A stretch of 64,000 bases of DNA from Rhizobium sp. CC-YZS058 (GTDB lineage Bacteria > Pseudomonadota > Alphaproteobacteria > Rhizobiales > Rhizobiaceae), in contig NZ_JAYESJ010000001.1 in assembly GCF_034720595.1 (NCBI RefSeq), positions 622,501 to 686,500 of the forward strand, given 5' to 3'. Position numbers and translations under genes: made by a program. A model generated the notes under the pieces. It saw only the letters and a list, made by a program, of their open reading frames with translations, searched no databases and had not been told where the DNA came from. Positions within the stretch are counted from its first letter, which is position 1. Each line of letters opens with the position of its first letter. Below, piece after piece: positions 1-64,000 of this stretch.

Positions 1-1347
1 GCCGAGGTGCCGAAGGCCGTGCAGATCCTTGCACGCGACGGCAAGGAAGCCGCTGCCCGGCTGTTCCCGGCACAGACCCGCTCGGTCGCTCACCTGCATG
101 CCATGCAGATGGTCAACACTGATGGTCACAAGCTCGATCTGTTCGTTCGCGTGCCTTGGAAGAAGGTGCCGGTGCGCGTGATCCTCATCGGCATCCAGGA
201 CATTTATTCCCGCAAGGTCCTCTCGTGGATCCTGTCGGAAGCCGAGACGTGGGAAGCGGTGCGGTCCTGCATCGGCGCGATGATCGAGAACGCTGACGGC
301 GCGCTGCCCTACCACATCTACATGGACAATGGCCGCGCCTTCGCCTCGAAGAAGATCTCCGGCCAGGCGACCGCCCGAAACCGGTTCAAGATCACGGAAG
401 ACGAAGTTGCGGGCCTCCTGAAGACCCTCGACATCGATGCGCACTTCACCAAGCCATATTCCGGGCGATCGAAGCCGATCGAGCGCGCCTGGAGGGATCT
501 GGCCGACGAGATTTCGCGGCATCCGGCGATGTCCGGAGCCTACACCGGCCCGAACGTCGACGAGAAGCCGGAAAACTACGGTCGCAGCGCGGTCAAGCTC
601 GATGTGCTTCAGCAGCACGTCGCCGCCATGGTCGAAGAACACAACGCTCGCGAAGGGCGCCGCACGGAAATCGCCGATGGCCGCAGCTTCAACGCCGTGT
701 TTGCTGAATCTGTCGCAGATCCCTCGACCATCCTGCGCTATTCCAGCACCGCGCAGCGCGCGCTCTGGATGCTCGCGGCCGAGAATGTCACCGCCCGCAA
801 GCCGGATGGCGCGATCCACTACCTCGGCAACCGCTATTGGGCGCCCGTGCTCAATCAGTGGATCGGCAAGAAGCTGACCATTCGCTTCGACCCGGCCAAC
901 CTGCACGCCGCGATCAAGCTCTACGACACCGCCGGCCGCTTCCTCGGCGATGCGGATTGCATCCTCGCGCATGGGTTCGATTGCCAAGCCGCCGCCCGTC
1001 AGACCGCCCGCAAAGCCTCCGATTACGCCAAGGCGCAGAAATCGCTCCTGGAGCTCAACCGCACGATCGCGGCCGACGAGCTCGCCGACATCTACGCCAA
1101 AGCCCGCAAGGCCGAGAAGCGCGAGGAAGCACCGGCGCCGCGGCCGATGGTCACCCGCCTCATCACCGGCAGCAACCTTGCTCCGGCCGTGTCGCCCGAG
1201 GCGATCGGCGAGGGTGAATTCGAAACCAGTTTTTCGCGTGGACTTGCCCGGATCATGGGCGGGGAGAGCGCGATCATCCCATTCCCTTCGGGGAAGACAG
1301 CGGACGGGTCAGTCAAGCCCGGCCGTAAGACCAGAGCCGAAAAGTAG
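1..1347 (+). CDS. MuA-type DDE transposase, C-terminal part
   Basis: This is the catalytic and C-terminal part of the phage transposase; the DNA-binding N-terminus lies before the window. The frame is open from base 1. Counting residues from codon 7-9, the DDE triad is D39 in VNTDGHKLD, D107 in YMDNGR and E159 in KPIERAW, all in typical MuA context. A basic, beta-rich Mu-transposase C-terminal domain follows (around YLGNRYWAPVLNQW). The protein catalyses strand transfer for integration and replicative transposition and is expected to bind sites at both prophage ends, including the repeats at 36991-37245. MuB follows after 79 bp. The catalytic residues are intact. Confidence 0.95.
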   Translation, partial: AEVPKAVQILARDGKEAAARLFPAQTRSVAHLHAMQMVNTDGHKLDLFVRVPWKKVPVRVILIGIQDIYSRKVLSWILSEAETWEAVRSCIGAMIENADGALPYHIYMDNGRAFASKKISGQATARNRFKITEDEVAGLLKTLDIDAHFTKPYSGRSKPIERAWRDLADEISRHPAMSGAYTGPNVDEKPENYGRSAVKLDVLQQHVAAMVEEHNAREGRRTEIADGRSFNAVFAESVADPSTILRYSSTAQRALWMLAAENVTARKPDGAIHYLGNRYWAPVLNQWIGKKLTIRFDPANLHAAIKLYDTAGRFLGDADCILAHGFDCQAAARQTARKASDYAKAQKSLLELNRTIAADELADIYAKARKAEKREEAPAPRPMVTRLITGSNLAPAVSPEAIGEGEFETSFSRGLARIMGGESAIIPFPSGKTADGSVKPGRKTRAEK

Positions 1348-1365
1348 TGCGTACGGTTCCCGACC

Positions 1366-1399
1366 AAAAAAAGCGGGCGTTCCCGCGAAGGAACGCCCG
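1366..1399 (-). terminator. Hairpin with T-tract on the minus strand, between MuA and MuB genes
   Basis: A perfect 10-bp stem (CGGGCGTTCC at 1374-1383, complement at 1390-1399) with a 6-nt loop is followed on the minus strand by seven T. It thus reads as an intrinsic terminator for leftward transcription, although both flanking genes run rightward. It may stop antisense transcription; on the plus strand it lacks a T-tract. Confidence 0.5.
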
Positions 1400-1426
1400 A
1401 CCAAATATAAGCAAGGAACCAAGTAA

Positions 1427-2452
1427 ATGAAAAAACCAATTGGCACAAGCGCCGGCTGGGAACATCCGCAGCCAAGTGCGGAGTTTCTGTCGAAGCATGC
1501 CGCCCACGATGTCGAGATCTGGCGCGATCTCGTGTCTCGCGTCATCGGGGTGGCAACTGCCAACGGCTGGACGAAGACCGCGGTCGCTCGCCGCACGAAC
1601 ATTCCGGAAGGGACGTTCTCGCAGTGGGCTTCGGGCAAGTATATCGGCAGCCTCGTCAACCAGAACAACCAGGTCAGCAACTGGCTGGCTGCTCTTGAGG
1701 AAAGCTCCGGCCTTGCGTCGCGCGTCCCGACCTCGCCCTTGTTCCAGCAGACGCTGGTCGCGCGCGAGATCCTCGAAACGCTCGCCTATGCGCAGGTGAC
1801 GGCCGGCTTCGTGGCCATCACGCTGGACGCCGGCGTCGGCAAGACGACATCGGCCCGGCACTTCTGCCAGACGCGGCCGCATGCCTACCTCGCGACGATC
1901 AGCCCGAACACGAAGACGGTTCACGGCATGCTCGTCGAGCTCGCCGCCGAGCTCGATGTTCTAGAACACAATCCGGCGCGCCTGGTGCGTGCCATCGGTC
2001 GGAAGCTCCAGCGGATCGGCGATGGCTCGCTGCTGATCATCGACGAGGCCCAGAACCTCGTCCCTGAGGCGATCAATCAGCTTCGCCACTTCGTCGACAT
2101 CAACAAGTGCGGCGTCGCTCTCCTCGGCAACGAAGACACCGCGACCGACTTCATGAAGGAGCGGTCCCGGTCGGTTTCGAGCCGCGCACAGGTGCTGTCA
2201 CGGTTCGACAAGCGGCTGAAGCGCGAGCCGAGCCGCAGCGATGACGCACGCACGCTGATCGCCGCCTGGGATGTGCAGGATGAGGACATGATCCGCTTCC
2301 TGCTCGGGATCGCGCTGAAGCCAGGTGCGCTTCGTCAGATCGACCGGACGATGAAGCTCGCCACCATGGCTGCGATCGGCGACGGCGACGACGTGTCGCT
2401 GAAGCACCTGCAGATGGCCTGGAAGAACCGCGATCTGGGAGACATCGCATGA
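1427..2452 (+). CDS. MuB-type transposition ATPase
   Basis: This is an AAA+ ATPase that captures target DNA and activates the MuA-type transposase. Its 341 residues match the MuB class. An N-terminal helix-turn-helix lies around residues 47-70 (TNIPEGTFSQWASGK). Walker A is at 134-141 (DAGVGKTT) and Walker B around 202-208 (LLIIDEA). The C-terminal third contains the AAA lid and DNA-binding part. The ATG start has an AAGGA ribosome site shortly upstream. The stop overlaps the next start (ATGA), so it leads the early operon. Confidence 0.93.
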   Translation: MKKPIGTSAGWEHPQPSAEFLSKHAAHDVEIWRDLVSRVIGVATANGWTKTAVARRTNIPEGTFSQWASGKYIGSLVNQNNQVSNWLAALEESSGLASRVPTSPLFQQTLVAREILETLAYAQVTAGFVAITLDAGVGKTTSARHFCQTRPHAYLATISPNTKTVHGMLVELAAELDVLEHNPARLVRAIGRKLQRIGDGSLLIIDEAQNLVPEAINQLRHFVDINKCGVALLGNEDTATDFMKERSRSVSSRAQVLSRFDKRLKREPSRSDDARTLIAAWDVQDEDMIRFLLGIALKPGALRQIDRTMKLATMAAIGDGDDVSLKHLQMAWKNRDLGDIA

Positions 2453-2754
2453 GCGCTCTTCCGAAGCCTTCCGAGCAGATCCGCAAGGTCCTCGACGACC
2501 TTGCACCGCATGCCGCGTCGGCAGGCGTGTTCGATATCGAGATCGAGGGGGCGGAGTTCATCCGCCTCATCAAGATCTTCGAAGCCATCGGCGACGAGTG
2601 CGCCAAGATGGAGCTCGAGCTTGCCATCCTCCGAGACAGCGAGGCCGGCCGCGCCCTTTGCGGCCGGATCGAGCAGACCGCGACCGATCAGCTGGCAGCC
2701 CTGCTGCCGGCCGAAGGCACCGTCATTCGCCCGGATTTCAGGAGGAAGTCATGA
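2449..2754 (+). CDS. Small early phage protein, unknown function
   Basis: The 101-residue soluble protein overlaps MuB by four bases and the next gene by four bases, which supports translation as part of the early operon. It looks largely helical, with an acidic N-terminal half (FDIEIEGAEFIRLIKIFEAIG). No catalytic or DNA-binding motif is visible and the family is not recognised. By position it belongs with the early genes that modulate transposition or the host. Confidence 0.75.
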   Translation: MSALPKPSEQIRKVLDDLAPHAASAGVFDIEIEGAEFIRLIKIFEAIGDECAKMELELAILRDSEAGRALCGRIEQTATDQLAALLPAEGTVIRPDFRRKS

Positions 2755-3035
2755 CCGCTCTCGCATCCCATCACTCCGCCGTTATCCGCGACCGACTGAA
2801 GGACTTCGTCCACGGCGGCAAGTTCTTCTCGAGCGAGGACATCCTCGCGCTCATCAAGCGGATGAACACCGTCGTCAGCCTTGCGGAAGAGACGGAAGAG
2901 GAGAACCGCATCCTCGCCCGGCAGCTGGCGATCGCCATGCAGAACCGGCTGCCGGCCGTAGTCGGCGGGAACGTCGTGGCCTTTCCCGGCGCACACCGCG
3001 GGCCGTGCTCGATCGACGGAGGTGACGCCGCATGA
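2751..3035 (+). CDS. Small early phage protein, unknown function
   Basis: The 94-residue protein starts at the ATG overlapping the previous stop, with an AGGAGG-like site (2741-2746) just upstream. It contains a predicted helix with alternating charge (RMNTVVSLAEETEEENRILARQL) that could form a short coiled coil. Its stop overlaps the next start. No family is recognised. Confidence 0.72.
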   Translation: MTALASHHSAVIRDRLKDFVHGGKFFSSEDILALIKRMNTVVSLAEETEEENRILARQLAIAMQNRLPAVVGGNVVAFPGAHRGPCSIDGGDAA

Positions 3036-3325
3036 AGACGATCGACATCGTTTGCACCTTCCCGAAGGCCGACGTTCTGGCTCGGCTGCAGCCGGAGATC
3101 GACGACATCGTCAACGAGCGCCTGATCGCGATCGGGCGTCGGAAGGAAGGTCTCGCCCGGACACGGGTCATGGCCCTTCAGCGCAGCATCAACCGCGTGA
3201 CGCTCGCCGTCTCGCAGTTGGAAAAAGCTCAATTCACTCCAGGCGAACGGGCGGCAACGACACAGCTCATCGCCGCTGCAAAGGGGCTTCGAGCCGCTGA
3301 CGCAGCCTACACAAAGGGACAATGA
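3032..3325 (+). CDS. Small early phage protein, unknown function
   Basis: The 97-residue basic, helical protein starts at an ATG behind a good GGAGG site (3020-3024) and overlaps its neighbours at both ends. The central segment RKEGLARTRVMALQRSINRV is rich in Arg and Lys and might contact nucleic acid, but no known fold is evident. Confidence 0.72.
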   Translation: MKTIDIVCTFPKADVLARLQPEIDDIVNERLIAIGRRKEGLARTRVMALQRSINRVTLAVSQLEKAQFTPGERAATTQLIAAAKGLRAADAAYTKGQ

Positions 3326-3327
3326 CC

Positions 3328-3981
3328 ATGGAAGCTGTCATCCTCGAAGAACGCCGTGACGAAGGCGTCACCATCGTCAACGGCAAGGCCTACATGGCAG
3401 ACGCGAAGGGCGCCCTGTTGCCGCTTGATATGGTCAAGCCACAGCACAAGCTCGAAGACGAAGTGGTCCGCAAGGCCATGAGTTTCGCGGTTGCGCTCAG
3501 CGAGCAGATCGGCCGCTTCCGCGGCCATACCATGACCGACCTCGGCGATCTCGATGCGCTGCTCTCGCAGGAATACGGTGCCAAGATCGGCGGCGCGAAG
3601 GGTAATCGGACCTACCAAACGATCGACGGCACGATGAAGGTGCAGGTGCAGGTCGCCGATCTGGTCGACTTCGGGCCCGAGCTCATCGCCGCGAAGTCTC
3701 TCATCGACGAGTGCTTGAACGAATGGTCCCAGGACAGCCGGCCGGAGATCCAGTCGATCGTCACCCGCGCCTTCAATACCGACAAGGAAGGCAAGATTAA
3801 CCGGTCTGAGATCTTCATGCTGCTGCGTCACCAGATCGAGGATGAGCGCTGGCAGCGCGCGATGGATGCGATCCGCGACGCAATGCGGATCACCGGCTCG
3901 AAGGAGTATGTCCGCTTCTATCGGCGCGACAAGGCCACGGATCCCTGGCAGCCCGTCACCATCGATCTGGCAAGGGCGTGA
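3328..3981 (+). CDS. DUF3164 family phage protein
   Basis: This 217-residue protein matches the DUF3164 family of Mu-like phages in length, position after MuB and pattern: MADAKGALLPLDMVKPQHKLEDE near the N-terminus, then KVQVQVADLVDFGPELIAAK and INRSEIFMLLRHQIEDERWQ. Its molecular role is not established. The ATG at 3328 lies about nine bases after AAGGGA and is preferred; an in-frame ATG at 3322 overlaps the previous stop and is possible. Confidence 0.88.
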   Translation: MEAVILEERRDEGVTIVNGKAYMADAKGALLPLDMVKPQHKLEDEVVRKAMSFAVALSEQIGRFRGHTMTDLGDLDALLSQEYGAKIGGAKGNRTYQTIDGTMKVQVQVADLVDFGPELIAAKSLIDECLNEWSQDSRPEIQSIVTRAFNTDKEGKINRSEIFMLLRHQIEDERWQRAMDAIRDAMRITGSKEYVRFYRRDKATDPWQPVTIDLARA

Positions 3982-3989
3982 GGTGCATC

Positions 3990-4184
3990 ATGAGGCACTT
4001 CCGCGACCCGGTCGAGATCCGGGACCTGATGCTCGAAGCATACCTGACCCAAGGCGTCCGCGTCATTCAAAACGCCGATGACTTCATCGTGCCGGCGCTT
4101 AGCACGCCGGGTGGCCTCTTCAGCGTCAACGAAGCCGCCCAGGTGATCTGGGATCGCATCTCCAGTTCCACGCTGCTGCACTGA
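3990..4184 (+). CDS. Small early phage protein, unknown
   Basis: A 64-residue protein starting at ATG 3990; a GTG at 3978 overlapping the previous stop would add four residues. The sequence MRHFRDPVEIRDLMLEAYLTQG is helical and ends near a VIWDRISSS segment. It sits in the continuous early operon. No domain is recognised. Confidence 0.65.
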   Translation: MRHFRDPVEIRDLMLEAYLTQGVRVIQNADDFIVPALSTPGGLFSVNEAAQVIWDRISSSTLLH

Positions 4185-4197
4185 GAGGATCATCGAC

Positions 4198-4746
4198 ATG
4201 AGTAAGATTTTCGCCAAGCCGACCGGCATCCCGTACTTCGATGAGCTGAAGAGCGCAGCCTATGAAAGCGTAGCAGTCGTCCTCCAGCGCGTTAGGGCGA
4301 GCATGGGCCCGCGTTTCATCCAGAGCAGCTTCAACAAAGACATGCTCGCCCTTGGTTACGATCGGCCGAACCAAAAGGAAATGAACCGCTTCCTGGCCGG
4401 CTGCGAGGCCGGCCTGATCGAGCTCGCGCCTCGCGGCGAATCTGAGGAGACACCGACAGTGACAGGGGACGTCATCGGCGATGACCAGGTCGTTGAGGAA
4501 GTCCTCGAAGATGCCGAAAGTTCAGAGCCTCCAGCCACGCCAGCGGTACCCGAGCAGCTCGATAAGGCACCCGCGCCGATGCCGCTCGCTCGAACTCGCA
4601 ACTCATTCGATCTCCTGACCGAAAGCATGATGGCTGACGCGATGGCCGAACTGCAGCGTGATCTGGAAAGCCAGGCTCGGCTTCTGGTCGCTGCCCGCCT
4701 TCGTTTGATGGTCGATAGCTACGAGAGCGGGGAGATGCCAGCATGA
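4198..4746 (+). CDS. Early phage protein, unknown
   Basis: The 182-residue protein has a folded N-terminal part (residues 1-75), a long low-complexity acidic and proline-rich linker (about 80-128) and a C-terminal helical part (MMADAMAELQRDLESQARLLVAARLRLMVDSY) that could be a coiled coil. Linker plus terminal helix suggests an adaptor or oligomer, which is inference. The stop overlaps the next start. Confidence 0.72.
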   Translation: MSKIFAKPTGIPYFDELKSAAYESVAVVLQRVRASMGPRFIQSSFNKDMLALGYDRPNQKEMNRFLAGCEAGLIELAPRGESEETPTVTGDVIGDDQVVEEVLEDAESSEPPATPAVPEQLDKAPAPMPLARTRNSFDLLTESMMADAMAELQRDLESQARLLVAARLRLMVDSYESGEMPA

Positions 4747-4952
4747 CACGCGTCATCATCGGACCGGCGCTCGTTCCTCGATCCCCCCACGCCGGGGGGA
4801 TCAGCCTGCGCATGTTCGCTCTCATCTGCAGCTTTCTCCTGTCCGCGATGATGTGGAGCGGTTTGTTCTTCCTCATCTCCGGATGCGCTGAGCTCCAGCC
4901 GGCATGCGCCGCTTGCTACATCGGGCTTCAGCAGTTGGAGCGGTCGAAATGA
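4743..4952 (+). CDS. Small single-span membrane protein
   Basis: A 69-residue product with one clear membrane segment (MFALICSFLLSAMMWSGLFF) followed by Cys-rich residues. The ATG at 4743 overlaps the previous stop. An internal ATG at 4812 would give a 46-residue protein starting exactly at the membrane segment, and a strong hairpin (4780-4802) lies just before it, so the internal start is a real alternative. Function unknown; a membrane role in exclusion or lysis timing is only a guess. Confidence 0.6.
   Translation: MTRVIIGPALVPRSPHAGGISLRMFALICSFLLSAMMWSGLFFLISGCAELQPACAACYIGLQQLERSK
4780..4802 (+). repeat. Perfect inverted repeat inside a small gene
   Basis: GATCCCCCC and its exact complement form a 9-bp stem with a 5-nt loop (ACGCC). 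It lies in the first part of the 4743 gene, ten bases before the internal ATG at 4812, and no T-tract follows. It could hinder or couple translation of the membrane segment. Confidence 0.5.
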
Positions 4953-4990
4953 GAGCCGCTGATCATACCCCAGCACCCCAGGCAGAAGCG

Positions 4991-5257
4991 CTACCGGTTG
5001 AGATACTTTCGCAAGGCATTGAAACGCGGCAGGACTGCCTCCTCCGTCGTCAAATGCGCAAGAACCAGACCGCTTTCGTCCAAAATCGAGATGCCTTCAA
5101 GCTGGACATTTTCTCCAACCTTGAGGCTCTCGCCTGCGATCTCACAGATGGACAGTTCAGCAATCTCGACGGCTGCGTCCAAGTCTCTAACGTCTTGGCC
5201 GTCAATGTCGTCGATTCGGCAATTCTGGGTCGTCAGACTGAAAAAATAGCGGGGCAT
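4991..5257 (-). CDS. DUF6894 family protein
   Basis: An 88-residue protein on the strand opposite to the phage operon. It begins MPRYFFSL and carries the DIDGQDVRDLDAAVEIA pattern of the DUF6894 family, small proteins common in Rhizobiales chromosomes with no known function. The ATG at 5257 is preferred over the upstream TTG because AGGAA precedes it. It is the last gene of a reversed three-gene cassette (YnfA-type, RMF-like, DUF6894), which looks like cargo acquired from a bacterial chromosome. Confidence 0.8.
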   Translation of the reverse strand: MPRYFFSLTTQNCRIDDIDGQDVRDLDAAVEIAELSICEIAGESLKVGENVQLEGISILDESGLVLAHLTTEEAVLPRFNALRKYLNR

Positions 5258-5353
5258 CAAAAATTCCTACTTGCTCTGCAGCTGCCAAACACCCAGCGAC
5301 GAGCAGAGTTTCACAGGAAAATCAACGCAGCCCCAGCATTCCAAACTCAAGAG

Positions 5354-5734
5354 CTAGGTGTCCGATGCTTGTCGCCAATTTGCAATGGCTTCTGCGGCTT
5401 CGAGATGAGCGGCGTCCTCGTTAGGGAACGGACCGAGGACTCGTGTTTCACCCAAGTAAGTCACAGCCACCGTGTTTGCGCCGTGATGGTATACGACCTT
5501 ACTTCCGAACGGTGTCATTCGCGTATTGTCGTGCCGAGCGAGCATGGAAGCTTGGGAGCTTTCATCGAAAAGCTTCGCCGCTTCTGCCCGACCAATGCTG
5601 AAACCTGCCAGCCAAGCAAACCGCTCGTCAGGGGTGTTGTGACTGTATGGGCACTCACTTGCCTGCGCCAAATTCACTGCACCGGCAACTCTTCCAAGTT
5701 CGCTAATACGAGCGAGTTCGCTGCTGCTGATCAT
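5354..5734 (-). CDS. Protein with RMF/CrpP-like domain
   Basis: The 126-residue product starts at ATG 5734, chosen because AAGGGAG lies nine bases upstream; an open frame continues back to 5791. The N-terminal 45 residues fit the ribosome modulation factor/CrpP pattern: a GRVAG turn, then ECPY, then WLAGF about ten residues later, comparable to GYQAG...CPY...WLGGW in E. coli RMF. The remaining ~75 residues (VVYHHGANTVAVTYLGETRVLGPFPNEDAAHLEAAEAI) look like a separate small alpha/beta domain unlike RMF. RMF itself binds the 30S subunit and dimerises ribosomes; whether this chimera does so is unknown. It lies within the antisense cargo cassette. Confidence 0.65.
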   Translation of the reverse strand: MISSSELARISELGRVAGAVNLAQASECPYSHNTPDERFAWLAGFSIGRAEAAKLFDESSQASMLARHDNTRMTPFGSKVVYHHGANTVAVTYLGETRVLGPFPNEDAAHLEAAEAIANWRQASDT

Positions 5735-5908
5735 GGGCCAGCTCCCTTCCGAAACGACGAGAACGGCTGTCATGAGGATCGTCATGGTCACGACATTCCG
5801 CCAACACAGTGCGAGCGGTGGATGGAGGTTACTTCACTTTCAGCGAGATTCCTAAAAGAATCATCGACTGCCCCATCGCCCCAAACCCGTGTGATGGCTT
5901 TAACCAGA

Positions 5909-6235
5909 TCAAGCAGCCCTTGGAGCAAAAAGGATGATTGCTGCGCCGACGACGCACACAGCCGCGCCAAGGAGATCCCATCGATCCGGGGCCTGTCCTT
6001 CGATCAGCCAGAGCCAAAGAACAGATGCAACGATGTAGACCCCTCCGTAAGCTGCGTAGGCCCGACCTGCAGCATCGCTCTCAACCAAGGTGAGGAAGTA
6101 GGCGAACAGAGCCAGCGAAATCGTCCCTGGGATGACCCACATCGCGGACTTGTCGAGGCGCAGCCACGCCCAGAAAGCGAAGCAGCCGGCAATTTCGGCA
6201 AGGGCGGCGCCAATGTAGGCAACGATCGTGATCAT
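5909..6235 (-). CDS. YnfA/UPF0060 family membrane protein
   Basis: A 108-residue inner-membrane protein with four hydrophobic segments and the UPF0060 signature: [17 protein letters not shown] near the start, [16 protein letters not shown] in the middle and [19 protein letters not shown] at the end. Length equals the family norm. The family belongs to the small-multidrug-resistance-like superfamily and some members are reported as efflux proteins; the substrate here is unknown. ATG 6235 is chosen over GTG 6244 on family length. It is the first gene of a leftward cassette inside the rightward early operon, as expected for a moron. Confidence 0.9.
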
Positions 6236-6306
6236 CCTTGGCACTTCTCACATCTGCCTGGGCACTGCCAAGCCCCATCGCAGCAAACCCTGCCGGGAGT
6301 GCCTTC

Positions 6307-6498
6307 ATGAAGCGGCTCACCCAAAGGCAGGAAGCCTACTTGCAAAGCGCCACAGTCAATCCGACCGGGCGAACGCTCATCCGCAGTGAGGTCCTTGGCC
6401 AGCTTCACGCCCTCGGCCTCGTCGAGCACGAGGGTTACGGGATCGCCAGGATCACCGATGCCGGTCGGGCTGCTTTGATGTCGGGAGAGGTGAAATGA
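6307..6498 (+). CDS. Small winged-helix-like phage protein
   Basis: A 63-residue protein starting at ATG 6307 behind GGGAG (6295-6299). The sequence (RTLIRSEVLGQLHALGLVEHEGYGIARITDAGRAALMSG) resembles a compact winged helix such as those of MarR-like or phage replication proteins. It overlaps the gemA start by four bases. The exact role is unknown. Confidence 0.68.
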   Translation: MKRLTQRQEAYLQSATVNPTGRTLIRSEVLGQLHALGLVEHEGYGIARITDAGRAALMSGEVK

Positions 6499-7142
6499 GT
6501 TCATCGATCGCTGCCATCAAGGTCGCTCAGAAGCAACTCGGCTTGGATGACGATGTCTACCGGGCACGGCTCCACTCGATCACCGGCAAAACCTCCGCCA
6601 AAGATATGACGGAAGATGAGCGCCAGCGCGTCATTGAGGACTTCCGCCGCCTTGGCTTCCGTCCCGCCACTCGTCGCCAGGACGGCCGGCAGAAGCTGAC
6701 CGGCAAGTATGTTCCGAAGCTGCAGGCGCTCTGGATTGCTGCCTATAATCTCGGAATTGCCCGCGAACGCGACGACAGCGCCCTGCTTGCCTTCGTCAAA
6801 CGCCAGACAGGGATCGACCACACTCGCTTCCTGCATGATGCAGCAGACGCGCGCCGTGTCATCGAAGCCTTGAAGGGCTGGATGGAGCGGGAGGCGAAGG
6901 TCGACTGGACGGTCAGCAAGTTCACGGCCGAGTGGGAGAAGGCCGAGGGGTATCGGATTGCCCGCGCGCAGTGGGTGATCCTGGTCGGCCCAGCCGAGGC
7001 GAAGATCAGCCGTGCCTTCTGGGACGCGATCGTCGGCATCCTCGGCCGTCACGTCGCCGGCCGCGAGCTGACGCAGGAGGAATGGATCCCCGTCATGAAC
7101 ACATTCGGCGAGCGTATCCGCCGGCGAAAGATAGGCGGATGA
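6495..7142 (+). CDS. GemA-like regulatory protein (DUF1018, Mu gp16)
   Basis: The 215-residue protein matches the DUF1018/GemA family of Mu-like phages: an N-terminal segment beginning IAAIKVAQKQLGLDDDVYR, followed by LHSITGKTSAKDMTEDERQ, and a later helical part. In Mu, GemA affects host gene expression and DNA topology in the early phase. The gene overlaps neighbours by four bases on both sides and lies shortly before the Mor-type activator, as in Mu relatives. Confidence 0.9.
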   Translation: MSSSIAAIKVAQKQLGLDDDVYRARLHSITGKTSAKDMTEDERQRVIEDFRRLGFRPATRRQDGRQKLTGKYVPKLQALWIAAYNLGIARERDDSALLAFVKRQTGIDHTRFLHDAADARRVIEALKGWMEREAKVDWTVSKFTAEWEKAEGYRIARAQWVILVGPAEAKISRAFWDAIVGILGRHVAGRELTQEEWIPVMNTFGERIRRRKIGG

Positions 7143-7357
7143 TCAGCCAGCCGCTCCCGCTTTTCAACTGGCGCGAAGCCCGTGAAGCGGAGCGGCTTTG
7201 CCGTGACCGGAAGGCACTCCTCGGCCGGATCCAGAAACTCCGGCTGCATTCGCACAAGCGGGTTGCTCTCGAAGAACGTCTGAAGAACATTACATTGGAG
7301 CAAATGAAGGCCGAGTTGGCGAGCAGCCGGGAGCGTCGCGATGCAGACGCCCGATAA
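7139..7357 (+). CDS. Small basic phage protein
   Basis: The 72-residue, strongly Arg/Lys-rich helical protein starts four bases inside gemA and ends 17 bases inside the Mor-type gene, so it is probably translated in the same chain. The sequence (EAERLCRDRKALLGRIQKLRLHS) could form a coiled coil or bind nucleic acid. The family is not recognised. Confidence 0.65.
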   Translation: MISQPLPLFNWREAREAERLCRDRKALLGRIQKLRLHSHKRVALEERLKNITLEQMKAELASSRERRDADAR

Positions 7358-7739
7358 TCAGAACGATCGAGTATGGCTGACGCCGCTTCTCAACCGCATC
7401 GCGAACGTCGCGGGTGAGAACGCGGCGATCGCGCTCGGCCGCGCCCGCGCCGGCGAGCGGATCTATATCCCGGAACGCATGACGGCGGATCATTGGCTTG
7501 CCGAGCTCGTCGGCCTTGATGCGGCGTCGAAGATCTCCGCTGCCTTCGGTTCCCAGAAGATGGAGATCCCGCAGTCGATCGCTGGCGACAAACGGCGCCG
7601 CGCCGCTGCCATTGCCGACCTGATAGACAGGGGCTATTCAACGAACGCGATCGCCCGTACTCTGGGGATCTCTCAGAACACCGTCGCCGAACATCGCCGC
7701 AAGCGGCCGATCGTCGACCCGCAGCTGAAACTGCTTTAG
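7341..7739 (+). CDS. Mor/C-type transcription activator
   Basis: A 132-residue protein of the Mor family: an N-terminal dimerisation-type part with the RIYIPERM segment typical of Mor, and a C-terminal helix-turn-helix at about residues 93-121 (DLIDRGYSTNAIARTLGISQNTVAEHRR). Mu has two such activators, Mor for the middle promoter and C for the late promoters; only one is visible here. It lies directly before the first of two near-identical dyads (7740-7768 and 15660-15688) that head the lysis and protease/head operons, so it is the likely activator of late transcription. That link is inference. Confidence 0.88.
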   Translation: MQTPDNQNDRVWLTPLLNRIANVAGENAAIALGRARAGERIYIPERMTADHWLAELVGLDAASKISAAFGSQKMEIPQSIAGDKRRRAAAIADLIDRGYSTNAIARTLGISQNTVAEHRRKRPIVDPQLKLL

Positions 7740-7768
7740 GTTCCTTGGGCTGCGATTTCGCAGCCCCG
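7740..7768 (+). promoter_or_regulatory. Dyad element before the lysis operon, probable activator site
   Basis: GGGCTGCG, a 4-nt centre and CGCAGCCC form a perfect 8-bp dyad (extendable to 9) within a 29-bp stretch that recurs with only three mismatches at 15660-15688. It lies 67 bp before the endolysin start, the position of the Mu lys late promoter. No T-tract follows, so a terminator is less likely than a protein-binding site. No confident -10 box was identified. Confidence 0.6.
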
Positions 7769-7834
7769 CTCTTCCTTCCGAATTCGGTCAAAGTCCTCTT
7801 CAGACGCCGCTCACTGGCGCTTCGAAGGCACTTC

Positions 7835-8677
7835 ATGACCACCATTTCTCTCGCATCGCGTCTCAGCGAAGCCACGCTGTTTGCGCTCGTGATGCGTCAC
7901 ACCGGCGCCATCGGCCGCAAGCAAGCCGGCATCATCGAAGCGGCGGCCGAAACGCTGCCCGCTCTGATGGAGCTGTTCCGCATCAACACGCCGGCCCGCA
8001 TCGAGCCATTCCTCGCGCAGACGGCCCACGAGTGCGACAACTTCGCCACCACCGAAGAATATGCGAGCGGCGCTGCCTATGATGGTCGTCGAGATCTGGG
8101 CAACACCAAGGATGGCGACGGCAGGCGATTCAAAGGCCGTGCCTATATCCAGCTGACCGGCCGCGCCAACTATCGCGCCTTCACCGCCTGGATGCGCCAG
8201 CACAAGGCCGACTGCCCAGATTTCGAAGCGGAGCCCGAGCTGGTCGCGCAGGCGCCCTGGGCTGCCTGGGCCACCGTCTATTTCTGGTCGAGCCGTGACC
8301 TAAACGCTCTCGCCGATCGCGGAGACTTCGTCGGCATAACCCGCAAGATCAATGGCGGCACCAACGGGCTCGCCGATCGCCGCACGAAACTCGCCAAGGC
8401 CAAGCTCGTCGTCGCCAAGATGCAGGCCGAGCTGGTTGCCGAGAAACAGGGCATCGCTCCCCTGCGCCGCGGCTCCGAAGGGTCAGCCGTCGAGCGCCTC
8501 CAGCGTGCCCTGGCTGCGGCCGGCCACTACCTCCTCACCATCGACGGCGAGTTCGGTCCCGGTACCGAAGGCGCCGTCAAAACCTTCCAGCGCTCGCGCG
8601 GCCTCATCGTGGACGGGATCGTCGGCGAGCAGACCCTCGTGGCTCTCGAACCCTTCGAACAGGACCAAGCCGCATGA
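7835..8677 (+). CDS. Endolysin: GH19-type domain plus peptidoglycan-binding domain
   Basis: The 280-residue enzyme is expected to cut peptidoglycan at lysis. Residues ~1-190 are of the GH19 chitinase/lysozyme type, with FLAQTAHECDNFATTEEY (E66 and E74/E75 are catalytic candidates) and the conserved GRAYIQLTGRANY. Residues ~205-275 are a PG_binding_1 repeat (GSAVERLQRAL...VDGIVGEQT). There is no signal peptide, so release should depend on a holin. ATG 7835 fits the domain start. The stop overlaps the start of the membrane protein gene at 8674, forming a lysis cassette. Confidence 0.92.
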   Translation: MTTISLASRLSEATLFALVMRHTGAIGRKQAGIIEAAAETLPALMELFRINTPARIEPFLAQTAHECDNFATTEEYASGAAYDGRRDLGNTKDGDGRRFKGRAYIQLTGRANYRAFTAWMRQHKADCPDFEAEPELVAQAPWAAWATVYFWSSRDLNALADRGDFVGITRKINGGTNGLADRRTKLAKAKLVVAKMQAELVAEKQGIAPLRRGSEGSAVERLQRALAAAGHYLLTIDGEFGPGTEGAVKTFQRSRGLIVDGIVGEQTLVALEPFEQDQAA

Positions 8678-9108
8678 AAGAACTGCTTATGACGCAGCTC
8701 CTCCCGGAGCTGATCAACTACCTCCTCTTGCTGTTGCTCGGCGCGATCTTCGCGCTGTTCCACCGCTGGACCGGCATCCAGATCGACGCCAGGCACCGCG
8801 ACGCGCTGCAGTCAGCGCTGGCGAACGGCGCCAAGCTCCTGCTTCAGCCCGGCGGCACGATCGACGACGCGTTGAACTATGTTCTGCAGTCGGTACCCGA
8901 TGCGCTGAAGCGCTTCCGCCTATCCGATGACCGCGTCCGCGAACTCCTCGAACCGCACGTGTTGAGCCTCCCGAAGCTGCCGGAAATCGTGACTTCGATT
9001 GCGCGCGATGATCATGCCATCGAAGACGCGGTCGACGCCGGCATCAGGCGAGGGCTCAAGGATGCAGTCGCAAGCGGCGAGCGAGCGGCGAGGTCCATCC
9101 TCAGATGA
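8674..9108 (+). CDS. Holin-like small membrane protein
   Basis: The 144-residue product has one strong membrane segment near the N-terminus (LINYLLLLLLGAIFALFHRW) and a soluble C-terminal part. It overlaps the endolysin stop by four bases and the DksA-like gene by four. By position it is the candidate holin or lysis accessory; with one membrane segment it would be an unusual holin, so the role is inferred from context. Confidence 0.65.
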   Translation: MKELLMTQLLPELINYLLLLLLGAIFALFHRWTGIQIDARHRDALQSALANGAKLLLQPGGTIDDALNYVLQSVPDALKRFRLSDDRVRELLEPHVLSLPKLPEIVTSIARDDHAIEDAVDAGIRRGLKDAVASGERAARSILR

Positions 9109-9323
9109 CGGAAGAGGCCCTGTTCGAACTCGCAGCAGTTCGGGCTGAGCAGGAGCGCGACGCTGGCATCAGATCCGCCAGCGCCGCGCTTTCGATGCCC
9201 GGCACCATCGACTGCGTGTCATGCGGCGAAGAAATCCCCGAAGGGCGCCGTTCCGCAAACCCGTCCGCGACCAGGTGCATCGAGTGCCAGAAGTTCTGGG
9301 AAACAGAGAAGTTCCACCGATGA
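9105..9323 (+). CDS. DksA/TraR-type zinc-finger protein
   Basis: A 72-residue protein with a C4 zinc finger, C37-x2-C40 and C58-x2-C61 (CVSCGEEIPEGRR...RCIECQ), the DksA/TraR signature. TraR-like proteins bind the secondary channel of RNA polymerase and mimic DksA plus ppGpp. Short versions are common between lysis and head genes of Mu-like phages and may tune host or late transcription. Confidence 0.9.
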   Translation: MTEEALFELAAVRAEQERDAGIRSASAALSMPGTIDCVSCGEEIPEGRRSANPSATRCIECQKFWETEKFHR

Positions 9324-9676
9324 CCGAATGGAAAGAGTATCTCGGTTTTATGGCGATGCTGATCTCGATCGGCACTGTGATCTGGTCTTGGATCACATCG
9401 CCGGCCAAGAAAACCGCGTCCGATCTGGAAGTCTACAAGAAGCAGAACGCCGAAGAGATGAAGGCGCTCTTGGAGGCTGTTCGAGAACTTGGCCGCCGCA
9501 CTCAGACCATTGAAGGCGAGATGAAGCACCTGCCGGACGCGAAGGCCTTTATGGATATGCGCCTCGAGATCGCGCAGCAGACCGGCAAGCTGGGGCGCAT
9601 GGAAGAGGCCCTGACATCTACCTCCCGCACTGTCCTGCAGGTGCAGGACTATCTTCTGAAGAGCAACGTCGCATGA
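9320..9676 (+). CDS. DUF2730 family membrane/coiled-coil protein
   Basis: The 118-residue protein has an N-terminal membrane segment (LGFMAMLISIGTVIWSWIT) and a heptad-rich remainder, the DUF2730 layout found just before the small terminase gene of Mu-like phages. The start ATG at 9320 overlaps the previous stop. Function is not known; position between lysis and packaging genes fits a spanin-like or packaging accessory role only loosely. Confidence 0.82.
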   Translation: MTEWKEYLGFMAMLISIGTVIWSWITSPAKKTASDLEVYKKQNAEEMKALLEAVRELGRRTQTIEGEMKHLPDAKAFMDMRLEIAQQTGKLGRMEEALTSTSRTVLQVQDYLLKSNVA

Positions 9677-9969
9677 GCTTTGACGAACACCTGACCAAAG
9701 ACGCTCGCCTTGTGATCCTGCGCGAGCTTGCCAAGCAGACCGACAACCGCCTGAACGAGACGCTGCTGACGGCTGTCCTCGACACGTTCGGCCATCGCCG
9801 CACCCGCGATTGGGTCCGCACGCAGTTGCGCATCCTCGCCGACCTCGGCGCGGTCTCGGTCACCGAAGCCGGCCCGATCATGATCGCCGAGCTTCGCCGC
9901 GCCGGGCAGGATCACGTCGATCGGCGCATCATCATCGAAGGCGTTGCACGCCCCTCCCTGGTGGCCTGA
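9673..9969 (+). CDS. Phage protein of the VpaChn25_0724 type (winged-helix-like)
   Basis: A 98-residue protein with a winged-helix-like pattern: an N-terminal helical part (LVILRELAKQTDNRLNETLL), a recognition-helix-like RRTRDWVRTQLRILADLG and a beta wing (AVSVTEAGPIMIAEL). Such proteins sit between DUF2730 and DUF3486 genes in Mu-like phages. A role with the small terminase is plausible but unproven. Confidence 0.8.
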   Translation: MSFDEHLTKDARLVILRELAKQTDNRLNETLLTAVLDTFGHRRTRDWVRTQLRILADLGAVSVTEAGPIMIAELRRAGQDHVDRRIIIEGVARPSLVA

Positions 9970-10550
9970 TGCGTGGGCGGCTGAACAGCATCGAGCTTCT
10001 GCCGGAGGAATGCGATGCGATCATCGCAAAGGCTGCTGCTGATCTGCAGGATCGCAGCCGGACGCAGACGGAGATCTACGAGGAGTTTCACGCCTCGCTC
10101 GAGGCGCTCCAGCGTGAGCATCGCGGCGAGCTCGAGTTCGCGATCCCCTCGTTTTCTTCGTTCAACCGCTACTCGCTCAAGCTGGCGCATATCTCCGGCC
10201 GCATGAACCAGACACGTGAGATTGCGGCGACGCTGGCCGAGAAGTTCGACGCTAAGGCGTCCGACGATCTGACGCTGATTGCGGCCGAGGCGATCAAGAC
10301 GCTCGTTTTCGAACTGCTGACCAACAGTGGTGAGGCCGGGCTCGATCCGAAAGGCGCCATGTCTCTCGCCAACGCGCTACGCGCTGCCGCCCAGGCGCAG
10401 GGCGTCTCGACCGCGCGTCGTCAAAAGGTCGAGGCAGACTTCGAGACAAAGGCTAAGGAAGCCGTCAATCTCGTCCAGCGCTCGCGCGGCCTTACGGATG
10501 AGACTGCATCCGAGATCCTCGACCAGATCCTCGGAGTGCAGAAGACATGA
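9969..10550 (+). CDS. Small terminase subunit-like protein (DUF3486, Mu gp27)
   Basis: A 193-residue, largely helical protein with the DUF3486 pattern: start RGRLNSIELLPEECDAIIAKA, the IPSFSSFNRYSLKLA segment, then long helices. In Mu, gp27 is regarded as the small packaging subunit that recognises phage DNA. ATG 9969 touches the previous stop, and the stop overlaps the large terminase start by four bases. Confidence 0.9.
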   Translation: MRGRLNSIELLPEECDAIIAKAAADLQDRSRTQTEIYEEFHASLEALQREHRGELEFAIPSFSSFNRYSLKLAHISGRMNQTREIAATLAEKFDAKASDDLTLIAAEAIKTLVFELLTNSGEAGLDPKGAMSLANALRAAAQAQGVSTARRQKVEADFETKAKEAVNLVQRSRGLTDETASEILDQILGVQKT

Positions 10551-12169
10551 CCTCTCCCGTCAGCAAAGAGCAGTGGGCGGAAGCGCGGCGACTGTCCACC
10601 GACGCGGTCATCAACCAGATCGGCGCCCGCAAGGCGCTGTTGCCTTATCAGCAGCGGACGATCTCGCTCCTCGAAGGCTCGTGCCCGGTGCTGTTCGTCG
10701 AGAAGTCGCGACGGATCGGGTTGACCTGGGCCTGCGCTGCCTATGCCGTTCTGCGCGCTGCGCGTTCGCGCGCCGCCGGCGGCATGGACTTCATGTATAT
10801 CTCCTACAGCCAGGAGATGACGCGCGAGTTCATCGACGCCTGCGCCATGTGGGCCCGCGCCTTCAGCCAGGCCGCACTGTCAATGGAGGAGTTCCTTTTC
10901 GACGACAGCGACGCGGAGGGCGAGCGCGCCATCCAGGCGTTCCGCATCAAGTTCTCGTCCGGTTTCGAGATCGTCGGCCTGTCGTCGGCTCCACGCACGC
11001 TGCGCGGTAAGCAGGGCGTGGTGATGATCGACGAGGCTGCCTTCGTGGATAGCCTGGAGCAGCTTCTGAAGGCGGCGCTCGCATTCCTCATGTGGGGCGG
11101 CCAGGTCATCGTTTGCTCGACCCATGACGGCTTCGAGAACCATTTCAACGAGCAGATCCAGGACATCCTCGCCGGCCGGCAAAGCTATAAGCACCTGCGC
11201 ATCGATTTCGACGAGGCGCTGCGCGAGGGTCTCTACCAGCGGATCTGCTATGTCACCGGCAAGACCTGGACGCCGGAGGCGGAGGCCGACTGGCGCCAGG
11301 ACATTATCCGCTTCTATGGCGCCGGCGCTGACGAGGAGCTCTTCTGCATCCCATCGATGTCCTCGGGCGCATTCCTGCCGCGCTCGCTGATCGTGTCACG
11401 GATGAAGAGCGACATCCCGGTGATCCGCTGGAAGTCGCCGCCTGGCTTCGTCGACTGGCTGAAGCCGCTGCGCGAAGGAGAGATCGCGGACTTCTGCGCC
11501 GAGCAGCTGCTGCCGCTCCTCAAAGCTCTCGACCCGAAACTTCGAACCGGGTTCGGCCAGGACTTCGGACGATCGGGCGACTTGTCGGTCATCCACCCGT
11601 TCCAGGTGCGCCAGGACACCAGCCTTCGCACGCCCTTCCTCCTCGAGCTGCGCGACGTGCCATTCGAGAGCCAGCGTCAGATCATCGTGTTCCTGCGCAA
11701 GAATATGCCGCGGTTCTTCCATGCGGCTTTCGATGCGACCGGTAACGGCTCGGCCCATGCCGAGGCGGCACGCCAGGAGTTTGGGGCTGCGCTTGTGTCG
11801 GAGATCAAGCTTTCGACGCAGTGGTACATGCTCAACATGCCGAAGCTCAAAGCGGGCTTCGAAGACGCAACGTTCGAGCTGCCGCTCGATGACGACGTGC
11901 TCGGTGACTACCGGCTGCTGAAGATGACGAAGGGCGTGGCGAAAGTGCCGGACGATGCCCGCACGCAAGGTTCCGATGGCTTCGAGCGCCATGGCGACAG
12001 CGCCGTTGCCGGTGCGCTTGCGATCTATGCCAGCGAACAGAGCGGGGGCGAGGCGGGCGCCGGCACCATGGGCGACGCCCGTCCGTCGAGCGAAGTGATG
12101 CGCGCCGAAAGCGGTGGCTTCGGCGCGGTAGAAGCACGCGCGGATCTTTCCGCATTCACAGGATACTGA
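10547..12169 (+). CDS. Large terminase subunit (Mu gp28 type)
   Basis: The 540-residue packaging motor cuts concatemeric or integrated phage DNA and pumps it into the prohead. The ATPase half has a Walker-A-like VEKSRRIGLTW (51-61) and Walker B VVMIDEAAF (158-166, D162/E163). The nuclease half has an acidic GQDFGRSGD (D339) typical of the RNase-H-like fold. Length and order (small terminase before, portal after) match Mu gp28. The packaged DNA of Mu relatives includes host flanks. Confidence 0.94.
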   Translation: MTSPVSKEQWAEARRLSTDAVINQIGARKALLPYQQRTISLLEGSCPVLFVEKSRRIGLTWACAAYAVLRAARSRAAGGMDFMYISYSQEMTREFIDACAMWARAFSQAALSMEEFLFDDSDAEGERAIQAFRIKFSSGFEIVGLSSAPRTLRGKQGVVMIDEAAFVDSLEQLLKAALAFLMWGGQVIVCSTHDGFENHFNEQIQDILAGRQSYKHLRIDFDEALREGLYQRICYVTGKTWTPEAEADWRQDIIRFYGAGADEELFCIPSMSSGAFLPRSLIVSRMKSDIPVIRWKSPPGFVDWLKPLREGEIADFCAEQLLPLLKALDPKLRTGFGQDFGRSGDLSVIHPFQVRQDTSLRTPFLLELRDVPFESQRQIIVFLRKNMPRFFHAAFDATGNGSAHAEAARQEFGAALVSEIKLSTQWYMLNMPKLKAGFEDATFELPLDDDVLGDYRLLKMTKGVAKVPDDARTQGSDGFERHGDSAVAGALAIYASEQSGGEAGAGTMGDARPSSEVMRAESGGFGAVEARADLSAFTGY

Positions 12170-12170
12170 C

Positions 12171-13643
12171 ATGGCCGACCAGGTGATCGAACTCGCCTCC
12201 ATAAAGTCCGACCCGTTCATTCCGGGCTATACCGGCGTGCTGCAGCCGACAGATGAGGTGCTGCGCGGCCGTGGTCTGGGCAAAGGCCATCAGCTCTATG
12301 ACGAGATCCGGCGCGACCCGCACGCCCATGCGATCCTGCAAAAGCGTAAGCTGGAAGTCGTCAGCCGCGAGTGGAGCGTCTTCGAAGCGTCGGAAGCGCC
12401 GGCCGACAAGCAGGTGGCCGAGGAAGTCACGCGGCAGCTGAAGGCGATCGACTTCGACCGGCTGACCCGTGGCCTGCTCGGCGCCATCCTCAAGGGCTTC
12501 GCCGTTGGCGAGGTGATGTGGGAGCTGAAGGACGGCATCTGGACGATCGCGGCCGTCAAGGTGAAGAAGCAGCGGCGCTTCAAGTTCGACATGGACGGCC
12601 AGCTGCGGCTCCTGACGCGCAGCAACATCACGGACGGCGTGGCAGTACCGGATCGCAAGTTCATCGTCCATCGGCACTCGATCGACGATGACGACGACGA
12701 TCCGTACGGCGTTGGCCTCGGTCAGGTTCTCTACTGGCCGGCCTGGATGAAGCGCCAGTCGCTGGCGCACTGGCTGCGTGCGGTCGAGAAATTCGCGTCC
12801 CCGACGACGAAGATCACTTACCCGGGCGGCTACGATAAGCAGCGCCAGGAAGAGATGCTTTCGACCCTTCGGACGCTCGCGAACGACAGCGGCATCGCCG
12901 TGCCCGAGGACGTGATCGTCGAGCTCCTGGAAGCCAAAAACAGCGGCGGTGGCAATGTCTCCGAAGCTCTCAACCGCTACCTCGACGAGCTGATGAGCGA
13001 GGCGGTCCTGGGTGAAACCCTGTCCACCAACTCCGGCGAGCGCGGCGCCCGTTCACTGGGTGAGGTTCACAACGACGTGCGCGTCGCGATCGCCAAGGCG
13101 GACGCCGATCTTGTTTGCATGAGCATCAAGCAGACGCTCGTGCGGTGGATCGTCGAGCTGAACTTTCCGGGCTCCGCAATCCCGGATGTGTGGCGCGACT
13201 TCTCCGAGGCCGAGGATCTCAATGAAAGGGTGAAGCGCGATAAAGCGATCTTTGAGATGGGCTTCAAGCCCAAGGATCCGCAGTACATCGACAACACCTA
13301 TGGCGGCGAGTGGATCGAAAAGCCGGCGGCGGCTACGCCAGTCGCGCCGCCTCAGCCTGGTGCCCTCGACGATGTCGAATTTGCCGATCCCGCGCAGGCA
13401 CGACCTGGGGACAAGGTGACGGTCGAGCTTGCCGACCAGCTCGACACCGCCGGCGCCGCGTCGATCGACGCGATGATTGACCAGATCCGGACGGAGTTCG
13501 CCGAGGCACGAGACTTCGACGATCTCACGCTGCGACTGGCGCGTCTTTCGTCCGAGATGGGCGTCGATGATCTCGGTGGGCTCCTCGAGCGCGGCATGAC
13601 GCTTGCGCAGCTTGAAGGCGTGGCATCCGTCAATGGCCGATGA
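12171..13643 (+). CDS. Portal protein (DUF935, Mu gp29)
   Basis: The 490-residue DUF935-family portal forms the ring through which DNA enters the head. Supporting segments are the N-terminal EIRRDPHAHAILQKRKLEVV, the core LTRGLLGAILKGFAVGEVMWELKDG, and GERGARSLGEVHNDVRVA before a variable C-terminus. It follows the terminase by one base and overlaps the F-like gene by eleven. Confidence 0.94.
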   Translation: MADQVIELASIKSDPFIPGYTGVLQPTDEVLRGRGLGKGHQLYDEIRRDPHAHAILQKRKLEVVSREWSVFEASEAPADKQVAEEVTRQLKAIDFDRLTRGLLGAILKGFAVGEVMWELKDGIWTIAAVKVKKQRRFKFDMDGQLRLLTRSNITDGVAVPDRKFIVHRHSIDDDDDDPYGVGLGQVLYWPAWMKRQSLAHWLRAVEKFASPTTKITYPGGYDKQRQEEMLSTLRTLANDSGIAVPEDVIVELLEAKNSGGGNVSEALNRYLDELMSEAVLGETLSTNSGERGARSLGEVHNDVRVAIAKADADLVCMSIKQTLVRWIVELNFPGSAIPDVWRDFSEAEDLNERVKRDKAIFEMGFKPKDPQYIDNTYGGEWIEKPAAATPVAPPQPGALDDVEFADPAQARPGDKVTVELADQLDTAGAASIDAMIDQIRTEFAEARDFDDLTLRLARLSSEMGVDDLGGLLERGMTLAQLEGVASVNGR

Positions 13644-14874
13644 CGCGATCCCGTTTCAGGAGGCGATCGACTTCCTCGCTGGCAAGGTCAACCTGCCGAC
13701 CAGGCGCTACGACGACCTGAAGCATGACGCGCATGTCCGCGCCTTCTCGGTCGCCGGCGTCACGCGCGACGACATGCTGGCCGATTTCCGCCGCGCGATC
13801 GAGAAGGCGCGCAGCGAGGGCACCGGCTTCAAGGAGTTCCAAAAGGACTTCGACGCCATCATCGAGCGCACTGGCTGGAAGTTCAACGCCCGCGGATCGA
13901 CCGACGAGGAGCGGCGGGCCTGGCGCGCGCGGATCATCTACACGACCAACATGCGGACGAGCTACATGGCTGGCCGCTACAAGCAGCTGACCGATCCCGA
14001 CGTGCTCAAATACCGCCCATACTGGCAGTATGTGCATTCCGGCGCGCTGCATCCTCGCAAGCAGCATCTGGCATGGGACGGCCTCGTGCTGGCGGCAACC
14101 GATCCGGCCTGGGATGTGATGTATCCGCCAAACGGCTGGGGCTGCGGCTGCGATGTCGAAGCGCTGTCGCGGCGCGAGCTACAGGCGCTCGGCAAGGACG
14201 CGCCCGACCAGGCGCCGGCGCTCGTCGAATATGACGGCGTGGATCCTCGCCAGGGCGGGACGGAGCCGCGGATCGGCGCCATCGACCGCGGCTGGGAATA
14301 CAACGTCGGCAAGAGCTGGCTCAATGGCCTGGTTCCCGAGGAGCTGCGCACACCGCTGGCGCCGGCCGGCGCGGAACCGGCCTCTCCTCCGGATCTGCCT
14401 GAACTTCCTCCCGCTCGCGCCGCGGCGCGCCGCGACATCATGCCGGATAACCTGACGGCCGATGCCTATGTCTCGGCCTTCCTCGAGCGCTTCGAGCTCA
14501 AGAACGATCGCGGCTTCTACCGGGACAAGTCGGGCGGTATCATCACTGTGAGCGACCGCTTGTTCCAAAGCCGGGCGCCGGACGGGACGGTCATCGGCCT
14601 GAAGGCCGGCAAGCGCGGCCGCGGCCAGTTCGCCAAGCTCCTCGCCGACGCGATCATCGATCCCGACGAGATCTGGGTGGATTGGGCGCAGGTGCGAAGC
14701 GGGATTGTCCTGCGGCGCGCCTACCTCAAGCGCATCGTGCTGCCGGACGGCCAGGCGCTGTTCGTGCGCTTCGAATGGACGGCCAAGGGTTGGGTGGCGA
14801 TAACGGGGTTCGACACCACGGAAGCCTACCTGGCGAACTACCGCCGCGGCGCGCTGCTGTATCAGCGGAGATGA
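13633..14874 (+). CDS. Mu F-like minor head protein with C-terminal PBECR2-like nuclease domain
   Basis: The 413-residue protein has two parts. Residues ~1-235 are the SPP1 gp7/Mu F head-morphogenesis type, with IIYTTNMRTSYMAGRY and the GALHPRKQHLAWDG...GWGCGCDVE signature. Residues ~285-413 (VSDRLFQSR...KRGRGQFAKLLADAI...PDEIWVDW...LRRAYLKRIV) resemble the PBECR2 nuclease-like domain (barnase/EndoU/colicin E5/RelE superfamily) seen at the ends of some phage head proteins. Such domains may be injected with DNA; nuclease activity here is not shown. ATG 13633 lies inside the portal gene. Confidence 0.9.
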   Translation: MADDAIPFQEAIDFLAGKVNLPTRRYDDLKHDAHVRAFSVAGVTRDDMLADFRRAIEKARSEGTGFKEFQKDFDAIIERTGWKFNARGSTDEERRAWRARIIYTTNMRTSYMAGRYKQLTDPDVLKYRPYWQYVHSGALHPRKQHLAWDGLVLAATDPAWDVMYPPNGWGCGCDVEALSRRELQALGKDAPDQAPALVEYDGVDPRQGGTEPRIGAIDRGWEYNVGKSWLNGLVPEELRTPLAPAGAEPASPPDLPELPPARAAARRDIMPDNLTADAYVSAFLERFELKNDRGFYRDKSGGIITVSDRLFQSRAPDGTVIGLKAGKRGRGQFAKLLADAIIDPDEIWVDWAQVRSGIVLRRAYLKRIVLPDGQALFVRFEWTAKGWVAITGFDTTEAYLANYRRGALLYQRR

Positions 14875-14878
14875 CATG

Positions 14879-14905
14879 AAAAAGCGCGCCTGCCGGGGCG
14901 CGCTT
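14879..14905 (-). terminator. Hairpin with T-tract on the minus strand
   Basis: AAGCGCGCC (14882-14890) pairs with GGCGCGCTT (14897-14905) across a 6-nt loop; read leftward it is followed by further T (five in all including the stem end). As at 1366-1399, it is oriented to stop antisense transcription. The 120-bp gap to the next gene holds nothing else obvious. Confidence 0.45.
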
Positions 14906-14994
14906 CGGTGTCACGATCTACGGAGGGCTCCGGCGCCTCGATCGCGACAAGATGAATATAGCACTGCCCTGGCGGTGAAACAACGGAGCGGGCT

Positions 14995-15507
14995 ATGGCT
15001 GCCGCGACACTGACCTTCAACGATACTAGCGTCGAGCAGCTGCTCGCCCGCCTCCTGGAGGCCGCCGGCGACGTGAAGCCTGCCTTGAAGAACATCGGCG
15101 AATACGAGGCGAAAGTGACGCGCCGGCGTTTCGTCGACCAGGTCGATCCCGATGGCCACCGCTGGAAACCGCTCAACCCGCTCTACGCAAAGACCAAGAA
15201 GGGGCCAGGGATCCTGCGCGGCGAAACGCGCGACCTGTCCTCGATCGTCTGGCAGCTTGCAAAGGACAGCGTGTCGATCGGCTCCAATGTCGTTTACGCG
15301 CGGATCCACAATGAGGGCGGCGTCATCACGCCGAAGACCGCGTCGGCGCTCGTGTTCTCGATGGGCGGCCAGACCTTCCGGGTGAAGAGCGTGACGATCC
15401 CGAGGCGTCAGTTCCTCGGCTTCAACGATGCATCGATCGCTGCGATCCTCGACATTGTCCAGGACCATTTCGTTGAGGCAGTCGGCTCGGAAGAGGCTGC
15501 CAAATAA
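14995..15507 (+). CDS. Virion morphogenesis protein (Mu gpG type)
   Basis: The 170-residue protein matches the phage virion morphogenesis family: LLARLLEAAGDVKPALKNIGEYEAKV, then FVDQVDPDGHRWKPL and the conserved SSIVWQLAKDSVSIGSNVVYARIHNEGG. In Mu, gpG acts in head-tail joining or tail completion. A 205-bp gap without a gene follows and holds a direct repeat (15581-15600) and the late-promoter dyad. Confidence 0.92.
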   Translation: MAAATLTFNDTSVEQLLARLLEAAGDVKPALKNIGEYEAKVTRRRFVDQVDPDGHRWKPLNPLYAKTKKGPGILRGETRDLSSIVWQLAKDSVSIGSNVVYARIHNEGGVITPKTASALVFSMGGQTFRVKSVTIPRRQFLGFNDASIAAILDIVQDHFVEAVGSEEAAK

Positions 15508-15659
15508 GCGGCCTCAGGAGCGCGCTGGCGCTCTTCGACGCCCGGTGATAGCCTTCAGGGGCGCCAAACGCGCCAGAGGGCTTTGAAGAGGCTTTGAAAT
15601 CGATCTGCCGAGCAGGTTGAGCCCGACGATCCGCCCTGATCAGCAAAACACCACCGATT

Positions 15660-15688
15660 GTTCCTCGGGCTGCGTTTTCGCATCCCCG
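15660..15688 (+). promoter_or_regulatory. Dyad element before the protease/head operon, probable activator site
   Basis: This is the second copy of the 7740-7768 element, with 26 of 29 positions identical; GGGCTGCG pairs with CGCATCCC with one mismatch. It lies 24 bp before the protease gene, the position of the Mu I late promoter. TAGATG at 15709-15714 could be a -10 box, in which case the mRNA would begin near the second ATG (15722); this is tentative. Confidence 0.6.
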
Positions 15689-15712
15689 ACTGGCGAGCGG
15701 CGCTCCGGCTAG

Positions 15713-16828
15713 ATGCCGAGCATGAAACCGTTCGAAATCTTCCGCACCGGCAACCATACCTCATCGCAGGGGAAGGCACTCACCTTCTCCGAAGCTGATG
15801 TCGCGGCGATCGCGGCGAGCTATGACCCGGCCCTGCATCAGGCGCCGATCGTCGTCGGCCATCCCAAAACCAACATGCCGGCATTCGGTTGGATCAAGAG
15901 CCTGTCGGTAAAGGGCGACCGCCTGGTTGCTGAGCCCGACCGTCTCGACCCAGCGTTCGCGGAAATGGTCAAGGACGGGAAGTTTCTCAAGGTTTCCGCC
16001 GCGCTCTACGATCCCGCATCGAAGGGCAACCCGACGCCGGGCTCCTATCATCTGCGCCATGTCGGCTTCCTCGGCGCCGAGCCGCCGGCAGTGAAGGGCC
16101 TCGCCGCGATCGAGTTCGCAGAAGGCGAAGAGATCATCCTCGAATTTGCGGATACGAACTGGCGCACCCTGTGGGGGCTCGAAAGCATCGGCCGGCTGTT
16201 CCGAGGCTTGCGCGACCACTTCATCGCCACGACCGATCTCGAAACCGCCGACCGGTTTCTGCCGCAGTATCAGATCGACGAGCTGACGCAGATGTCGGCC
16301 GACCTGCGCGCTGAAGCTCGCGTCGAGGATCTGCGGCCATCCTTCTCCGAAACACACGAGGATACATCCATGACGACTGCCCAGACGGCGGAAGCCGAGC
16401 GCCTGGCCGCGCTCGATGCCCGCGAAGCCGCGCTCAATAGCCGCGAAACGACGTTCTCCGAAACGGAGAAGAAGGCAAAGGCCGAGGCCGATGCTGCGTT
16501 CGTCGACGGTGTTGTGAAGGCCGGCCGTCTGCCGATCGGCCTGCAGGCCACGGCAGTCGCTCTCTTCTCCGAACTGTCGGACGACGTGCTGACCTTCTCG
16601 GAAGGTGGCGCGTCCGTCGAGACCTCGCCCCGCGCGGCCTTCCGTAGCCTGCTCGAAAAGCTGCCCGTGCCGGTCGTCGCTGGCGAGCTCGCCCAGGGCG
16701 ACGGCCCGGACTTTTCCGATTCCGAGCAGGTCGCCGACGCGATCACCAAGGAAATCACCGAAGCCAAGGCGCGCGGCGAGGACCTGTCCCCTGCTCAGGC
16801 CGCCATGCGCCTCAAGACCCGCCGCTAA
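15713..16828 (+). CDS. Head maturation protease with scaffold C-terminus (Mu gpI type)
   Basis: The 371-residue protein combines a phage I-type protease (residues ~1-150: KALTFSEADVAAIAASYDP...APIVVGHPKTNMPAFGWI...KVSAALYDP...YHLRHVGFLGAEPPAVKGL) with a charged helical scaffold (from ~220). In Mu the protease I and scaffold Z share a frame, the scaffold arising from an internal start; an internal ATG at 16370 fits this. The start is ATG 15713 or 15722. It opens the head operon behind the late dyad. Confidence 0.92.
   Translation: MPSMKPFEIFRTGNHTSSQGKALTFSEADVAAIAASYDPALHQAPIVVGHPKTNMPAFGWIKSLSVKGDRLVAEPDRLDPAFAEMVKDGKFLKVSAALYDPASKGNPTPGSYHLRHVGFLGAEPPAVKGLAAIEFAEGEEIILEFADTNWRTLWGLESIGRLFRGLRDHFIATTDLETADRFLPQYQIDELTQMSADLRAEARVEDLRPSFSETHEDTSMTTAQTAEAERLAALDAREAALNSRETTFSETEKKAKAEADAAFVDGVVKAGRLPIGLQATAVALFSELSDDVLTFSEGGASVETSPRAAFRSLLEKLPVPVVAGELAQGDGPDFSDSEQVADAITKEITEAKARGEDLSPAQAAMRLKTRR
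16370..16828 (+). CDS. Nested scaffold protein (Mu gpZ-like), internal start
   Basis: An in-frame ATG at 16370 with GAGG about eight bases upstream would give a 152-residue protein, MTTAQTAEAERLAALDAREA onward, that is Ala/Glu/Lys-rich and helical as expected for a scaffold removed by the protease. The split coincides with the junction of protease and scaffold domains. This follows Mu I/Z by analogy; translation from this start is not shown. Confidence 0.6.
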   Translation: MTTAQTAEAERLAALDAREAALNSRETTFSETEKKAKAEADAAFVDGVVKAGRLPIGLQATAVALFSELSDDVLTFSEGGASVETSPRAAFRSLLEKLPVPVVAGELAQGDGPDFSDSEQVADAITKEITEAKARGEDLSPAQAAMRLKTRR

Positions 16829-16840
16829 GGAACACGCTTC

Positions 16841-17212
16841 ATGAACCGCATCGTTCGCGCCTTCACCGCCGCTGGCGCCATCGGCCACCGCCGCCTCGTC
16901 AAGTACACGGCGAATGATGGCGAGGTCGCCCTGGCCACCGCTTCCACCGACATCATCGCCGGCGTCACCGATTATCCGAACGGTGCCTCGAACGGTCAGC
17001 GCATCGACGTGGTGCTCGACGGCCCGGCCGACATCGAGGCGGGTGGCGTCATGACGCCCGGCGCCGCGATCACGGCCGATGGCACCGGCCGCGCGGTCGC
17101 AGCTGCCCCCGGCGCCGGCGTTAACGCCTTCGTCGCCGGCCGCACCCTCGTCAACACAGCCGCCGGCGACATCGCCAAGGCCATCATCAACCCCACGCGC
17201 ATCCAGGGCTGA
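16841..17212 (+). CDS. Capsid decoration (cement) protein-like
   Basis: The 123-residue, beta-rich and Gly/Ala-rich protein precedes the capsid gene, the usual place of head decoration proteins (DUF2190-like). It holds GHRRLVKYTANDGEVALAT, VLDGPADIEAGG and MTPGAAITAD. The same domain, clearly over 50% identical across about 85 residues, forms the N-terminus of the fibre-end protein at 32192-33823, an unusual duplication. It probably trimerises on the capsid surface. Confidence 0.82.
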   Translation: MNRIVRAFTAAGAIGHRRLVKYTANDGEVALATASTDIIAGVTDYPNGASNGQRIDVVLDGPADIEAGGVMTPGAAITADGTGRAVAAAPGAGVNAFVAGRTLVNTAAGDIAKAIINPTRIQG

Positions 17213-17242
17213 TGAGCCCGCGCACCCCAGGAGCAATGACGC

Positions 17243-18181
17243 ATGGCTGGACAGCCGTTTCCCGTCGATCCGGTACTGACCGGCATCGCCATCGCCTTCA
17301 AGAATGCCGAAATGATCGCCGACCAGGTGCTGCCGCGCCTCGAGCCGAAGCTGACAGCCGAGACCTTCAAGTACATGGTGTTCGGCTTCGATCAGCAGAT
17401 CACCATTCCCGACACCAAGGTCGGCCGGAAGTCCGAGCCGAACGTCATGGAGTTCGGAGGCACGTCGGTTCCCGGCAACACCACCGACTACGGTCAGGAC
17501 TCGGTGATCCCGAACGCAGACATCGCGCAGGCGCCGGCCGGCTACGATCCGGAAGCCTTCGCCGTCCAGCAGCTCACCAACATCATCGAGCTCGATCGCG
17601 AAAAGCGTGTCGCGGCCAAGGTATTCGATCCGAACACCTATGCTGCAGCGAACCGCGAGCTGCTCGCCGGCACGTCGCAGTGGAGCCATGCCGACAGCAA
17701 GCCGGCAAACGCGATCACCCTGGCGCTCGACAGCATGGTGATGCGCGCCAACGTCATGGTGCTCGGCCGCAAGTCCTGGTCTTCGCTGCGTCAGAACCCG
17801 AGCATCCTTCGCGCACTCACCGTGTCCGGCGCCGGTGACGGTCTCGCCGACCGCCGCGCGGTTGCCGACCTTCTCGAGCTCGATGACATCGTCGTCGGCT
17901 CCGGCTGGGCGAACGCCGCCAAGCCCGGCCAGGCCGCGCAGCGCTACCGTCTGTGGGGCAACCACGCCGCCCTTATCCGCCGCGAGAAGATCGTGTCGAG
18001 CCTGGGCGAAGTGCCCACCTTCGGCTGGACCGCACAGTTTGGCGATCGCGTCGCCGGCTCGATGGATGCGCCGCTGGTTGGCCTGCGCGGATCCCGCCGT
18101 GTGCGTGCCGGCGAGAGCGTGGCCGAGGTCATCTCGGCTCCAGAGCTCGGTTACTTCTTCCAGAACGCCGTCGCCGCCTGA
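17243..18181 (+). CDS. Major capsid protein
   Basis: The 312-residue protein is the expected main head subunit, placed after protease, scaffold and decoration genes. It has an N-terminal arm (FPVDPVLTGIAIAFKNAEMIADQVLP), a central part with ADIAQAPAGYDPEAFAVQQ, and a C-terminal RRVRAGESVAEVISAPELGYFFQNAVA typical of Mu-like coat proteins, presumably of the HK97 fold. Two terminator hairpins follow, as expected for a gene needing a high mRNA level. Confidence 0.9.
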   Translation: MAGQPFPVDPVLTGIAIAFKNAEMIADQVLPRLEPKLTAETFKYMVFGFDQQITIPDTKVGRKSEPNVMEFGGTSVPGNTTDYGQDSVIPNADIAQAPAGYDPEAFAVQQLTNIIELDREKRVAAKVFDPNTYAAANRELLAGTSQWSHADSKPANAITLALDSMVMRANVMVLGRKSWSSLRQNPSILRALTVSGAGDGLADRRAVADLLELDDIVVGSGWANAAKPGQAAQRYRLWGNHAALIRREKIVSSLGEVPTFGWTAQFGDRVAGSMDAPLVGLRGSRRVRAGESVAEVISAPELGYFFQNAVAA

Positions 18182-18196
18182 CGGCCGTTCTCGAAG

Positions 18197-18255
18197 TCCG
18201 GCCGGCTCGCCCCGGCCGGAGCTTTTCGGAAGACGCCGCATTGCCGGCGTCTTTT
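18197..18255 (+). terminator. Tandem intrinsic terminators after the capsid gene
   Basis: The first hairpin has TCCGGCCGG (18197-18205) pairing with 18212-18220 and is followed by GCTTTT. The second has AAGACGCCG (18230-18238) pairing with 18245-18253, with the T-run at its end. They lie 16 bp after the capsid stop and 25 bp before the next start, and probably reduce transcription into the downstream genes. Confidence 0.75.
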
Positions 18256-18279
18256 CAAAAGCTCGAAGGATCTTACCTC

Positions 18280-19014
18280 ATGGCCAAGAAGACCACTGCA
18301 TCCCGCGCGCCCGCCGCCGAGAAGGACGTGACCGCCGTCCAAGGCGTGGCGTCGGCCGACGCAGGTTCCACTCCTCCCGGAACCGCGTCTCTCCCCTCCG
18401 GTGGGAACGGGCCGGAGGGGAGCATCCTTGAAGGCGTCGTCCTTCCCCCCGATACTGCCCATACCCCCGAGAGCGAGAGCGGCGATGCCGACGTGCCGGA
18501 ATTGTCCGGCGCGGAAAGTCCGAATGGTGACGACACGGGAACTGCTCCTGTCACAGCACCGACCTCCGAGGTGCCGGCATCAACCTCGGAGACCGCCGAC
18601 GCGCTCGACGTGCGAAGCCTCAAGCATGTGCTCGAGGTGACCGGGTGCGCTGATCTCGATGATCTCATCGACATGGCGAACGCCGGGCAGTCGGCTCATC
18701 TGGCTCTGGCCAAGCTGATCGGCTCCGGTGATCCGGACGCTGCTCTTTTCGCCGTGCTCGAACCTGCCGAAGTGATTGAGCAGCTTTTCGAGATCAAGGG
18801 CCGGTTCCAGCAAACCCTAAATACCCTGAGTGCTGCCGCGGAGCCGGATAACTCCGGCAAGGGTAAGCGTCGCTTCATCGTCTGCGAACGGGTCAGCTTG
18901 AACGGTGTGATGGCTGAGATCGGCAAGACGCTCGATCTCACTGAAGATGAGCATGTCGAACTGCTCGCGGCGGGCGCCATTGCGTCCACCTGGGAGAAGG
19001 GCTTCACCGTCTGA
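18280..19014 (+). CDS. Phage structural-region protein with long disordered N-terminus
   Basis: The 244-residue protein starts at ATG 18280 behind GAAGGA. Residues 1-105 are low-complexity (Ala, Pro, Ser, Thr, Glu). A folded part follows with LDDLIDMANAGQSAHLALAKLIGSG and a C-terminal RRFIVCERVSLNGVMAEIGKTLDLTEDEHVELLAAGAI, resembling small Mu-like proteins between capsid and gp36. It overlaps the gp36 start by one base. The function is not known. Confidence 0.78.
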   Translation: MAKKTTASRAPAAEKDVTAVQGVASADAGSTPPGTASLPSGGNGPEGSILEGVVLPPDTAHTPESESGDADVPELSGAESPNGDDTGTAPVTAPTSEVPASTSETADALDVRSLKHVLEVTGCADLDDLIDMANAGQSAHLALAKLIGSGDPDAALFAVLEPAEVIEQLFEIKGRFQQTLNTLSAAAEPDNSGKGKRRFIVCERVSLNGVMAEIGKTLDLTEDEHVELLAAGAIASTWEKGFTV

Positions 19015-19439
19015 TGGTTTATGCGACCCTCGCCGATCTGATCGAGCGCGCCGGCGAGGACGAGATCCGGCAGGTCGCCGATCGCGATGATGACGGCGCA
19101 CCAGATTCGGACGTGATTGCCGCTGCGTTCGAAACCGCCGGCAACACGATCGACGGCTACCTGGGCGTCCGCTTCCAGCTGCCATTGACGGTGGTTCCGG
19201 CGAATGTCCGCGGTTGGGCCGTGGCGATCGCGCGCTACCACCTGCATCGCGACGGCGCTCCTGACTATGTCGTGCGCGATTACAAGGATGCGCTGACCGC
19301 GCTCCAGCAGGCAGCGCGCGGCCTCCAGGCGCTTCCCGGCCTCGACGGGATTGCGCCGGCGCAGTCGTCGACCGGCACGATTCGTGTCGATGGACCGGCG
19401 CCGGTGTTCTCAGCCGAAAAGCTGGAGGGATGGCTTTGA
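19014..19439 (+). CDS. Mu gp36-like protein (DUF1320), head-tail connector
   Basis: The 141-residue protein shows the DUF1320 pattern: YATLADLIERAGEDEIRQVADRD at the start, then a central DGYLGVRFQLPL and VRGWAVAIARYHLH. Family members sit between capsid and gp37 genes in Mu-like phages and are regarded as head-completion or connector proteins. Overlaps the next gene by ten bases. Confidence 0.92.
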   Translation: MVYATLADLIERAGEDEIRQVADRDDDGAPDSDVIAAAFETAGNTIDGYLGVRFQLPLTVVPANVRGWAVAIARYHLHRDGAPDYVVRDYKDALTALQQAARGLQALPGLDGIAPAQSSTGTIRVDGPAPVFSAEKLEGWL

Positions 19440-19858
19440 TCGCTGCGACCATCGCCCGGCTGAAGGCGGCCGCTCCAGACCTGACGGACGTTCTGGCCGT
19501 CGAGGATCTCGATGCGATCGGCAAGGGCGTGGCTCCGAAGCACGGCACGGTGTTCGTGATCCCCTACCGCGAACAGGCCGAGCCGAACGGGATGGCCACC
19601 GGCGGCTTCGAGCAGCTCGTCCATGCGCAGATACTCGTCGCGATCGTCATTCGCCGTCACGACGACGCGAAGGGTACGAAGCGCGCGCTCGACTTCGATG
19701 CGCTCAAGAACACGGTCGAGCAGGCCCTTGCCGGCTGGTCGATCGACCCCCGCGGAGATCTCTTCGAGCTGGTGGCGGCACAGGCCGCGCCGCTCGGCAA
19801 CGGGGTCACCGTCTACGTGCAGACCTGGCAGACAAGCCGTTACCTGGAGACCGACTGA
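19430..19858 (+). CDS. Mu gp37-like protein (DUF1834)
   Basis: The 142-residue protein has the layout of Mu gp37: an N-terminal helix (IAATIARLKAAAPDLTDVLAVEDL), a beta-rich middle and QILVAIVIRRHDD, ending near VYVQTWQTSRYLETD. It lies after DUF1320 as in Mu and probably completes the neck or tail terminator. It overlaps the previous and next genes. Confidence 0.88.
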   Translation: MALIAATIARLKAAAPDLTDVLAVEDLDAIGKGVAPKHGTVFVIPYREQAEPNGMATGGFEQLVHAQILVAIVIRRHDDAKGTKRALDFDALKNTVEQALAGWSIDPRGDLFELVAAQAAPLGNGVTVYVQTWQTSRYLETD

Positions 19859-20037
19859 TGTCCGATGAAACTGAAGGCGGCGGCTCCTACACCCGCCAGA
19901 AGGACGGCTCGCTGAAGCTCGTCGAGCGCACCAAGCCGATCGAGAACGAAGCCGTCGACGCCGCCGAGGCGATCATTGACGGGCCTGCGCTTCCTGAAGC
20001 CGCCCCCGCGACTACCACCCCGAAGAAGGGATCCTGA
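19858..20037 (+). CDS. Small phage protein, unknown
   Basis: The 59-residue hydrophilic protein begins MSDETEGGGSYTRQKDGSLKL, with a short Ala/Pro-rich tail ending in KKG. The ATG overlaps the gp37 stop, which supports translation. It occupies the position of Mu gp38 but does not resemble it clearly. Confidence 0.65.
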   Translation: MSDETEGGGSYTRQKDGSLKLVERTKPIENEAVDAAEAIIDGPALPEAAPATTTPKKGS

Positions 20038-20039
20038 TC

Positions 20040-20972
20040 ATGGCGAAGCGCTATTGGCGAAACCGCGCCATCCTGGCGAAGATCGAAACCACCTATGGCC
20101 AGGACAGTGCGCCGACGGCCGCCGCCAATGCCATGCAGATGACGAACGTCGAGTTCGATCCGTCCGCTGGTCAGGAAGTCGCGCGCGACCTCGTGCTGCC
20201 GTACATGGGCCACCAGGGCGTCATGCTCGTCGGCTCCTACGGTACGCTTTCCGGTGAGGTGGAGCTCGCCGGCGCCGGCGCGGCCGGTACCGTGCCCGCC
20301 TACGGTGTCCTTCTGCGCGCCTGCGCCATGCGCGAGGTCGTCACGGCCGGGGCCGATGTCCAGTACAGCCCCGTGTCGAAGAACCAGGAGAGCTGCTCGA
20401 TCCGGTTCAACGGCGACGGCGTCCAGCATATCCTGCTTGGCTGCCGCGGCACGTTCACCCTCGACCTGGCCCCGCTTGCCATTCCGCGGCTGAAGTTCGT
20501 GTTCACCGGCCTCCTCGGCCAGGTCACGGATCTGGCGATGCCGACGACGATCGACCTGACGAAGTTCATCAAGCCCGTGCCGGTCAACAAGGCCAACACG
20601 ACCTTTGCCTTGCACGGCTATGCCGGTGGCACCGATGGCATTTCCTTCGACCTCGGCAACCAGATCGAGCCGGACTTCCTCATCGGCGAGGAAGCGATCG
20701 AGCACGTCGACCGCATGATGACTGGTGAGGCCACGATCCGCGCCGACTCGCTTTCGACCATCAACTGGTACGATCGCTCGGCCAACCATACGCCGGGCCC
20801 GCTCGCAGGCCAGCACGGCATCACCGCCGGCAACATCGTCAAGTTCGACGCGTCACAGGTGCAGATCGGCCGCCCGAAGTACGGCGAGAGCCGCAAGCGC
20901 ATCAACAACCGCTTGCCGTTCTTCTGCTTGCCGACCGCCGGCAACGACGAGTTCCTCCTCACCATCAAGTAA
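20040..20972 (+). CDS. Tail tube protein
   Basis: The 310-residue beta-rich protein (RYWRNRAILAKIETTYGQDSAP, then MQMTNVEFDPSAGQEVARDLVLPYMG) resembles the tube/major tail proteins of B3-like siphoviruses. It precedes the frameshifted chaperone and tape measure genes, the fixed order in siphoviral tails. No sheath gene is seen near it, which supports a non-contractile tail. A GC-rich hairpin follows the stop. Confidence 0.85.
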   Translation: MAKRYWRNRAILAKIETTYGQDSAPTAAANAMQMTNVEFDPSAGQEVARDLVLPYMGHQGVMLVGSYGTLSGEVELAGAGAAGTVPAYGVLLRACAMREVVTAGADVQYSPVSKNQESCSIRFNGDGVQHILLGCRGTFTLDLAPLAIPRLKFVFTGLLGQVTDLAMPTTIDLTKFIKPVPVNKANTTFALHGYAGGTDGISFDLGNQIEPDFLIGEEAIEHVDRMMTGEATIRADSLSTINWYDRSANHTPGPLAGQHGITAGNIVKFDASQVQIGRPKYGESRKRINNRLPFFCLPTAGNDEFLLTIK

Positions 20973-20977
20973 TCGGC

Positions 20978-20994
20978 CGGCCGTCCGACGGCCG
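20978..20994 (+). terminator. GC-rich hairpin after the tail tube gene
   Basis: CGGCCGT and ACGGCCG form a 7-bp stem with a 3-nt loop six bases after the stop codon. There is no T-tract, so it may protect mRNA ends or attenuate rather than terminate. Confidence 0.35.
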
Positions 20995-21030
20995 ACCCTC
21001 TTCAAGCTCCGTTCAAAGGCATGTCAATCG

Positions 21031-21444
21031 ATGTTCAAACTGGTCGATAACCTCACCTTCTGGTGGCCGGTCAAAGTTTACGAGCCCAACCCGAGTAAGA
21101 CGGGCGACACCGTCGAGCATGTCTTTGAGGTCGAGTTCGAGATCATCTCGAAGGATGAAAGCCGGGCGAGCGCCCGCGCCCGCCGCGCGCTTCTCGAGGA
21201 GATCAAGACCGATCTCACCGATGTCGAGCTCGAAGCCCTCCAGGACAAGATCGACCTGCACGATCTGGCGGCCATGCGCCGCGTCGTTCGCAACTGGCGC
21301 AAGATCGAAAGCGATGCCGGCGAGGCGATCCCGTTCAACGACCAGACCTTCGCGGCCGTATGGGCGCACCGCCGCGTCCAGATGGCGCTGGTTCGCGCCT
21401 ATGACGAAGCGATCACCCTCGAGAAGGGCCGCGCAAAAAACTGA
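21031..21444 (+). CDS. Tail assembly chaperone (G-type)
   Basis: The 137-residue, highly charged helical protein lies between tail tube and tape measure genes, the place of the lambda G/GT chaperones. It ends GRAKN just after A AAA AAC, where a -1 shift would extend it into the frame at 21441-21833. It probably coats the tape measure during tail assembly. ATG 21031 is used; an ATG at 21021 is out of frame. Confidence 0.85.
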   Translation: MFKLVDNLTFWWPVKVYEPNPSKTGDTVEHVFEVEFEIISKDESRASARARRALLEEIKTDLTDVELEALQDKIDLHDLAAMRRVVRNWRKIESDAGEAIPFNDQTFAAVWAHRRVQMALVRAYDEAITLEKGRAKN

Positions 21445-21485
21445 CGGATGCGGCCGAGGTCTGGGGCTACGAGCGCCTCGGCCGC
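21435..21485 (+). promoter_or_regulatory. Programmed -1 frameshift site with stimulatory hairpin
   Basis: The heptamer A AAA AAC (21435-21441) stands in the correct phase directly before the chaperone stop TGA. After an 8-nt spacer, GCGGCCGAGG (21450-21459) pairs perfectly with CCTCGGCCGC (21476-21485), a 10-bp GC-rich stem with a 16-nt loop. This is the textbook arrangement for -1 frameshifting, and the frame entered is open to the tape measure gene. Confidence 0.85.
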
Positions 21486-21833
21486 ACCAATCCCCATCAG
21501 GTCACCGCGATAGACGACGATCTCCGCGACCAGTTTGCAAGCCTCGGCGTCCACCTCGTCGAGGATGACTGTTTCACCGACGATGAAGAGGAAGGGTTCG
21601 AGTTGAGCGTTCACAATGCCGATAGCCTTTCCGCCTTCATGGCCTGCTCCACGCAGTGGCGCACCCAAGGCACTCAAGCTGGCCTCGTCTGGATCGGTCT
21701 CGATTACACGGCTTGCAAGGCCATGCTCGAAGCCCAAGATCTGCCGATCTCATCGCTTGCCGACTTTCCGTTGATCGAAGAGGCCGTCTTGCCGATCTTC
21801 AACCGGCAGGACGATGGCGGGAGCGAAGGCTGA
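21441..21833 (+). CDS. Frameshifted extension of the chaperone (GT-type, DUF1799)
   Basis: After the -1 shift the frame reads LTDAAEVWGYERLGRTNPHQ and runs to a TGA that overlaps the tape measure start. The part from WGYERL to the end resembles the DUF1799 family. Apart from a TTG at 21603 there is no usable start in this frame, so it is best expressed as a fusion of about 267 residues with the protein from 21031. The fusion should bind the tape measure while the short form coats it, as in lambda. Confidence 0.8.
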   Translation: MTDAAEVWGYERLGRTNPHQVTAIDDDLRDQFASLGVHLVEDDCFTDDEEEGFELSVHNADSLSAFMACSTQWRTQGTQAGLVWIGLDYTACKAMLEAQDLPISSLADFPLIEEAVLPIFNRQDDGGSEG

Positions 21834-24800
21834 TGGCGCCTGCCTACCGCATCGCGATCGGCGTCAGCATCGACGCCAGCCAGGCGAAAGCCGGCAGCAC
21901 CGAAACGCGCTCCGCCGTTGCCTCAATCAAGAAAGAGGCGGAAGCCACCAAGCCAGCCCTAGACGCCTTGGCCACTTCGATCGACAAGGCTGACAAGGCC
22001 GGCGGCGCCGGCGTTGCGCGCAAGGGTATCGACGAGATCGGCGAGGCGGCCGACCGAACCGAGACCAAACTTCAGCGGTTGATCAACCGATCGGTCGGGC
22101 TCCATACCGGTGCGGCAAACGAGAACGTCCGGCAGTGGACGGGCGCACTGGCGGCTGAAGGGCTGGCCGTCGACAATCTGCGGGGAAAATACGATCCGGC
22201 CTTCGCCGCCATCTCCCGCTACAAGCAGGCCGTCCTCGAAATGCGCATGGCGCATGCCCAGGGGGAGCTGTCGTCGAACAAGATGGCGCAGGCGATGAGC
22301 CGTGAACGGCAGGCAACGCTGGCGAGCCTCGCGGCCATCAAGGGCCGCAACCAGGCGATGGGCGGCGGCGGGCTGCGTCCGGACCAGAAGTCGAACCTCT
22401 ACATGCAGGGCGTCGATACGGTACAGAGCTTGGCCCTTGGCATGCCGCCGATTCAGGTCCTTCTTCAGCAGGGGCCGCAGATCGCTCAGGTCTATGGAAG
22501 CATCGGCGGAGCCGCGCGCGCTGCACTCGGCGTCCTGACGCCGCTCAATCTCGCGATCGGCGGCACGGTTGCGGTTGTCGCTGGCGCCGGCATGGCGCTG
22601 AGCTCCTACCTCGAGTCGATAAAGGAAGTCGAAACGGCTGCGGCCGGCCTCGGCCGGACGACGGCTGGCACGGCGGAAGCCATGGAGCTGGCGGCGACAC
22701 GCGGTGCAGCCGCAGCCGGGATCTCGGTTTCGTCAGCGCGGTCTATGGAGGCGCAATTCCTTCGCACCGGGCGGATTGCCTCCGGCAATTTCGAGCAGCT
22801 CATCGGCATCAGCAAGAACTTCGCCGCCACGTTTGGCATCTCGGCCGAAGAAGCAGGCGATCAGCTCGCGCAGATGTTCGCCGATCCGGCCAAGGCTGCC
22901 GACGCGCTCTATCGTCAATATGGCCTGATCGACGGCGCAACAGCCGAATATGCGCGCCGGCTCGCTGCACAGAACCAGCTCGGGGCGGCGCAAAAGGTGC
23001 TCCTCGAAGCTCTCCCCAGCCGCCTGGCTGATGCGAGCAGGGCCACAACGGCACTCGGACGCGCTTGGAACACGGTCGCCACTGCGGCAAGCGATGCCTT
23101 CGATTACATCGGAAAGGCGACTGACCGGGCTATCTCGGGTCCGACCGCCGCTCAAGCGCTCGCTGAGGAAGCGGCCAATAACCGCACGCTTCGCAATGCT
23201 CAGGAAAGGTCGAAGGGTGGCTTCCTCAGTCGTCTCGGCGTTCCAAACCTGTTCTCCGATGACCTTGCTGAGAGCGATGCGAAGCTCAGCGACATGATGG
23301 AAACGCAGCGTCGGCGCGAGGCGCTCGAAGCGGAGCGCGCCAAGCGTGAGGGCAACCTCCGTCAGAGCGCCATGTCACTCGATATTGCGCAACAGTCTCC
23401 CGCAACCTCCTACGCCCGTTCACGTCGCCAGCTGGAAGACGAGATCAAGGGCATCACCGCCGGTATGAACGGCGCGGACGGGCGCTCCGCGGATCAGAAC
23501 AGCGATATTGCCACCGCTCTCGATGCAAAGACCCGTGCGCTGCAGACGATGATCCCTGCCCAAGAGCGTGCCAACCAGCTGGCGGCGCTCGAAACGCAAA
23601 TCTCGACCGAGCGCAACCCGATCGCGCGGGCGGATCTTGAAGCCCGACGGCGGCGCGTCGAGCTCGCCGGCGAGGAGATCACATCGGCGCAGGCCGAGGC
23701 GCAGATTACTGCGGCGCGCAATCAGGCACTCCAACAGTTCATGTCGACCGCACAAGCGCAGTCGGCTCAAATTGCAGACGAGGTGACGATCCGCCGGCAG
23801 CTCAACGCCGAAGTCGCTGCCGGCACCATAACCGCGGCCGAGGCCGAAGCGCGGCTGCGCACCGAAATTCAGCTCCGTCCCTTGGCGACCGCCGCGGCCG
23901 CCGCGCAGGGCGATGAGCAGCGACGACTGACGGCCGTCCTGGAAGAAGCGCGTGCCGCGCAGGCCGCTATGGAAACGGAAACCCGACGCTCCGGCGCAAT
24001 CGAGGTGGCCCGCGGCCAGGCCGACACAATCGAGAAGCTGAAGCTCGAAACCTTTCTCGTCGGCGCCAGCACGGCCGAGCGCGAAAAGGCGCTCGCCCTC
24101 CTCGAGACGGAGCAGATGATCCGCGCCCGCGGCTTCGGTTCGCTTTCGGCCGAGGCCGAGGCGATCCGGCGGAACGCACGGGCGATCGCTGAGAGCACCG
24201 AAGAGCTGCATCGTCACGAGGCTGCCTGGCAGACCGTTCAGTCGGCCGGCTCGCAGGCGATCGACAACATCATCGGCAACCTGACGAAAGGCGACTTTAA
24301 GGGCGCTTTGAACGGGCTTCTGGGCGACATCTCGTCATTCTTCAGCGAGCTCGCCGGCAACTCGATCAAGAACAGCCTATTCAAGACCGACCTGCCGACG
24401 ATCGGCACGATCTTCGAAACCTTGTCAGGCCGCGGCAGAAGCGCGGCAGCCGCTCCAGCCGCTGCCAATCAGGTCGCCGCCACTGCCGCGGCGGCAATCC
24501 CCTCGCCAGTCGCCGTTCCGGCGGCGGTCATGTCCACGTCGTCGGCCGTGGATCTCGCCGGTGGGCTTCTCGGCTTCAACGAGACCGCGCAGCGCGGCAA
24601 CATCAACAGCTTCCTCAAGGCCGGCGGCGTCAATATCGATGCGGCGCAGACCGCGTGGTGCGCCGCCTTCGTAAACTCCTCGCTCGAGCAGATCGGCGTC
24701 AAGGGATCGGGCGGCCTGACCGCGAACAGCTTCCAGAGCTGGGGCAAGGGCGTGGATGTGTCCCAGGTCCTGCGCGGCGACGTGCTGGTCGAGTCGCGCG

Positions 24801-25633
24801 GGCTTGGCCCAGGCCAGCCAGGCGGTCATGTCGGCTTCGCAACTGGCTCGTCGCGCATGGGTGCCGGCGGGCTTCAGCTCGAAATGCTTTCCGGCAACCA
24901 GGGCAACCAGGTCAGCAAGTCCTGGATCGATGCGGCCGATGTTATGGCTCGACGCGCTGATGACGCCGGCGGCGCGCTTGCCGCCGTTGCCAACGCATCC
25001 AGCCAGGCGGTCCAGGGCGTCGGCGCGCTCGGCGCTGGCATGGGTCAGGTGAGCCAGCAGCTCATGAACGCTGTGTCGGGCGCCAACGCACCGGGCGGCA
25101 GCCTGCTCGGCGGCCTCGGTAGCCTGTTGGGCGGTATCAGCCCCACCAGCCCGCTATGGGCGCCGAACACGACGATGGGGGCATGGCTTACCGGCGCGCA
25201 TCTCGCCGGCGGCGGCGACGTGTCCGGACCAGGTACGGGCACGTCCGACAGCATTCCTGCTATGCTCTCGGACGGCGAGTTCGTCGTGAACGCAAAAGCG
25301 ACGGCTCTTCATCGCCCACTGCTTCGCGCGATCAACAGCGGCAGTAAGGTTCTACCCTTCGCTTCTGGCGGCGACGTGCGGCGCGGCGGCCGGATCGACA
25401 CGCCGGCGCCGGTCTATGACTTGCCCAGGGCAGGAGGATCTGGCGGTCGCGGTGGCAACAGCCGTTCCGGTGTTCGCGACATCATCGTCAACGTCGACAA
25501 CCCGCAGGGCGACAGCGCCATCGATGCGGCGGTGGCGAGTGGCCTCAAATCCGGGTTTAAGGAGCTCCGGGCTCAGCTTCCGGACCTGGTGGACGATTAC
25601 AAGAAGCGACCTCTCGTGAGGGCGCCACGATGA
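21833..25633 (+). CDS. Tail tape measure protein with embedded cysteine peptidase/amidase domain
   Basis: The 1266-residue protein sets tail length. Residues ~185-260 hold the tape-measure N-terminal signature (NLYMQGVDTVQSL...PPIQVLLQQGPQIAQVYG) and a membrane segment (LNLAIGGTVAVVAGAGMAL). Residues ~490-850 are long heptad-rich helices. Residues ~905-1040 form an NlpC/P60-CHAP-like domain (TIGR02594 type) with C943 in AWCAAFVNSSL and H999 in GGHVGFATG, likely to cut peptidoglycan during DNA entry. The Gly-rich end contains DSIPAMLSDGEFVVNAKA, common in tape measures. The start overlaps the DUF1799 stop. Confidence 0.93.
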   Translation: MAPAYRIAIGVSIDASQAKAGSTETRSAVASIKKEAEATKPALDALATSIDKADKAGGAGVARKGIDEIGEAADRTETKLQRLINRSVGLHTGAANENVRQWTGALAAEGLAVDNLRGKYDPAFAAISRYKQAVLEMRMAHAQGELSSNKMAQAMSRERQATLASLAAIKGRNQAMGGGGLRPDQKSNLYMQGVDTVQSLALGMPPIQVLLQQGPQIAQVYGSIGGAARAALGVLTPLNLAIGGTVAVVAGAGMALSSYLESIKEVETAAAGLGRTTAGTAEAMELAATRGAAAAGISVSSARSMEAQFLRTGRIASGNFEQLIGISKNFAATFGISAEEAGDQLAQMFADPAKAADALYRQYGLIDGATAEYARRLAAQNQLGAAQKVLLEALPSRLADASRATTALGRAWNTVATAASDAFDYIGKATDRAISGPTAAQALAEEAANNRTLRNAQERSKGGFLSRLGVPNLFSDDLAESDAKLSDMMETQRRREALEAERAKREGNLRQSAMSLDIAQQSPATSYARSRRQLEDEIKGITAGMNGADGRSADQNSDIATALDAKTRALQTMIPAQERANQLAALETQISTERNPIARADLEARRRRVELAGEEITSAQAEAQITAARNQALQQFMSTAQAQSAQIADEVTIRRQLNAEVAAGTITAAEAEARLRTEIQLRPLATAAAAAQGDEQRRLTAVLEEARAAQAAMETETRRSGAIEVARGQADTIEKLKLETFLVGASTAEREKALALLETEQMIRARGFGSLSAEAEAIRRNARAIAESTEELHRHEAAWQTVQSAGSQAIDNIIGNLTKGDFKGALNGLLGDISSFFSELAGNSIKNSLFKTDLPTIGTIFETLSGRGRSAAAAPAAANQVAATAAAAIPSPVAVPAAVMSTSSAVDLAGGLLGFNETAQRGNINSFLKAGGVNIDAAQTAWCAAFVNSSLEQIGVKGSGGLTANSFQSWGKGVDVSQVLRGDVLVESRGLGPGQPGGHVGFATGSSRMGAGGLQLEMLSGNQGNQVSKSWIDAADVMARRADDAGGALAAVANASSQAVQGVGALGAGMGQVSQQLMNAVSGANAPGGSLLGGLGSLLGGISPTSPLWAPNTTMGAWLTGAHLAGGGDVSGPGTGTSDSIPAMLSDGEFVVNAKATALHRPLLRAINSGSKVLPFASGGDVRRGGRIDTPAPVYDLPRAGGSGGRGGNSRSGVRDIIVNVDNPQGDSAIDAAVASGLKSGFKELRAQLPDLVDDYKKRPLVRAPR

Positions 25634-26289
25634 CCCTTGTGTTTCCCCTTGCTCCGAACGTTCTGAACGACAAGCTGCCGATCGCGGCTGTTGTCTGGGA
25701 TCAAAAGCGGATGGACCGGATCTCCGGACAGGCGAGCGGTCGTTTCTGGGGGGCTGAGCTCGCGCCGCCCTTGTGGCGGCCGACGATCGAACTCGCGACC
25801 CGGCCGAGCTCCGAGATGAAGCGCTATGCGGCGCTTATTCGCGCGCTTCACGGTGTCCAGAACGGCTTCTTCCTGACCGACCCCTTATCGCCGTTTCCGG
25901 CCGCCGATCCGGGCGGCCAGATCCTTGGCAATTCGCAGGTCCAGATCGAGAGCATTCCGAGCCATCGCTCATCCCAGTCGTTCAAGGGACTGCCGCCCTT
26001 CTATCAGTTGTCGATCGCCGACAAGTTCACGGTCGTCTACGGCAGCAATCCGACCCGCTACGGCTTTTTCGAGATCACGGAGGATGCCGCAGCCACCTCG
26101 GACGGCACGACCGGCTTGATCGGGGTTTATCCGCACCTGCCGGCAGGCGTTGCTGAAAATGCGGTGGTCATCCTTGCCAAGCCCTTCGGCCTGTTTGTCG
26201 TCGAGCCGGGCAGCCACAACCCCGGCCGGGCACGCCGTCATCTGACGGAAGGTGCGGGCTTCACCGCCATCCAGAAGCTGTTCGCATGA
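25630..26289 (+). CDS. Minor tail / distal tail-type protein
   Basis: The 219-residue protein follows the tape measure by a four-base overlap, the position of distal tail proteins. It is beta-rich, with ASGRFWGAELAPPLWRPTIEL and HGVQNGFFLTDPLSPFP, resembling the first tip protein of B3-like and GTA-like tails. Exact family membership was not confirmed. Confidence 0.75.
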   Translation: MTLVFPLAPNVLNDKLPIAAVVWDQKRMDRISGQASGRFWGAELAPPLWRPTIELATRPSSEMKRYAALIRALHGVQNGFFLTDPLSPFPAADPGGQILGNSQVQIESIPSHRSSQSFKGLPPFYQLSIADKFTVVYGSNPTRYGFFEITEDAAATSDGTTGLIGVYPHLPAGVAENAVVILAKPFGLFVVEPGSHNPGRARRHLTEGAGFTAIQKLFA

Positions 26290-26927
26290 GAAGCGTTTCC
26301 CTCAACTTCGCCAATGCACTGAAGAACGCGACCCGCGACGGGATTGTGCCGCGCTGGCTGATTTCGATCGCGGGCAAGACGTTTGCCGAGAGCCCGGCCG
26401 ACGCGGTCGAGGTGATGCGGAGCTTCTCGACCTACGACGATCACATGAACATCGATGTCGTCTCCACCAAGACGGGCCTCGTGACGACGCGTCAATTCCT
26501 TGGATCGGTCAATCTGGAGATCGGCCGCATCCCGCGCGTGTCTGAGCTGAGGATTCAGCAGGTCGAGGTGAAGATGAGTGCTTCGGCGCCGGCCGTGAAC
26601 GACTTCATCCGTTCGAACAATCTGAAGGGCGCGCGCGTCGAGATCTGGGTTCAACTTCTCAGCCCGCAATCGCGCGTGCCCGTCGGCATGCCGGAGCTCG
26701 CGTGGCTTGGCATCATCGACGGCGCGCCGATCGATGAAGGCGACGACGGGGTAATGGTGTCGCTCACCGTGGTGAACGAGGCGATGGTGATGCTGACCAG
26801 GTCAAACCCGGCAAAGTCCAGCCACGAAGAAGGAAAGAAGCGCTTGTTGCCGGACGGCCGGCCGGACGATTTTTCCATTTATGCCGGCTCCGTGAAGCAA
26901 TGGCGAGAACCATGGGGTGAGGACTGA
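26286..26927 (+). CDS. Minor tail / hub-type protein
   Basis: The 213-residue protein lies second after the tape measure. It has LNFANALKNATRDGIVPRWLISIAGKTFAESP and LAWLGIIDGAPIDEGDDG, a pattern resembling the hub proteins (DUF2163-like) of siphoviral tips. A four-base overlap with the previous gene and one base with the next support a tail-tip operon. Confidence 0.72.
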   Translation: MRSVSLNFANALKNATRDGIVPRWLISIAGKTFAESPADAVEVMRSFSTYDDHMNIDVVSTKTGLVTTRQFLGSVNLEIGRIPRVSELRIQQVEVKMSASAPAVNDFIRSNNLKGARVEIWVQLLSPQSRVPVGMPELAWLGIIDGAPIDEGDDGVMVSLTVVNEAMVMLTRSNPAKSSHEEGKKRLLPDGRPDDFSIYAGSVKQWREPWGED

Positions 26928-27355
26928 TGATCACCCTGAAGCGCAAGGACCAGTGGCTCTCCGCTTATCACGACGAGCTCGAACTGATCCGTCGCACACC
27001 ATTCTCCTGGAAGGAGCATGAGTGCGCGTCGGGCCTCGCCGCCCGCGTCGTCACGGCCGTGACCGGGGTCGATCTCGCTCTGCCCTATGCCGGCCGCTAC
27101 CAAGACGCGGTCTCGGCTTACCGAACGCTCCGCTCGACCGGCTTTGCAGATCTCGCCGACTTCGCCGCATCGGTTCTGCCGGAATACGATCATCCGGTCG
27201 ACGCGCACATTGCCGACATCGCCGCCATCCCGACCCATACCCCGTTTCGCCACGTGCTGGGCGTCTTCAACGGCGAGCGCATCTGGGTGCTGACCGAAGG
27301 CGGTCTCGGCTCAGTCGATCGCGCGGCGGCCGTGCGCGCCTTCAAGGTGGGCTGA
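26927..27355 (+). CDS. DUF6950-type tail protein, NlpC/P60-like
   Basis: The 142-residue protein resembles DUF6950: WLSAYHDELELIRRTPFSWKEHECASGLAARVVTAVTGVDL, then the GRYQDAVSAYRTLRSTG segment. The HECASG motif around C29 corresponds to the DC(S/A)xL of NlpC/P60 cell-wall peptidases, and HVLGVFNGERIWVLTEGG gives a possible His. In GTA and B3 tails a peptidase is encoded between hub and J-like genes. Enzyme activity is inferred. Confidence 0.78.
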   Translation: MITLKRKDQWLSAYHDELELIRRTPFSWKEHECASGLAARVVTAVTGVDLALPYAGRYQDAVSAYRTLRSTGFADLADFAASVLPEYDHPVDAHIADIAAIPTHTPFRHVLGVFNGERIWVLTEGGLGSVDRAAAVRAFKVG

Positions 27356-27356
27356 G

Positions 27357-30300
27357 ATGAACCGGACGTTCGCTCTATGCACAACCGCCCTGACAGCGCT
27401 GCTTCTCACGCCGGCTGCTGCCCATGCCGATCCGATCAGCGGCATCATCAGCGTGTTCTCGGCCATCGCCGGTGGCGCGACGCTTGGCCAGGTCGCTCTC
27501 AGCCTCGCGATCTCAGTCGGAAGCTCGCTGCTCCAGATGGCGCTCACCGACACGCCGCAACAGAAGCCGGTGGGCGTCGAGCTGCAGGTCAAGGTTGGGG
27601 ACGACCAGCCGCAATCGACCACGATGGGCACCTTCGCCACACGCGGCAAGCTGAAGTACTCCGGCTCCTACGGCGACCTCGACGGCGTGCCGAACTCGCA
27701 TGTCAGCGAGGTTTACGAGCTTGGAAACATTCCTGGTGTCGGCCTGAAGCGCGTCCACATCAACGGCGAGCCCTGCACGATCCTGTGGAACGAGATGTCG
27801 AGCCGTGGTGCTCCAATCATGGAGTATCGCGAGGGCGGCAAGGACTATGCCTGGGTGCGGTTCTACGATGGCAGCCAGACGACGGCCGACCCATATCTGC
27901 GCTCGAAGCTCGGCACGGACAAGCAGCGCCCTTACCTCGCAACCATGGTCGGGATCGGCACGCCCTACGCCGTGATGTCCTACCGCTACAATCGCGACAA
28001 ATGGTACGGCCAGCCGAAAGCGATTTTTGAGCTCGACCCACTGCCCCTCTACGATGTCCGCCGCGACAGTTCGGTCGGCGGCAATGGGTCGCATCGATGG
28101 GGCAACAAGGCCACCTACGAGCCGAGCAACAATCTCGCTCTGATGGCTTACAACCTGATCCGCGGCCTGACCTACAAGGACGAGTGGTTCTACGGTGGGC
28201 AGGATGTTGCCGCGCACCGCTTGCCCGCCGCCAACTGGATCGCGGCTGCGCAGGAATGCGCCCGCCAGATCGACCTCTCCGGAGGTGGGACGGAATCGCA
28301 GTTCCGCGGCGGCTACGAGCTGACCGTCGATATGCAGCCCTACGAGGTGCTGAACGAACTGGCGAAGGCAATGGGTGCCCGGATCGTGGAAGTCGGCGGG
28401 ATCTTCAAGATCCAGGTTGGAGCGCTTCCAGCCTCTGTTTATGCCTTCACAGACGAGGATGTCGTCACGACGGAAAAAGCTGGGCTCGATCCGTTTCCGA
28501 CGCTCGACAAGACCATCAACGCGGTGAACGCAGTTTATCCTGAGCCCGACGAAGGCTGGGAAGCGAAGGATGCGCCGGCGCTTCAAAATGCTGACTATCT
28601 TGCCCGCGACGGCAAGCGACTGCCGGCCGATCTCCGGTTTGCTGCTGCGCCCTTCAAGCGGCAGGTCCAGCGGCTGATGCGCGCGGCACTGAAGGAAGAG
28701 CAGCGCTGGCGCAAGCATCAACTGACCTTGCCGCCCGAAGCGTGGCTCCTGGAGCCGGGCATCGACATCGTGACCTGGTCGAGCGAACACAACGGCTACA
28801 ACAACAAGCGCTTCATCGTCGACGACATTACCGGCGACATCGGCATGAACCAGGTCGTGACGCTGCGCGAGGTCGATCCGTCCGATTACGACTGGAGCTC
28901 GTCCTACGAGCTGCCGACTTCGACCGGCTGGCGCGGCCAGATCGATGTTCCCGTTCTGCCGATGCAGGGATGGCTCGTCCAGCCGGCCATCATCCTCGAT
29001 GGCACAGGCAAGCCGCGCCGGCCGGCGATCCGGATCAGTTGCTCCGGAGACCTCGACCGCGTGGAGCGGGTGTCAGTCGAAGTGCGTCATGCTGGCTCGA
29101 AAGAGGTGATCTACAAGTCCGACCGGTTCCCCTACGTGGCAGACTACAACTGGCTGCTGTCCGGCAACTGGTGTTTGCCGAACTCGAATTACGAGGTGAG
29201 AGGGAAGCTGATCATGTCTGGGAAGGGGAAGTCGGACTGGTCGGACTGGCTCGCCGTTCAAACCAGTGACACGCGCTTCTCGGCTGAAGACCTTCATCTC
29301 CAGGAGGTGACCGCAGACGTTCAGAATAGCCTTTCAAGCGATCTCAACTGGATCTGGGGAACGAGCAACACGCGCGACCTCAGCGACAAGGTCGACCGCC
29401 TGGCTCGCGGTGTCGCAGAGCAGGATCTTCAGAACTTCCTCGACAAGCAGACGCTTCGCCGCGAGGTGTCGGCGCGCACCGGCGCCATGCAAGCGTCCTT
29501 CGACGAGCGCATCATCGTTGCGACTTCGGCAACCGAATCTATCGCCGGGCAGATCACGACGATCACAGCTAAGCTTGAGGGGAAAGCCGAGGCGCAAGCC
29601 TTCAGCGAACTCGCCGCCAACGTCGTTCAACAAGGCGACAAGATCACCGCGCAGGCGACGTTGATCAATGGGCTGAAGGTTGACCTCGACGACGTGTCGG
29701 CCGAAGGCAGGATCAAGTTCGAAGGTTTGAACGACGGCACCAATGCAGGCTTCGCCCGGATCGGCGTGCAGGTGCGCTACGGGACGCAAAGCGTTTGGCG
29801 CTCGGCTGGTTTCTTCGTCGATATGCCGGCAGACCCCGCCGAGCCATCACGCTTCATCATTAACGCGAAGCAGCTTGCGTTCTCAACCAGCGAAGATCCG
29901 GCATCGGCACTCGTCACCGAGATCTTCCTGGTGGACGGGACCGGGATGTCCGTCAATGGCGCCTTCATTAAGAACCTGACCACGGACCGCATCACATTCC
30001 TCGACGAGAGCGTGCTCGACTCGGCCATGGCCAGGAATGCGGTTTCAGAAGTCTACCTCGAAGCCTCCAATACGACCGTAGAGCATACTGCCGGCACCAC
30101 GACGCTTCTTTCTTTGAACGTTCCGAAAGAGGCAGTCGATGCCGTGACGGTGCTCGCGGATGTTCGCGTGCGAGCAACGAGCATCCAAAACCCGCCGATC
30201 AACGTGACCGTCCAGCTTAGAGACGGTGTTCTCCTTATCGGCGAGGGCACCTGCGTGATCACCGAAACTGGCCTTTGGCAAACGATCCAGCTGCAAGGGA

Positions 30301-30425
30301 CCGTCGTCAGCGGGACCGGCAATCGTGCGCTGACGCTGACCATCGAGAAAGATCGCATCTCCACCTTGGCGATCTCTCGCCGGACGCTGGTCGCGGAACG
30401 GAAGAAGAAGGCAGTGAAGGCATGA
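27357..30425 (+). CDS. J-like tail tip / host-specificity protein
   Basis: The 1022-residue protein has tail-tip attachment (J/GTA-type) architecture: an N-terminal hydrophobic part, a beta-rich DDQPQSTTMGTFATRGKLKYSG region, a central part (PYEVLNELAKAMGARIVEVGG; DDITGDIGMNQVVTLREVDP), then fibronectin-like and coiled-coil segments (DLSDKVDRLARGVAEQDLQ). It should contact the receptor and open the tail. The first 24 residues, MNRTFALCTTALTALLLTPA AAHA, look like a Sec signal peptide, odd for a protein assembled in the cytoplasm. ATG 27357 directly follows the previous stop. Confidence 0.9.
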   Translation: MNRTFALCTTALTALLLTPAAAHADPISGIISVFSAIAGGATLGQVALSLAISVGSSLLQMALTDTPQQKPVGVELQVKVGDDQPQSTTMGTFATRGKLKYSGSYGDLDGVPNSHVSEVYELGNIPGVGLKRVHINGEPCTILWNEMSSRGAPIMEYREGGKDYAWVRFYDGSQTTADPYLRSKLGTDKQRPYLATMVGIGTPYAVMSYRYNRDKWYGQPKAIFELDPLPLYDVRRDSSVGGNGSHRWGNKATYEPSNNLALMAYNLIRGLTYKDEWFYGGQDVAAHRLPAANWIAAAQECARQIDLSGGGTESQFRGGYELTVDMQPYEVLNELAKAMGARIVEVGGIFKIQVGALPASVYAFTDEDVVTTEKAGLDPFPTLDKTINAVNAVYPEPDEGWEAKDAPALQNADYLARDGKRLPADLRFAAAPFKRQVQRLMRAALKEEQRWRKHQLTLPPEAWLLEPGIDIVTWSSEHNGYNNKRFIVDDITGDIGMNQVVTLREVDPSDYDWSSSYELPTSTGWRGQIDVPVLPMQGWLVQPAIILDGTGKPRRPAIRISCSGDLDRVERVSVEVRHAGSKEVIYKSDRFPYVADYNWLLSGNWCLPNSNYEVRGKLIMSGKGKSDWSDWLAVQTSDTRFSAEDLHLQEVTADVQNSLSSDLNWIWGTSNTRDLSDKVDRLARGVAEQDLQNFLDKQTLRREVSARTGAMQASFDERIIVATSATESIAGQITTITAKLEGKAEAQAFSELAANVVQQGDKITAQATLINGLKVDLDDVSAEGRIKFEGLNDGTNAGFARIGVQVRYGTQSVWRSAGFFVDMPADPAEPSRFIINAKQLAFSTSEDPASALVTEIFLVDGTGMSVNGAFIKNLTTDRITFLDESVLDSAMARNAVSEVYLEASNTTVEHTAGTTTLLSLNVPKEAVDAVTVLADVRVRATSIQNPPINVTVQLRDGVLLIGEGTCVITETGLWQTIQLQGTVVSGTGNRALTLTIEKDRISTLAISRRTLVAERKKKAVKA

Positions 30426-30706
30426 CCGAACTGACCATCACGGTCGAAGCGCAACTGAACGAAGCCAACAGCCTCGTCGCGCATCTGCGCACCCGCTGCA
30501 TGATCCTCAGCCAGCAGCTCCTGAACCAGGAAGCTGAAACGAAGGCGCTGAAGAGCGCAGCGGTGGAGGCCGAAGCTGCGCACAGCGCGGCGTTGGAGGA
30601 GATCGAGACTGGCCTCCTCGCCCGCATCGCCGGTCTCGAGGACGACCTACGCATCGCGCAAAGCGCATTCAAGCCTACGGAGGTGTCGAACGATGGCGAA
30701 TGCTGA
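30422..30706 (+). CDS. Small coiled-coil tail-region protein
   Basis: A 94-residue helical protein with heptad character through most of its length (VEAQLNEANSLVAHLRTRC, QEAETKALKSAAVEAEAAH). It overlaps the J-like gene by four bases and the next fibre gene by fourteen. It may be a fibre chaperone or a fibre stalk component; no family is recognised. Confidence 0.65.
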   Translation: MTELTITVEAQLNEANSLVAHLRTRCMILSQQLLNQEAETKALKSAAVEAEAAHSAALEEIETGLLARIAGLEDDLRIAQSAFKPTEVSNDGEC

Positions 30707-31532
30707 CTTGATCCGAGGTGGGACGGTCACCGTCGATGCGGATGGCCTGACGGTTACCGGCCAGGGCATCAGCTGGGGCAACGTCCGCGAAGGCGACTTC
30801 TTCGGAGCGCATCGCGGACTTGCTGTTCCGATCGAGAAAATCGAAGGCAATGTCATCACGCTCGCCTATCCGTGGCGGGGCCCGGCGCAGATCGCGGGCG
30901 CTTATGCGATCCAGCCGAAAGCCGACGCGGTGCGCTTCCAGGCCACGATCCGTGATCTGATGGAGATGCTGACCGGCGGCGAGCTGGCGGCGATCGCGGC
31001 ACTGGATAGCGCTGCCAACAAGGTGCCGTTCTTTACCGGTGATGGCGCGGCCGAGCTTGCGGACTTCCCGCTGATCGCCCGCCAGTTCCTTGGCGCGAAC
31101 TTCATGCCTGTCCAGCAAGGTGGCGGGCAGGGCATGAACGCGAACAAGGTCCGTCTTGGCTGGAGCGCGAATGCGCGGCTGATCGGCCAGATCGACGGGA
31201 CGCCGATCGGCGAGATCTGGAGCGATTTCCAGGCGCCAAAGAGCCTCGCGTCGCCGGGCTTCTGCAAGCTGCCGAACGGGGTGATCCTTCAGTGGGGCTA
31301 CCTTAACGATCAGACGACCGACACGACGGTGATCTTCCCGCTCTCGTTCCCGGTCTATCCCATCGTGGTCAGCGCGATCTGCGAGGACGGCGCCTACCCG
31401 GGCGCTTTCTCGATCCACATTGCCGGCATTTCCGCCTCCTCCGTCCTGTTCCGGAAGAAGGCTCAGCCTGCAGCCGGCGGCGCCTGGTCTCCTTCACCAG
31501 TCCCGATCCGCTGGCTCGCAATAGGGTTCTGA
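30693..31532 (+). CDS. Tail fibre protein with gp53-like C-terminus
   Basis: The 279-residue protein begins with a repetitive beta segment (IRGGTVTVDADGLTVTGQGISWGNVREGDFF), continues with a helical linker and ends with the fibre-tip type motif LPNGVILQWGYLNDQTTDTT...FPLSFPVYP...RWLAIGF, as in gp53-like fibre C-termini. It likely binds the cell surface. It is followed by a DUF4376-type protein. Confidence 0.85.
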   Translation: MANADLIRGGTVTVDADGLTVTGQGISWGNVREGDFFGAHRGLAVPIEKIEGNVITLAYPWRGPAQIAGAYAIQPKADAVRFQATIRDLMEMLTGGELAAIAALDSAANKVPFFTGDGAAELADFPLIARQFLGANFMPVQQGGGQGMNANKVRLGWSANARLIGQIDGTPIGEIWSDFQAPKSLASPGFCKLPNGVILQWGYLNDQTTDTTVIFPLSFPVYPIVVSAICEDGAYPGAFSIHIAGISASSVLFRKKAQPAAGGAWSPSPVPIRWLAIGF

Positions 31533-31534
31533 CG

Positions 31535-32179
31535 ATGATCTACGCCACTTTCGATCAACTCGGCCTGCCATCGGGCTTCTTCACCGAAGACATGCACGGG
31601 CCGCGAACCCTCCCGCTATACGGCGCTCCCGATGAAAGCGGCGAAGCACCGATCACGGGTGAACGCAGTAATCCGGAGTGCCTGATCCCGCCAGCGGCAA
31701 TCATCATCAGCGTCGCGCATTGGCAGGAGTTTCTCGCTTATCCGAACCAGCGGCGCTGGGACGGCTCGAAGCCTGTGCCCTATGTGCCGGCGGCTCCGAT
31801 CGCGACGGCTGACCAAGTCGATGCGGAGCGCGAACGGCGCATCGCCGAGGGCTTTGCCTTCGCCGGCAGCCTATACCAGGCTCGGCCGCAGGATCTCCGC
31901 AACATCAACGGCGCTGCGACCGGCGCGGCGCTCGCCTTCATTGCGGGCGCCAAGTCCGGCGATCTCCGCTGGGCGAACCCGGCCGAAGATTTCGCCTGGA
32001 TCCGCGCCGACAACACGCTTGCACCGATGGATGCGCAGACGGTGATCGCCTTCGGCAAGACGGCGATGGCCTGGGTGACCGCCATGACCTTGGCCGGCCG
32101 CTCGATCAAGGACCGGCTCGCCGCCGGCGAAGATTTCGACATCACCAATCCGGGCCTGTGGCCCTCATCGAACCTTTGA
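31535..32179 (+). CDS. DUF4376-type tail fibre-associated protein
   Basis: The 214-residue protein has an N-terminal fibre-assembly-like part (YATFDQLGLPSGFFTEDMHG and PPAAIIISVAHWQEFLAYPNQRRWDG) and a C-terminal DUF4376-like part (RIAEGFAFAGSLYQARPQDL...GAATGAALAFIAGA...PMDAQTVIAFGKTAMAWV). Proteins of this type act as fibre assembly factors or fibre parts. It is placed two bases after the fibre gene. Confidence 0.8.
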   Translation: MIYATFDQLGLPSGFFTEDMHGPRTLPLYGAPDESGEAPITGERSNPECLIPPAAIIISVAHWQEFLAYPNQRRWDGSKPVPYVPAAPIATADQVDAERERRIAEGFAFAGSLYQARPQDLRNINGAATGAALAFIAGAKSGDLRWANPAEDFAWIRADNTLAPMDAQTVIAFGKTAMAWVTAMTLAGRSIKDRLAAGEDFDITNPGLWPSSNL

Positions 32180-32191
32180 AGGGCCTTTGAA

Positions 32192-33823
32192 ATGGGGAAG
32201 ATCACCAAAGCCTACCGAGCCTCTGGAGCCATCGGCCATCGCCGTCTCGTCAAATTCACCGCTACCGATGACGAGGTCGCCCTTGCCACCAGCCCAGCCG
32301 ACGTAATCGCCGGCGTTAGCGATTGCCCTGGCGGAGTGTTGAACAAGGGGCGCGTCGACATCGTGCTTGAAGGGATAGCCCAGGTCGAAGCGGGTGGGCC
32401 TATCACGCCGGGCGCGGCGTTCACGGCCGACGTCAACGGACGCGCCGTGGCGGACATGGCCACCGGCAAGCACTACGTCGGTGGCCGGTCGATTTACAAC
32501 ATGGCGGCTGGCGACCAACTCGAAGCGATCATCATGCCCGCCCTCGGGCAGGGCGATGGGGGCGGCTCGCTCGCCAAGCTGCGGGCGGCCTCTACCGCCG
32601 CGAAGGGCAACAATCCGCAGGAGCTTCCGGATTCGACGCTCGGTGCAGTCGTCACCTACTCCAACGTCTCCGATGCCAGCCTGCAGCCCGCTATTCAGAT
32701 CGCCGGTAATCCGCTCATCTACAAAACGAGCGGCAAGTTCTTCCAGAACAATACCAGCAACTTCGCATATGTAGCGCACACGAGCATCGCTCCTTCGACG
32801 GGCGGCTCAGTGAAATCGCAGCTCACATCGGCGGGAAACCCTGCAACAACGCCGCCGGCCCCTACCACCGGCTTCGATCAAGGCAAGAACTGGAACTTCC
32901 GCTTTAAGGCAACCGGCCTCCAGACAATCGAGTATGACCACGCCAATGATGCAACCAACCAGCCGATCCGCATCATCATCGACGGGCAGTACGTCAACCG
33001 CGACGGCCAGGCGTTTAACGGAGTTTCTACCCGCTATATGAAGATCGCCGTGCCGGCAGGAACACACGAGGTCGAGCTTGAGCTCCAGCACGCTAACCGC
33101 GCCGGCGGTCTGCGGTTAAACGCGGGAGCGCAGCTCGTTGAACCCACGCGTCGTCCCAAGGCCGTCGCGACTGGAACGAGCTTTGAAGAGGCTCTTCTCA
33201 TGGGCCTATACACCGCTGGAACGTTCACTAAGGATGCTGCCGGCGTCGCGCGCTATGCACCTTGGGACGGCTTGTTCCAAGTCTTCTGCCGCCTGAACGG
33301 ATACGACTGGCGCAACTCGGCCGAAGGTGGGACTGGCTATAGCAACACGGCGGGTACCAAGTCGAAGATTTTGGATCAGATGGAATACTGGATCGATGAT
33401 GATCTGTATGACCTCATCTTTTTCGGCGGGCCGTACAACGATAAGGGGCTCAACGTAGCGCAGATGCGAGCAGACGCCCGCGCCGCTTGGGTGAAGGCTC
33501 GGACGCGCCAGCCAGGCGCAACGATCGTAGTTTGCGGCACCTGCGGCGGCGCAAGTGTGGCGAATGACACGAGCAACACGATCACGTCAGAGGCGGCGAT
33601 CAAGGCGGAGTTCGACGCTTGGAAGGCCGAGACCGGCGAGACGAATGCTTTCTTCCTGCCGATCTCGTCAAACTATGCAACGGCGCTGATCAAGGATACG
33701 ACCTATCAAGACTGGATTTCGACCGACACCACGCACCCGTATCGAGGAGATTCAACCCACGGTGCCGTTGGTATCGGCTACTTTTTGAACGCAGCTTGGC
33801 GGCCGCAGATCGGGGTATCATAA
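32192..33823 (+). CDS. Decoration-domain/SGNH hydrolase fusion, virion surface protein
   Basis: The 543-residue protein is chimeric. Residues 1-120 repeat the capsid decoration protein of 16841-17212 with over half of the positions identical (SGAIGHRRLVKFTA; GGPITPGAAFTAD). Residues ~190-310 are beta-rich. Residues ~325-540 resemble an SGNH/GDSL esterase: Ser in ATGTSFEEA (block I, GTS rather than GDS), Gly in EGGTGYSN, Asn in GGPYND and His in STDTTHPYRGDSTHG. It could remove acyl groups from capsule or lipopolysaccharide. It is the last gene before the cargo block. Confidence 0.82.
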   Translation: MGKITKAYRASGAIGHRRLVKFTATDDEVALATSPADVIAGVSDCPGGVLNKGRVDIVLEGIAQVEAGGPITPGAAFTADVNGRAVADMATGKHYVGGRSIYNMAAGDQLEAIIMPALGQGDGGGSLAKLRAASTAAKGNNPQELPDSTLGAVVTYSNVSDASLQPAIQIAGNPLIYKTSGKFFQNNTSNFAYVAHTSIAPSTGGSVKSQLTSAGNPATTPPAPTTGFDQGKNWNFRFKATGLQTIEYDHANDATNQPIRIIIDGQYVNRDGQAFNGVSTRYMKIAVPAGTHEVELELQHANRAGGLRLNAGAQLVEPTRRPKAVATGTSFEEALLMGLYTAGTFTKDAAGVARYAPWDGLFQVFCRLNGYDWRNSAEGGTGYSNTAGTKSKILDQMEYWIDDDLYDLIFFGGPYNDKGLNVAQMRADARAAWVKARTRQPGATIVVCGTCGGASVANDTSNTITSEAAIKAEFDAWKAETGETNAFFLPISSNYATALIKDTTYQDWISTDTTHPYRGDSTHGAVGIGYFLNAAWRPQIGVS

Positions 33824-33877
33824 TTATTGATCAACTTGGCGTCGATCTGCTGCTAGCCCAGCGATGAGCATACCTGG

Positions 33878-34621
33878 TTATGGTTCTAACGGGAAAAGCT
33901 GACCGAGGGGGTCACGCTTTTCTGAACTGCTATCTTCGTTGGCCCAAAAGCGCTCTTCCGAGTATGCGCCCCGATAGAAATCCGCTGGATCGAACGGGCA
34001 CCGCTCCATCAATTTATTGAAGTGTGGGTCAGTCCTGTTCAACACCAGCAAGCGTTCCATCAACTCGCTCATGCGCTCGCCACATGCCGCTTGGACAATC
34101 GGGCCCACATGCTCGAGAAGCAGGTAGATGTCCTGAACGAGCTGAGCGAGATAGTTTGCCCTAATCAGTACAATCGATAACGCGGCACCGGCCTCCACGA
34201 CCTTAAGGACCGCTCGCTCACTCAAAAAAGCTTGGACGAGAGCATCGTCCGAGCCATCGTCGTAATGCGCCATAACCTTGTGGCGGAGCTGAATAACCCT
34301 CTGGTGTTTTGCTAGCAGTTCTCGCGACATGCCCTTGGTGCCATCTATGCTGCGTCGTGAACCGTTGACAGCGAAGGCTCTGCAGTAGGTCGTGACCGTC
34401 AAGGTCATCAACGCGAGGCCAAATCGCTCACGGTCTTGGCTGACATTCGACTGGTCGAGAATTGTGAGTGTGTCGAGTGTTTTTGCGACTTCCTTGAGAT
34501 CCTCTCGGATTGAGAACGCACCCGCAAAGCGCTTGATGCTCTCCTTTAAAGGTCGGTACTCTTTCCCCGAAGGCAGTTCTTCCAGTAGCGAAGTCAAGTC
34601 GTAGGCTCGTCTCATCTGCAT
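33878..34621 (-). CDS. HEPN-like protein in the cargo region
   Basis: The 247-residue helical protein faces left, opposite to the phage genes. It carries a HEPN-type RNase motif, R113-x5-H119 in QLRHKVMAHYDD, preceded by a segment (LALMTLTVTTYCRAFAVNGS) typical of this fold. HEPN proteins are often RNA-cutting effectors in toxin-antitoxin, Abi and CRISPR systems. The C-terminus (FYRGAYSEERFWANEDSSSEKRD) is hydrophilic. It starts 47 bp from the divergent HEPN-like gene at 34669. ATG 34615 is a possible alternative start with a better spaced GGGG. Family assignment is by motif only. Confidence 0.7.
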   Translation of the reverse strand: MQMRRAYDLTSLLEELPSGKEYRPLKESIKRFAGAFSIREDLKEVAKTLDTLTILDQSNVSQDRERFGLALMTLTVTTYCRAFAVNGSRRSIDGTKGMSRELLAKHQRVIQLRHKVMAHYDDGSDDALVQAFLSERAVLKVVEAGAALSIVLIRANYLAQLVQDIYLLLEHVGPIVQAACGERMSELMERLLVLNRTDPHFNKLMERCPFDPADFYRGAYSEERFWANEDSSSEKRDPLGQLFPLEP

Positions 34622-34668
34622 CCCCTAGCCGCATTGCGAGAATCAACAAGTCGCTGTGATTCTTACCA

Positions 34669-35196
34669 ATGGTGGAGCATAGCCTCAGAAACAGCTCGTC
34701 GCTGGTACCAAGATCGGGTCGACTTTCCGACAAAGACCTGCTTGGATCTATGGCACGACGGGGGCAGCTTGTGGCAGATCCTTCAACGGTAGAAGAGTGG
34801 CTTTCGGTTGCGGCGCGACACGAACGCGCAGCAGCGTTGCTAATCGTGGACAAGAAGGCTGCCGCGGAAGGCTGGTGGCACTGTGGCATGGCGGCTGAAG
34901 CTGCTCTAAAGGCCTACATCCTCTGGAGCCAACGCCCCAACGATTGGGACGCCTATGCGACCGCAAACGGTCTAAAAACCCATGATTTGCGAAAGCTCAT
35001 TTCTCACGCGGGCATCAATCTCACAGCTGCTAATCCCATAGCGGCCTCGTGGCACATGATGGTATCGTGGGACCATCGCCAACGTTATGATCCTCAAAGG
35101 ATGCCAAGGCTAGTCGCCAAATCAATGTACGAAGCAACGTTCGGAACGCGCGGAACAGTGAGATGGATACTATCGAAATTAACGCCGAGCGCTTAG
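34669..35196 (+). CDS. HEPN-like protein, first gene of rightward cargo operon
   Basis: The 175-residue helical protein looks like a small HEPN domain: WLSVAARHERAAALLIVDKKAAAEGWWHCGMAAEAALKAYILWSQ, then KTHDLRKLISHAG, the A..E.ALKA...HDL pattern of HEPN proteins that accompany nucleotidyltransferases. A canonical Rx4-6H is not obvious, so it may be a non-catalytic partner. ATG 34669 or 34750 could be the start; neither has a strong ribosome site. Its end overlaps the next gene by 34 bases, so the two are coupled. Confidence 0.68.
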   Translation: MVEHSLRNSSSLVPRSGRLSDKDLLGSMARRGQLVADPSTVEEWLSVAARHERAAALLIVDKKAAAEGWWHCGMAAEAALKAYILWSQRPNDWDAYATANGLKTHDLRKLISHAGINLTAANPIAASWHMMVSWDHRQRYDPQRMPRLVAKSMYEATFGTRGTVRWILSKLTPSA

Positions 35197-35672
35197 CCGC
35201 TGGGGCACGTTACAAAACCGCGCTCGAGAGTCTCGGCCTTAAGCCGGCTGGACTGTTATGGGCCTATGATCCGGCAGATAAAATGTTTCTGCTCGTCCTG
35301 ATCACACCGGTGGTCGATTTTGTCGGCCCACTGGCGCTGTCTGAAAAACTCTTCACCGCTTATAGAGCGACTGCCACTCCACCGGAGATCGATCCTTTCG
35401 TGGTTCGCCTTCACAGTCCAAAGCAGGCGTTTGCACAGGCAGTCGAACAACACTTACAAACGCGGATACGCGTGCGCGATCTTGATGAAGAGACGGGTAT
35501 CTTCGGCCCTCAGTATTTAGCTCAGGAAAAAGGTACAGTTACGTTTGGCGCCGATGGCTTAGAGTTTCGCCCTGAGTGGGTATATGTATTCAGGCACTCA
35601 AAGCGCGACACCCTGGATCTCTCCCTGCAGTGGAGGCGTTTTAGCGGTAACGTTGATCAGCTCGCGGCCTGA
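35163..35672 (+). CDS. Unknown cargo protein coupled to HEPN-like gene
   Basis: The 169-residue alpha/beta protein has no motif that is recognised. The start region (GARYKTALESLGLKPAGLLWAYDP) and the LVLITPVVDFVGPLALSEKLFTAYRA segment suggest a compact fold. The long overlap with the HEPN-like gene suggests that the two products are made together, possibly as toxin and neutraliser or as a complex; this is inference. DNA here is visibly more AT-rich than the phage structural genes. Confidence 0.65.
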   Translation: MDTIEINAERLAAGARYKTALESLGLKPAGLLWAYDPADKMFLLVLITPVVDFVGPLALSEKLFTAYRATATPPEIDPFVVRLHSPKQAFAQAVEQHLQTRIRVRDLDEETGIFGPQYLAQEKGTVTFGADGLEFRPEWVYVFRHSKRDTLDLSLQWRRFSGNVDQLAA

Positions 35673-35776
35673 GCCCGCGCTCCATCGTTGGCAAAAACGC
35701 GGCCGAATTCCAGGACCTGTGGACGGTATCAAACTCAGAGCTGGTTAGCGCGGCTATTTTCTATTTGGAGAAGCGA

Positions 35777-36793
35777 ATGGACGACCGTTTCGAAAGAGTT
35801 TGCAAAGCTGCGGGTAAAAAGGTGGTAAACGCCGAGTATCTAAATGACGATGATCGTTTACAGTTGGAGCGTACGCTTCAACAGTTCGAAGCTTTTGCCA
35901 AGTCGTATATCGACCTCGCCCTTCCAGGCCATCACATCGCGATTGGGTTTTATGATTCTCTGCAAGTGAATGCTTTCGCAACCACTTGTGATGGTCAGGA
36001 TGCGATTGGGATTAGCTGGGGAGGGCTGCAGAAGCTGCGCTCTGAATTCGTCCGGGCAATAGACTATCGAGATCAGTTTGCGTGGCTGCCCTCAGGCAAG
36101 GAACTCGAAGCTGTTGATTGGCTGTTCGACTGCGCCAAGTATTTTATTTTCATACATGAGTTGGGCCACATTTGGCATGGTCATACAAGCCTGCTTCAAA
36201 CCGGTAGAGTGCCAGCGTTCTGGTTCGAAACTGGACCCCTGAAGGGACGTCCGCTCAGCAAGATTGATCGCCAAACGATGGAGATGGACGCCGACGGCTT
36301 TGCCGCAGACAACCTTTTCGATTTCGGGCTCGAATATAGGCCATTTCCCGGCATTAATTCCCAATGGGAACAAACCCATGGAACCGGCGCTACACGACTA
36401 TTGATGATAGCCATGAGTCTCCATTTCACATTTAGGATTTTTAATAAACCAATTGATTTTGATCCTCAGGAACAACAGGTTCATCCGTCTCCACCGCTTC
36501 GCCAAAGGATGATCGCAGGGTCGTTAATTGCTGCAGCGCTCAGGAGGAATGCCGCCTCTGAAGATGATGCCATGTATATTATCTTGAGAGGCATCTCAGA
36601 AGCAGAGTGGCTGTACGCCACGATAAACGGAATTTCTCCTGCCACGGAGGCAATCACCGCTGCATGGGGAAACGAAGGACATTTATATCAACGCAAGTTG
36701 CTCCGGCGCTGGCGCGTCCTCAGGCCACAGTTGGATGCGTTGAAGCGCAGCGGGGAGCTCCCTGCCATCCAAGACATCCCAGAGGACGACTGA
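35777..36793 (+). CDS. HExxH zinc metallopeptidase-like cargo protein
   Basis: The 338-residue protein starts at ATG 35777 behind GGAG. It holds a zinc-peptidase motif H127-E-L-G-H131 in FIFIHELGHIWHGH and a downstream E169/D173 in TMEMDADGFAAD that could give the third ligand. No signal peptide is seen, so it should act in the cytoplasm. Layout and size recall cytosolic exclusion proteases such as Lit (peptidase U49), but membership is not shown. Near residue 225 the DNA is very AT-rich, a sign of separate origin. It is the last gene before the right-end repeats. Confidence 0.78.
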   Translation: MDDRFERVCKAAGKKVVNAEYLNDDDRLQLERTLQQFEAFAKSYIDLALPGHHIAIGFYDSLQVNAFATTCDGQDAIGISWGGLQKLRSEFVRAIDYRDQFAWLPSGKELEAVDWLFDCAKYFIFIHELGHIWHGHTSLLQTGRVPAFWFETGPLKGRPLSKIDRQTMEMDADGFAADNLFDFGLEYRPFPGINSQWEQTHGTGATRLLMIAMSLHFTFRIFNKPIDFDPQEQQVHPSPPLRQRMIAGSLIAAALRRNAASEDDAMYIILRGISEAEWLYATINGISPATEAITAAWGNEGHLYQRKLLRRWRVLRPQLDALKRSGELPAIQDIPEDD

Positions 36794-36990
36794 CGACATC
36801 TAGGCACGCTTGCACGACGCTTCACTAGTTTGCGGACGTAAACGGATCAGCCTGACATTGTTAAACTGGTTAGGGAGTGGAGCTGAAGTTTAGGCCACCT
36901 CACGCTCGGTCGGGCTTGATGATCCATGGCAGAACGAGAACATGTCAGTTGGGAAGGTCGTCAACATTCACTGGCGGCCGACGAGCACCT

Positions 36991-37245
36991 TTTGACAAGG
37001 CGACTGGAAAAATAGAAAATTTCGATTCGCGAGGTCGATTCCGGAAACTCGCGTCCGGCTACACTGCTATGTGTGGCGTCTTTGACAAGCAGTCTGCAAA
37101 ACCAAGTTACTGCAGATCCTTGTGTCAAATCTGCGAAAAATCGCGACCGGCTACATCCTGACACAGGCTTTTTGACAAACGTTCTGGAAATCTAGATTTT
37201 TCCGATTTCTCTTGTCAAAATTCCGGAAAACCGCGTCCGGCTACA
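36991..37245 (+). repeat. Three 75-bp repeat units at 90-bp period, probable transposase sites of the right end
   Basis: Units begin TTTGACAA at 36991, 37081 and 37171, exactly 90 bp apart, and end CCGGCTACA at 37063, 37155 and 37245. Each unit contains two related sites close to TTGNCAAANNTTCYGGAAA about 40 bp apart (best seen at 37172-37190 and 37212-37229), so six sites in all. MuA-type transposases bind several such sites at each prophage end. The prophage end is probably CA at 37245 or 37247. The preceding 36794-36990 holds no recognisable gene. Confidence 0.72.
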
Positions 37246-37308
37246 CAAAGATAAAGCCGAAAAATTCAGTCAGCAACTATCGATTAATCGGCTGTCTATT
37301 GGAAAATT

Positions 37309-37385
37309 TGGTAGCGGGAGAGGGACTTGAACCCCCGACACGCGGATTATGATTCCGCTGCTCTAACCACCTGAGCTACCCCGCC
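37309..37385 (-). tRNA. tRNA-Met (anticodon CAU)
   Basis: The minus strand folds as a 77-nt tRNA with encoded CCA: acceptor GGCGGGG, D-arm with AGCTCAGGTGGTTAGAGC, anticodon stem GCGGA/TCCGC around the loop ATCATAA (CAU), and T-arm with GGTTCAAGTC. An elongator tRNA-Met is most likely; a lysidine-modified tRNA-Ile2 also has CAU in DNA. The gene is complete although the prophage ends about 60 bp from its 3' end. Confidence 0.93.
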
Positions 37386-37424
37386 GCCGGAAACGAGCCC
37401 ATCGGGTCGCTGTCGGTGCGCGGC

Positions 37425-37453
37425 TTATAAGGTTTGGGTCCCTGAAGTGTCAA
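37425..37453 (-). promoter_or_regulatory. Sigma-70 promoter of the tRNA gene
   Basis: On the minus strand TTGACA (37448-37453) is followed after exactly 17 bp by TTATAA (37425-37430), 39 bp before the tRNA 5' end. The match to the housekeeping consensus is near perfect. Confidence 0.75.
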
Positions 37454-37536
37454 GCGAGGGCTGGGGAAAAATTCGAACGGGGAGGGGTGCCGGTGGCGCG
37501 GCCGGGCAGCGCTCCTGGCAGGGGTGCCTGCAGCCC

Positions 37537-38727
37537 TCAGGCGGCCGGCTGCAGGAGGTCGCGCAGGGCGGCTTCGGCGGCCGGTTCGCGTTCGGAGCGG
37601 CGGATGAAGCCGCCGCCATAGACGCGGGCATTCTCGCCCTGGCCGGAATAGAGCGCGCAGGCCTGGCCGGGCGCGATGCCCGCTTCGCCTTCCATCAGCT
37701 CGACGCTCACCTCTCCATCGACGACGCGCAGAATGGCCGGTGCCGGGCTGCGGGTGGAGCGGACCTTGGCGAAGCAGGAAAATCCGTCTGCCGGCAGGTC
37801 TTCGAGCGGCTGGTCGCCCAGCCAGTTCACGTCGCGCAGGATGATCCGGCGTGTTTCCAGCGCCTCCTTCGGCCCGACGATCACCCGGCGGCTGCGCGCA
37901 TCGAGATGCACGACATAGAGCGGCTCGCCCGTGGCAATGCCGATGCCGCGCCGCTGCCCGATCGTGTAGTGAAGAATGCCGTCATGCTGGCCGAGCAGCC
38001 GGCCGTCGAGATGGACGATGTCGCCGGCGAGCGCCGCATTCGGCTTCAGCTTCGAAACGATGTCGCTGTATTTGCCCTGCGGCACGAAGCAGATGTCCTG
38101 GCTGTCGGCCTTTTTGGCGACGACCAGCCCCATCTCCTCGGCAAGCGCCCGCGTCTCCGCCTTGGTAAGGTGACCGAGCGGAAAGCGCAGATAGTCGATC
38201 TGCTCCTGCGTCGTGGCGAAGAGGAAATAGCTCTGGTCACGGTCGGCGTCGGCCGGGCGGAAGAGGGCGCGCCGCTGCGGCTGGCCGGGCAGCGGGGCGG
38301 GGCGCGAGCGGATGTAATGGCCGGTCGCCAGCGCATCAGCACCAAGCTCGCGCGCGGTCGCCAGAAGATCGGCGAACTTGACCGTCTGGTTGCAGGCCAC
38401 GCAGGGAATCGGCGTCTCGCCGGCGACATAGCTTTCGGCGAAGGGGTTGATCACCGTTTCGCGGAACCGCTGTTCGTAATCGAGAACATAATGCGGAATG
38501 CCCAGCACCTCGCAGACGCGCCGCGCATCGTCGATATCCTGGCCGGCACAGCAGGAGCCGGCCCGGTGAACGGCCGCGCCGTGATCATAGAGCTGCAGCG
38601 TGATGCCGAAGACATCATAGCCTTCGCGTTTCAAGATCCCGGCCACGACCGAACTGTCGACGCCGCCGGACATGGCAACGACAACGCGTGTATCTTCCGG
38701 CTTGCGGTCGAAATCGAGGCTGTTCAC
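37537..38727 (-). CDS. mnmA: tRNA 2-thiouridylase MnmA
   Basis: The 396-residue enzyme makes 2-thiouridine at the wobble position of tRNA for Lys, Glu and Gln. It has the N-type PP-loop [16 protein letters not shown], a Cys-rich [21 protein letters not shown], the catalytic CVACN motif and GHYIRS, and ends in the beta-barrel part. GTG 38727 is chosen because the product then begins with [21 protein letters not shown], the usual rhizobial N-terminus. It stands alone beside the tRNA gene, a common kind of neighbourhood without strict functional link. Confidence 0.95.
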
Positions 38728-38878
38728 AGGCGGCGTCCGATTGTCTTGCGGCGGCGGGCACGGTGCCAGGCGGCCGACAGGAATTTTGCCAGAGTATAAG
38801 ATCTCCGGCCGGTCGCGACAAGGTTCGCCGTCTCGCACCGTTCGGCGCGCATCCTGCCCGGCAACGGCAGGCTTGAGG

Positions 38879-39637
38879 TCAGATCAATTTCAGGCGCATG
38901 GCGCGCGCGATCGCCTGCATGCGGTTGACCGCATCGAGCTTGCGGGCCGCCGATTTGAAGTAGCTGCTGACCGTATAGGCCGAAATATCGAGGATGATGG
39001 CGATCTCGTCGCTGCTTTTGCCGGCCGCCGCCCAGCGCAGACACTCGACCTCGCGGGCGGACAGCCTTTCCCGCACCGGGCTTGCCCCTTCCATCGTGCT
39101 CTCCAGCCGTTCGAACAGGCTGACCAGCAGGAAATAGAGCCCCGCCGCTTCGAGACCGCGCGGTGCATTGCGCGTGCCGGTGAGCGCGACCATGAAGGGT
39201 TCGCCATAGGTGGTGTGGAGCAGCGCGGCATAGGTGCGGCTTGGCGGGCGCGGCTTGCCGGGTTCGCCCATCGTCAGGCACAGAGCGGGTTCGAAGGCTT
39301 CGCCGACGCGGCCAAGCAGCGCCTGCGTTTCCTCGAACAGCGGCAGCTTCGTGCGGCGCACCTCGCTTACCAGGCGGCTGACGGGAAAGAGATCGGCCGC
39401 TTCGTAGCGCTGTACCAGTTCCGCCGGCCAACTGCTCATCACCAGCCGCTCGGCGAAGGATTGCCGGTCGCCACCCGGCAACCTTGCAATCATGAAATGC
39501 GCGAAATCATAGCTTGCCACGCAGCGGCGCATCAGGCGCAACACCTCATATTCGGTCTGCGGGCAGCAAGTGTCGAGGGTGGAGAGCAGCGCGGCATAAT
39601 CGGCGCTGCCGGTCGAAGACGTCGTCGTTTCTGACAT
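38879..39637 (-). CDS. LuxR-family transcription regulator
   Basis: The 252-residue protein has an N-terminal domain of the autoinducer-binding type (residues ~20-165: [36 protein letters not shown]) and a C-terminal LuxR helix-turn-helix (about 185-245: [28 protein letters not shown]). AGGA precedes the ATG. No luxI homologue is nearby, so it is an orphan regulator; the ligand is not known. The 440-bp gap to sciP (39638-40076) holds the divergent promoters and a CtrA-like site but no evident gene. Confidence 0.88.
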
Positions 39638-40009
39638 GCGTTCCTATCCTCGCGCCCGGCGATCGCCCGAGCGTTCTTTCAGGTGTGCGAAACGCCTCAG
39701 CGCTCCGACCGCCGCATGATCTCGGCTTGCCGAAGCAGCTGAGATCGAGCCGGTCAGAGGGAGGGAGCGCGGGTTCGGCAACCTGGGGCATCGTTCAGCG
39801 ATGCCGATTGTCTCAATGGTGGTGGCTATAGGTCGATTTGACGACGAAATGAAGGCTGTTTCCTGCATGGCACCCATGTGCGTAAGTGGAAGGTAACCAT
39901 GTCGCACCCAAGGAAAACGGCACGTCTGACGAAATTCATGCCTGAAACAGGAAGATTCGGCCGCGCCAGCGTACATTCTGGCGAAGATGGAAAAATTGCG
40001 GCGGACGGT

Positions 40010-40024
40010 TTAGTCAATTCTTAA
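40010..40024 (+). promoter_or_regulatory. CtrA-binding-like site upstream of sciP
   Basis: TTAG-N7-TTAA matches the bipartite CtrA consensus TTAA-N7-TTAA at seven of eight positions, 53 bp before the sciP ATG. A GAGTC (GANTC, CcrM) site at 40070-40074 lies three bases before the start codon. CtrA control of sciP is known in Caulobacter; here it is inferred. Confidence 0.55.
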
Positions 40025-40076
40025 AGCTGGCGGACTAACGTGACGGGTGTGGTCTTGAGTATGTGTAGAGAGTCCA

Positions 40077-40352
40077 ATGACCGAAATGGTACGACCCCGC
40101 GTGAAATATGTCATCGGCCCGGATGGCAGTCCCTTGACGATTGCCGACCTTCCGCCGGCAAACACGCGGCGCTGGGTAATTCGACGCAAGGCTGAGGTGG
40201 TCGCCGCAGTGCGCGGCGGCCTCCTGAGCCTCGAGGAAGCGTGCGAGCGGTACACGCTGACGGTCGAGGAGTTCCTGTCCTGGCAGGCCTCGATCAACGA
40301 TCATGGCCTGGCCGGCCTGCGCACCACGCGCATCCAGCAATATCGCCACTAA
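40077..40352 (+). CDS. sciP: SciP, CtrA inhibitor (DUF1153)
   Basis: The 91-residue protein matches the DUF1153/SciP family over its whole length: VIGPDGSPLTIADLPPANTRRWVIRRKAEVVAAVRGGLLSLEEACERYTLTVEEFLSW, a small helix-turn-helix protein. In Caulobacter SciP is made late in the cycle and blocks transcription activation by CtrA. It lies about 1 kb from ctrA, with fliJ between. A strong terminator follows. Confidence 0.93.
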   Translation: MTEMVRPRVKYVIGPDGSPLTIADLPPANTRRWVIRRKAEVVAAVRGGLLSLEEACERYTLTVEEFLSWQASINDHGLAGLRTTRIQQYRH

Positions 40353-40375
40353 GCACGGTTCGTCCGTGACATCGA

Positions 40376-40418
40376 GAAAAGGGCGGCAAGGGAGGTCCTC
40401 TCCTTTGCCGCCCTTTTT
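40376..40418 (+). terminator. Intrinsic terminator after sciP
   Basis: AAAAGGGCGGCAA pairs with TTTGCCGCCCTTTT around a GGAGG-TCCT-CTCC apex with one mismatch, ending in five T. An A-run on the left makes it work in both directions in principle. Confidence 0.8.
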
Positions 40419-40483
40419 GCTGTGCCGACGAGGCTCCCACCTGTGCCAGGCGCGGGGATCGAAGGGGAAGTCCAAACGCACGA

Positions 40484-40513
40484 AAGCGCCGGCGGGGAGT
40501 GCCCGCCGGCTTT
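40484..40513. terminator. Bidirectional terminator between sciP and fliJ
   Basis: GCCGGCGGG (40488-40496) pairs with CCCGCCGGC (40502-40510); AAA precedes and TTT follows. It probably ends fliJ transcription on the minus strand and backs up the sciP terminator. Confidence 0.65.
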
Positions 40514-40586
40514 CATCGGTCCATCGTGATCCGGCGGGCCAGCTGCAGGGCTGGCTCGGCGTCTTGATCGTCGGCGCGGCGCCGTG

Positions 40587-40937
40587 TCAGGCGCGCATCC
40601 GCACCGTGCCGTCCCGCTCTTCGAGCGCGGCTGCCTTGGCAAATTCCGCCTGCACCTCTTCCAGGGCCAGCTCGGCCGCGTCCTGCTGAACCTTCAGCTC
40701 GCGGATGGAGACCTGGAGATTGTCGGCGCGCTGGCGCGCCGCCTTGGCGAAGGTCGGATAGGCGAAGTGTGTGGGATCGGTGATCCCGGACTTCTTTTCT
40801 TCAAACGTGATCTGCTGCTCCAGATCCTTCGTCATCCGCTCGAATTCTGCCATCATCATCTGAAGTTGTTTCAGCTGACGCTGCTTGTCCTTCACCTGAA
40901 ATTCTTTCAGGCGGACAAGGCTCTCACGTGATTTCAT
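40587..40937 (-). CDS. fliJ: Flagellar export chaperone FliJ
   Basis: The 116-residue coiled-coil protein matches rhizobial FliJ: MKSRESLVRLKEFQVKDKQRQLKQL, FERMTKDLEQQITFEEKKSGI and YPTFAKAARQRADNL. FliJ helps gate the flagellar export ATPase. ATG 40937 is used because GGGAG lies eight bases upstream. It is divergent from ctrA, a master regulator of flagellar genes in this class. Confidence 0.85.
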   Translation of the reverse strand: MKSRESLVRLKEFQVKDKQRQLKQLQMMMAEFERMTKDLEQQITFEEKKSGITDPTHFAYPTFAKAARQRADNLQVSIRELKVQQDAAELALEEVQAEFAKAAALEERDGTVRMRA

Positions 40938-41378
40938 ACGCAATACTCCCGCAGTGCGAGACCCGGATTTCGATGCTCAACCCTGCCGTGGGCACCTGCC
41001 CGCGACGTCTTCAAAAAATCACCTGCGGCATTAACAAAAGCCTACCGCCGGTAACCTTTCGTTTACGGGCATAGTTAATCCTAGCGGCAGTGTTTTAAGG
41101 CCCGGTAAATGACAGCGGCGAAATTTCGACAAGCGGTCATTTGGTGAGTCTGTTGAGTCGGATAGGCTTACTTCCTCATCCGGAAGGTTAAGATTCTGTC
41201 TAGGTATTAACCAATGAAAACAAGGGGCTGCGAAAAATATTTAACGAGGCCTGGGGTCCTTGTCAGAAGGAATCAGAATTTGTTAACCATTTCGTGGCAA
41301 CCTCAAATCAGGCAACGACTGGATCCGTGTCGCATTTGAAGGTTGCACCTTTCGGCGGCGGAAAAGGGGACATCACAC
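40938..41378 (+). promoter_or_regulatory. ctrA/fliJ control region with CtrA sites and a GANTC cluster
   Basis: The 441-bp gap has no gene. TTAACCAT (41283-41290) and TTAACCAA (41207-41214) fit the CtrA half-site used in Rhizobiales. Four GANTC (CcrM) sites stand at 41146-41150, 41155-41159, 41192-41196 and 41270-41274. TTAA occurs repeatedly elsewhere in the region. This suggests autoregulation and methylation-timed transcription of ctrA as in Caulobacter and Sinorhizobium. Exact start sites cannot be read. Confidence 0.65.
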
Positions 41379-42077
41379 ATGCGGGTTCTTCTCATCGAGG
41401 ATGATAGCGCAACAGCGCAGAGCATCGAACTGATGCTCAAATCCGAGAGCTTCAATGTTTACACCACGGACCTCGGCGAGGAGGGCGTGGATCTTGGAAA
41501 GCTTTACGACTACGACATTATCCTCCTCGATCTCAACCTGCCGGACATGTCCGGATATGAGGTCCTGCGGACGCTGCGTCTGTCCAAGGTCAAGACTCCG
41601 ATCCTGATCCTCTCCGGCATGGCCGGCATCGAGGACAAGGTTCGTGGCTTGGGTTTCGGCGCAGATGATTACATGACCAAGCCGTTTCACAAGGACGAGC
41701 TGGTTGCCCGCATCCACGCGATCGTTCGCCGCTCCAAGGGCCATGCCCAGTCGGTCATCGCCACCGGCGAGCTGATCGTGAACCTGGACGCCAAGACGGT
41801 CGAAGTCGGCGGTCAGCGCGTGCACCTCACCGGCAAGGAATACCAGATGCTGGAGCTCCTTTCGCTGCGCAAGGGCACCACGCTCACCAAGGAAATGTTC
41901 CTCAACCATCTCTATGGCGGGATGGACGAGCCGGAACTGAAGATCATCGACGTCTTCATTTGCAAGTTGCGCAAGAAGCTCGCCAATGCCGCCGGCGGCG
42001 CGAACTATATCGAAACCGTCTGGGGCCGCGGCTATGTTCTGCGCGAGCCGGATGGCGACCTCGCCGAAAGCGCCTAA
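41379..42077 (+). CDS. ctrA: Cell-cycle response regulator CtrA
   Basis: The 232-residue OmpR-type regulator has a receiver with D8/D9, phospho-acceptor D51 in [20 protein letters not shown] and K101 in MTKPF, then a winged helix ([54 protein letters not shown]), nearly identical in pattern to known CtrA. It controls cell division, replication and motility in Alphaproteobacteria. The ATG at 41379 follows AAGGGGA. The upstream phosphotransferase ChpT is encoded nearby. Confidence 0.97.
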
Positions 42078-42154
42078 GCTTCGTCTTTTGAACCAACGAG
42101 AAGACCCCGATCCGCGCCGGCGCTCCGCCCGCACCGGCCGCAGGTCCCCTGCCG

Positions 42155-42177
42155 AACCCGCCCTCGTGGCGGGTTTT
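42155..42177 (+). terminator. Intrinsic terminator of ctrA
   Basis: AACCCGCC (42155-42162) and GGCGGGTT (42168-42175) form an 8-bp stem with a 5-nt loop, with the T-run extending to 42177. Confidence 0.72.
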
Positions 42178-42204
42178 CGCGTTTTGGCACCCATGAAATC
42201 GCGC

Positions 42205-42233
42205 AAAGAAAAAGCCGCGTGTCGAACGCGGCT
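42205..42233 (-). terminator. Intrinsic terminator of the receiver-only regulator
   Basis: On the minus strand AGCCGCGT and ACGCGGCT pair with a 5-nt loop, followed by TTTTTCTTT. It faces the ctrA terminator across a short gap, so the two convergent genes each have their own. Confidence 0.78.
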
Positions 42234-42267
42234 TGGGATCGAGCGGTCTTGCGGTCAGGGGAGGGGA

Positions 42268-42630
42268 TCAGGCTGCGGCAGCGTAGGCGCCGAAGACGCT
42301 GGTCAGGATCTTCCGGTCAAAGGGCTTGAGCAGGAAGTCGTCCGCGCCGGCCCGCTTGCCGGCCATCATCTTCTTCAGATCCGCCTCGATCACGCAATAA
42401 TAGATCCGCACCGATTTGCCCTCCGGCAGGAGGCGGATATTGGCGATCAGCTCCAGGGCGCCGTCCAGCGCGGCGTCGACGATGAGAATGTTCGGCAGTT
42501 CCTCGCGCGAGCGGGCGAAGGCTTCCAGTCCGTTCGCCGCCTCGGCGACGACGAAGCCCATTCCCGTCAGAATCCGCTTTCCGACCTTGCGAACAACGTC
42601 GGAGTCATCGGCAATCATCAAGCGCTGCAT
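42268..42630 (-). CDS. Receiver-only response regulator
   Basis: A 120-residue protein formed of one receiver domain: D8/D9 in MIADDSD, D52 in ILIVDAALDG as phospho-acceptor and K102 in LLKPFD. The conserved Thr/Ser after strand 4 is replaced (YYCVIEA, probably Cys79). It lacks an output domain, so it should act in a phosphorelay or by protein binding. It sits beside chpT, both leftward, with a 109-bp gap. It is not clearly CpdR or DivK. Confidence 0.88.
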   Translation of the reverse strand: MQRLMIADDSDVVRKVGKRILTGMGFVVAEAANGLEAFARSREELPNILIVDAALDGALELIANIRLLPEGKSVRIYYCVIEADLKKMMAGKRAGADDFLLKPFDRKILTSVFGAYAAAA

Positions 42631-42739
42631 CTTCGGCTCCTTGTCCCTTGATCGGGCCCCAGAGAGGCCCGACAGCCGAGATTAGCCGTTTTTGGCAAAC
42701 AATCGGTTACCAGGGAGACACGGATGCGTGTTTGCGTAC

Positions 42740-43390
42740 TCAGCCGGTGATTGTTTTTGCGGTGAAGACGATCGCCTCGCCGGTGGATGTCACGTCGATG
42801 GCCATCTGCGCCTCGTCGGCAAGCAGCACGGCGTAGTAGGGGAGGATCGAGTGGGCGTCGATCGCTTCCTCCACGGTGCCGGACAGGAGCTCGACCAGCT
42901 TCGGCGGCACGCGCATCATCTTGCCCTTGGCGGTCAGCGTAAAGTTCGCCTCGCCATCCGGCTGTTCCAAAACCACGTCGATCGAGCCGCCGCGCGGAAT
43001 GGCGCCGTAGGCGATGAGGAACAGGTTCAACAGCAGCTTGACCCGGTTCTTGGCGATGATCGCCCTGGGGCCTTCCCAGGAAACGGTCGTCTTCTTCTCG
43101 ACCTCGGCAAAATCGCGGGCGGCCTTTTCCGCTTCGCCCGTGTCGATCGATGCGCCGACCGAGCCGGAAGCGCCGAAGGCCAGGCGGGCGAACTTCAACC
43201 GGACGGAGGCGTTGAGCGCCGAGGTGCGGATCAGGTCCATCGCGTCCGCATCGGCGCCGCCCTCGTCGAGAAGTTCGAGGCCGTTGTTGATGGCTCCCAC
43301 CGGCGAGATGATGTCGTGGCAGACCCGGCTGCACAGCAGCGCCGCGAGATCGGGGCCGGTCAGCGTAAGGTTCGGATTCTTGTCCATCAT
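42740..43390 (-). CDS. chpT: Histidine phosphotransferase ChpT
   Basis: The 216-residue protein matches ChpT: LCSRVCHDIISPVGAINNGLELL with phospho-accepting H25, and a degenerate GHKL-like C-terminal part (RVKLLLNLFLIAYGAIPRGGSIDV). ChpT takes phosphate from the CckA kinase and passes it to CtrA and CpdR. GAGGAG precedes the ATG pair at 43390/43387. Its closeness to ctrA and sciP puts three parts of the circuit in 3.3 kb. Confidence 0.92.
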   Translation of the reverse strand: MMDKNPNLTLTGPDLAALLCSRVCHDIISPVGAINNGLELLDEGGADADAMDLIRTSALNASVRLKFARLAFGASGSVGASIDTGEAEKAARDFAEVEKKTTVSWEGPRAIIAKNRVKLLLNLFLIAYGAIPRGGSIDVVLEQPDGEANFTLTAKGKMMRVPPKLVELLSGTVEEAIDAHSILPYYAVLLADEAQMAIDVTSTGEAIVFTAKTITG

Positions 43391-43645
43391 ATCTCCTCGA
43401 AAACGTCGTCGACGGCTTCTTCAGCCTGTAGGCGCCGGCAAACCCGGCAGTCGGCGCGCTTCTAAACGGTGAAGGTTGCGCGGATGTGGTGTTCAGCCTT
43501 CGATCATAAAGACACCATATTTGGTAAACCGATTGTTAAGATCATCGGTTCACTGTATCGCCTGCCGGGCTTTCAAGGCAGGTCGCGGGCTCTAGAGGCC
43601 TCGTGCCGCCCGCCGGTTGCGCTCTCACGTGAGGAGGACCACGCG

Positions 43646-44236
43646 ATGCTCCCGAAACTCATTCATGGCGTCCTGCGCCCTGTCCAGGTGCTCTGCGCCC
43701 TTCTCGCGCTTGGCCTCGCCGCGGGTGCAGCCAAGGCGCAGCAGGCCAATGACGGCGGCTATTCCATGCAGGAAATCGTCGATGCCGGCCATGGCTTCTT
43801 CGGGTCCACCTCGGGTGGCTTGGCCAAGGTGGTGGAGCGCGCCTTCCAGAGCTACGGCCTGCCGAATGGCTATATCCTCGGCCAGGAAGGTTCGGGCGCC
43901 TTCGTTGCGGGCCTGACCTATGGCGAAGGCAGCCTCAACACCAAGAATGCCGGTCAGCACAATGTCTATTGGCAGGGTCCCTCGCTCGGCATCGATGCCG
44001 GCGGGCAGGGCAGCCGCATCATGATGCTGGTCTACAATCTTCCAAGCGTGCCCAGCCTGTTCAAACGCTTCGGCGGTGTGTCCGGGTCGGCTTACGTCGT
44101 AGCCGGGGTTGGAATGACCGTGCTGACGGATGAACATATCGTGCTCGTGCCGATCCGCACCGGCGTCGGTGCCCGCCTCGGCGTCAATGTCGGTTACCTC
44201 AAACTGACGCAGCAGCCGACCTGGAATCCCTTCTGA
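43646..44236 (+). CDS. EipA-like periplasmic protein (DUF1134)
   Basis: The 196-residue protein has a signal peptide (LIHGVLRPVQVLCALLALGLAAGAAKAQ) and the DUF1134 core: IVDAGHGFFGSTSGGLAKVVERAFQSYGLPNGYILGQEGSGAFVAGLTYGEG, then YWQGPSLGIDAGGQGSR. In Brucella the DUF1134 protein EipA supports envelope integrity and is reported to be under CtrA/CcrM control. The ATG follows GAGGAGG. It is divergent from chpT. Confidence 0.9.
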   Translation: MLPKLIHGVLRPVQVLCALLALGLAAGAAKAQQANDGGYSMQEIVDAGHGFFGSTSGGLAKVVERAFQSYGLPNGYILGQEGSGAFVAGLTYGEGSLNTKNAGQHNVYWQGPSLGIDAGGQGSRIMMLVYNLPSVPSLFKRFGGVSGSAYVVAGVGMTVLTDEHIVLVPIRTGVGARLGVNVGYLKLTQQPTWNPF

Positions 44237-44372
44237 TCCGCAGGTCCCGCGCACCGCGCCATCCTCGCCTTCGGCGCGATGGCGCTTGCGCCTTGCCAAG
44301 CCACGCGCAGTTGCGAGATAATGCGCCCTCCTGTCTCAAAAGGCGCTTTTGCCGGGTTGAAGTGAATTCCGC

Positions 44373-45722
44373 GTGATCGAATATGCCCTGCTCTTCGCCC
44401 TTGGCTTCCTTGCGGCCGTTCTGATCGGCATGCTGCTGGCGCCGATCGTCCAGCGACGCATCGTGCGGTTTGCCGAAGACCGGCTGAAGGCCACCATGCC
44501 GCTCTCCCCCCAGGAGGTCCGCGCCCAGAAGGATGCGGCCCGCGCTGTCTATGCCGCCGAGAATGCGCGGATCGCGCAGGCGCTCAACCGGGAGCGCAGC
44601 CGCACGACCGCGATCATGCTGGCGCGGGAAGAGGCGGTCCAGGCCGCGCGCAAGCTGGAGCGGGACAACAAGGATCTGAAAGCCCATATCGAGGCGCTCG
44701 ATCGCGATGCGGTCGGCTTGCGTGGCACCATTCGCCAAGGCGAGCAGCATATCGAGCGGCTGAAGGCGGCGCTCTCGAAGGTTGAGGAGGATTATGCTGC
44801 CAAGGCGAACCAGGCGACGGCCCTCTCTGCGGAGATCGAGGCCATTTCTGGCGACCTCGAAGCCCTGCGCGCCGAGACGCTGCAGCGCGATACCGATCTC
44901 GAGGTGCTGCGCGATCAGGTCACCCGCCTGCGCGAGGAGCGACGTCGGCTGCATGAGGAAGCGCGACAGGACAGCGCCCGAGCGGCCGATGCCGAACAGC
45001 GCATCGGCGAGCTCGAAGCGCGCAATGAGCAGCTCGACAGAGAGATCAGCCGTATCAGCGCCGCGCTTGCGGAAAAGGACGGCCTGATCGAAAGCCGGGG
45101 CACGGAGATCGAGCGTCTGCTCGGCCGGGCTCGTGAAACCGCGTCCGAGCTGCGCGACATGACCCGCCTGCTGCGCGAGGCCGGTATCGCCCCGCCGCAG
45201 CGCGCGGCGATGGTGAGCGACGTCGCGGAGCCACTGCCCGCAACCAATGAGGACGTTCTTGTCGATGCCCCGCTCGGCGTCGGCGCCCCGTTGGGAGATG
45301 AAATCCCGCTTCCGCCGGAGGGCGTGGTCCTGGCCGGAGGGAATGCGGAAAGCCTGACGCCGCCGCCGGTTTCTGGTCTCGCCGATCCTCTGCCGACCTT
45401 CTCCTCCGTCGTTCCGGTTTCCACGGTCATCGACGAGCCAGAGGCCGTACCGGCCCTGTCGGAGGACACGGTGCGCGACCGCGCGGCCCGCTTCGTCGAG
45501 CGCCTGATGACTGCCCCGCCCGAGGACGACGATGCCCTGCGGCTCGAGCTTGCCGAAATCGGCGCGATCATGACAGCTCTTACCGCCCAGCGCGAGGGCG
45601 AGGCCTCGCCCATTCCCGAATTGCTCGACCGGCTGGACGGGGTGCGCCCCGACGGGCTGCAGACCCTGGCGGCCCGCAGCCGGACGCTCATCGCCGCGGC
45701 CGAGGCCTCGCGCAGCGTTTGA
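44373..45722 (+). CDS. Membrane-anchored coiled-coil protein, unknown
   Basis: The 449-residue protein has one N-terminal membrane segment (YALLFALGFLAAVLIGMLLAPIV), a very long coiled coil (about residues 50-285, rich in Glu, Arg, Ala and Leu) and an acidic Pro-rich tail with a short C-terminal helical region. The start is GTG. Its shape recalls envelope or septum proteins linking membrane to cytoplasm; it resembles uncharacterised rhizobial proteins and no function is assigned. It lies next to the cell-cycle gene block. Confidence 0.82.
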   Translation: MIEYALLFALGFLAAVLIGMLLAPIVQRRIVRFAEDRLKATMPLSPQEVRAQKDAARAVYAAENARIAQALNRERSRTTAIMLAREEAVQAARKLERDNKDLKAHIEALDRDAVGLRGTIRQGEQHIERLKAALSKVEEDYAAKANQATALSAEIEAISGDLEALRAETLQRDTDLEVLRDQVTRLREERRRLHEEARQDSARAADAEQRIGELEARNEQLDREISRISAALAEKDGLIESRGTEIERLLGRARETASELRDMTRLLREAGIAPPQRAAMVSDVAEPLPATNEDVLVDAPLGVGAPLGDEIPLPPEGVVLAGGNAESLTPPPVSGLADPLPTFSSVVPVSTVIDEPEAVPALSEDTVRDRAARFVERLMTAPPEDDDALRLELAEIGAIMTALTAQREGEASPIPELLDRLDGVRPDGLQTLAARSRTLIAAAEASRSV

Positions 45723-45749
45723 GTGTCGGGTGCCCGCAGGGCCGAGCGG

Positions 45750-46583
45750 TCAGATGCGTCCGTTCAGGCTGGCGACGCGGTGCAGGGCGATGCCTGTGGC
45801 GGTTGCCACGTTGAGACTGTCGAGGCCGGGCCGCTGGCGGATGCGTGCCGTGCGGATACGGCGCATCAGCGCCTCCGGCAGGCCTTCGCCTTCCGTTCCG
45901 ACCAGCAGCGCCGTGCGCGGTGCCGGCGGGATGGCATCGAGATCCGTTGCCCCGCGCGGCGAAAGACCCCAGAGCGCAAAGCCGGCGGCATCCAGCGCTT
46001 CGATCATCTCATCGGCGCTCCCTTCGCGGGCATAGGGCACGGCAAGCACCGCGCCGACCGAGACACGCAGGGCCTTGCGGTAGAGCGGGTCGCAGCAGGT
46101 CTCGTCCATCACCACGGTATCGACGCCGAAGGCGGCCGCGTTGCGGAAGATCGAGCCGACATTGTCGTGGTTGCTCAGGCCGCAGGCGGCCAGCACCAGC
46201 GCTTCGGCCGGAAGCGCCGCCAGCCGATCCGCAAGCCTTTGAGGCGGCCGTCGACGGCCAAGCGCCATCACCCCGCGATGCATGTCGAAGCCGGCAATGG
46301 CGTTGAACACCGCCTTGTCCGCCACATGGACCGGCACATCCACCGGAAAGCGGGCGACGAGATCGGCAAGCCCCGCAAAACGGTTTTCGAGAATGAGCAG
46401 AGACAGCGCGTCGAACGCGCCAGCCCGGCTCGCTTCTGCCAGCATGCGCAGAACGACGGTGCCCTCTGCGATGAAGGCGCCCTGGCGACCGATCAGGTCG
46501 CGTTCGCGAACCCCGACAAAGCCTGCAATGCGCGGATCGGCCGGGTCCGTGATGCGGATCGGCAGGACGCTGTCCGGCTGCAT
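45750..46583 (-). CDS. TrmH/SpoU-family RNA 2'-O-methyltransferase
   Basis: The 277-residue SPOUT enzyme has the three family motifs: LSNHDNVGSIFRNAAAFGVD (motif 1), TALLVGTEGEGLPEALM (motif 2) and RPGLDSLNVATATGIALHR (motif 3), forming the trefoil knot that binds AdoMet. An N-terminal L30e-like part (residues ~20-110) probably binds RNA. The target, tRNA or 23S rRNA, cannot be told. Confidence 0.92.
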   Translation of the reverse strand: MQPDSVLPIRITDPADPRIAGFVGVRERDLIGRQGAFIAEGTVVLRMLAEASRAGAFDALSLLILENRFAGLADLVARFPVDVPVHVADKAVFNAIAGFDMHRGVMALGRRRPPQRLADRLAALPAEALVLAACGLSNHDNVGSIFRNAAAFGVDTVVMDETCCDPLYRKALRVSVGAVLAVPYAREGSADEMIEALDAAGFALWGLSPRGATDLDAIPPAPRTALLVGTEGEGLPEALMRRIRTARIRQRPGLDSLNVATATGIALHRVASLNGRI

Positions 46584-46589
46584 GCGGCC

Positions 46590-46976
46590 TCAATCGACCG
46601 TGATGTCGGCGACGATCCGGCCGGCGGCGATGTCGAACACGAAGGCCTTGCGTTCCCCCTGCGGCAGGGTGCCGAAGAAGAGGATCTGCCCGCCGGACAG
46701 TGCGGTCGAGGCGACGACGAAGCCTTCCGGCAGCGTGGCGGTCGCGGCAAGCGGTGCATCGGCCGGAACGGGCAGGGCGCCGCCGGCCTGCTGCGCGGCG
46801 ATTGCCTTCGGATCGGGGCGGGTGACCTTGTAGACAATCGCGCCCAGCACGGCCATAAGCATGACCGCCATGACACCGGCGGAGACGAGCTGCAGGCGGA
46901 TCATCTTGCGCCTTACATTCTCCATCACCGGATCGAGCGGCTTTTCGTCCTGATCGTCGGGTTCGGAAAGTGACAT
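46590..46976 (-). CDS. DUF6476-type membrane protein
   Basis: The 128-residue protein has one membrane segment (LVSAGVMAVMLMAVLGAIVYKVTRP) after a short cytoplasmic stretch and a beta-rich periplasmic part ending in RIVADITVD, matching the DUF6476 layout. It is seven bases upstream of the TrmH-type gene on the same strand, so the two are co-transcribed. Its start touches that of the divergent rluD region. Function unknown. Confidence 0.82.
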   Translation of the reverse strand: MSLSEPDDQDEKPLDPVMENVRRKMIRLQLVSAGVMAVMLMAVLGAIVYKVTRPDPKAIAAQQAGGALPVPADAPLAATATLPEGFVVASTALSGGQILFFGTLPQGERKAFVFDIAAGRIVADITVD

Positions 46977-47004
46977 GTCCAGCCTTTTGCCTATGGATCC
47001 AGCG

Positions 47005-48027
47005 ATGAGCGACCCCTTTAAACAAGCGAGCGCCGATAGGAAAGAGCTGACGGCCGGACCGGATGCCGCGGGACGGCTCGATGCCTACTTGGCCGAAGCG
47101 CTGGCCGGCGCCTTTTCACGCAGCCGCATCAAGGCGCTCATCGAGGCTGGAGAGGTCAGCGTCAATGGCGCCGGCATCACAGAGCCCAAGCGCAAGGTGC
47201 AGCCGGGCGACCAGATCGCCATCGGCCTGCCGGAGCCGGAGGACCCGGAGCCGAAGGGCGAGGATATTCCCCTCGACGTGCTTTATGAAGATGACGATCT
47301 GATCGTGCTGGTCAAGCCGCCGGGTCTCGTCGTGCATCCGGGCGCCGGCAACTGGACCGGCACTCTGGTCAACGCGCTGATCCACCATTGCGGCGACAGC
47401 CTGTCGGGCATCGGCGGGGTGCGTCGACCGGGCATCGTGCACCGGCTCGACAAGGATACGAGCGGGGTCATGGTGGTTGCGAAGAACGATGCCGCCCACC
47501 GGCATCTCTCCGACCAGTTTGCCGATCACGGCCGCACGGGACCGCTCGAACGCGCCTATGCGGCGATCGTCTGGGGCCGGCCCCGCGGCCTGAAGGGTAC
47601 GATCGACGCGCCGCTCGGCCGCGCTGCGGATCGCACCCGTCGCGCGGTGAAACGCGAGGATGCCGATGATGCGCGCGAGGCGATCACCCACTACGAGGTG
47701 ATTGCCCGCTACCATGAAAAGCCGGATGCCACCGCGCTCGCAGCCATGGTCGAATGCCGGCTGGAAACCGGGCGGACGCACCAGATCCGCGTGCATATGG
47801 CCCATATCGGCCATCCGCTGATCGGCGATGCCGATTATGGCGCGGCGTTCCGGACAAAGTCGAACCTGCTTCTCGATGCGGCGAAGACCGTGGTCGACCG
47901 TTTCCCCCGCCAGGCGCTGCACGCCTTCATGCTGGCCTTCGAACATCCCTCGACCGGCGAGACGATGCGGTTCAGCTCCGACCTGCCGGAGGACATGCGC
48001 CAACTGGCCGAAGCTCTGCAGGCCTGA
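47005..48027 (+). CDS. rluD: 23S rRNA pseudouridine synthase RluD-type
   Basis: The 340-residue enzyme has an S4 RNA-binding domain (SRSRIKALIEAGEVSVNG), and the RluA-type catalytic domain with HRLDKDTSGVMVVAKN, whose Asp attacks the uridine, plus GRTHQIRVHMAHIGHPLIGD. RluD makes three pseudouridines in helix 69 of 23S rRNA. ATG 47005 gives the usual rhizobial start MSDPFKQ; ATG 46993 or 46975 are alternatives. rpoH follows after one small gene. Confidence 0.93.
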   Translation: MSDPFKQASADRKELTAGPDAAGRLDAYLAEALAGAFSRSRIKALIEAGEVSVNGAGITEPKRKVQPGDQIAIGLPEPEDPEPKGEDIPLDVLYEDDDLIVLVKPPGLVVHPGAGNWTGTLVNALIHHCGDSLSGIGGVRRPGIVHRLDKDTSGVMVVAKNDAAHRHLSDQFADHGRTGPLERAYAAIVWGRPRGLKGTIDAPLGRAADRTRRAVKREDADDAREAITHYEVIARYHEKPDATALAAMVECRLETGRTHQIRVHMAHIGHPLIGDADYGAAFRTKSNLLLDAAKTVVDRFPRQALHAFMLAFEHPSTGETMRFSSDLPEDMRQLAEALQA

Positions 48028-48123
48028 CGCGTGCAGCGATCGCCCGGGAGCGATGGCATGGCCATGCATCTTTTTGCGCGGAGCCGCGTTGAGGCGGCAT
48101 CAACCCTCGCAAGGAGCAATGCC

Positions 48124-48381
48124 ATGATCGATGCAAGCCAGATTCGCGAACATGCCGAAGTCATCAGCGCGGACGGCATCCATGTCGGGACAGTCGACCG
48201 TGTCGAAGGCGACCGGATCAAGCTGACCAAGCGTGAGAACCCGGCCGGCCATCAGGACCATCACCATTTCATCGCGCTCGACCTTGTCGAAAGCATCGAT
48301 GAGAACCGGGTTCGCCTGAGCGCCAAGGGCGCAGATGCCTTCGCCTCCGAAGAAGAGGGCGATCGGTCCTCGATCCACTGA
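48124..48381 (+). CDS. DUF2171 family protein
   Basis: The 85-residue protein is a PRC-barrel-like DUF2171 protein: IREHAEVISADGIHVGTVDRVEGDRIKLTKRENP, then GHQDHHHFIALDLVESIDENRVRLS. The ATG at 48124 follows AAGGAG. Such proteins are often stress-linked in Alphaproteobacteria, with no defined activity. The gap 48382-48645 holds the rpoH promoter region and no gene. Confidence 0.88.
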   Translation: MIDASQIREHAEVISADGIHVGTVDRVEGDRIKLTKRENPAGHQDHHHFIALDLVESIDENRVRLSAKGADAFASEEEGDRSSIH

Positions 48382-48541
48382 CGGACAGCCTGCACCGCGT
48401 CGGTTGCCCCGCCCCGAGCGGGCAGGGCGATCCGGCTTTGGTGCGCCCGTGCTCTTGATCTTCGGAACCGAGGCACAATCTAAGGCGAAACATTGCAGCC
48501 AGCGCCTGTCGCTCCGGCCCGCCCTGACCGGTGGCCGGCGT

Positions 48542-48570
48542 CTTGAATCATGCTTTCGTCATTCTTATCT
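48542..48570 (+). promoter_or_regulatory. Probable rpoH promoter
   Basis: CTTGAA (48542-48547) with CATTCT beginning at 48560 fits a heat-shock-type promoter, and the overlapping TTGAAT and TTATCT (48565-48570, 16-bp spacing) fit sigma-70. Autoregulation by RpoH is thus possible. It lies about 75 bp before the start codon. Confidence 0.5.
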
Positions 48571-48645
48571 CTACACTCGGTGGGGTTCTGATGAACCCAC
48601 GAGGCCGGTCCGCTGCGTGGGACCGGAATGCGAAAGGGGTGCGAC

Positions 48646-49551
48646 ATGGCCCGTAACAATCTTCCGATCCTGGCCGCCGGCGAAGGCGGCCTGAGCCGGT
48701 ATCTCGACGAGATCCGGAAATTCCCCATGCTTGAGCCGCAGCAGGAATACATGCTCGCCAAGCGCTATCAGGAACATGACGACCGCAAGGCCGCCCATGA
48801 GCTCGTGACCAGCCATCTGCGCCTCGTGGCGAAGATCGCCATGGGCTATCGTGGGTACGGCCTGCCGATCGGCGAAGTCGTGTCCGAAGGCAATGTCGGC
48901 CTGATGCAGGCCGTGAAGAAGTTCGACCCGGAACGCGGCTTTCGTCTGGCGACCTACGCCATGTGGTGGATCAAGGCCTCGATTCAGGAATATATCCTGC
49001 GCTCCTGGTCGCTGGTGAAAATGGGAACGACTGCCAACCAGAAGCGGCTGTTCTTCAACCTGCGTAGGCTGAAGGGCAAGATCCAGGCTTTGGACGATGG
49101 CGACCTCAAGCCCGACCAGGTCAAGCAGATCGCCACGACCCTGAACGTCTCGGAGGAAGAGGTCATCTCGATGAACCAGCGCCTTTCCGGCGATGCGTCG
49201 CTCAATGCGCCGATCAAGGCCAGCGAAGGCGAGTCGGGGCAGTGGCAGGATTGGCTGGTCGACGATCATGACAGCCAGGAAGATATTCTGATCGAGCAGG
49301 ACGAGCTGGAAAACCGCCGCTCGCTGCTCTCCTCTGCCATGGGTGTGCTGAACGACCGTGAGCGGCGGATCTTCGAGGCGCGTCGCCTTCGCGAAGACCC
49401 GATCACGCTGGAGGAGCTCTCGACGGAGTTCGACATCAGCCGCGAGCGCGTGCGCCAGATCGAAGTTCGCGCCTTCGAGAAGGTTCAGGATGCGGTGCAA
49501 AAGGCCGCGCTGGACCGCGCCAAGGCTCTCCGCGTCGTCGAAGACGCCTGA
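48646..49551 (+). CDS. rpoH: Heat-shock sigma factor RpoH
   Basis: The 301-residue sigma-32 factor has region 2 (LVTSHLRLVAKIAMGYRGYGLPIGEVVSEGNVGLMQAVKKFDPERGFRLATYAMWWIKASIQEYILRSWSLVK), the RpoH-box segment NQKRLFFNLRR, and region 4 (LNDRERRIFEARRLREDPITLEELSTEFDISRERVRQIEVRAFEKVQ). It directs RNA polymerase to chaperone and protease genes. Rhizobia often carry two rpoH genes; the rluD neighbour suggests the main rpoH1 type. A terminator follows. Confidence 0.96.
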   Translation: MARNNLPILAAGEGGLSRYLDEIRKFPMLEPQQEYMLAKRYQEHDDRKAAHELVTSHLRLVAKIAMGYRGYGLPIGEVVSEGNVGLMQAVKKFDPERGFRLATYAMWWIKASIQEYILRSWSLVKMGTTANQKRLFFNLRRLKGKIQALDDGDLKPDQVKQIATTLNVSEEEVISMNQRLSGDASLNAPIKASEGESGQWQDWLVDDHDSQEDILIEQDELENRRSLLSSAMGVLNDRERRIFEARRLREDPITLEELSTEFDISRERVRQIEVRAFEKVQDAVQKAALDRAKALRVVEDA

Positions 49552-49576
49552 TTAGCAACTAGAGATTGCGTAAATG

Positions 49577-49602
49577 GACCCGGCCGATGAGCCGGGTCTT
49601 TT
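49577..49602 (+). terminator. Intrinsic terminator of rpoH
   Basis: GACCCGGC (49577-49584) and GCCGGGTC (49591-49598) form an 8-bp stem with a 6-nt loop, followed by four T. Confidence 0.85.
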
Positions 49603-49819
49603 GTATTCGAAGACTTACATAAAGAATGTGCGGCGTCTGTCCAGCTTCGGGCCAGCTTGTTGCTAAAGTGTTAGGCACGAGTGACGAAGATGGGGCAGGA
49701 TCACGGGCAAGTTATGGACAAAACGGGGCAGATGCTTGCCAAGCTGTCACGTCCGTGAAACAATCAACCTATTCGCGAGTTGCCAGATGGAGGCCTGAAA
49801 GGCGGAGAGGAGTGTTGGC

Positions 49820-49999
49820 ATGCAAGACGTCTCGTCGAAGCGCAATCTTCTGCCGAATCTCCCGGCTTTTCGCCGCGCGGAAAACCCGGCGACCGGGGAC
49901 AGTCAGGGACCGAGCCTGCGGCTCGTCGCCCTTGTGGCCTGCTTCGCCGTCTCGATCCTGATGTGGTGCGGACTTTACGTCCTCATCTCTGCGCTCTAG
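49820..49999 (+). CDS. Small single-span membrane protein (59 residues)
   Basis: An ATG at 49820, twelve bases after GAGAGGAG, opens a 59-residue frame: a hydrophilic part (SSKRNLLPNLPAFRRAENPA) and one membrane segment (LVALVACFAVSILMWCGLYVLI) at the end. The good ribosome site and clear topology support it although it is short. The C-terminal MWCGLYVLIS resembles MWSGLFFLIS of the phage gene at 4743. Function unknown. The stretch 49603-49819 shows nothing else convincing. Confidence 0.6.
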   Translation: MQDVSSKRNLLPNLPAFRRAENPATGDSQGPSLRLVALVACFAVSILMWCGLYVLISAL

Positions 50000-50089
50000 C
50001 TAACAGGAGTGGAGCGCCGCTCCGTCCAGCTGCGCGAAAAGACCTTCACCCCTGCGGATTTAAAAACCTCGCGACGCGGTGTGCCTCGC

Positions 50090-50102
50090 GGGGGGGGGGG
50101 GG
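50090..50102 (+). repeat. Run of 13 G
   Basis: An uninterrupted 13-G tract lies in a 188-bp non-coding gap, downstream of both flanking genes (the plus-strand small gene ends at 49999, the minus-strand one at 50188). Such tracts can vary in length by slippage, but here no reading frame crosses it. Confidence 0.85.
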
Positions 50103-50187
50103 CGTGCGTTTCTCTGGTGCGCAAGACGTCGTTGAGGGTTGCTCCGCAGAACTTGCCCCTTCGAGCAATGATGGGACTGTCGCAACC

Positions 50188-50370
50188 TTAGCCAGCGAAA
50201 CGGTCGCTCTCGAAACTCTCGGGCGAACCGATATTGGCGCGATTGGTCTTTTCGAGCGTCACCGAACTCGTGACGACCGGGTCGGATTTCGGCACCGTCA
50301 TCACGGCGGCGCCGAGGAAGAGGGCGGCTGCTGCGCCATAGAGCGCAACGAAACGAGCAGTTTTCAGCAT
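50188..50370 (-). CDS. Small exported or membrane-anchored protein
   Basis: The 60-residue protein begins with a hydrophobic signal or anchor (LKTARFVALYGAAAALFLGAAVMTV) and ends in a hydrophilic tail. ATG 50370 is chosen because GGAG lies eight bases upstream; an earlier ATG at 50382 overlaps that site. It resembles unnamed small rhizobial proteins. Function unknown. Confidence 0.62.
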   Translation of the reverse strand: MLKTARFVALYGAAAALFLGAAVMTVPKSDPVVTSSVTLEKTNRANIGSPESFESDRFAG

Positions 50371-50507
50371 GATCAGCTCCATCTCTCAAGGTCGGGCGCG
50401 CTGACGCCCTCTTGGCCCATGAACGACCCGATTGACTCAAGGTTCCGCAGGCTTTTCGCGAACTGGCAGAGTGGTGCGATCATTTTCCCGTGAGATGGTC
50501 ATACGGA

Positions 50508-50539
50508 TGAAAATGCCGGCGCGTAGGGCGCGCCGGCAT
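50508..50539 (-). terminator. Intrinsic terminator of the MFS gene
   Basis: On the minus strand ATGCCGGCGCG and its complement (50513-50523 with 50529-50539) form an 11-bp stem with a 5-nt loop followed by TTTTC. Confidence 0.75.
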
Positions 50540-50568
50540 GGTCTCTGGTATCGATCTGCGGCGGTCGA

Positions 50569-51906
50569 CTACTCGCGGGCGAGCAGCCGCTTGTTGAGGA
50601 ACAGGGCGGCCATGGTGCACAGCGCGCCGGACAGCAGGTAGTAGCCCATGAAAGGCAGCCCGTAATGGCTGGAGAGGCCGAGCGCGACCAAGGGCGCGAA
50701 GCCTGCGCCGATGAACCAGGCGAGATCCGAGGTCAGCGCCGCTCCGGAATAGCGATAGCCGAGGCCGAACTGCGAGGAAACCGAACCGGCCGCCTGGCCG
50801 AAGGACAGGCCCAGAATGCCGAAGCCGATGATGACGAAGGCATCGATGCCGGCTTGGCCGGAGGCCATCAGCATCGGGCCGATGAAGCTGAAGATGGCAA
50901 TGATGACGGCTGCGACGCCAAGCTGGCTGCGGCGGCCGATACGATCGGCGAGCAGGCCCGAGGCGATGACCGACAGGATCCCCACGATCGCGCCGACGAT
51001 CTGGATCAGCATGAAGCTGCCGATCGACTGGTCGCCGAACAGCTTGGTCCAGCTCAGCGGGAAGATCGTGACCACATGGAACATGGCGAAGCTGGCGAGC
51101 GGCGCGAAGGCGCCGATGACGATATCGCGGCCATGGACCTGAACCAGCTTCGAGACCGGGATGGCTTCGAGTTCATGCTGTTCGAGCAGCGTGCCGAATT
51201 CCTTGGTCATGACCAGACGCAGGCGGGCGAACAGCGCCACCACGTTGATCGCGAAGGCGACGAAAAACGGATATCGCCAACCCCAGCTCAGGAAATCCTC
51301 GCTCGACAGATTGGCGACGAAGAAGCCGAACAGGGCGCTGGCAAGCGCGAAGCCGATCGGTGCGCCGAGCTGCGGGATCATGGCGTACCAGCCGCGGTGG
51401 CGGGCCGGCGCGTTCAAGGCGAGCAGGGAGGCAAGGCCATCCCAGGCGCCGCCGAGCGCAAAGCCCTGGCCGAGGCGGAAGAGAGCCAGCAAATAGATCG
51501 ACCAGACGCCGATCTGGTTATAGCCCGGCAGGAAGCTGATCGAAGCCGTTGATCCACCGAGCAGGAAGAGCGCGATGGTCAGCTTGGTGCCGCGTCCGTG
51601 CTTGCGGTCGATCGCCCCGAACACGAGCGATCCAATGGGGCGTGCGATGAAGGCGAGGGAGAAGACCGCGAAGGAATAGAGCGTTCCTGTCAGCGCATCG
51701 GGCGCGAAGGGGAAGAAGAGCTGCGGAAAGACCAGCACCGAGGCCAGGCCGTAGACGAAGAAGTCGAAGAATTCCGACATGCGCCCGATCACCACGCCGA
51801 TGGCGATGCTGCCCGGGGACACCGGGGCGTCGCCATGGATGCGCCGGGCATCCTGTTCCATCGATGTCGAAGATGGGCTGCTTGCCGCCATGTTCGCACT
51901 GCTCAT
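50569..51906 (-). CDS. MFS transporter, metabolite:H+ symporter type
   Basis: The 445-residue inner-membrane protein has about twelve hydrophobic segments and the motif A-like GAIDRKHGRGTKLTIALFLLG, with RLGQGFALGGAWDGLASLLA and LLADRIGRRSQLG, typical of the MHS/ProP-ShiA group that carries organic acids or osmolytes with protons. ATG 51906 has GGGAG nine bases upstream, so it is preferred to the ATG at 51930. Substrate unknown. It is divergent from cyoA. Confidence 0.88.
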   Translation of the reverse strand: MSSANMAASSPSSTSMEQDARRIHGDAPVSPGSIAIGVVIGRMSEFFDFFVYGLASVLVFPQLFFPFAPDALTGTLYSFAVFSLAFIARPIGSLVFGAIDRKHGRGTKLTIALFLLGGSTASISFLPGYNQIGVWSIYLLALFRLGQGFALGGAWDGLASLLALNAPARHRGWYAMIPQLGAPIGFALASALFGFFVANLSSEDFLSWGWRYPFFVAFAINVVALFARLRLVMTKEFGTLLEQHELEAIPVSKLVQVHGRDIVIGAFAPLASFAMFHVVTIFPLSWTKLFGDQSIGSFMLIQIVGAIVGILSVIASGLLADRIGRRSQLGVAAVIIAIFSFIGPMLMASGQAGIDAFVIIGFGILGLSFGQAAGSVSSQFGLGYRYSGAALTSDLAWFIGAGFAPLVALGLSSHYGLPFMGYYLLSGALCTMAALFLNKRLLARE

Positions 51907-52316
51907 CTGATCGTCTCCCGTTCCCGACAAGGCGCAACCCGGTTCATGAGGCGCGCCTTCTTTGCCTCCAAGACGATGTTGATCAAAGCGATGGGCTTAT
52001 CAAGTCCCATGTCTCGTATTTTCTGCCCCGTGGCCGCTGCACGCCGGCAAATCAGCCACGTTTCAGCCGCCCGTGCTGCGCGCAACGAACTGCGTCAGGC
52101 GGACTCGACTTTCGCACATCCGCGCATACCTAGCTTTCGTACAGCGCATAGCTCGTGGGTCCGGACGGCGTTGTTTTCCTTGTACGCCACCGATATGCAC
52201 GCTCACGGCAACTTACCCGGCGGAATGCGGTTTGCTGCGGTGCGACCAAACACCTCATTTAGCTTCGCGACGGGCAGGACTAGCTGCAGGACGAACGAAA
52301 CGAAAGACACCGGACC
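51907..52316. other. Divergent intergenic region MFS / cyoA
   Basis: This 410-bp gap holds no gene with a supported start. It must contain the promoters of the leftward transporter and the rightward cyo operon, but no box pair stands out clearly enough to name. Confidence 0.6.
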
Positions 52317-53606
52317 ATGGCGAACTCCTTCAAACATGCATGTCGGTTGCTGGCTCTGCCGCTCCTCGGCCTCCTGTCGGGCTGCAACATGGTCGTCATG
52401 TCTCCTTCCGGCGATATTGCGACGCAGCAGCGGGACCTTATTCTCGTTTCCACCTTCCTGATGCTGCTGATCATCATTCCGGTGATCGCGCTCACGCTCT
52501 ATTTCGCCTTCCATTACCGCCGCTCGAACACCGAAGCGGTCTATGATCCCGAATGGCATCATTCCACGCGGCTTGAAGTCGTCATCTGGTCGGCGCCGCT
52601 GGCGATCATCATCGCGCTCGGCGCGGTCACCTGGATCTCGACCCACAAGCTCGACCCCTATCGCCCGCTCGACCGGATCGACGCCGAGCGTCCGATCCCG
52701 GCCGACTTGCAGCCGCTGACGGTCGAAGTGGTGGCGCTCGACTGGAAGTGGCTGTTCTTCTACCCCGATCTCGGCATCGCGACGGTGAACGAGCTGGCAG
52801 CCCCGGTCGATACGCCGATCAACTTCAAGATCACGGCCTCGTCGGTCATGAACTCCTTCTACATTCCCGCGCTCGCCGGCCAGATCTATGCGATGCCGGG
52901 CATGCAGACGCGCCTTCACGCCGTGATCAACGAGCCGGGCGAATTTGACGGGTTCTCCGCCAATTACAGCGGCGACGGCTTCTCCCATATGCGCTTCAAG
53001 TTCCATGGGCTCGACCGCGCCGGCTTCGACGGCTGGGTGGCCAAGGTCAAGCAGCAGGGCACCGCACTGAACCGCGATGCCTATCTGAAGCTCGAAAAGC
53101 CCAGCGAACGCGAGCCGGTGCGCTATTTTGCCTCGATCCAGAACGACCTCTTCGATCGTATCGTCAATCTCTGCGTGATCGATGGGAAGATGTGCATGAA
53201 GGACATGATGCATGTCGACATGATGGGCGGCGGCGGCGAGGAGAGTGCGGCCAACCGCGCCAAGCTCGAATATGACAACCGTCATGCCGACACCGGCGAC
53301 GGCACGAATGCGGCCACCTTCCCGGCCAGCGAAAATCCCGCCCGCAGCGAAAGCAAGCCGGAAGGCACGGGCAACGAGGATGGCGCGGGTTCGAACGGTG
53401 CGCAGGAAGGCGGCGCCGAAGGCAGCCAGCCGATGCAGCACGACATGAACAGCATGCCCGGCGGTGCCATGGGCGGCCATGACGGGCACACCATGCCCTC
53501 GACCGAGCCGCAGGCGGCGCCGGACGGCAACCAGCAGCAGGAGCAGCAGCCGGACAGCAAGGACAACACTGTTGCACCGGACCAGCTCAACAACAGCCAG
53601 AACTAA
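52317..53606 (+). CDS. cyoA: Cytochrome o ubiquinol oxidase subunit II
   Basis: The 429-residue lipoprotein subunit of the proton-pumping bo3 oxidase has a lipobox LLSGC (Cys23), two membrane segments ([21 protein letters not shown] and [18 protein letters not shown]) and the cupredoxin-like periplasmic domain with [23 protein letters not shown]. The copper-A ligands are absent as in quinol oxidases. The last ~110 residues form a disordered His/Met/Gln-rich tail ([19 protein letters not shown]), longer than in E. coli CyoA (315 residues). First gene of cyoABCD. Confidence 0.95.
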
Positions 53607-53653
53607 TCCGTCAGCGCGTTGCGCGTTGCGGAACTGAAGGAACAGGGTTCACC

Positions 53654-55657
53654 ATGTTTTCCAACCAGGACATATCGGCACTGATCTTCGGGCGGCTGAC
53701 GCTCGATGCCTTTCCGCTCCATGAGCCCATTCTCGTGGCAACCTTCGCGGCCGTCGCCTTGGGCGGCATCGTGGTCGTCGGCGCTCTGACCTATTTCCGC
53801 CTCTGGGGGCTCCTGTGGCGGGATTGGTTGACGAGCGTCGACCACAAGAAGATCGGCATCATGTATGTGATCCTGGCGCTGATCATGCTGCTGCGCGGCT
53901 TTGCCGACGCGCTGATGATGCGGACGCAGCAGGCCATCGCCTTCAATGGCAGCGAAGGCTTCCTGCCGCCGCATCATTACGACCAGGTCTTCACGGCCCA
54001 CGGCGTGATCATGATCTTCTTCATGGCCATGCCCTTCGTCACCGGTCTCATGAACTTCGTCGTCCCGCTGCAGATCGGTGCGCGCGACGTGTCGTTCCCG
54101 TTCCTCAACAACTTCTCCTTCTGGATGACGGCAGCCGGTGCGGCGATCATCATGATCTCGCTCTTCGTCGGGGAGTTCGCCCGCACGGGGTGGCTCGCCT
54201 ATCCGCCGCTCTCCGGCGCGGATTACAGCCCGGGCGTCGGGGTGGACTATTACATCTGGGGCCTGCAGGTGGCGGGTGTCGGCACGACGCTGTCCGGCAT
54301 CAACCTCATCGCGACCATCATCAAGATGCGCGCGCCGGGCATGACCATGATGAAGATGCCGATCTTCACCTGGACCTCGCTCTGCACCAACATCCTGATC
54401 GTCGCCTCGTTCCCGATCCTGACCGCAACGCTCGCCCTGCTGTCGCTTGACCGCTATGTCGGCACGCACTTCTTCACAAACGATCTCGGCGGCAACCCGA
54501 TGATGTATGTGAACCTCATCTGGATCTGGGGTCACCCGGAAGTCTACATCCTGATCCTGCCGGCCTTCGGGATCTTCTCGGAGATCGTGGCGACCTTCTG
54601 CGGCAAGCGCCTGTTCGGCTATGCCTCGATGGTCTATGCCACCGTCGTCATCACCATTCTCTCCTACATCGTCTGGCTGCACCACTTCTTCACCATGGGA
54701 TCGGGCGCCAGCGTCAATGCCTTCTTCGGCATCACGACGATGATCATCTCGATCCCTACAGGAGCAAAGATCTTCAACTGGCTCTTCACCATGTATCGTG
54801 GCCGGATCCGGTTCGAAGTTCCAATGCTGTGGACGGTCGGCTTCATGGTCACCTTCGTCATCGGCGGCATGACCGGCGTCCTGCTCGCCGTGCCCCCGGC
54901 CGACTTCGTGCTCCACAATTCGCTGTTCCTCATCGCCCACTTCCACAATGTCATCATCGGCGGCGTGGTGTTCGGTCTGCTGGCCGGCGTCAATTACTGG
55001 TACCCGAAGGCCTTCGGGTACAAGCTCGACCCGTTCTGGGGCAAGATGAGCTTCTGGTTCTGGCTCACCGGCTTCTACTTCGCCTTCATGCCGCTCTATG
55101 TGCTCGGCCTGATGGGCGTCACGCGCCGCCTCAGCCAGTTCGAGGATCCGTCGCTGCAGATCTGGTTCGTCATCGCTGCCTTTGGCGCGGTCCTGATCGC
55201 GCTCGGCATCGGCTCCTTCATCATCCAGCTCGTCGTGTCCTTCCTGAAGCGGGAAGAGCTGCGCGATGTCACGGGCGATCCGTGGAACGGCAGGACGCTC
55301 GAATGGTCGACCTCTTCGCCGCCGCCGGACTACAACTTCGCTTTCACGCCCGTCATCTACGACCATGACAGCTGGTACGACATGAAGGGCCGCGGCTATT
55401 CGCGTCCGGTCGACGGGTTCCGCCCGATCCATATGCCGAAGAACACCGGCACGGGCGTCATCCTGGCCGGGATCAGCGTGGCACTTGCCTTCGCGATCAT
55501 CTGGTACATCTGGTGGCTCGCCATCGTCTCCTTCGTCGCCATGATCGCGGTTTCGATCGGGCATACGTTCAACTACAAGCGCGACTACTATATTCCTGCA
55601 GAGGATGTGGTCGCGACGGAAGGCGAGCGGACCCGCCAGCTCGCTCGGCAGGGCTGA
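53654..55657 (+). CDS. cyoB: Cytochrome o ubiquinol oxidase subunit I
   Basis: The 667-residue heme-copper subunit holds the low-spin heme b, heme o3 and CuB. Signatures include [42 protein letters not shown] (His and cross-linked Tyr), the CuB His pair in WLHHFFTMG and [13 protein letters not shown]. About fifteen membrane segments are visible. It reduces oxygen to water with electrons from ubiquinol. It follows cyoA by 47 bp. Confidence 0.97.
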
Positions 55658-55660
55658 CCC

Positions 55661-56296
55661 ATGAGCGCACCAACCCACACCGCCACGCACGGCGCCGCGA
55701 AAGACAAGCCGGTCTTCTATCTCACCGAAGACCATCATCCGGAAAACAGCACGGGCCTCGGCTTCTGGCTGTATCTGATGAGCGACTGCTTGATCTTCGC
55801 CGTGCTTTTCGCCACCTATGCCGTGCTCGGCCGCTCCTATGCGGCCGGCCCGTCGCCGGCCGATCTGTTCGATCTGCCGCTGGTGGCCATCAACACCTCC
55901 ATGCTGCTGCTCTCGTCCATCACCTATGGATTTGCGATGCTGCAGATGGAGCGAAAGGCGAAAGCCGAGACGCTGTTCTGGCTCGGCATCACCGGCCTGT
56001 TTGGTCTCGCCTTTCTCGGGCTCGAAATCTACGAGTTCATCCACCTCATCCATGAAGGGGCCGGCCCGCAGCGCTCGGCCTTCCTGTCGGCCTTCTTCAC
56101 CCTGGTCGGCACGCACGGCCTGCATGTCACCTTCGGCGTGATCTGGCTGGTGACGCTGATGGTGCAGGTGTCGATGTATGGGTTGACCGTCGAAAACCGT
56201 CGTCGCCTGATGTGCCTGTCCATGTTCTGGCACTTCCTCGACGTGATCTGGATCGGCGTCTTCTCCCTCGTCTATCTCAACGGAGTACTCGGATGA
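55661..56296 (+). CDS. cyoC: Cytochrome o ubiquinol oxidase subunit III
   Basis: The 211-residue membrane protein has five hydrophobic segments with family motifs LGFWLYLMSDCLIFAVLFATYAVL, LGLEIYEFIHLIHEGAGPQRSAFLSAFFTLVGTHGLHVTFG and FWHFLDVIWIGVFSLVYLNG. It stabilises the oxidase core. ATG 55661 is three bases after the cyoB stop and its own stop overlaps cyoD. Confidence 0.95.
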   Translation: MSAPTHTATHGAAKDKPVFYLTEDHHPENSTGLGFWLYLMSDCLIFAVLFATYAVLGRSYAAGPSPADLFDLPLVAINTSMLLLSSITYGFAMLQMERKAKAETLFWLGITGLFGLAFLGLEIYEFIHLIHEGAGPQRSAFLSAFFTLVGTHGLHVTFGVIWLVTLMVQVSMYGLTVENRRRLMCLSMFWHFLDVIWIGVFSLVYLNGVLG

Positions 56297-56694
56297 CCAC
56301 GCACGCTCCCGCTACGGAAGACGCGCACGAGGCGCATCACGGCCATAGCCACGGCCATGAGGCCGGCCACGGCTCCTTCAAAGGCTATATGACGGGCTTC
56401 GTGCTCTCGGTCATCCTGACGGCCATTCCCTTCTGGCTGGTCATGGCTGGCGTGTTCGAGAACAAGGCCGTGACCGCCGCGCTGGTGATGGTCTTCGCCG
56501 TCATCCAGATCGTCGTGCACATGGTCTACTTCCTGCACATGAACTCAAAGTCTGAGGGTGGCTGGACCATGATGGCGCTGATCTTCACGCTGGTGATCAT
56601 CGCCATCGCCCTGTCGGGCTCGCTCTGGGTCATGCACCACCTGAACACGAACATGATGCCCATGTCCCCGGACATGATGCGCAATGTCCCCTGA
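56293..56694 (+). CDS. cyoD: Cytochrome o ubiquinol oxidase subunit IV
   Basis: The 133-residue subunit has three membrane segments (YMTGFVLSVILTAIPFWLVM, AALVMVFAVIQIVVHMVYFLHM, WTMMALIFTLVIIAIALSGSLWVM) and the usual KGYMTGFVLS start. Its N-terminus is unusually His-rich (HEAHHGHSHGHEAGHG). Overlaps cyoC by four bases and the SURF1 gene by eleven. Confidence 0.94.
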   Translation: MTTHAPATEDAHEAHHGHSHGHEAGHGSFKGYMTGFVLSVILTAIPFWLVMAGVFENKAVTAALVMVFAVIQIVVHMVYFLHMNSKSEGGWTMMALIFTLVIIAIALSGSLWVMHHLNTNMMPMSPDMMRNVP

Positions 56695-57463
56695 CATGAA
56701 CCGGCAGCCGAATGCGGCTGCCGGGCGGCAGCCGGAGGACGAGCGCCGCTCGAAGCGGTCGCTCGCCGTCCTCGGCGGAATTTCGCTGTTTCTAATGATC
56801 GTTCTCCTCGCCCTCGGGACCTGGCAGGTCCAGCGGCTAGGCTGGAAGCTCGATCTCATCGCCCGTGTCGACGCGCGCGTTGCCGCTGCCCCCGTCGCGC
56901 CCCCTGCCCGGGAGGCATGGAGCGCCATCACGGCGGATTCTGACGAGTATCGGCACGTCACTGTTTCCGGCACATTCCAGCACGAGAAGGAAGCGCTGGT
57001 GCAGGCCTCGACCGAGCGGGGCCCCGGCTTCTGGGTCATTACGCCGCTCGTGCAGGCGGAGGGCACCACGATCCTCATCAACCGCGGCTTCGTGCCGCCG
57101 GATCGCCGCGCGGTCGAAAGCCGCCTCGAGAGCAACGGGGCGGGACCCCAGACCGTGACCGGCCTGCTGCGCCTGAGCGAACCCGGCGGCGGTTTTCTCC
57201 GCAGCAATGTGCCGGGCGAGGACCGGTGGTATTCCCGCGATGTCGCAGCCATTGCGGCAGCGCGCGGCATCGGCGATGTGGCGCCCTATTTCATCGATGC
57301 CGATGGCGCACCAAACCAGGGCGGTTATCCGATCGGCGGCCTGACCCGGGTCGTCTTCCCCAACAACCACCTCGTCTACGCCATCACCTGGTTCTCGCTC
57401 GCTGCCATGCTGGCGGCGGCAACCATCGTGATCGGCCGGCGCGAGTGGCGCCGCGCCGCCTAA
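56684..57463 (+). CDS. SURF1-family oxidase assembly protein
   Basis: The 259-residue protein has two terminal membrane segments (SLAVLGGISLFLMIVLLALGTWQVQR and LVYAITWFSLAAMLAAATIVI) and the SURF1 periplasmic domain: LGTWQVQRLGWKLDLI, GPGFWVITPL, ILINRGFVPPDRR. SURF1 proteins help insert heme into terminal oxidases. Its overlap with cyoD ties it to this bo3 oxidase. The next gene is convergent. Confidence 0.92.
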   Translation: MSPDMNRQPNAAAGRQPEDERRSKRSLAVLGGISLFLMIVLLALGTWQVQRLGWKLDLIARVDARVAAAPVAPPAREAWSAITADSDEYRHVTVSGTFQHEKEALVQASTERGPGFWVITPLVQAEGTTILINRGFVPPDRRAVESRLESNGAGPQTVTGLLRLSEPGGGFLRSNVPGEDRWYSRDVAAIAAARGIGDVAPYFIDADGAPNQGGYPIGGLTRVVFPNNHLVYAITWFSLAAMLAAATIVIGRREWRRAA

Positions 57464-57484
57464 GGGAAGGCTGCCGGTCCCTGG

Positions 57485-58501
57485 TCAAGCGACCAGCGCC
57501 GTCAGATCGTCGTAAAGCGCCTTCGGAATCTCGATTTCGCCGCTCGTCTCGGTGCGCTGGCGCGCCTCGTAGCGACGCTGCGAAGGCAGGCGGGCGCCCT
57601 GGCCGAGGATTGCGTCGAACAGCGCTTCCGCCCGCTCGATATTTTGCGTCGCCGCCGCGCCGAGAAAGGACGTGGGGTTGAAAGCGATCAGCAATTCGCC
57701 ATGGCAGGGTGCGGCGCCGACGCCGGCATCGAAAGCCATGGATTCCGCGCTCGTCATGTCGCCGATCAGCGGTCCTGCCAGGAGCTCCACCATGGCGGAG
57801 AGCGCCGAACCCTTGTGCCCGCCAAAGGTCAGCATGGCGCCGGCGAGCGCGGCAGCCGGATCGGTTGTCGGCGCGCCCTCGGCATCGATCGCCCATCCCT
57901 CCGGGATCGGCTTGCCGGCGCGGCGATGCAGTTCGATCTCGCCGCGCGCCGATGCGCTGGTTGCGAAATCGAAGACGAAGGGGAAGGGGCCTGGCCGCGG
58001 CCAGGCGAAGGCGATCGGGTTCGTGCCGAACACGCCTTTGGTGCCGCCGGCCGGCGCCACCCAGGCATGGCTGGGGGTGAGCGCCAGGGCGGCAAGGCCC
58101 TCGGCGGCGATGAGCTCGACCTCCGGCCAAAGAGCCGAGAAATGGAAGCAATTGTTGATGGCCAAGGCCGCGACCCCTTGGGTGCGGGCTTTCTCGACGA
58201 GATGCGGCAGGCCCTGCCGGAAGGCGAGCGGCGAATAGCCGTAGCGGGCATCGACGGTGACGATCGACGGTGCCGTATCCTTCACCTCCGGCACAGCCCG
58301 CGGATCGACCTTCCCCTCCTTGACCGTGCGCACGCAGCCGAGCACGCGATAAAGCCCGTGCGAATGGCATTCGTCCCGCTGCCCGGCCATCACCGTATCG
58401 GTCAGCGCCTCGGCATGGGCCTCTGTCAGCCCGGCTTTGCGGAAGGCATCGCGTGCCAGGGTGCGGGCATCGGCGAGGGACAGGCGAACGGTATCGGTCA
58501 T
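57485..58501 (-). CDS. Ldh-family oxidoreductase (malate/lactate/imino-acid reductase type)
   Basis: The 338-residue NAD(P)-dependent enzyme belongs to the malate/L-lactate dehydrogenase family: MAGQRDECHSHGLYRVLGCV near the N-terminus, AINNCFHFSALWPEVELIAAEG, then PAGGTKGVFGTNPIAFAWP and GGHKGSALSAMVELLAG. Members reduce 2-oxoacids, ureidoglycolate or cyclic imines such as delta-1-pyrroline-2-carboxylate. The DapA-type gene next to it makes an imino-acid or hydroxyproline route possible but not certain. ATG 58501 (or 58504) lies after GGAG. Confidence 0.88.
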   Translation of the reverse strand: MTDTVRLSLADARTLARDAFRKAGLTEAHAEALTDTVMAGQRDECHSHGLYRVLGCVRTVKEGKVDPRAVPEVKDTAPSIVTVDARYGYSPLAFRQGLPHLVEKARTQGVAALAINNCFHFSALWPEVELIAAEGLAALALTPSHAWVAPAGGTKGVFGTNPIAFAWPRPGPFPFVFDFATSASARGEIELHRRAGKPIPEGWAIDAEGAPTTDPAAALAGAMLTFGGHKGSALSAMVELLAGPLIGDMTSAESMAFDAGVGAAPCHGELLIAFNPTSFLGAAATQNIERAEALFDAILGQGARLPSQRRYEARQRTETSGEIEIPKALYDDLTALVA

Positions 58502-58651
58502 CATCGGCTCCGGCGGGGCATTCGAGTGCCCGGTCTCATCCGCCAAACGGGGAACGGCCCCTGGCGGGGCCGCTCGGCTTGGCGGTGCACTGTGCTAGCG
58601 CGCCTGCGGCCCGGCCTCAAGCCGGACGCTGCGTTCTGCCCTTACGAAGCC

Positions 58652-59581
58652 TCAGGCCGCCTTGGCGAGGCCGACCTCGGGAAGGCTCGGGCGGGTGGCG
58701 AGCGCGGTCTCCATGATCGCCTCGACCTCCTTGCGCTCATGCGGCAGAAGCGCCAGGCGCGGGGGCCGCGTCAGGGCCGAGCCGCGGCCGACGATTTCCT
58801 CGCAGAGCTTGATGCACTGGACGAGGTCCGGACGGGCATCGAGATGCAGCAGCGGCATGAACCAGTCGTAAAGGGCGATCGCCTCGGCATAGCGTCCGGC
58901 CTTGGCGAGGCGGAACAGGGTTTCGCCTTCCTGCGGGAAGGCATTGGACATGCCGGAGATCCAGCCGGCAGCACCCAGCATCACGCTCTCGACCACCACG
59001 TCGTCGAGGCCGGCAAACATCACGAAGCGGTCGCCCACCATGTTCTTCACATCGGTAAAGCGGCGGGTGTCGCCGGAGGAATCCTTGAAGCAGACGATGG
59101 TCTCGCAATCGGCGAGCGAGCCGAGGATCGCCGGCGTCACATCGTTCTTGTAGATCGGCGGGTTGTTGTAGACCATGACGGGCAGGTCCGTCGCCTTGGA
59201 AACGCCGCGGAAATGCTCGGCCGTTTCATGCGGCTTGGAGGAGTAGACGAGCGCCGGCATGACCATGACGCCGTCAAGGCCGATGCGGGCCGCATCGCGG
59301 GCCACCGCCGAGGCATGCTCGGTCGTAAATTCCGCAATGCCGCAGATGACAGGGACACGGCCCTTGGCTGCGTCCTTCGCGGTTTCCATGACGGCGATCT
59401 TTTCCTTGCGCGACAGCGAGGTGTTTTCGCCCACCGTGCCGCACACGATCAGCCCGGAAACGCCATCGCGCACCAGATTGTCGATCACGGCATGGGTGGC
59501 CGGCAGATCGAGCGAGAAATCGGGCTTGAACTGCGTGGTGACGGCGGGGAACACACCCGACCAGCTGATTTTCGGTGCCAT
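58652..59581 (-). CDS. DapA-family lyase/deaminase
   Basis: The 309-residue TIM-barrel enzyme belongs to the dihydrodipicolinate synthase family: Schiff-base Lys in ETIVCFKDSSGDTRR, catalytic Tyr in LPVMVYNNPPIYKND, and GTVGENTSLSRKEKIAV in place of GTTGE. Family members act on 2-oxo acids, sialic acid or hydroxyproline-derived pyrrolines. It is unlikely to be the lysine-pathway DapA because of its catabolic neighbours. GGGAG precedes ATG 59581, and a promoter with operator-like palindrome lies just upstream. The Ldh-type gene is downstream by 150 bp. Confidence 0.88.
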   Translation of the reverse strand: MAPKISWSGVFPAVTTQFKPDFSLDLPATHAVIDNLVRDGVSGLIVCGTVGENTSLSRKEKIAVMETAKDAAKGRVPVICGIAEFTTEHASAVARDAARIGLDGVMVMPALVYSSKPHETAEHFRGVSKATDLPVMVYNNPPIYKNDVTPAILGSLADCETIVCFKDSSGDTRRFTDVKNMVGDRFVMFAGLDDVVVESVMLGAAGWISGMSNAFPQEGETLFRLAKAGRYAEAIALYDWFMPLLHLDARPDLVQCIKLCEEIVGRGSALTRPPRLALLPHERKEVEAIMETALATRPSLPEVGLAKAA

Positions 59582-59614
59582 GCTCAGGTCTCCCAATGTG
59601 GCGAAGGATGACGC

Positions 59615-59643
59615 ACCATAAAATGTATAAAATATACTGTCAA
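59615..59643 (-). promoter_or_regulatory. Promoter of the DapA-type gene with internal operator-like palindrome
   Basis: On the minus strand TTGACA (59638-59643) is followed after 17 bp by TATGGT (59615-59620). The spacer holds the palindrome GTATATTTTATAC (59625-59637), typical of a repressor site between the boxes. The region is far more AT-rich than its surroundings. The regulator is unknown. Confidence 0.6.
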
Positions 59644-59691
59644 GCGGTGCTAACCCACTGCTGATCGCACCATTGAGCATTCGTCGATGGC

Positions 59692-60618
59692 TTACCCGTC
59701 GCTCAGCAGTTCTTCCTCTGCGCGCATGATCTCGGCAAAGCCGCGGCGCAGCCGCCCGGCATCGCGCAGCGGCGGCGCTCCGAACTGGCGGGCATATTCG
59801 CGAGAAAATTGCGAGGGGCTCTCGTAGCCGACTTGCCGGCCGGCGCTGCCGGCATCCAGCAGCTGCTCCACCATCAGCCGCCGCGCCTCCTGCAGGCGCA
59901 GTTGCTTCTGGTACTGCATCGGGCTCATGGCGGTGATCGCCTTGAAATGGTGGTGGAGCGAAGACACGCTCATGCTCACCCGACGCGCGAGATCCTCGAT
60001 CCGCAGCGGCAGGTGGTAATGCTCCTTCAGCCAAAGACAGGCGCGGCTGATCTGCTGCGATTGGCTCTCCGCCGCCGCCATCTGCCGCAGCCGCGCGCCA
60101 TGCGGGCCGATGAGCAGGCGGAAGATCAGCTCCTGCTCGATCAGCGGCAGGAGAACCGGAATTTCTTCGGGACGCTCGATGAGCCGCAGGAGCCGCAATG
60201 CGGCCTCTTCAAGCTCCTCCGTCAGCGGTGCGACACTCATTCCACGCGGGGAAACAGGCGCCGGCGCAACCACCGTGCCGAGACGCTGCAGAACGGCGGG
60301 GATTCGCAGAGGGTCGATCTCGAACACCAGGGACAGATAGGGCTTGTCAGGCGAGGCGGCGATGATCTGCGAGGAGACCGGCAGGTCGAAGGAGGTCAGC
60401 AGATAGTCCTGCCCGCCATAGAGATAGGCCTCGTTGCCGAGCAGCACGCGCTTGGCGCCCTGGGCAATCAGGGCGAAGCTCGGCTTGTACTGCCCGCAGG
60501 CCATTGCGCCATCGCCGGAATAGCGATGCAGCGTCAGGCCGGGCACGGCGGTCCGGTGGTCGCCAACGGTGGCTGCGTGGCGGGCGATGAGGTCGATGAA
60601 TGTCTGTCGGCGATCCAT
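59692..60618 (-). CDS. AraC-family transcription regulator
   Basis: The 308-residue protein has the AraC-type N-terminal cupin-like domain (residues ~20-170: YKPSFALIAQGAKRVLLGNEAYLYGGQDYLLTS) and a double helix-turn-helix at the C-terminus (IEDLARRVSMSVSSLHHHFKAITAMSPMQYQKQLRLQEARRLM; GYESPSQFSREYARQFGAPP). It is divergent from the alcohol dehydrogenase gene, a pairing common in bacteria, so that gene is its likely target. Confidence 0.9.
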   Translation of the reverse strand: MDRRQTFIDLIARHAATVGDHRTAVPGLTLHRYSGDGAMACGQYKPSFALIAQGAKRVLLGNEAYLYGGQDYLLTSFDLPVSSQIIAASPDKPYLSLVFEIDPLRIPAVLQRLGTVVAPAPVSPRGMSVAPLTEELEEAALRLLRLIERPEEIPVLLPLIEQELIFRLLIGPHGARLRQMAAAESQSQQISRACLWLKEHYHLPLRIEDLARRVSMSVSSLHHHFKAITAMSPMQYQKQLRLQEARRLMVEQLLDAGSAGRQVGYESPSQFSREYARQFGAPPLRDAGRLRRGFAEIMRAEEELLSDG

Positions 60619-60802
60619 TACGGTCCTGAACGGGTATGTCGAACTGCGCTGCCGTCTGCGCCTGTGAGGGCGTGCGGGCGAGACGACACTACGTGCCTTT
60701 TGCAGGATCGTGCAAGAAGTTTGCAGGAAAGGACGATGCGTGCGCGCCGCTTTACGCGCATGATGCCGGCGCTACTCCGACATTCCTGAAAGGATGCACC
60801 GC

Positions 60803-61843
60803 ATGGCTCTCGCACGAGGATATGCCGCGACCGACGCGTCGAAACCCCTCCAGCCCTTCACCTTCGAACGGCGGGCCCCGAATGACGACGATATCGTCAT
60901 CGACATCAAGTTTTCGGGCATCTGCCATTCCGACATTCATCAGGTTCGCAATGAGTGGGGCAATTCGATCTACCCCATGGTTCCGGGCCACGAAATCGTC
61001 GGCATCGTGTCCGCCGTCGGCAAGAACGTGACCAAGTTCAAGCCGGGCGACAAGGCCGGCGTCGGCTGCTTCGTTAATTCCTGCACCGCCTGCGCCAGCC
61101 GTGATCTCGACCGCGAACAGTATATGCCGGGTCTGGTGCCGACCTATAACGGCTACGAGGCGGACGGAAAGACCCCGACCTATGGCGGCTATTCCGACTC
61201 GATCGTCGTGAAGGAGGACTATGCGCTCTCCATCCCCGACAATCTGGATTTTGCGGCCACCGCGCCGCTTCTGTGCGCCGGCATCACGCTCTATTCGCCG
61301 CTCAAGCACTGGCAGGCGGGCCCGGGCAAGAAGGTCGCCGTCGTCGGCATGGGCGGTCTCGGCCATATGGGCGTCAAGCTCGGCGCAGCGCTCGGTGCGG
61401 AAGTCACCGTGCTCAGCCAGTCGCTCTCCAAGAAGGAAGACGGGCTGAAGCTCGGCGCCACGCATTATTATGCGACCAAGGACCCGGAAACCTTCAAGGC
61501 GCTTGCCGGCAGCTTCGACCTGATCCTCTGCACGGTCTCGGCCGAAATCGATTGGAACGCCTATCTGTCGCTCTTGAAGCCCGATGGCGCGATGGTGCTT
61601 CTCGGCATTCCGGAGAACCCTGTGCCGGTTCACGCCTTCGGCCTCGTCGGCGGCCGCCGCAGCCTGGCCGGCTCGATGATCGGCTCGATCAAGGAAACGC
61701 AGGAAATGCTCGACTTCTGCGGCGAGCACAACATCGTCTCGGAGATCGAAATGATCCGCATGGATCAGGTCAACGAGGCCTATGAGCGCGTGCTGAAGAG
61801 CGATGTCCGCTATCGTTTCGTCATCGACACGGCGACGATCTGA
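60803..61843 (+). CDS. Zinc-type NAD(P)-dependent alcohol dehydrogenase (YahK/CAD type)
   Basis: The 346-residue medium-chain dehydrogenase probably reduces aldehydes. Catalytic zinc ligands are C41 (GICHSDIH), H63/E64 (GHEIVG) and the Cys of [10 protein letters not shown]. The Rossmann motif is [17 protein letters not shown]. The structural-zinc loop keeps C89, C94 and C97, but the next two Cys are replaced (R100 and M108), so structural zinc binding is doubtful. ATG 60803 follows AAAGGA at nine bases; ATG 60794 is less likely. Confidence 0.92.
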
Positions 61844-61851
61844 CCAGCCTG

Positions 61852-61879
61852 CCGGCGCGGGGTCCGCTCCGCGCCGGCG
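61852..61879. terminator. Hairpin between convergent genes
   Basis: GCCGGCGCGG pairs with CCGCGCCGGC across an 8-nt loop, directly after the alcohol dehydrogenase stop and three bases before the end of the convergent gene. No T-tract is present, so its strength is uncertain. Confidence 0.5.
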
Positions 61880-61882
61880 CTC

Positions 61883-62995
61883 TCACAGCGCCAACCGGCG
61901 CTTGATGTCCTCGTCCTTTTCCTGCCGCTGGATGACGACGCCGCTCCAGCCCAGCCCGCTGTAATCTTCGTAGCCAAGCGTCTCGGCATAGGCGACGAGC
62001 GTGCCGTCGCTCATATAATAGCTGCCGCGCGGGGCCTTCTGCGGCGGGCTCAGCGCAAATCGGGTATAGACGAGGTCCGCCCGGGAAGCGGCGATCACCA
62101 TGCCCTGGCCGTCGAGCAGCAGCACCGTGGTGCGCTCCTCGTCCGCTTCGGGAATATTCGCCTCCTTGCGCACGATCGACTGGCCCTGGTTTGCCCAGTC
62201 GAAATAGACGCCCAACGCACCGAGCAGCGCTCCGTCCGTCTTGCCGCCGCCGCGGATCCCGGTTGCGTAAACCAGCGCATCGGCATTGCCGTGCAGCGGG
62301 CTCGGCTTGACGACATCGACGATATAGTCGTCGCCGCTGTGCGTGCCCATGGCCGCCTTGACCCAAGGCTCATTCGAGAGATCGCGCCCGAGAATGGTCT
62401 TGCGAAACCGTGGATTGGCGGAGGCTATGGCCCGTCCCGCCCGGTCGACCATCACCAGGTCGAGATAGACGGTGTAGAAGCGGTTGATGACGCCGAGGCG
62501 CTCTGCGGCGAAGGCGTTGCGGGCTGCGTCGGGTCGTTCCAGCGCTTCCCACAGCGCGGTGTCGGTGGCCCACCACCGCACGTCGGCCGTGCGCTCGAAG
62601 AGGTTGCGGACGATCAGCTGCACCAGGGTCTGCGCCAGGTCGACGAGGCGGATGCCCTCCATCTGGTGCACGAGCTCATCCGCCATGCTGCGCCCCAGCA
62701 GCACCCGCTCCAGCACCTCCTTCTGAAACGCTGCCGCAACGCTGGCGGAAACGCCGGCCAGCCGTTGCACCTCCTGCGCCACGACGGCAAAGCCGCGGCC
62801 GATCTCGCCGGCGCGCGCTGCCTCGATACTGGCATTGATGCCGAGCAGCCGGATCTGGCGAACGATCTCTTCGTTCTCCCGGCCGAACTTGTCGACTTCG
62901 GTGCCGATCCGCTCGGTCAGGGCCCGCATGGCGCGCGGTGTCGCGCGTCTCTCCGGCTGGCCGGCCTTCGGCTTCTGCTCGGCTTGCTCCGCCAT
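61883..62995 (-). CDS. Soluble MCP-like protein with C-terminal Cache-type sensor
   Basis: The 370-residue protein has no membrane segment. Residues ~25-125 carry a chemoreceptor signalling tip ([35 protein letters not shown]). Residues ~155-360 form a Cache-like sensor ([82 protein letters not shown]). In usual receptors the sensor precedes the signalling part and is outside the cell, so this order is reversed and cytoplasmic. ATG 62995 follows AGGGAAGG. Ligand unknown. Confidence 0.85.
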
Positions 62996-63093
62996 GCCTT
63001 CCCTCGCTCGCCTATCACAATCTCTCAACAAGAAAACTCTAAAACAGAAAAGCTTGTGCGAAAGTTGTTGCAGTGCAAGGAAATGAGGCAGGA

Positions 63094-63558
63094 CTAAAGA
63101 AGCGGCAGCGGGCCGTCGTTCTTGATTTCCTCCATCACAGCATAGGTGCGCGTTTCCTTCACGCCCTGCAGGGTCCAGAGAAACTGGCCGAGGAAATTGC
63201 GATAGGCGCTCATGTCCTCGAACCTGGTCTTGACCAGATAGTCGAACCCGCCTGCCACCATATGGCACTCGATCACCGAGGGCGATTTGCGGATCGCCTC
63301 GGCAAAGGTGTCGAACACCTCCGGCGTCGTCTTGTCGAGCATCACCTCGATGAAGACGAGCAGGCCGAAGCCAAGCCGCTGCGGATCGAGCCGCGCGCCG
63401 AACCCCGAGACATAGCCCTCCTTCAGGAGACGGCGCATCCGCTCGCTGGTGGCCGTGGGGGAGAGCCCCACGCGCTCGGACAGTTCGAGATTGGTGATGC
63501 GCCCGTCACCCTGGAGGATCGAAAGGATCTTCCGGTCGATCTTGTCGATGCCGCTCAT
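63094..63558 (-). CDS. Lrp/AsnC-family transcription regulator
   Basis: The 154-residue regulator has the AsnC helix-turn-helix ([45 protein letters not shown]) and a RAM ligand-binding domain ([29 protein letters not shown]). Such proteins respond to amino acids and often control the adjacent gene. It lies seven bases after the M20 amidohydrolase gene on the same strand, so an operon is likely. Confidence 0.93.
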
Positions 63559-63565
63559 GCGTGTC

Positions 63566-64000
63566 TCAGGCAGCCAGCCGCGTTTCGGCGAGCTTCACCC
63601 AGTAGGAAATGCCGTGCGGAATCGCTTCGTCGTTGAAGTCATAAGCTGGATTGTGCAGGCCCGCCGTTTCACCATTGCCGATGAAGACGAAGGCGCCCGG
63701 GCGCGCAAGCAGCATGTAGGAGAAATCCTCCCCGCCCATCATCGGGTCGAGCGTGGCCGAAACCTGGGCCGGCCCGGCAACCGCGGCAGCGGCTTCCACG
63801 GCATGCTCCGTCTCGCGCGGGTGGTTGACGGTCACCGGATAGTTGCGGTCGTAATGCACGTGGATCGTCGCACCGAAGGCGGCGGCAAGGCCTCCGGCGA
63901 TCTCGCGGATCCGCCGCTCGGCCAGGTCGCGCGTGTCCGGCATCAGGGTGCGCACCGTGCCGGCCAGCTTCGCCTGCTCGGGAATGATATTGTGGGCAAA
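63566..64000 (-). CDS. M20-family amidohydrolase, C-terminal part
   Basis: The frame continues past the window edge; 144 codons plus stop are visible. The sequence AHNIIPEQAKLAGTVRTLMPDTRD, then IHVHYDRNYPVTVNHP, MMGGEDFSYMLLARPGAFVFIGNG and LHNPAYDFNDEAIPHGISYWVKL matches the dimerisation and C-terminal metal-binding parts of hippurate hydrolase-like M20 enzymes, which release amino acids from N-acyl forms. The E-D pair in GGEDF is typical. Confidence 0.92.
   Translation of the reverse strand, partial: FAHNIIPEQAKLAGTVRTLMPDTRDLAERRIREIAGGLAAAFGATIHVHYDRNYPVTVNHPRETEHAVEAAAAVAGPAQVSATLDPMMGGEDFSYMLLARPGAFVFIGNGETAGLHNPAYDFNDEAIPHGISYWVKLAETRLAA

Follow-up and report, generated by a model that had tools for sequence, protein, structure and literature searches.

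In phage Mu, the mom operon consists of accessory genes located at the right end of the genome, behind the tail genes, and in CapH/CapP a peptidase gene lies beside the gene of an HTH repressor. A slot at the right end is no general rule, because Pseudomonas Mu-like phages have their accessory regions mainly in the left arm, according to the accessible part of PMC4378225. HEPN pairs of the PF05168 kind are called Class II HEPN/MNT; their HEPN protein has a conserved tyrosine and no RX4H motif (PMC7641770, as far as its text was available). In the known HEPN/MNT dyads the gene encoding MNT is almost always first, as stated in the sections seen of PMC3710099. Lit, a Peptidase_U49 protein of the cryptic prophage e14, is an EF-Tu protease, and the cleavage of EF-Tu is triggered by a capsid peptide (PMC3014915, excerpt).

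We analyzed a 64,000-nucleotide stretch of the Rhizobium sp. CC-YZS058 genome, hereafter the window. It contains a Mu-like prophage with genes in the order transposase (phrog_310), DNA transposition protein (phrog_296), terminase, portal, minor head protein, tape measure and tail fibre. The last tail-region gene (32192..33823, plus strand, 543 aa) encodes a product whose residues 4-195 match the head family phrog_673 and are followed by what appears to be an SGNH-type esterase part, which is an odd fusion. Four open reading frames follow, in the places given for them by the sequence-only reading: G1 (33878-34621, minus strand) and G2, G3 and G4 (34669-35196, 35163-35672 and 35765-36793, all plus strand). 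Behind them lie the right-end repeats, three copies spaced by 90-92 bp, and the inferred right end of the prophage (36990..37245), so that the block is indeed flanked by the last fibre gene and by three repeats starting at 36990. We put the right end at 37245, because homology with L063, a prophage of a related genome of the same genus, stops there. The left end and the target duplication were looked for and not found. A tRNA-Met gene adjoins the prophage end both in the window (37245-37385) and in L063 (reverse complement 18626-18810); the near-identical end site of the diverged L063 prophage may reflect an old shared insertion, or a target preference unusual for a transposable phage. ARAGORN also calls a minus-strand tRNA-Arg gene within the tape measure gene (24397-24471), probably falsely.

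The four-gene block is accessory cargo of the Mu-like prophage, an ordinary phenomenon in itself. Its GC content is 0.532, compared to 0.641 over positions 10547-33823, in agreement with the earlier remark that it is more AT-rich than the phage genes, and is the lowest in the window: only 10 out of 611 sliding windows of block size reach this AT content, each of them overlapping the block. The individual genes have a GC content of 51-56% and a GC3 of 53-63%, as compared to a GC3 of 73-82% in five phage genes measured. The numbers of promoter-like sites (4, as compared to 2.3 in shuffled sequences, sd 1.4) and of terminator-like sites (5, as compared to 3.6, sd 2.0) were not clearly above those expected. 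Probable starts are ATG 34615 for G1, ATG 34750 for G2, and ATG 35777, preceded by GGAG and giving a protein of 338 aa, for G4.

The proposal that the slot holds variable cargo was borne out by comparison with related Mu-like prophages. In L063 and L064, two prophages of the related genome whose portal is 75% identical, the slot holds the gene of a D12-class N6-adenine DNA methyltransferase (80.9 and 79.2 bits, cut-off 22), and no match to G1-G4 was found between their tail genes and right end at E 1e-5. The presence of this methyltransferase in place of G1-G4 supports the cargo-slot reading. A more distant relative, L065, has an integrase-like gene (by reading) in its right part, but its right end was not placed, hence it is uninformative. 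G1-G4 share with the mom genes an accessory character and a place behind the tail genes at the right end, and the methyltransferase gene in the same slot of two relatives would fit a counter-defence role comparable to that of mom, in which the genes shield the infecting phage from host restriction. However, searches of Pfam, NCBIfam, PADLOC and PHROG assigned none of G1-G4 to a DNA-modification family, whether methyltransferase, acetyltransferase or another, no relative of mom or com was recognized among them, and the relatives of G2-G3 and of G4 were found at several positions of other phages. A counter-defence role seems to us very improbable.

G2 and G3 overlap by 34 nt (35163..35196), as had been noted before, and each of the 15 distinct loci that we collected, the window included, has a G3-like frame behind G2, always with the HEPN gene first and in the same relative frame. 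The overlap is 34 nt long in 7 of these loci and between 4 and 64 nt in 7 others, while in L072 there is a gap of 2 nt; these lengths hinge on the choice of start, and the start of G3 is uncertain in L072 and L074. Besides the window, the 15 loci comprise 11 virus contigs and 3 plasmids. With G3 as query, the pair was found in two virus contigs and on a plasmid of Rhizobium. G2 and its relatives as queries led to plasmids of Lichenicola and Acinetobacter and to eleven virus contigs, of which two had already been found with G3. We left out of the count L069 and L071, which repeat L036 and L037, the protein P0012, for which there was no context, and R. ruizarguesonis CP140831, which gave the same matches as NZ_CP140842. 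Three counted loci (L031, L075 and L077) are mutually close relatives. In two others, L076 and L091, the partner was recognized by profile only (E 3.6e-8 and 1.9e-8, respectively), and the L032 partner is 21-25% identical to G3. Outside its own genome, G3 was found neither in the order (1 out of 297 genomes, its own) nor in the class (1 out of 289, again its own).

Judged by its differing neighbours, G2-G3 is a mobile unit carried by temperate phages and by plasmids. Among the eight virus loci whose translations were read, the pair, by this reading, follows tail genes in two (L075, L076), and in others lies beside repressor-like (L068, L078), holin-like or tail (L070), or integrase-like (L073) genes. 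The distant pair on the Acinetobacter johnsonii plasmid (L091, 3902-4701), annotated as a HEPN domain-containing protein and a hypothetical protein, is located near a BrnT/BrnA toxin-antitoxin pair, and with it the module reaches Gammaproteobacteria.

G2 (34669..35196, plus strand, likely start 34750) had been described as HEPN-like. As far as the fold is concerned this held, since the structure model of G2 has the helical fold of HEPN proteins, but no conserved RX4-6H motif accompanies it. The gathering score of PF05168 (22) was not reached: G2 of the window did not match, its best relative (in L031) scored 21.1 bits, and the others scored lower or not at all. The RX4HXY motif that characterizes Class I HEPN proteins is conserved in none of 12 G2 members scanned; an arginine lies five residues ahead of the invariant H78 in 8 of these 12, and G2 of the window lacks it. 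Tyrosine Y113 (numbering from ATG 34750, as for H78) is invariant in all 14 rows of the G2 alignment, as would be expected of a Class II protein, namely a PF05168-type HEPN protein with a tyrosine and without RX4H. Additionally, the PADLOC models of the candidate system PDC-M28A match G2 and all three of its relatives scanned; G3, in contrast, has no PADLOC match. The match of DrmMI (E 0.013) to one of five relatives scanned is probably due to chance. Sequence searches of solved structures yielded nothing convincing for G2 or G3, and no entry of the viral fold library matched G3 at E <= 0.001.

The pair thus resembles Class II HEPN/MNT in being a small, mobile two-gene module with a HEPN protein that is of PF05168 kind in its fold, lacks RX4H, and has a tyrosine and a histidine that are both invariant. 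It differs in the reversed gene order and in the partner, G3 (35163..35672, plus strand), which cannot be recognized as MNT by its sequence and is without a motif of the GSX10DXD type: the pattern G[SGT]x6-14[DE]x[DE] occurs at the expected strand pair in none of the 15 aligned members, and its two matches elsewhere are in P0016 and L073. These differences bear on the idea of G2-G3 as a simple addiction module of the toxin-antitoxin type, which would stabilize the prophage and have no role in defence. Two small and mostly overlapping genes, mobile and patchy in distribution, present on plasmids too and once next to BrnT/BrnA, are what such a module would look like, and the Class II name given to PF05168 HEPN pairs (PMC7641770, in the portion consulted) points the same way; however, HEPN comes first in 15 of 15 loci, as opposed to the MNT-first order of the known dyads (PMC3710099, likewise in part), and none of the 15 aligned partners has the GSX10DXD-type motif at the strands where it would be expected. 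We consider an addiction module conceivable but rather unlikely.

We found no description of the G2-G3 module, or of the name PDC-M28, in the accessible text of the literature covered, which consisted largely of open-access papers and included no preprints. On its sequence features, G2-G3 is a conserved module, apparently undescribed and set apart from the HEPN/MNT classes in what was available of PMC2701414, PMC7641770 and PMC3710099. G3 may be related to MNT, the nucleotidyltransferase antitoxin, with a minimal-nucleotidyltransferase fold but no catalytic activity, and G2-G3 may form a two-gene toxin/sensor unit in which G3 would hold the HEPN protein G2. Infection would release G2, which would then block growth, not through the classical RNase motif but by binding to RNA or nucleotides. 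We tentatively suggest, as a possibility well short of a firm expectation, that G2-G3 founds an undescribed phage and plasmid HEPN class, in which an MNT-type antitoxin deprived of its catalytic center serves purely as a binding lid on, or as a phage sensor for, a HEPN effector of non-RNase type, the whole being a superinfection-exclusion cassette of prophages that is sometimes accompanied by a Lit-like protease. If this is true, a mobile relative with a partner apparently unable to transfer nucleotides would separate the role of binding from that of AMPylation, and the mechanism of non-RNase HEPN effectors would become directly testable with G2-G3.

The second HEPN-like gene of the block, G1 (33878..34621, minus strand, likely start 34615), contains the R113-x5-H119 motif attributed to it, as R113-HKVMA-H119 (numbering from ATG 34621). 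Both residues are conserved in 5 out of 5 aligned proteins, namely that of the window and four relatives with 24-29% identity (the one in L090 was not aligned), as an RX4-6H motif. G1 is a candidate stand-alone HEPN RNase, which would cleave RNA with the participation of R113 and H119. No family in Pfam, NCBIfam, PADLOC or PHROG matched G1 below E 0.05, no relative was found in viral contigs either by a single-sequence scan or with the G1 alignment, and among 289 genomes G1 was found in its own only. Its relatives sit on plasmids of Rhizobium, Agrobacterium and Sphingobium with differing neighbours, which include a Fic protein together with a Tn3 transposase in one case and, in another, on a Rhizobium plasmid, a restriction endonuclease. 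In L033-L035 and L079, which contain G1 relatives, no G2-G4 genes were found nearby. Among 23 records that hold G2-G3 or G4, one, the genome of L006, has a G1 relative (L090), which is co-occurrence at the genome level.

The product of G4 (35765..36793, plus strand, likely start ATG 35777) was expected to be an HExxH metallopeptidase, and it carries HELGHIWHGH, followed by the blocks EMDADGFA and HPSPPLR. The HExxHxxxxH zinc motif is present in 18 of 18 aligned members; the patterns E-x-DAD-x-x-A/S and H/Y-P-x4-R are present in 17 of 18, the last row being missed. The match to Peptidase M48 (PF01435) was below the gathering score of 20.3 (16.6 bits), which among nine proteins scanned only P0003 passed, with 20.7 bits. 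The metallo-protease family phrog_87 matched G4 with E 0.0024, and the only solved structure found by sequence was an HtpX homologue (E 0.035). A capP match was weak (E 0.0014), and CapH/CapP was rejected as a candidate, as no HTH family was above the cut-off in G1-G3, the best being TetR_C_22 (E 0.075, in G1).

Like Lit, G4 is a zinc protease gene of a prophage, the two share the order of the motifs HExxHxxxxH, E-x-x-A-D and HPxxxxR, and 4 of 11 proteins (P0001, P0003, P0007 and P0009) have a precomputed PF10463.16 label. Unlike Lit, no member matched PF10463.15 in our local scans, which says little, because the PF10463 model rarely matches any genome (0 out of 14 controls; 1 out of 398 genomes of the phylum over the cut-off, and 3 out of 398 at E <= 0.01). 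The hhalign comparison of the G4 family with Lit and one PF10463 member, a single comparison, spanned HExxH, ExxAD and HPxxxxR with E 2.3e-4 at a probability of only 44%, as opposed to 12% with Lit alone, and the NCBIfam Lit model gave 13 bits (cut-off 274). By these sequence criteria G4 is Lit/M48-like and no member of Lit. It may be a latent protease, presumably cytosolic, that would be triggered by a phage component to cleave a host factor, in the manner of Lit; the family would offer a set of prophage proteases with possibly differing targets. A single-sequence scan of viral contigs with G4 revealed no relative. The relatives comprise 22 genome loci and 6 virus-contig loci, and three of these 28 apparently repeat a locus from another collection; within the order, G4 is present in 5 of 295 genomes, its own included.

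The sequence-only reading had joined an RNase, its coupled partner and a protease into one system. This was not supported: G1-G3 are absent from 28 of 28 G4 loci, which were fetched with G4 and in some cases have short flanks, and G4 is absent from 13 of 15 G2-G3 loci, several of which are fragments. Moreover, the HEPN gene of the coupled pair turned out to be the one without the RNase motif. Still, a single multi-gene system, with G2-G3 sensing the infection and G4, perhaps with G1, acting as the effector, would explain why G2-G3 and a G4 relative are separated by 1.6 kb on R. ruizarguesonis pRlX2, the sole second place where they meet. Random placement there is unlikely, because both families are rare (G4 in 5 of 295 genomes, G3 in 1 of 297), yet both collect in accessory regions. 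Also, G3 and G4 of the window share a strand, with 104 nt between the stop of G3 and the downstream ATG 35777 of G4. Against this, the two are together in only 2 of 15 G2-G3 loci, on pRlX2 they are convergent, G4 occurs without the others in every locus fetched with it, and their status as prophage-end cargo would account for the meeting. One joint system is therefore improbable in our opinion. Because 13 of 15 G2-G3 loci lack G4 and all 28 G4 loci lack G2-G3, we favour on balance, albeit with reservation, three independent cassettes, G1, G2-G3 and G4, whose most likely role is protection of the lysogen from other phages. Of the suggested defence or exclusion function, an exclusion flavour persists in the PDC-M28A match of G2 and the Lit-like features of G4, whereas joint action does not. 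MuA of the window phage had no match in 21 genomes or records with G1-G4 relatives, an empty result uninformative by itself, and the carriers of these relatives, typed by reading only, may be of the kinds named.

Some observations concern the surroundings of G4 relatives. A ligD-like DNA ligase gene or its remnant (by reading) adjoins them in L002 (9213-10307), L024 (700-1809) and L031 (10040-10145), as if this was a common prophage site in Rhizobium. Two differing G4-like peptidase genes occur in tandem in L026 (7971-10235) and L014 (7872-10419). In two distant loci, L002 (8989-9186) and L008 (8951-9133), an open reading frame of 60-65 aa overlaps the end of the G4-like gene; the two small frames, not seen in the window, are similar by eye and may encode a partner of G4.
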